This document shows, one piece after another, positions 1 to 11,850 of a stretch of 11,850 nt of DNA (the first letter of the stretch is position 1; each line of letters begins with the position of its first letter). The notes below the pieces were generated by a model. It was not told the origin of the DNA. It ran no database searches and saw nothing but the letters and a program-made list of their open reading frames with translations. Both the position numbers and the translations under genes were made by a program. The DNA is from Chloroflexi bacterium UBA4733 (GTDB lineage: Bacteria > Chloroflexota > UBA4733). The DNA lies in contig DHIZ01000122.1 in assembly GCA_002404055.1 (NCBI GenBank), forward strand, positions 1-11,850. The letters are read 5' to 3'.

Positions 1-91
1 GTTGTCGGCCGCCGCTGTGGGGGGGCGCAGCAGGCAGATGAGCTGCCCGCGCAGCGCTCGCAGCCGCACGGTGGGCAGGCGGGAGGTAATT

Positions 92-484
92 TCAGAACGG
101 CAGATCATTGCCGCTCACCACCTGTCCGTCAACGGCGTCGGCGGCTTCGCCGCTCGGGCGGCGGTCCAGCAGCACCACGTCGCTGGCGACGATCTCGGTA
201 CTGTGATGCTGCTGGCCGTCCTGGCCGGTCCAGCTGCGATAGCTCAGGCGGCCGGCGATGTAGACCAGGCGACCCCTGGCCAGGTACTGATTGGAAAACT
301 CCGCCAGCGCTCCGAAAGCCACGACACGGTGCCAATCGGGACCGGCGCTGTCCTCGCGCTTGCTCGTGCGGCGATCGGTGGCGAGGGAGAACGTGGTCAC
401 CGGTTGACCGTTCGCGGCGTAGCGCATCTCAGGTTCACGGCCTGTACGGCCAATTAACTGGACAAGATTGAGAGAATTTGCCAT
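92..484 (-). CDS. ssb: Single-stranded DNA-binding protein (SSB)
   Basis: Binds single-stranded DNA during replication, repair and recombination. The 130-aa product opens with MANSLNLVQLIGRTGREPEM, typical of bacterial SSB. An OB fold spans about residues 1-107, including the AGRL and EIVASDVVLL strands. It ends in NDLPF, an acidic-hydrophobic tip like the usual DDIPF that docks partner proteins. The linker between fold and tip is only about 20 residues, so the protein is shorter than the common 160-180 aa form. The start at 484 is preferred over an in-frame ATG at 529 because AAGGAG lies 7 nt upstream and the extra 15 residues are not SSB-like. It is the last complete gene of the minus-strand cluster, downstream of a Rad52-family gene, which suits an element-encoded SSB rather than the housekeeping copy. 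The family call is very secure; its status as a second copy is inference. Confidence 0.96.
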   Translation of the reverse strand: MANSLNLVQLIGRTGREPEMRYAANGQPVTTFSLATDRRTSKREDSAGPDWHRVVAFGALAEFSNQYLARGRLVYIAGRLSYRSWTGQDGQQHHSTEIVASDVVLLDRRPSGEAADAVDGQVVSGNDLPF

Positions 485-516
485 CGAAAAGCTCCTTGTC
501 ACTGCTCCGTTTCGCG

Positions 517-537
517 CCGGCGGGAACATCCCGCCGG
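517..537. repeat. Perfect 9-bp stem, 3-base loop hairpin between rad52-like gene and ssb
   Basis: CCGGCGGGA and TCCCGCCGG are perfect inverted arms around ACA. The hairpin sits in the 75-bp gap between the Rad52-like stop and the ssb start. No T-run follows on either strand, so it is not a standard intrinsic terminator. It could stabilise the downstream ssb message or mark a processing site, which is inference. Confidence 0.7.
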
Positions 538-559
538 GCGGCGCTGCGTTCGCCGCACC

Positions 560-1240
560 TCAGGCGGCGCGCTGGCGGCTCAACGCCTCTGCCATGGCCC
601 GCAATACCCGAGCGAGGTCGCCCGCCTCCAGGCTGGCGAAGGGTCGCCCGGCTTTGCGGGCGGCGTGCTCGCGCGTGGCCGCCGCATCCAGCCCGAATCG
701 GGCGCCGAGCGACAGCGTGGCGGCGCGCAACTCCTCGAGGGCACGCGCTCCGGCGACACGGGTGGGGTCGGCGCGGTCATACAAGCCGTTACCGAACTGC
801 TCGCCCAGTTGCCGCAGCGCCCGCTTCAGCCCATCCGTCACTGCCGCCTTGATCGCCGTGTCGTGGCTCTCCGGCGTGGCGTCTTCCGCGCAGCCACAGC
901 CTACGTCGGTCTTCGTCGGCCCCAGATGGACCTGGACGCGGACGGTGGCCCAGTAGAGATCCACCGTGTGGGTTTCGCCCGACTTGGGGTCAAGGCGGCG
1001 CAGTTCACGTGTCTGCACTGGCCCCAGCACCGCCGAGGACCACCCGCCGAAACCGAAGATGCGGTTGGCCTGGGTGATCGCCTGGTGTCCCTCCAGGTAG
1101 GGCAGCAGCTGGCCCTTGCTGCCATGGCGCCGGCAGACCAGCGCGGGATTGAGCGGCTGCCGCAGCAGCGCGACGATCGCCGCCGGCAGCGGATCGATCA
1201 CCGCTGGTGTGCTGCTGTCCGGCGGCAATGGTTCCGGCAT
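560..1240 (-). CDS. Rad52/Rad22-family single-strand annealing protein
   Basis: Members of this family (Pfam Rad52_Rad22, PF04098) anneal complementary single strands and support RecA-independent recombination, often in phages and plasmids. The 226-aa product carries the family core. Residues 48-68 hold YLEGHQAITQANRIFGFGGW, and residues 126-154 hold HDTAIKAAVTDGLKRALRQL followed by GEQFGNGLY. The C-terminal 70 residues are helical and Arg/Ala-rich. The start at 1240 has AAAGGAG 6 nt upstream. A longer version from the ATG at 1279 would overlap the primase stop as ATGA but has no ribosome site. It follows the primase gene by 35 bp and precedes ssb, its expected ssDNA partner. Family assignment is strong; its role in element recombination is inferred from the neighbours. 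Confidence 0.9.
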   Translation of the reverse strand: MPEPLPPDSSTPAVIDPLPAAIVALLRQPLNPALVCRRHGSKGQLLPYLEGHQAITQANRIFGFGGWSSAVLGPVQTRELRRLDPKSGETHTVDLYWATVRVQVHLGPTKTDVGCGCAEDATPESHDTAIKAAVTDGLKRALRQLGEQFGNGLYDRADPTRVAGARALEELRAATLSLGARFGLDAAATREHAARKAGRPFASLEAGDLARVLRAMAEALSRQRAA

Positions 1241-1246
1241 GCGTTG

Positions 1247-1253
1247 CTCCTTT
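1247..1253 (-). promoter_or_regulatory. Shine-Dalgarno site deciding the Rad52-like start
   Basis: AAAGGAG on the minus strand lies 6 nt before the ATG at 1240. It selects this start over the ATG at 1279, which overlaps the primase stop codon but lacks any purine-rich upstream site. Confidence 0.75.
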
Positions 1254-1275
1254 CTTGAGCCGACGTGGTCGCCGC

Positions 1276-2355
1276 TCATGCGGCACGAGCGCCGGCCGCT
1301 GGCGCCGCCGGCAGGCGAGACACGATCCCGGCGAAGATCGCCTGCCCATTCGGACAGCGGGCGAGCTCGGCGACATCCTTCACGCCGATTGGTAGGCTGA
1401 CCTGCTGCGTGCTCGGACCGAGCGCCTTCGCCAGATCGCCGGCCGCCGCCTGTCCGGCCTCGTCGTTGTCGAGGACCAGAGTGACGGTCTGGAAGCGATC
1501 AAGGGAGCGCAGCACTTCCGGTCGGACGTGGGTACCGACCAGGGCGAGCGCAGGGTAGTCCCACTGCCGGAGCAGCAGCCAGTCAAACGGCCCTTCGGTG
1601 AGAAAGACGACGGTTGCGCCGGCCGTGTCCTCCCAACCCAGCAGTGGCTTTGGTCCCGACAGGCCGAGGTAGCGGCGGCCGGCAGCGTCAGGAGCGATCG
1701 TGCGACCGATGAGCCAGATTGGTTGCCGGTTGCGCAACTCCGGTACGACCAGGCGGCCGGCCAGACGTTCGTGGCCGTCCCGGTCGAGCAAGCCCACCCG
1801 CCTGGCCGCGGCAACGGACAGCCCCTGACGCCGCAGCTCGGGCTGCAAGGTGTCCCCGACTGCGTAACCCAGGCGGTAGCGCACGATGGTGTCCCGCGTC
1901 AGGCCACGCTGCGCCACGTAGGCTCGGGCGCAGGGCGCAGTGAGCAACTGGTGGTGATACAGCGCCACTGCGGCGGCAACAGCGGCCCGTTCCGCCGTTT
2001 CCCAGGGCAGCGAGCGCCGGCGTGCCCCAGGCGAAACGCTGTTCCGCCCGGTCGCTCCGCAGGTCGTGGTCGCCGGCCGTGGCGGCGCGCCTGCCAGCAG
2101 TTCGACGGCGCGGCGGAAATCGATCCCCTCCATCCGCTGGACGAAGTCCAGCACGTCACCGTGGGCGCGACAGCCGAAGCAGTGAAAATGGTCGTCGCGT
2201 GGATCGACCAGCAGGCTGGGCTCGTGATCGTCGTGGAAGGGGCAGCAGCCCAGCAGCACCCAGCCGCCCGGACGGAGCGCCACCCCATAGCCGGCCACGA
2301 CAGCGGGCAGGGGATGGGCGCGTTTCAACTCGGCCAGCTCACTCCGCGAGCGCAT
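1276..2355 (-). CDS. DnaG-like primase with CHC2 zinc finger and TOPRIM domain, short form
   Basis: Probably synthesises RNA primers on single-stranded DNA. A CHC2-type zinc site is visible at C38, H41, C59 and C62 (CPFH ... CFGC). The RNA-polymerase core region includes GRLVVPELRNRQPIWLIGR at 200-218. The TOPRIM motifs follow: E254 in TEGPFD, D296 and D298 in LDNDEAG, and a KDVAE segment at 326. At 359 aa it is far shorter than cellular DnaG (about 600 aa) and has no room for the C-terminal DnaB-binding domain, as in plasmid or phage primases. The ATG at 2355 has GGAGG 9 nt upstream and follows the helicase stop by 18 bp, so co-transcription is likely. The adjacent helicase is a UvrD type, not a DnaB type. 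The family call is strong; the element-specific role is inferred. Confidence 0.92.
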   Translation of the reverse strand: MRSRSELAELKRAHPLPAVVAGYGVALRPGGWVLLGCCPFHDDHEPSLLVDPRDDHFHCFGCRAHGDVLDFVQRMEGIDFRRAVELLAGAPPRPATTTCGATGRNSVSPGARRRSLPWETAERAAVAAAVALYHHQLLTAPCARAYVAQRGLTRDTIVRYRLGYAVGDTLQPELRRQGLSVAAARRVGLLDRDGHERLAGRLVVPELRNRQPIWLIGRTIAPDAAGRRYLGLSGPKPLLGWEDTAGATVVFLTEGPFDWLLLRQWDYPALALVGTHVRPEVLRSLDRFQTVTLVLDNDEAGQAAAGDLAKALGPSTQQVSLPIGVKDVAELARCPNGQAIFAGIVSRLPAAPAAGARAA

Positions 2356-2373
2356 GACGCTGCGCCTCCGTGC

Positions 2374-3801
2374 TCACGCCGCCCGCGCGAGCAAGCCGGC
2401 CGGCAACCCCGTCAGAAAGCGGGAGGGGCGGCAAAGGAGGCGCCGGTGGGTACCCGCGCCGACGCCCGCAGGGCGGCCGTGGTGCTGCCGCCGCTGCCGG
2501 CAGCAGGTCAGGTACAAGCGCATGCGTGGCCGCGTGACCGCCACGAAGGCCAGTCGCAGTTCCGCGAGCAGGTCTTCCTCTGCGCCGCTCTCGATAGCGT
2601 GGTAGTGCGGCAGGAGCCGTTCCTCCATACCCACCAGGAACACCACCGGCCACTCCGCGCCCTTGGCCTGATGGATCGTGGAGAGCCAAACGGTCGCCTC
2701 TTCGGCAGCGTGCTGGACGGGCGCCCCGGCTTGACGGAGCGTTCGCGCCAGGACCTCGCGCTGCTGGTTGAGGCGGTACAGCACGGCGATCTCGCCCGCA
2801 TGGGCGACCGCGCTCGTCCGCAGCAGTCGCCGGATCTCGGCGGCGACGAAGCCGGCCTCGTCCTCCTCATCCGTGGCGACGAAGACCCGGACCGGCTCTC
2901 CCGGCGAGTTCGTCGTCCAAAGCGGACCCTCCGCGCCGAGCGGCGCCCCAAGCGCGTTGGCGAAGGCAACGATCTGGCCGCTGGAGCGGAAGTTCTGCGC
3001 CAGACGCACGACCCGGCGTTCCGGGAACTCCACGCCAAAGCGCTGGAGCACTTGGCCATCCGCTCCTCGCCAGGCGTAAATTGATTGTCGGGGATCCCCC
3101 ACCAGCACCAGCTGGCGGTGCGTCGCGGCAAGTTGCTGGACGAGCCGGTATTGGGCGAGACAGCAATCCTGGGCCTCGTCACAGAGGATCACCTGGTAGC
3201 GGTCACGCACCAGCCGCAGCGTCTCCGGCTGTTCCCGGAACAGGCGCAAGGGCCAGGTGAGCATCGCCGGATAGTCCACCGCCCCGTACCGTCGGAGCAG
3301 GCCTTCATAGGCGGTCAGCAGCGCCGACCACGGGGGAATCGCCGGGACGCCGTCCTCGCTGCGGCGAAGCTGCTCCAGACTGGCGGCCAGTTCGGCCGGC
3401 GACCAGCGCGTGAGGTCCAGGCCCACGTCGTGCGCGGCACTGTGCAGGAGCTGCGTCGCCTGGCTGCTGGTGAGCACCGAGACCGCTCCCGGCGCCAAAC
3501 CGAGCGCCGCAGGCCACTGGCGGATCAGGCGCAGTCCCAGGGAGTGGAAGGTCGCCACGTCTACGCGCTGTCCTGGCTCGTCGAGCACCCGGACCAGGCG
3601 GGCGCGCAGTTCCTGCGCCGCCCTGGCGGCGAAGGTCAGGGCTAGGACGTGCTGCGCCGGAATCCCCCGCCGCCTGATCAAGTAGGCGACGCGGGCCGCC
3701 AGCACCAGGGTCTTGCCGCTGCCCGGCCCGGCCACGATCAAGAGCGGGCCGGGCGGAGCGCCAACGGCGGCCTGTTGCTCGGTGGTCAGCCCTGGCAGCA
3801 C
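2374..3801 (-). CDS. UvrD/PcrA-type superfamily 1 DNA helicase, compact
   Basis: An ATP-driven 3'-5' type helicase. From the GTG start at 3801 the 475-aa product shows, in order, LTTEQQAAV (Q motif), VAGPGSGKT at 23-31 (Walker A), TFAARAAQEL at 56-65, TFHSLGLRL at 84-92, DEAQD at 208-212 (Walker B), GDPRQSIYAWRGA at 235-247, QNFRSS at 269-274, STIHQAKGAEW at 374-384 and AFVAVTRPR at 418-426. It is much shorter than UvrD/PcrA (about 720 aa), with reduced 1B and 2B insertions. The frame is open back to 4155, but that stretch is read in another frame by the 115-aa gene and is not helicase-like. The GTG has GGAGG 10 nt upstream, follows the Q motif closely and overlaps the upstream gene by 16 bp, suggesting coupling. 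The last 40 residues are Arg-rich and unassigned. Confidence 0.93.
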   Translation of the reverse strand: MLPGLTTEQQAAVGAPPGPLLIVAGPGSGKTLVLAARVAYLIRRRGIPAQHVLALTFAARAAQELRARLVRVLDEPGQRVDVATFHSLGLRLIRQWPAALGLAPGAVSVLTSSQATQLLHSAAHDVGLDLTRWSPAELAASLEQLRRSEDGVPAIPPWSALLTAYEGLLRRYGAVDYPAMLTWPLRLFREQPETLRLVRDRYQVILCDEAQDCCLAQYRLVQQLAATHRQLVLVGDPRQSIYAWRGADGQVLQRFGVEFPERRVVRLAQNFRSSGQIVAFANALGAPLGAEGPLWTTNSPGEPVRVFVATDEEDEAGFVAAEIRRLLRTSAVAHAGEIAVLYRLNQQREVLARTLRQAGAPVQHAAEEATVWLSTIHQAKGAEWPVVFLVGMEERLLPHYHAIESGAEEDLLAELRLAFVAVTRPRMRLYLTCCRQRRQHHGRPAGVGAGTHRRLLCRPSRFLTGLPAGLLARAA

Positions 3802-4133
3802 GGGTCCGGCCCCTCCGGTGTGCCATCCAGCTCCTGCCAGCGCAGATACAGCGCCGCAGCGCGGATCGACCAGGCGGGTACCCGCTTGCGGGTGCTGTTC
3901 CCGGCGCCCGTCCCATCGAGCAGGCTGCGGATACAGGCCAGATCCTCGGCCTGGGACATGTCGTTGCCGCGCAGCAACTCCCAGCGCGTGGGATAGCGGC
4001 GCAGCCGGGCGAGCGTTGCGTACAGGGCAGCCTCCACGTAAACCCGGGGGTAGCCATTGCGCAGCACCAGGGCGTGCTGCCCATGCCAGCCTTCGACCTG
4101 CAGACGATAGAAATACCTGCGACGAGCATCCAT
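3786..4133 (-). CDS. Small protein of unknown function upstream of the helicase
   Basis: I do not recognise this 115-aa protein. It is basic in the first half, with aromatic residues in MDARRRYFYRLQVEGWHG, then VYVEAALYATLARLRRYPTR, an acidic-helical centre (SQAEDLACIRSLLDG) and AAALYLRWQELDG near the end. There is no signal peptide, membrane segment or zinc motif; two cysteines occur next to each other near the C-terminus. AAGGAG lies 5 nt before the ATG at 4133. It overlaps the helicase start by 16 bp in another frame, so it is probably co-translated with it and may act in the same replication module. That it is real is supported by the ribosome site, the coding-like composition and the position; its function is open. 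Confidence 0.72.
   Translation of the reverse strand: MDARRRYFYRLQVEGWHGQHALVLRNGYPRVYVEAALYATLARLRRYPTRWELLRGNDMSQAEDLACIRSLLDGTGAGNSTRKRVPAWSIRAAALYLRWQELDGTPEGPDPCCQG
3812..3816 (-). promoter_or_regulatory. Shine-Dalgarno site supporting the GTG start of the helicase
   Basis: GGAGG on the minus strand lies 10 nt upstream of the GTG at 3801, inside the end of the upstream 115-aa gene. It supports starting the helicase just before LPGLTTEQQ rather than at the far upstream in-frame codons. Confidence 0.55.
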
Positions 4134-4190
4134 GCGGTTCTCCTTGCCGAGTCAAGTCCTCACCTCCTGACTGATCGCGCCCGGCCGCAG

Positions 4191-4220
4191 CCCTCGGAGC
4201 AGGCGCGCTCGCTCCGGGGG
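4191..4220. repeat. Inverted repeat in the 111-bp gap upstream of the 115-aa gene
   Basis: CCCTCGGAGC and GCTCCGGGGG form a 10-bp stem with one mismatch around a 10-base GC-rich loop. There is no T-run on the minus strand after it, so termination is doubtful. It may set mRNA boundaries between the coiled-coil gene and the helicase/primase genes. Confidence 0.4.
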
Positions 4221-4244
4221 CCGATGACCATGCGACGTCGACCT

Positions 4245-5333
4245 TCAGTGGCCGGCAGCGCGCAACGGACGGGCCTGGCGCAGGAAGGCCTCGGGGACCG
4301 GGCTGCCCGGCGCCCAGTCGCGGGCGCCGAGCGCGCTCACGACGCGATAGCAGCCTTCCTGCTCGCGCGCCACCACGACGCCGTGGGCGGGCGCGGGCAG
4401 GTAGCGCAGCAGCGGCGCGGTGACGCCGCGCGCCTGGCAGAGGCGGGCGCAGGCCGCCGCCCAGACGCCGCTGATCTGGTGCAGCAGGTCCTGCGGCAAG
4501 CCCTGGAGGTCCAGCCCCTCCAACCGGGCCACGGCTTCGGCCGGCGTCTGGCGATAGGCGCGGCGCGCCGCGCGTAGCGCCTCGTCGGCAGCGCTGATCT
4601 TGACCGCCTGCGCCCGCTGCCGGATGATGTGCTGGAAGGAAGTGACATCAGCGCTGTCGGGGTTGTCTTTGGCAAGTGGCCCCAACATCGCCTCAGCTTC
4701 CTGAAACCGGCCCGCCGCCAGTACCGCGTGTACGGTGGCGAGGCTATCCTGTAGCCGCTGAGTGCGTTCCGCCTCGGCGGCTGCGGCGTCTTGGCGCGTT
4801 GCCTCCTGCCGGCGCTCTTCCAGGAGCCGCTGGAGCACCGGCTGGGCGAGCAGTCGCTCGGTCTCCTCCTGCCGTTGCGCCAGCAGACGAGAGGCGTGCG
4901 TTTCGACCTGGGCTGCCGTTTGGGCGACGGCGCCGGCCGCGACGCCCGCTTCCTCGGTGAAGGCGGCGGTCGCCAGAGTGTCCGCGTCCCGCCGCACCTG
5001 CTGGGCCTGGGCGAGGGCCTCCTCGGCCTCCTGTTGCCGGCCGACGAGCGTGTCGTAGGCTGCCAGTTGACCAAGGGCGACGGTTCGCGCCTCCTGGTCC
5101 CGCGCCGTCGCGGTGGCCAGAGCGGCGCTCGCCGCCTGAAGTTCCGCCAGCAGCGTGGGGAGATCCACCGCCGGCATCGCGGCGTCCTGGTCGGCGATGA
5201 TGTCGAGCGTGGTCGTCAACACGTCGACCGGGGCTGGTGCAGACGCTGCTGTCGGCTCTTCCTCGACCGGAAGCTCGTCGAGCAGTTGCGCGAGGTCAGC
5301 AAGACTCCGGAACACGACTTTTGCTTGTGCCAT
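4245..5333 (-). CDS. Coiled-coil protein of unknown function
   Basis: No family is recognised. The 362-aa product starts with MAQAKVVFRSLADLAQLLDE, then has an acidic, Ala/Pro-rich linker (residues 20-36). A long Ala/Glu/Gln/Arg-rich helical stretch follows (about 60-195, for example QRQEETERLLAQPVLQRLLE), which should form a coiled coil. Residues 197-230 (HAVLAAGRFQEAEAMLGPLA) look like a single TPR-like helical hairpin. The end (310-345) is a small beta-like segment around YLPAPAHGVVVAREQEG. There are no membrane segments and no ATPase motifs, so it is not an SMC protein by itself. The start at 5333 is the first codon giving typical composition; the upstream purine site (GAAAGG, about 10 nt) is modest. 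It sits inside the replication-type cluster and may be a scaffold or DNA-organising partner, which is a guess. Confidence 0.75.
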   Translation of the reverse strand: MAQAKVVFRSLADLAQLLDELPVEEEPTAASAPAPVDVLTTTLDIIADQDAAMPAVDLPTLLAELQAASAALATATARDQEARTVALGQLAAYDTLVGRQQEAEEALAQAQQVRRDADTLATAAFTEEAGVAAGAVAQTAAQVETHASRLLAQRQEETERLLAQPVLQRLLEERRQEATRQDAAAAEAERTQRLQDSLATVHAVLAAGRFQEAEAMLGPLAKDNPDSADVTSFQHIIRQRAQAVKISAADEALRAARRAYRQTPAEAVARLEGLDLQGLPQDLLHQISGVWAAACARLCQARGVTAPLLRYLPAPAHGVVVAREQEGCYRVVSALGARDWAPGSPVPEAFLRQARPLRAAGH

Positions 5334-5435
5334 GGGATTGGCGCCTTTCTCAATACTAAGTGAGCAGTGGAGTGGTGGAGCGACGGCAGCCTGCCCGCAA
5401 TCTGCCGTCACGCTGAACCCGCGTCGAGCCTTCCC

Positions 5436-5909
5436 TCACATGGGAACGCCGTTGCGCGCCGCGCCGAGCTCCGTGAACAACGCCTCCAGCCCGGCGGCAT
5501 TCGGCGTGGGCTCGTGGAGCGAGACGTATTCGTCCACGAGCGCGGCCAGCAACTCGTCGACGGTCAAGCGGTGCTCACCCAGGGTGAGCGCCAGCCGGAT
5601 GACGGTGGCCGGGGTCCCGTCCGGACGCTGGTGAACCATATGGCAACCGGCGCGCTGTCCACCGTCCAGCCGTTCCTGGACGACAACGGTGAGCGGTTGC
5701 GGGCCGAAGGTGCGCTGGAGTTGGCGCACTCCGCCCTGAAGGCGGCGCTGCAGACGATGGCGCTGGCGCCGATCGGCGATCACCACGATGATCGACACCG
5801 GCATGGCCTGAGGGACCAGCCGGCGCCAGACACGGCACGCTACCCGGCCGCCGACCGCCTGCCCAACGGCAACGAGCCGGTGCAGCCCCGAGGGATAACG
5901 CTGGGACAT
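5436..5909 (-). CDS. Unknown protein, first gene of the DNA-metabolism cluster
   Basis: A 157-aa protein that I cannot assign. It has an Arg-rich N-terminal half (residues 45-66, RQRHRLQRRLQGGVRQLQR) after a short hydrophobic strand (PVSIIVVIAD). A strand-rich centre (PLTVVVQERL, ATVIRLALTL) is followed by a helical acidic end (LTVDELLAALVDEYVSLHEP). There is no signal peptide or metal-binding pattern. AAAGGAG lies 8 nt before the ATG at 5909, so this start is preferred. The frame is open upstream to a GTG at 6011, which would add 34 residues, but those pass through a stem-loop and look non-coding. It precedes the coiled-coil gene by 102 bp. Confidence 0.7.
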   Translation of the reverse strand: MSQRYPSGLHRLVAVGQAVGGRVACRVWRRLVPQAMPVSIIVVIADRRQRHRLQRRLQGGVRQLQRTFGPQPLTVVVQERLDGGQRAGCHMVHQRPDGTPATVIRLALTLGEHRLTVDELLAALVDEYVSLHEPTPNAAGLEALFTELGAARNGVPM

Positions 5910-5935
5910 CTGACCTTCTCCTTTCTGAAATGACT

Positions 5936-5963
5936 GCTGCCGAGCGCATGAACGCTCGGCAGC
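5936..5963. repeat. Perfect 11-bp inverted repeat in the leader of the 157-aa gene
   Basis: GCTGCCGAGCG and CGCTCGGCAGC flank the 6-base loop CATGAA. On the minus strand the hairpin ends 11 nt before the Shine-Dalgarno site of the 5909 start. There is no T-run after it, so it is more like a leader structure or an operator than a terminator. Confidence 0.75.
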
Positions 5964-5977
5964 ACCACAGCACGTCG

Positions 5978-6004
5978 CTGCGAGGCGGACCAACCGGCTC
6001 GCAG
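5978..6004. repeat. Second stem-loop in the same leader
   Basis: CTGCGAG and CTCGCAG pair across a 13-base loop, 14 bp beyond the 5936-5963 hairpin. The two form a tandem pair of stems upstream of the cluster's first gene. The pairing is seen directly; any regulatory role is inference. Confidence 0.5.
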
Positions 6005-6025
6005 GCTTCACCGCGAAGGACAGCG

Positions 6026-6033
6026 CCTCCTTT
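6026..6033 (-). promoter_or_regulatory. Perfect Shine-Dalgarno-like sequence without an obvious gene
   Basis: AAAGGAGG reads on the minus strand, but the nearest usable codon in a gene frame is the GTG at 6011, 14 nt away and in frame with the 157-aa gene. It could drive an N-terminally extended form, a leader peptide, or be a remnant of a lost gene start. Confidence 0.35.
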
Positions 6034-6534
6034 CTCGCGCACGCCCACTACCGCGACCGCGCGGCAGCGCCGGTGTCGGACCGGCAGGCGGCATATCGCC
6101 TCGCACGCCTACGAGCAGGAGGAAGAGCTGGGGTGAAAGGTTGGGGGATGCGGAGGGGACCTCAGTCGCAGACCATCCTGCCGGCGCTGAGCAAACAACA
6201 CTGGCGGCAGGGGCGACGTGGTGGAACAGGGCGCCCGGCGGGCGTTCTGTCGGCACGCTCCGCGAGCGCGACGTCGCCTTTCCGCCGGCTGGCGCTACAT
6301 CGCTGCCTGGCAAGGAGCAGCTGGCCGTTGTCGCTGGACTGTTCTGGACACGGGCGCGCCGCTCCGACCGCCAGTGTGGTGCGGCCGACGTTTACCGGGC
6401 AATCAGGCCGTGGGTGGTCGTTAAGACCGCAACTGGATCTGGCGCGAGCGAGCGTGCTGGGGACGTGTCGGTCAGCGCTGGAGGCGCGCTGACGAACTCG
6501 AAGCGCGGCCCGGGCGCGTCAGGGTCGCCAAGGT

Positions 6535-6903
6535 TTACCTTCCCACCCGTACCGCGGCCGTCGCCTCTTGCACCAGCCGCAGCAGATCGGGCTGCTGGTG
6601 TTCCTCTGCAAGCGCCTGCCAGTCTTGCAGGGAGGCGGCAACGGCACGGTCGCCGTTGCGGCGTGCGACGGCCTGCATGATCTCTTCGATCCACAGCCCG
6701 GTTTCCGCTGCCAGTTCCGAGTAGGTCGCCTCCTCGCGCAGCCAGCGCTCGGCAGCGTCGTCCAGCAACACCTGGCGCGTCACCGCCTCCACTGCCCTGG
6801 ACAGGAAGGCGCCCGGCGCCTGATGGGTCAGGCGGGCCGCACGCTCCACACGCTGGACAGCGGGAGCGTCGAGCTCAATCGTGACGACTTGCTTCTCATC
6901 CAT
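6535..6903 (-). CDS. Putative antitoxin with ribbon-helix-helix-like N-terminus
   Basis: A 122-aa acidic, mostly helical protein. The N-terminus, VTIELDAPAVQRVERAARLT followed by HQAPGAFLSRAVEAV, has the strand-helix-helix pattern of RHH DNA-binding antitoxins. The middle (TYSELAAETGLWIEEIMQAV) resembles the segment in PIN-associated antitoxins that blocks the toxin. The ATG at 6903 has GGAGG 6 nt upstream and overlaps the end of the PIN gene by 8 bp, so the two are translationally coupled. The order is toxin first, antitoxin second, the reverse of classical VapBC. It probably binds and neutralises the PIN protein and represses the operon. The pairing is well supported by overlap; the exact family is not named. 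Confidence 0.75.
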   Translation of the reverse strand: MDEKQVVTIELDAPAVQRVERAARLTHQAPGAFLSRAVEAVTRQVLLDDAAERWLREEATYSELAAETGLWIEEIMQAVARRNGDRAVAASLQDWQALAEEHQQPDLLRLVQEATAAVRVGR

Positions 6904-7408
6904 GCTCCGCCTCCTCTCTTTGCATGATAACGGTCGCCAGGCGCCGTCGTGCTCGCTGCAGCAACACCGGACTCATCGTGCCCGGGGCCGTGAGCAGGGC
7001 GAGTAGGCGCTCGGCTTCGTGCACATCCAGTGTTCCTGCCTGAAACCAGGCGACGACCAGCAGGGGACTGCACACCACCCGAATACCGTGTGCTTCCGCC
7101 CAGTCGAAAGGCCGGCGATCATCAAGGAGCAGCACCCAGTCAGGATGCTCCAGCACCAGGTTGATGGTCGCCCGTTCGCCAGGACCGAACATGCCCACCC
7201 GATCACCGTCCGGCTCTTCTCGTTGCAGTTCTCCGCTCTGAGCGAGGCGGCGGAACTCCCGACCGCTGGCGAAAGAGATCGGCAGTTCCAGCGCCACCGC
7301 CGGTGCGTACCGGAGGGTGTAACGCGGCAAGATCATCGGCAACAGTCCGGCGCCGAAGACGTGGACCCAGAACGACGTATCAAACGCTGCCGGTGGCTCG
7401 CCAACCAT
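6896..7408 (-). CDS. PIN-domain protein, putative VapC-like toxin ribonuclease
   Basis: A 170-aa predicted PIN-domain nuclease. Acidic residues occur where the family has its metal-binding set: D10 in AAFDTSFW, E41 in APAVALELP, E78 in GPGERATINLVL, and D96/D97 in LLLDDRRPFDWAEAHGIRV. The pattern fits the COG2405/DUF3368-type PIN proteins, whose members include Mg-dependent RNases in toxin-antitoxin pairs. The start at 7408 has AAGGAG 5 nt upstream; longer in-frame starts up to 7519 give a non-PIN-like extension. It overlaps the downstream antitoxin gene by 8 bp. A dyad at 7472-7503 in the upstream region could be the autoregulatory operator. The fold is fairly secure; toxicity and target are inferred. 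Confidence 0.82.
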   Translation of the reverse strand: MVGEPPAAFDTSFWVHVFGAGLLPMILPRYTLRYAPAVALELPISFASGREFRRLAQSGELQREEPDGDRVGMFGPGERATINLVLEHPDWVLLLDDRRPFDWAEAHGIRVVCSPLLVVAWFQAGTLDVHEAERLLALLTAPGTMSPVLLQRARRRLATVIMQREEAEHG

Positions 7409-7471
7409 TGTCGCTCCTTCCCGGTGGTTTCGGCCTTCCACGCCGCCGTGCCAGGGACCATCGACTGTTGA

Positions 7472-7503
7472 CCAGCAGCAGTCGCGCATTCGCGGTCTGC
7501 TGG
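7472..7503. promoter_or_regulatory. Dyad upstream of the PIN/antitoxin pair, possible operator
   Basis: CCAGCAG and CTGCTGG form 7-bp inverted arms, with an inner CGCG-CATT-CGCG. The dyad lies about 65-95 bp before the PIN start, a plausible site for autorepression by the RHH-like antitoxin. The symmetry is seen directly; binding is inferred. Confidence 0.4.
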
Positions 7504-7917
7504 CAGGGAGCACGCCCATCGGCGCGAGGACAGAGACGCGACGGGACGGTCGAATGACTGCCGGTGAGTACCGTGCAGGCGGAGATCACCGAGGCGATCT
7601 GGAACCTACTCAGCATCCGGCGTGACGGCATCTCGGTCGTACTGCACGTGGGCCTGGGCGTCTTTGCCGCTGATGGGACAGGGGATCATTCGCACGCTCT
7701 TTCGCTTGCCGTACCGGTGTCCTTTCTCTAGCGCATTTCCAATCCCGTAACCCTGATCGCCGAAAGTGGAGAGCACGCTCGTTTTCGATCCACCTTGCAG
7801 CGCGGCCGAGCCGTGCCGTTGGTCGCCTTGTGGAGGAACTCCCGGGTGGGCGACCATCCCGACGGCTTTGGGGAGAAAGCCGTAAACCATACACTCGCGC
7901 TGAGGATACCGGGTCTT

Positions 7918-7950
7918 GCGCTACTTGCGCGCTACATGTGCGCTACTTGT
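7918..7950. repeat. Three tandem 11-bp direct repeats
   Basis: The units GCGCTACTTGC, GCGCTACATGT and GCGCTACTTGT follow each other without gaps and differ at two positions. The 11-bp period is about one helical turn, so a protein could bind each unit on the same face. It could be an iteron-like or operator array, or simple slippage. Confidence 0.7.
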
Positions 7951-8045
7951 CGTCGCCAGGCCCGGTCGCCCTGTTGAACGGCGCGAAAGGAGACGAAGTA
8001 ACTTTCACGCGATCAGGGCTGCTGCACTGGTCAAATAGTCGGACC

Positions 8046-8378
8046 TTACGCACGGGTAGCGACGAACGCCCCCGATTGCAGCACCGGGGCCGCGGTGGCC
8101 CTGGTGCTGCAATCGGGGGCGATGACGATGTCCCGCTGCAAGCCGCGCTGCCGAAGTTCCTTGCCCGAACTGCACGCATGGAGTTGCGACAACAGATCGG
8201 AGGCAGCAGCGCGGAATGCGGCGGCGGCCGCGACGGCTTCGGGGGAGGGCGCCGCCGCTTGCAACGCCGCGATGACGGCGCCGGCTCCGACCAGATCCTC
8301 GAAGCAAGGATGCAACGGTCCTTCGCCCGCGCCCCAGCGTTCGCCTGCCGCAATTACCGTCACCGCGCCGCTCGTCCG
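8046..8378 (-). pseudogene. Truncated ComB-family (2-phosphosulfolactate phosphatase-like) gene, 3' half
   Basis: The frame ending in TAA at 8046 reads like the C-terminal half of ComB-family phosphatases. It has VTVIAAGERW, a FEDLVGAGAVIAAL segment, an Ala-rich helix, then LLSQLHACSSGKELRQRGL, DIVIAPDCS and AAPVLQSGAF. Full ComB proteins are about 230-240 aa; only about 110 residues remain and the N-terminal half is absent. The frame stays open upstream to 8466, but the residues before about 8378 are not ComB-like and coincide with a plus-strand transposase remnant, so the gene was probably cut there. A GTG at 8363 could start a short product but has no ribosome site. The family is recognised by pattern; a profile search should confirm it. 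Confidence 0.7.
8067..8121. repeat. Long near-perfect palindrome inside the ComB remnant
   Basis: Arms 8067-8085 and 8103-8121 are perfectly complementary over 19 bp (CGCCCCCGATTGCAGCACC on the left). The interior (8086-8091 with 8097-8102) pairs further with one G-T, leaving a 5-base loop. The stem is thus about 25 bp. It lies in the conserved C-terminal coding region. No T-run follows on either strand. Confidence 0.9.
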
Positions 8379-8379
8379 C

Positions 8380-8554
8380 CACGCCGCCTGGTACCAGAAG
8401 ACCCAACCTATTTTTGCAGATGCGCTTACCCTGGTGCGCCGCGAACTCTGGACCCTCGGGCGCTTTTATGCCTTGTTCGCGCGACCCCGATGTCGTGAAA
8501 CTCCTACGGAAGTTCCTGGAGTATCTGACCGAGACCCTCTGCTACGCCGCTTAA
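8380..8554 (+). pseudogene. Frameshifted C-terminal remnant of a DDE transposase
   Basis: From about 8380 the plus strand reads AAWYQKTQPIFADALTLVRR then ELW, a pattern I know from the C-termini of insertion-sequence transposases common in Chloroflexota and cyanobacteria. The expected ending, DPDVVKLLRKFLEYLTETLC then YAA and a stop at 8552-8554, appears in another frame, so a frameshift lies at about 8465-8485. The N-terminal catalytic part is absent. The remnant abuts the point where ComB similarity ends, indicating that the insertion removed the 5' half of that gene. The exact IS family is not assigned. Confidence 0.6.
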
Positions 8555-8603
8555 AAGGCCAAAGTCGAGCTTACATGCGTAAGACTCCCGCGGTTCCTGG
8601 ATA

Positions 8604-9212
8604 CTACCGTAACAGCAGGAAGACTGCCGCCGGCACCGCCGCGCCGATGATGCCGCCGCCGACCACCTGTGCCGGAGTATGCACGCCCAACTCCACCCGG
8701 GCCCAGGCTACCAGGGCAGCGAGCAGTTCGAGCACCAGCAACGGCGGACCGAAGATGATCGCCAGGATCAACGCCGTGGCGGCGACCGTGCCGGTGTGGA
8801 TGGACATCTTCCAGATGAGGGTGATCAGCAGACAGACGGTGGCGCCGACGATCATCGCGACAAGCAGGACCACTAACTCACGGGGAGCGCCGAGCCAGAT
8901 CAGCAGCAGCACACCACAGAAGATCGCGCCGAGCGCGACCAGCAGCGGCGCCAGGCGCTGCTCGCGCAGGCGGACGTGGCGATCGGTCAGCCGGCCGCGG
9001 CGCACGCGCTGCAAGACGAAGGCCAGGGGAACGGCGCAGACGACCAGGACGGTGAGGGCCGCCCAACGCAGACCGGCAGCCGGGGAAGCAGAGCTTTGGA
9101 GGGAAACGGCGACTAACAGGATCGCGGCGACCGGCGCGGGGGCCAGGATCTCCGTGATGAGGCGCGCGAGTCGCTGACGGCCGGGCATTCGTGAAGGTGA
9201 CGTGGCCGTCAT
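8604..9212 (-). CDS. PAP2-like multi-pass membrane protein (degenerate phosphatase motifs)
   Basis: A 202-aa integral membrane protein with about six hydrophobic segments (roughly residues 24-38, 50-68, 88-106, 113-134, 142-170, 185-201). The RRGRLTDRHVRLREQR loop, then WKMSIHTGTVA (K135, H139) and WARVELGVHTPAQVVGG (R172, H178), match the second and third signature regions of PAP2 (type 2 phosphatidic acid phosphatase) proteins. The first signature, KX6RP, is not visible and SGH is replaced by SIH, as in a subgroup annotated PAP2 in Chloroflexota and actinobacteria. Lipid-phosphate hydrolysis is therefore possible but unproven. Its ATG at 9212 overlaps the upstream stop as ATGA with no ribosome site of its own, so translation is probably coupled to the DUF6545 gene. 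Confidence 0.8.
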   Translation of the reverse strand: MTATSPSRMPGRQRLARLITEILAPAPVAAILLVAVSLQSSASPAAGLRWAALTVLVVCAVPLAFVLQRVRRGRLTDRHVRLREQRLAPLLVALGAIFCGVLLLIWLGAPRELVVLLVAMIVGATVCLLITLIWKMSIHTGTVAATALILAIIFGPPLLVLELLAALVAWARVELGVHTPAQVVGGGIIGAAVPAAVFLLLR

Positions 9213-10462
9213 TGCGAACGGCGTTGCATGGACAACGTACCGCGCTGCTCGAGGGCGAATGCGGCGACCACTTGTCGCACAATTGGTGAGTGCCGAAAGC
9301 AGCGTGCGAGACGCTCCAGGGAAGCGATCTCACTTGGTAGGTCGGCGGAGGCGAAGGAGGGAATGCCGGGCAGAGCATCCACCACCGCCGTGCCGCGAGC
9401 ACAGGGTGCACGCATGGCGACAGCGAGTTCCGCCGCCTCCAACACGGCCTGGATCTCGGTCTCTGGAAGGCCCGCTGTGCCTGCAAGTTCCCGAGCATAC
9501 GCTGCTGCTCCCGGATCCATGTGGGGACGCAGGAGCAACACGCCGTCGCGGATCTCCACGACGCGACGGTAAAGCCGGAAGTCCACGCGCCGCCAGTTCA
9601 AGAGGTCGGACAGACGCGATGCCGGGGGATCCAGGGCAATCGCCGCATCGAAGCGGTACAGCGTTTGCCAGAGCGGGTACAGGCGCTGGAGGGAGCGGTA
9701 CTGGCCCAACCAGGTGCTCAGTGCTTCCAGTCGGAGGCGGGAGCCCCAGAAGGCGACCGTCGTGCTGGCCAGACCGACCACGATGAAGGTCGCCAGCAAG
9801 ATGGCGGAAACGGCGGCTGGATGCGGCAAGGGATCGGCGTGTCCGAAGCGAACGCTTGCCACCCGCAGTCCCTCATTCATCACGTAGGCCAGCCCGAGAG
9901 CGGACGATGCTGCCGCGAGCCGGAGGCTGAGACGCAGGACGGCCCGGCGGGCGAGGGTGGCATAGCGCCAGAAGAGGCGCGCCGCGTTGACCATCCCCAG
10001 GCCGAGGAAGGCGAGGAAGACCACACGATACTCGAAGATGAAGGGCGTGCGCGCGTAACGCCCCGTGAAGTCGAGCGCCTCATCAGGCAACCAGGCCAGC
10101 GAGAAACAGACCGCCATCAACAGCAGAACGAGCAGGAGGACCAGACCTAGGATGCGCGTCCGCCGGGTTGCCGCTCCCAGCGGGAAGGTGAGATGGAACA
10201 ACAACGCCTGCGCGCTCCAGGAAGCAACCAGACCAGAACCGTCGCCCAGTAGCCGAGCGAGATTGGGCACCCTGCTCCAGCGGTCGATGGTCAGATACGT
10301 CTGGGGGAGCAGAACAGTCAGCGCCAGCGCGAGGCAGAGCAGCGTCAGCCAGTGATAGCGGCCAGCAGGATCAGCGAAGCGCCGGCGCAGTGTCCCCGCC
10401 TTGTAGGCAACCACGACCCAGGCCAGAGCGGCGATGGCATCCATCGGCGTCAGCGCGATCAT
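9209..10462 (-). CDS. DUF6545 / MAB_1171c-family 7-TM membrane protein
   Basis: A 417-aa protein with seven predicted membrane helices (about residues 7-23, 36-57, 77-96, 103-124, 141-165, 177-204 and 218-241) followed by a soluble C-terminal domain of about 175 residues. That domain starts SRLRLEALSTWLGQYRSLQ and contains RVDFRLYRRVVEIRDGVLLL, the segment I associate with DUF6545 in the actinobacterial MAB_1171c family, annotated as putative transporters without experimental proof. The family is often found beside ImmA/IrrE-type genes, as here. The ATG at 10462 overlaps the metallopeptidase stop as ATGA, with GAGG about 8 nt upstream, and its own stop overlaps the PAP2-like start. It could be a sensor or the target of the peptidase rather than a transporter. 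The topology is secure; the family is fairly secure. Confidence 0.82.
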   Translation of the reverse strand: MIALTPMDAIAALAWVVVAYKAGTLRRRFADPAGRYHWLTLLCLALALTVLLPQTYLTIDRWSRVPNLARLLGDGSGLVASWSAQALLFHLTFPLGAATRRTRILGLVLLLVLLLMAVCFSLAWLPDEALDFTGRYARTPFIFEYRVVFLAFLGLGMVNAARLFWRYATLARRAVLRLSLRLAAASSALGLAYVMNEGLRVASVRFGHADPLPHPAAVSAILLATFIVVGLASTTVAFWGSRLRLEALSTWLGQYRSLQRLYPLWQTLYRFDAAIALDPPASRLSDLLNWRRVDFRLYRRVVEIRDGVLLLRPHMDPGAAAYARELAGTAGLPETEIQAVLEAAELAVAMRAPCARGTAVVDALPGIPSFASADLPSEIASLERLARCFRHSPIVRQVVAAFALEQRGTLSMQRRSQ

Positions 10463-11031
10463 GCCCGGGCCTCACTATCACCGGCCATGATGCCGTCAAC
10501 CCGGTGGAGTTCGTCTGTCTCCGCATCGCGTGAACCGTTTCCAGCGGCGAAGACGGCTTGCTTCAAGATGAGTGAAGCGAGCGCCTCTACCTCCCGCTCT
10601 TCGTCCGTCGTGTAGTTCGCGCGGCGGAACACGAGATGTACGCTGGCCGCACAGACGTCCGGACCCAGGACGTTGGCGATCTCGTCCTCCAGCACCGCCA
10701 CTGGTTCGTGGCCGAGCCAGAGATGACAGAGTTCGTGCAGGATGATGTGCTCCCGGTGCAACGGCGACGTCTCGGAAGAATAGACGATGACGTCGATGGG
10801 ACCACTGGGAACGCACAGGCCGGCGAGACGCGGCATGCGCCGCACCGGCTGCAGCCTGATCGGGCGGCCACGCCGGGTGCTGATGGCACGGGCTAATTCC
10901 TCGATGTCGAACGGCGTCGGTACGGGCAGCTCGCTCAGACCGTGCTCACAGCGCTGGAGGAGCGCCTCGAAGCGCTCGCGCCGAGCATGCGGTTCTGGGC
11001 GAGCAGCGGATGCTGATCGGCGGAGAGGCAT
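10459..11031 (-). CDS. ImmA/IrrE-family zinc metallopeptidase
   Basis: A 190-aa protein with the zincin motif HELCH at residues 99-103 (in HREHIILHELCHLWLGHE) and a downstream EREVEALASLIL helix in which E149 is the likely third zinc ligand. ImmA/IrrE peptidases cleave or inactivate XRE-type repressors in mobile elements and in the radiation response. The N-terminal 35 residues are Arg-rich; residues 40-62 (FDIEELARAI ... RGRPIRLQPV) match the helix-strand region preceding the zincin core. The start at 11031 has AGGAAG 9 nt upstream and lies 4 nt after the stop of the XRE gene, its natural partner. Longer starts overlap the XRE gene out of frame and are not peptidase-like. The protease family is strong; cleavage of the XRE partner is inferred. 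Confidence 0.9.
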   Translation of the reverse strand: MPLRRSASAARPEPHARRERFEALLQRCEHGLSELPVPTPFDIEELARAISTRRGRPIRLQPVRRMPRLAGLCVPSGPIDVIVYSSETSPLHREHIILHELCHLWLGHEPVAVLEDEIANVLGPDVCAASVHLVFRRANYTTDEEREVEALASLILKQAVFAAGNGSRDAETDELHRVDGIMAGDSEARA

Positions 11032-11035
11032 TGGC

Positions 11036-11515
11036 TCACGCTTCCTGCGCCGGCTGGCGCGGTGGCCGGCCACGGCGTGGCCGGGGCGTTTCCGGCTCCG
11101 GCAGCCCTTCCAGCTTCCGCACATTCTCGACGATATCGGCAATGGCACGCAAGCTTTCGGCCGAGAGGCCGAAAGCCCGTAGGGCAATGTGCCGCACGGG
11201 GGCGTCGCGTAATGCTGCCAGCAAGTCCAGTTCGGCATCGATGCGCTCGACCGCGCTCTCGTCGAAGAAGTAGGCCGGCGTGACGCCGAAGAACTCGGCG
11301 AGCGCCTCCAGGTGATGCTTCGTGGGGTTGTCCCGCAGCCCCTTGCGCAGTTGCCAGAGGTAGGTCGCCGAGATCGTTGGCCCGCCGCGCGTCCGGATCG
11401 CCTCGGCTACTTCCTCGAAGCTGTATTCACCCCGGTTGCGCGGGTGGATGGTATGAAAGAGGCGATCAAGCTTGTCTGCCAAATTCTTCGAGCGTGCCGG
11501 TTCCGGATTCGTCAT
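11036..11515 (-). CDS. EspR-like XRE helix-turn-helix regulator with AT-hook-like tail
   Basis: A 159-aa DNA-binding protein. The N-terminus (ADKLDRLFHTIHPRNRGEYS) and the HTH region at 32-85 (FEEVAEAI, SATYLWQLRKGLRDNPTKHH, LEALAEFFGVTPAYFFDE) closely follow the plan of mycobacterial EspR. A helical dimerisation-type segment follows (90-137). The end, PETPRPRRGRPPRQP, contains an RGRP core like an AT-hook, which EspR lacks. The start at 11515 has AAGGTG 5 nt upstream; the frame is open further up but the extra residues are not conserved-looking. It heads a four-gene operon with the metallopeptidase directly behind it, the usual repressor/anti-repressor arrangement. It may control its own promoter and the divergent plus-strand gene; this is inferred. 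Confidence 0.88.
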   Translation of the reverse strand: MTNPEPARSKNLADKLDRLFHTIHPRNRGEYSFEEVAEAIRTRGGPTISATYLWQLRKGLRDNPTKHHLEALAEFFGVTPAYFFDESAVERIDAELDLLAALRDAPVRHIALRAFGLSAESLRAIADIVENVRKLEGLPEPETPRPRRGRPPRQPAQEA

Positions 11516-11585
11516 CCTCGCACCTTGGATCCCCGCTGCGGTCGTGCTCCACCAGGGTCGATTCGCCAGTCGTGATGTTGGTGGG

Positions 11586-11591
11586 ACTATA
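11586..11591 (-). promoter_or_regulatory. Extended -10 promoter element for the XRE operon
   Basis: The minus strand reads TGGTATAGT, an extended -10 with TG one base before TATAGT. No good -35 is seen. Transcription from here would give a leader of roughly 65 nt before the ATG at 11515. A GTGG-N7-CCAC dyad (11581-11595) covers the -10, and CCACCA (11549-11554) pairs with TGGTGG (11579-11584). Either could be an operator for the XRE protein. Confidence 0.5.
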
Positions 11592-11642
11592 CCACGGCCA
11601 CAAACTGGCGCGTGTAATGCCGGCCTGATCTCCGTATGCTTG

Positions 11643-11672
11643 TTGACGTAATCCTTCACTTCCGCCTATATT
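11643..11672 (+). promoter_or_regulatory. Sigma-70-like promoter for the divergent plus-strand gene
   Basis: TTGACG (11643-11648) and TATATT (11667-11672) are separated by 18 bp, with AT-rich sequence after the -10. The next gene starts at 11716 with AAGGAG 6 nt before it, giving a leader of about 35 nt. Confidence 0.6.
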
Positions 11673-11715
11673 ACAAAAATCATTACCTGCTTTCCTGAGT
11701 CTTAAGGAGCCAGCC

Positions 11716-11850
11716 ATGGCCGCGCGAACGCTCACGCCATCCCGCGCGCTGCACCGTTCGCGTCAGGTCGACCTGCGTGCCGTGCTGGGTCTCTTCATCC
11801 TGCTCGTTGCCACAGTGGGGGCGGTGGTCGCCTGGAGCGGGGCCACCAAC
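11716..11850 (+). CDS. Membrane-anchored protein, N-terminus only; probably SAF-domain (CpaB-like)
   Basis: The first 45 codons of a gene cut by the window edge. AAGGAG (11704-11709) lies 6 nt before the ATG. The product has a basic N-terminus (ARTLTPSRALHRSRQVDLRA) then one hydrophobic helix (VLGLFILLVATVGAVVAW). This layout, with RQVDLRAVLG before the helix, is what I associate with SAF-domain proteins of Chloroflexota related to the pilus-assembly protein CpaB/RcpC; the SAF domain itself would lie outside the window. It is the only convincing intact plus-strand gene here and is divergent from the XRE operon. The start and the membrane segment are secure; the family is a guess from the first 45 residues. 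Confidence 0.65.
   Translation, partial: MAARTLTPSRALHRSRQVDLRAVLGLFILLVATVGAVVAWSGATN

Follow-up and report, generated by a model that had tools for sequence, protein, structure and literature searches.

An operon head-to-head with a pilus gene

The window, i.e., the whole stretch of 11,850 nucleotides that was analysed, carries four closely spaced genes on the minus strand. From upstream to downstream, they encode an XRE repressor of the EspR type (positions 11036–11515, 159 aa), an ImmA-like metallopeptidase with the motif HELCH (10459–11031, 190 aa), a membrane protein of the DUF6545/MAB_1171c family (9209–10462, 417 aa) and a PAP2-like membrane protein (8604–9212, 202 aa). The XRE and ImmA genes are separated by a 4-nt gap (11032–11035), and ATGA overlaps join the ImmA gene to the DUF6545 gene (10459–10462) and the latter to the PAP2-like gene (9209–9212). 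The coordinates confirmed the coupled four-gene operon of the preliminary description, the interpretation of which was partly supported. On the plus strand, the start of an RcpC/CpaB-like gene of Flp/Tad pilus assembly was found (11716–11850; cut by the window end). Its first 45 amino acids are visible and share 49% and 51% identity with RcpC of the related loci L004 and L005, respectively. The preliminary description was silent on the minus-strand orientation of the operon, on the promoter region that it has in common with the divergent gene starting at 11716, and on the operator and the pilus gene. A terminator scan found 2 candidates, with 2.0 expected.

The XRE protein matched EspR (3r1f) with an E value of 8.4e-26, residues 7–138 aligning to residues 3–133 of the chain, so that the homology takes in both the HTH and the dimerisation region at the C-terminus. 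The earlier assignment as an EspR-like XRE with ImmA beside it was borne out by this match and by the Pfam scores. The ImmA protein scored 21.4 bits for Peptidase_M78, just below the 22-bit Pfam cut-off; its counterpart in L003 scored 18.2 bits, those in L004 and L005 gave no match, and a comparison of the window protein with solved structures returned no significant match. HExxH is present in 102 of 102 proteins encoded upstream of DUF6545, and a Glu downstream of it, presumably a metal ligand, is conserved in 94% of the aligned ImmA rows.

The DUF6545 protein scored 111.9 bits for PF20182 (cut-off 24.4) and 196.1 bits for the NCBIfam MAB_1171c family NF042915 (cut-off 100). Seven membrane helices lie within residues 5–242, followed after about residue 245 by a cytoplasmic helical part. 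All six residues invariant among 94 DUF6545 proteins are located after residue 260, in this cytoplasmic part. DUF6545 was the only Pfam family that matched all 94 members, and no other family matched most of them. Two structural models point to a GPCR-like seven-helix fold, with the N-terminus predicted outside and the C-terminus inside. Foldseek alone gave no match under E 0.001 (best E 0.044), and no known bacterial 7TM receptor was among the structural matches listed for the models, which counts as an absence only. A fold in common with GPCRs says nothing on the function of DUF6545. No mention of DUF6545 or PF20182 was found in the open-access literature searched.

The PAP2-like protein scored 30.2 bits for PF01569 (cut-off 27.2). 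R86, S137, H139, R172 and H178 are conserved. The Lys of PAP2 motif 1 is replaced by H79 (His in 30 of 31 DUF6545-linked and 32 of 54 unlinked rows), and the Asp of motif 3 by Q182 (84 of 85 rows). Glucose-6-phosphatase has a Gln at the same place as Q182 in a weak alignment (E 0.018).

Conserved and variable parts of the cassette

In the 80 nearest DUF6545 loci, ImmA was encoded directly upstream of 83 of 84 DUF6545 genes, the sole exception lying at a contig edge; in this tally, the frame-broken gene of L066, present as three pieces among 86 rows, was counted once. The pairing was also found in a remote Chloroflexota-phylum genome. The recurrence of DUF6545 beside ImmA, which had been noted for actinobacteria, is near-universal in the loci examined. 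No cassette genes could be recognised around L231, where the DUF6545 match was below threshold. The other members proved less constant: XRE was present upstream of 59 of the 84 genes and missing there in 25, and a PAP2-like gene followed DUF6545 in 18 of 84, three times as a fusion, and in 2 of 23 of an actinobacterial sample. Most cassettes lack a PAP2-like gene. The coupling was also seen in relatives: ImmA and DUF6545 genes overlapped by 4 nt in 31 of 102 cases, as did DUF6545 and PAP2-like genes in 13 of the 18 cases without fusion (counting the window).

The link of DUF6545 with PAP2-like proteins held with regard to coupling and fusion, and failed as a constant part of the cassette. A fixed four-gene unit was ruled out, the PAP2-like gene occupying a variable slot; elsewhere, this slot can hold P450s, amidases or reductases (73 of 95 listed frames scanned). 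All ten homologues found of at least 587 aa were DUF6545-PAP2 fusions, with at least one independent origin. DUF6545 was present in 4 of 400 Chloroflexota-phylum and 10 of 296 actinobacterial genomes, both tallies including the centre genome, which had been picked for having DUF6545. The PAP2-like family (E 1e-5 or better) was found in 140 of the 400 and 88 of the 296 genomes, with some of the matches confined to the C-terminal third and a small number of candidates scored in each genome. PAP2-like proteins as a DUF6545-only family were ruled out, most of these genes occurring without DUF6545. In the stretches fetched around 20 such loci, picked among the stronger matches, ImmA, EspR-type XRE or DUF6545 was found in 0 of 20.

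The divergent gene encodes RcpC/CpaB in all five Chloroflexota-type loci, which represent four genomes of one lineage (76 of 109 listed divergent frames were scanned). In L002, L003 and L005, the three with enough flank, it heads a Flp/Tad-type pilus operon.

A predicted operator between divergent promoters

Comparison of the loci predicted half-sites (CAGTTGAY/GTCAACTG) that are spaced by about four helical turns and overlap two divergent promoters. Of 69 regions upstream of XRE, 33 contained GTCAACTG, as compared to 0.5 in shuffles, and the spacing of half-site pairs peaked at 44–46 bp across loci. Half-site 1 was found in 29 of 47 loci (background 4.1%) and half-site 3 in 19 (background 2.8%); since the loci are related, these motif counts are inflated. 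None of 33 cassettes lacking an upstream XRE was preceded by half-sites, and in 15 genomes a single site was found outside a cassette. In actinobacteria, the same half-sites with the same spacing lie upstream of XRE next to unrelated divergent genes.

In the window, half-site 2 (GTCAACAA, 11640–11647, minus strand) holds on its plus strand the -35 element of a sigma70-like promoter directed towards the pilus gene (TTGACG-18-TATATT, 11643–11672, plus strand). With 10 of 12 matches, it was the only such site found in positions 8000–11850, where 0.4 were expected. Half-site 1 (CAGGTAAT, 11682–11689, minus strand, 6/8 match) follows at 42 nt from half-site 2, and half-site 3 (CAGTTTGT, 11600–11607, minus strand, 6/8 match) lies on the XRE side. 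The pair in the window is imperfect, scoring 12/16, a score that shuffled regions reached in 7.8 of 69 cases. The presumed XRE operon promoter carries an extended -10 element (TGGTATAGT, 11586–11594, minus strand) at +53 from half-site 2, an offset also found in L001 and L004; such a box was present in 9 of 47 loci and in none of the background stretches tested. A strict search of L003 did not recover the promoter/operator pattern. An interpretation in which the motif supplies the -35 and -10 of XRE itself was rejected because its right arm is the -35 of the divergent promoter. A repeat finder run on the promoter region reported a single direct repeat of 9 nt and a single imperfect palindrome, neither of which corresponds to the half-sites.

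A proposed membrane-to-promoter switch

With about even confidence, we consider the cassette to be a sensor-protease-repressor switch that is complete in itself, carries an exchangeable enzyme and regulates its own operon and the Flp/Tad-type pilus operon. The EspR-type XRE would bind the regularly spaced inverted half-sites, defined here by comparison, between the two divergent promoters and would thereby repress both its own operon and the neighbouring pilus operon. From the near-fixed ImmA-DUF6545 gene pair and the topology of DUF6545, we infer that a membrane sensor acts upstream of a repressor released by a protease, as the preliminary description had suggested: DUF6545 would be a seven-helix receptor, the membrane bundle of which may detect a ligand or the state of the membrane, and the ImmA-like protease would be switched by the conserved cytoplasmic part of DUF6545. 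By analogy with PprI-DdrO and CapP-CapH, active ImmA would cleave XRE, and both promoters would fire. The PAP2-like protein, as an exchangeable cassette enzyme coupled or fused to the receptor, would most likely have a lipid or prenyl phosphate as its substrate on the cytoplasmic side, either as an effector or to end the signal. More tentatively, DUF6545 may found an unrecognised class of seven-helix receptors switching a metalloprotease that destroys a dedicated EspR-type repressor, with a signal-matched enzyme, exchangeable and in some cases fused, in one operon together with receptor, protease, repressor and operator; this operon would control Tad-type pili in Chloroflexota.

Other explanations of the half-sites, as promoter elements or as binding sites of a different regulator, with the pilus operon adjacent solely through common ancestry, are unlikely. 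In their favour are the TTGAC in the arms, which forms part of a -35 box, the origin of all five Chloroflexota-type loci from one lineage, and the missing pattern in L003; against this stand the actinobacterial XREs, which have half-sites and spacing in common next to unrelated divergent genes, and the 33 cassettes without upstream XRE, which lack half-sites. Similarly doubtful is a DUF6545 transporter or assembly factor, with ImmA acting on DUF6545 or XRE independently of sensing. It would agree with the NCBI family name 'putative transporter' and with MAB_1171c mutants, which, according to excerpts of PMC8707978, lost about half of their biofilm, export of biofilm constituents being discussed; however, the modelled fold is receptor-like, with seven helices and a large conserved cytoplasmic part, and no transporter fold was among the structural matches listed for the models, again an absence only.

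Rather improbable is an XRE-ImmA switch responding to DNA damage (ssDNA) like PprI-DdrO or CapP-CapH, with the membrane proteins as merely regulated output. PADLOC assigned XRE to capH (25.6 bits) and ImmA to capP (13.9 bits), both weakly, and repair-type genes for SSB, a Rad52-like protein, a primase-like protein and UvrD lie in the same window. PprI and CapP are activated by ssDNA, for which PprI needs a GAF-like domain (excerpts of PMC10904395); the 190-aa ImmA, however, has no room for such a domain. Moreover, a mere output gene would need no direct coupling to the protease (83/84) while XRE is missing (25/84). A module for defence, toxin-antitoxin function or mobile-element control, part of which had been considered previously, is very improbable. 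XRE-ImmA pairs are used in such settings, and a plasmid annotation names the ImmA gene 'toxin'. Nevertheless, tblastn with the window protein, which sees close relatives only, matched 0 of 50,697 phage records, 11 of 72,556 plasmid records and one viral contig, and besides capH/capP, PADLOC returned only a match of another gene of the window to PDC-S70 (16.8 bits).

The protease-released repressors in the parts of the literature examined respond to DNA damage inside the cell. Here, the protease has a seven-helix membrane protein as its near-fixed partner, through which signals from outside or from the membrane could use the same switch. The DUF6545 family, found in actinobacteria and Chloroflexota, is named only 'putative transporter'. 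The predicted operator, the pilus operon and the exchangeable enzyme make ligand and targets directly testable.

With PAP2 phosphatases (PgpB/YodM, LpxE, glucose-6-phosphatase), the PAP2-like protein has in common the order and spacing of three motifs and the Arg, Ser, His, Arg and His residues. In contrast to them, it has His for Lys in motif 1 and Gln for Asp in motif 3, its active site is predicted on the cytoplasmic face, and it is often coupled or fused to DUF6545. The divergent genes of L002, L003 and L005 (RcpC/CpaB, ParA-type, T2SSE, T2SSF) resemble Flp/Tad pilus operons, which here stand head-to-head with an XRE-ImmA-DUF6545 cassette across a common promoter region. To our knowledge, no regulator of this kind has been described for Tad pili. 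The XRE resembles EspR of Mycobacterium tuberculosis over nearly the whole EspR chain and in its inverted half-sites and predicted autoregulation, both of which are described for EspR in excerpts of PMC3315491. Unlike EspR, with TTTGC[TC][GA] and hundreds of sites, it is associated with CAGTTGAY and apparently one local operator, given the one non-cassette site in 15 genomes, and is coupled to ImmA and a membrane protein. As in PprI(IrrE)-DdrO, CapP-CapH and ImmA-ImmR, an HExxH protease of the ImmA type adjoins an XRE repressor, and derepression is probably proteolytic; the XRE here, however, is of the EspR type, and a scan of eight window proteins recognised no CBASS gene among them. Finally, 7TMR-DISM, 7TMR-HD and BtsS are bacterial seven-TM receptors that carry their output module, a kinase, cyclase or HD domain, within one polypeptide. 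DUF6545 resembles them in its seven helices and cytoplasmic output part, as judged by model and charge pattern, and differs in that DUF6545 itself is the one Pfam family matching most members and in that its output is apparently a protease with a gene of its own.

Gene content of the cassette in the window and in relatives

The cassette comprises four minus-strand genes, encoding an EspR-type XRE regulator (11036-11515; EspR 3r1f, E 8.4e-26), an ImmA-like protease of 190 aa (10459-11031; Peptidase_M78 21.4 bits, just below the cut-off of 22), a DUF6545 membrane protein (9209-10462; DUF6545 111.9 bits, MAB_1171c family 196 bits) and a PAP2-like membrane protein (8604-9212; PAP2 30.2 bits, cut-off 27.2). 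As the preliminary description had stated, one 4-nt gap and two ATGA overlaps join them. The DUF6545 and PAP2-like proteins have named relatives in Thermomicrobia, Dehalococcoidia and other Chloroflexota, which suggests a host of that phylum.

Loci were searched with an alignment of 44 DUF6545 proteins, and neighbours were called using profiles from the window genes and their matches in the loci concerned. In the best 80 loci of 425 encoding stretches in genome contigs, ImmA was directly upstream of 83 of 84 DUF6545 genes, the sole exception beginning at a contig edge. Of the 84, 59 had an EspR-type XRE gene upstream and 18 a PAP2-like gene directly downstream (3 fused). HExxH was present in all 102 proteins encoded upstream of DUF6545, the window's ImmA counted. 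DUF6545 occurred at 25 places in 10 of 296 actinobacterial genomes, the chosen centre genome included; in 20 stretches covering 23 of these places, ImmA was found upstream of 18 genes, XRE upstream of 9 and PAP2-like downstream of 2. Three of the five genes without ImmA were second copies in tandem DUF6545 pairs. At a remote genome's locus in the Chloroflexota sample, a divergent DUF6545 gene adjoined ImmA, and no XRE or PAP2-like gene was recognised there.

Several loci were unusual. The actinobacterial loci L121, L122 and L123 carry one ImmA gene followed by a tandem DUF6545 pair, whose products might form heterodimers. In L066, a DUF6545 gene broken across reading frames lies between ImmA and a PAP2-like gene. 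Three titles misfit: L003 is titled Proteobacteria, yet its genome was placed in one phylum with a Chloroflexi MAG; L001 is Propionibacteriaceae by title, yet carries a locus of Chloroflexota type; and the DUF6545 protein of L022 (titled Rhodococcus rhodnii) is nearly identical to that of L023 (Kibdelosporangium aridum).

Elsewhere in the window, consecutive minus-strand genes at 92-4155 encode SSB, Rad52/22-type, DnaG-type primase (zinc finger and Toprim) and UvrD-type helicase proteins; this set resembles a replication or repair module, which may belong to a mobile element. A 207-aa protein (6896-7519, minus strand; no Pfam match, weak PADLOC PDC-S70 match of 16.8 bits) adjoins a 122-aa protein, possibly as a toxin-antitoxin-like pair. 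A long inverted repeat around CCCCCGATTGCAGCACC / GGTGCTGCAATCGGGGG, close to perfect, was seen by eye at about 8070-8120, roughly 480 nt downstream of PAP2-like.

The enzyme slot behind DUF6545

Among 117 DUF6545 homologues, all 10 of at least 587 residues had a C-terminal PAP2-like domain by alignment, and 7 of them matched Pfam PAP2 (E < 0.1). In a quick, long-branched tree of 31 PAP2-like rows linked to DUF6545 and 54 unlinked ones, one side held 30 linked and 8 unlinked rows. The DUF6545-PAP2 fusion P0117 from a ktedonobacterial MAG nested among unlinked rows (SH-aLRT 99), and well-supported branches forced at least 5 changes. The DUF6545 tree (116 rows, likewise quick and long-branched) needed 7 PAP2-link changes, 2 of them forced by well-supported branches, and 6 changes between fused and separate. 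Thus, judged from both trees and the placement of P0117, the partnership has more than one origin.

Where PAP2-like was absent, 73 downstream frames, some of them probably not genes, were scanned against Pfam, most without a match. Matches included P450 (4), ArsR-type regulators (4), aldo/keto reductase (3), amidohydrolase (3), amidase (2), GH1 (2) and FAD-binding monooxygenase types (2). One Streptomyces plasmid is annotated in the order HTH, 'toxin', MAB_1171c, P450; on another, two DUF6545 genes precede an amidase and a FAD-dependent monooxygenase.

Control region and divergent gene

Of 69 regions upstream of XRE, 33 contained the 8-mer GTCAACTG or its complement and 40 contained GTCAACT, against 0.5 and 0.8 in shuffles. 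CAGTTGAY...RTCAACTG pairs (at least 13 of 16 letters) peaked at start-to-start distances of 44, 45 and 46 bp, with 9, 9 and 11 cases against 0.3, 0.35 and 0.2 expected from shuffles; kinship among loci inflates these counts and those of half-sites and promoters. Upstream of 33 cassettes lacking an upstream XRE, no pairs at 41-46 bp were found. On the opposite strand, the right arm of the pair is the -35 of a promoter directed away from XRE, which reads TTGACA-17-TATATT in L002 and L004 and TTGACG-18-TATATT in the window (11643-11672, plus strand). This promoter type was present in 47 of the 69 loci. Half-site 1 accompanied it in 29 of the 47 (background 4.1%), half-site 3 in 19 (background 2.8%) and both in 16; 9 had an extended -10 for XRE.

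The region could be aligned across all six Chloroflexota-type loci. The window matches 6 of 8 letters at each of half-sites 1 and 3, and its extended -10 TGGTATAGT sits at the offset seen in L001 and L004. Against the operator reading, L003 lacked the promoter/operator pattern in a strict search, and the pair in the window scores 12 of 16, a score found in 7.8 of 69 shuffled regions.

In 15 genomes, the strict operator pattern occurred at 13 distinct places in 11 genomes, and the reversed-pattern control at 1 place. By coordinates, 12 of the 13 coincide with cassettes, as expected of a pattern derived from those loci; the informative part is the scarcity elsewhere. The sole non-cassette match, L226 (G704:C116:164936-164985), is a long near-perfect palindrome. 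Since the strict pattern is rare outside cassettes, the XRE repressor looks local in action, with an apparently local operator, unlike EspR.

The divergent gene encoded RcpC/CpaB (PF16976, 57-69 bits) in all five Chloroflexota-type loci L001-L005, which come from four genomes, L002 and L005 being in the same one. Where the flank is long enough (L002, L003 and L005), genes for a ParA-type protein, a T2SSE ATPase (174-177 bits) and a T2SSF protein (38-42 bits) come next, matching the gene order of a Flp/Tad operon. The window's RcpC/CpaB-like gene starts at 11716 (plus strand), and its 45 visible residues show 49% and 51% identity with the RcpC proteins of L004 and L005. Among 76 divergent frames scanned, including the 5 RcpC, actinobacterial ones differed: four matched the secreted peptidase inhibitor family I36, three were BTAD-type regulators and others occurred singly. 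Divergent frames in L008, L012, L035, L059 and L061 resemble small secreted proteins; such products might be regulated by the switch or even serve as its signals. In M. abscessus, knockout of MAB_1171c is reported to cost about half of the biofilm (PMC8707978), which would be compatible with a surface role.

Proposed switch and known systems

Sequence comparison establishes the gene set, its coupling, the fusions, the operator-like sites and the divergent pilus gene. The cassette is probably a switch of the protease-released repressor kind, in which the membrane partner is receptor-like and the enzyme exchangeable; for the window, a pilus operon is the likely target. XRE would repress its own operon promoter and the divergent one, ImmA would cleave XRE, and DUF6545 would switch ImmA; the PAP2-like protein would modify a lipid or prenyl phosphate, as effector or as feedback. 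The preliminary description, which had proposed that peptidase cleavage of the regulator releases expression of a membrane sensor or lipid-linked effector, was right in its observation and partly right in its interpretation. In the open-access papers covered, neither DUF6545 nor PF20182 was mentioned and MAB_1171c occurred in one; among the papers listed, nothing relevant combined ImmA/IrrE with EspR, PAP2 or Streptomyces. The system may already be published elsewhere, such as in subscription journals or preprints.

In Deinococcus, DdrO is cleaved by PprI, which is activated by ssDNA through a required C-terminal GAF-like domain, and CapP-CapH has been likened to this pair (PMC10904395). Unlike PprI, the 190-aa ImmA-like protein is too short for a GAF-like domain, which makes a separate sensor plausible. 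EspR is described as binding as a dimer of dimers, with presumed bridging of sites and an inverted repeat within its own promoter (PMC3315491), features compatible with the spaced half-sites at the cassette.
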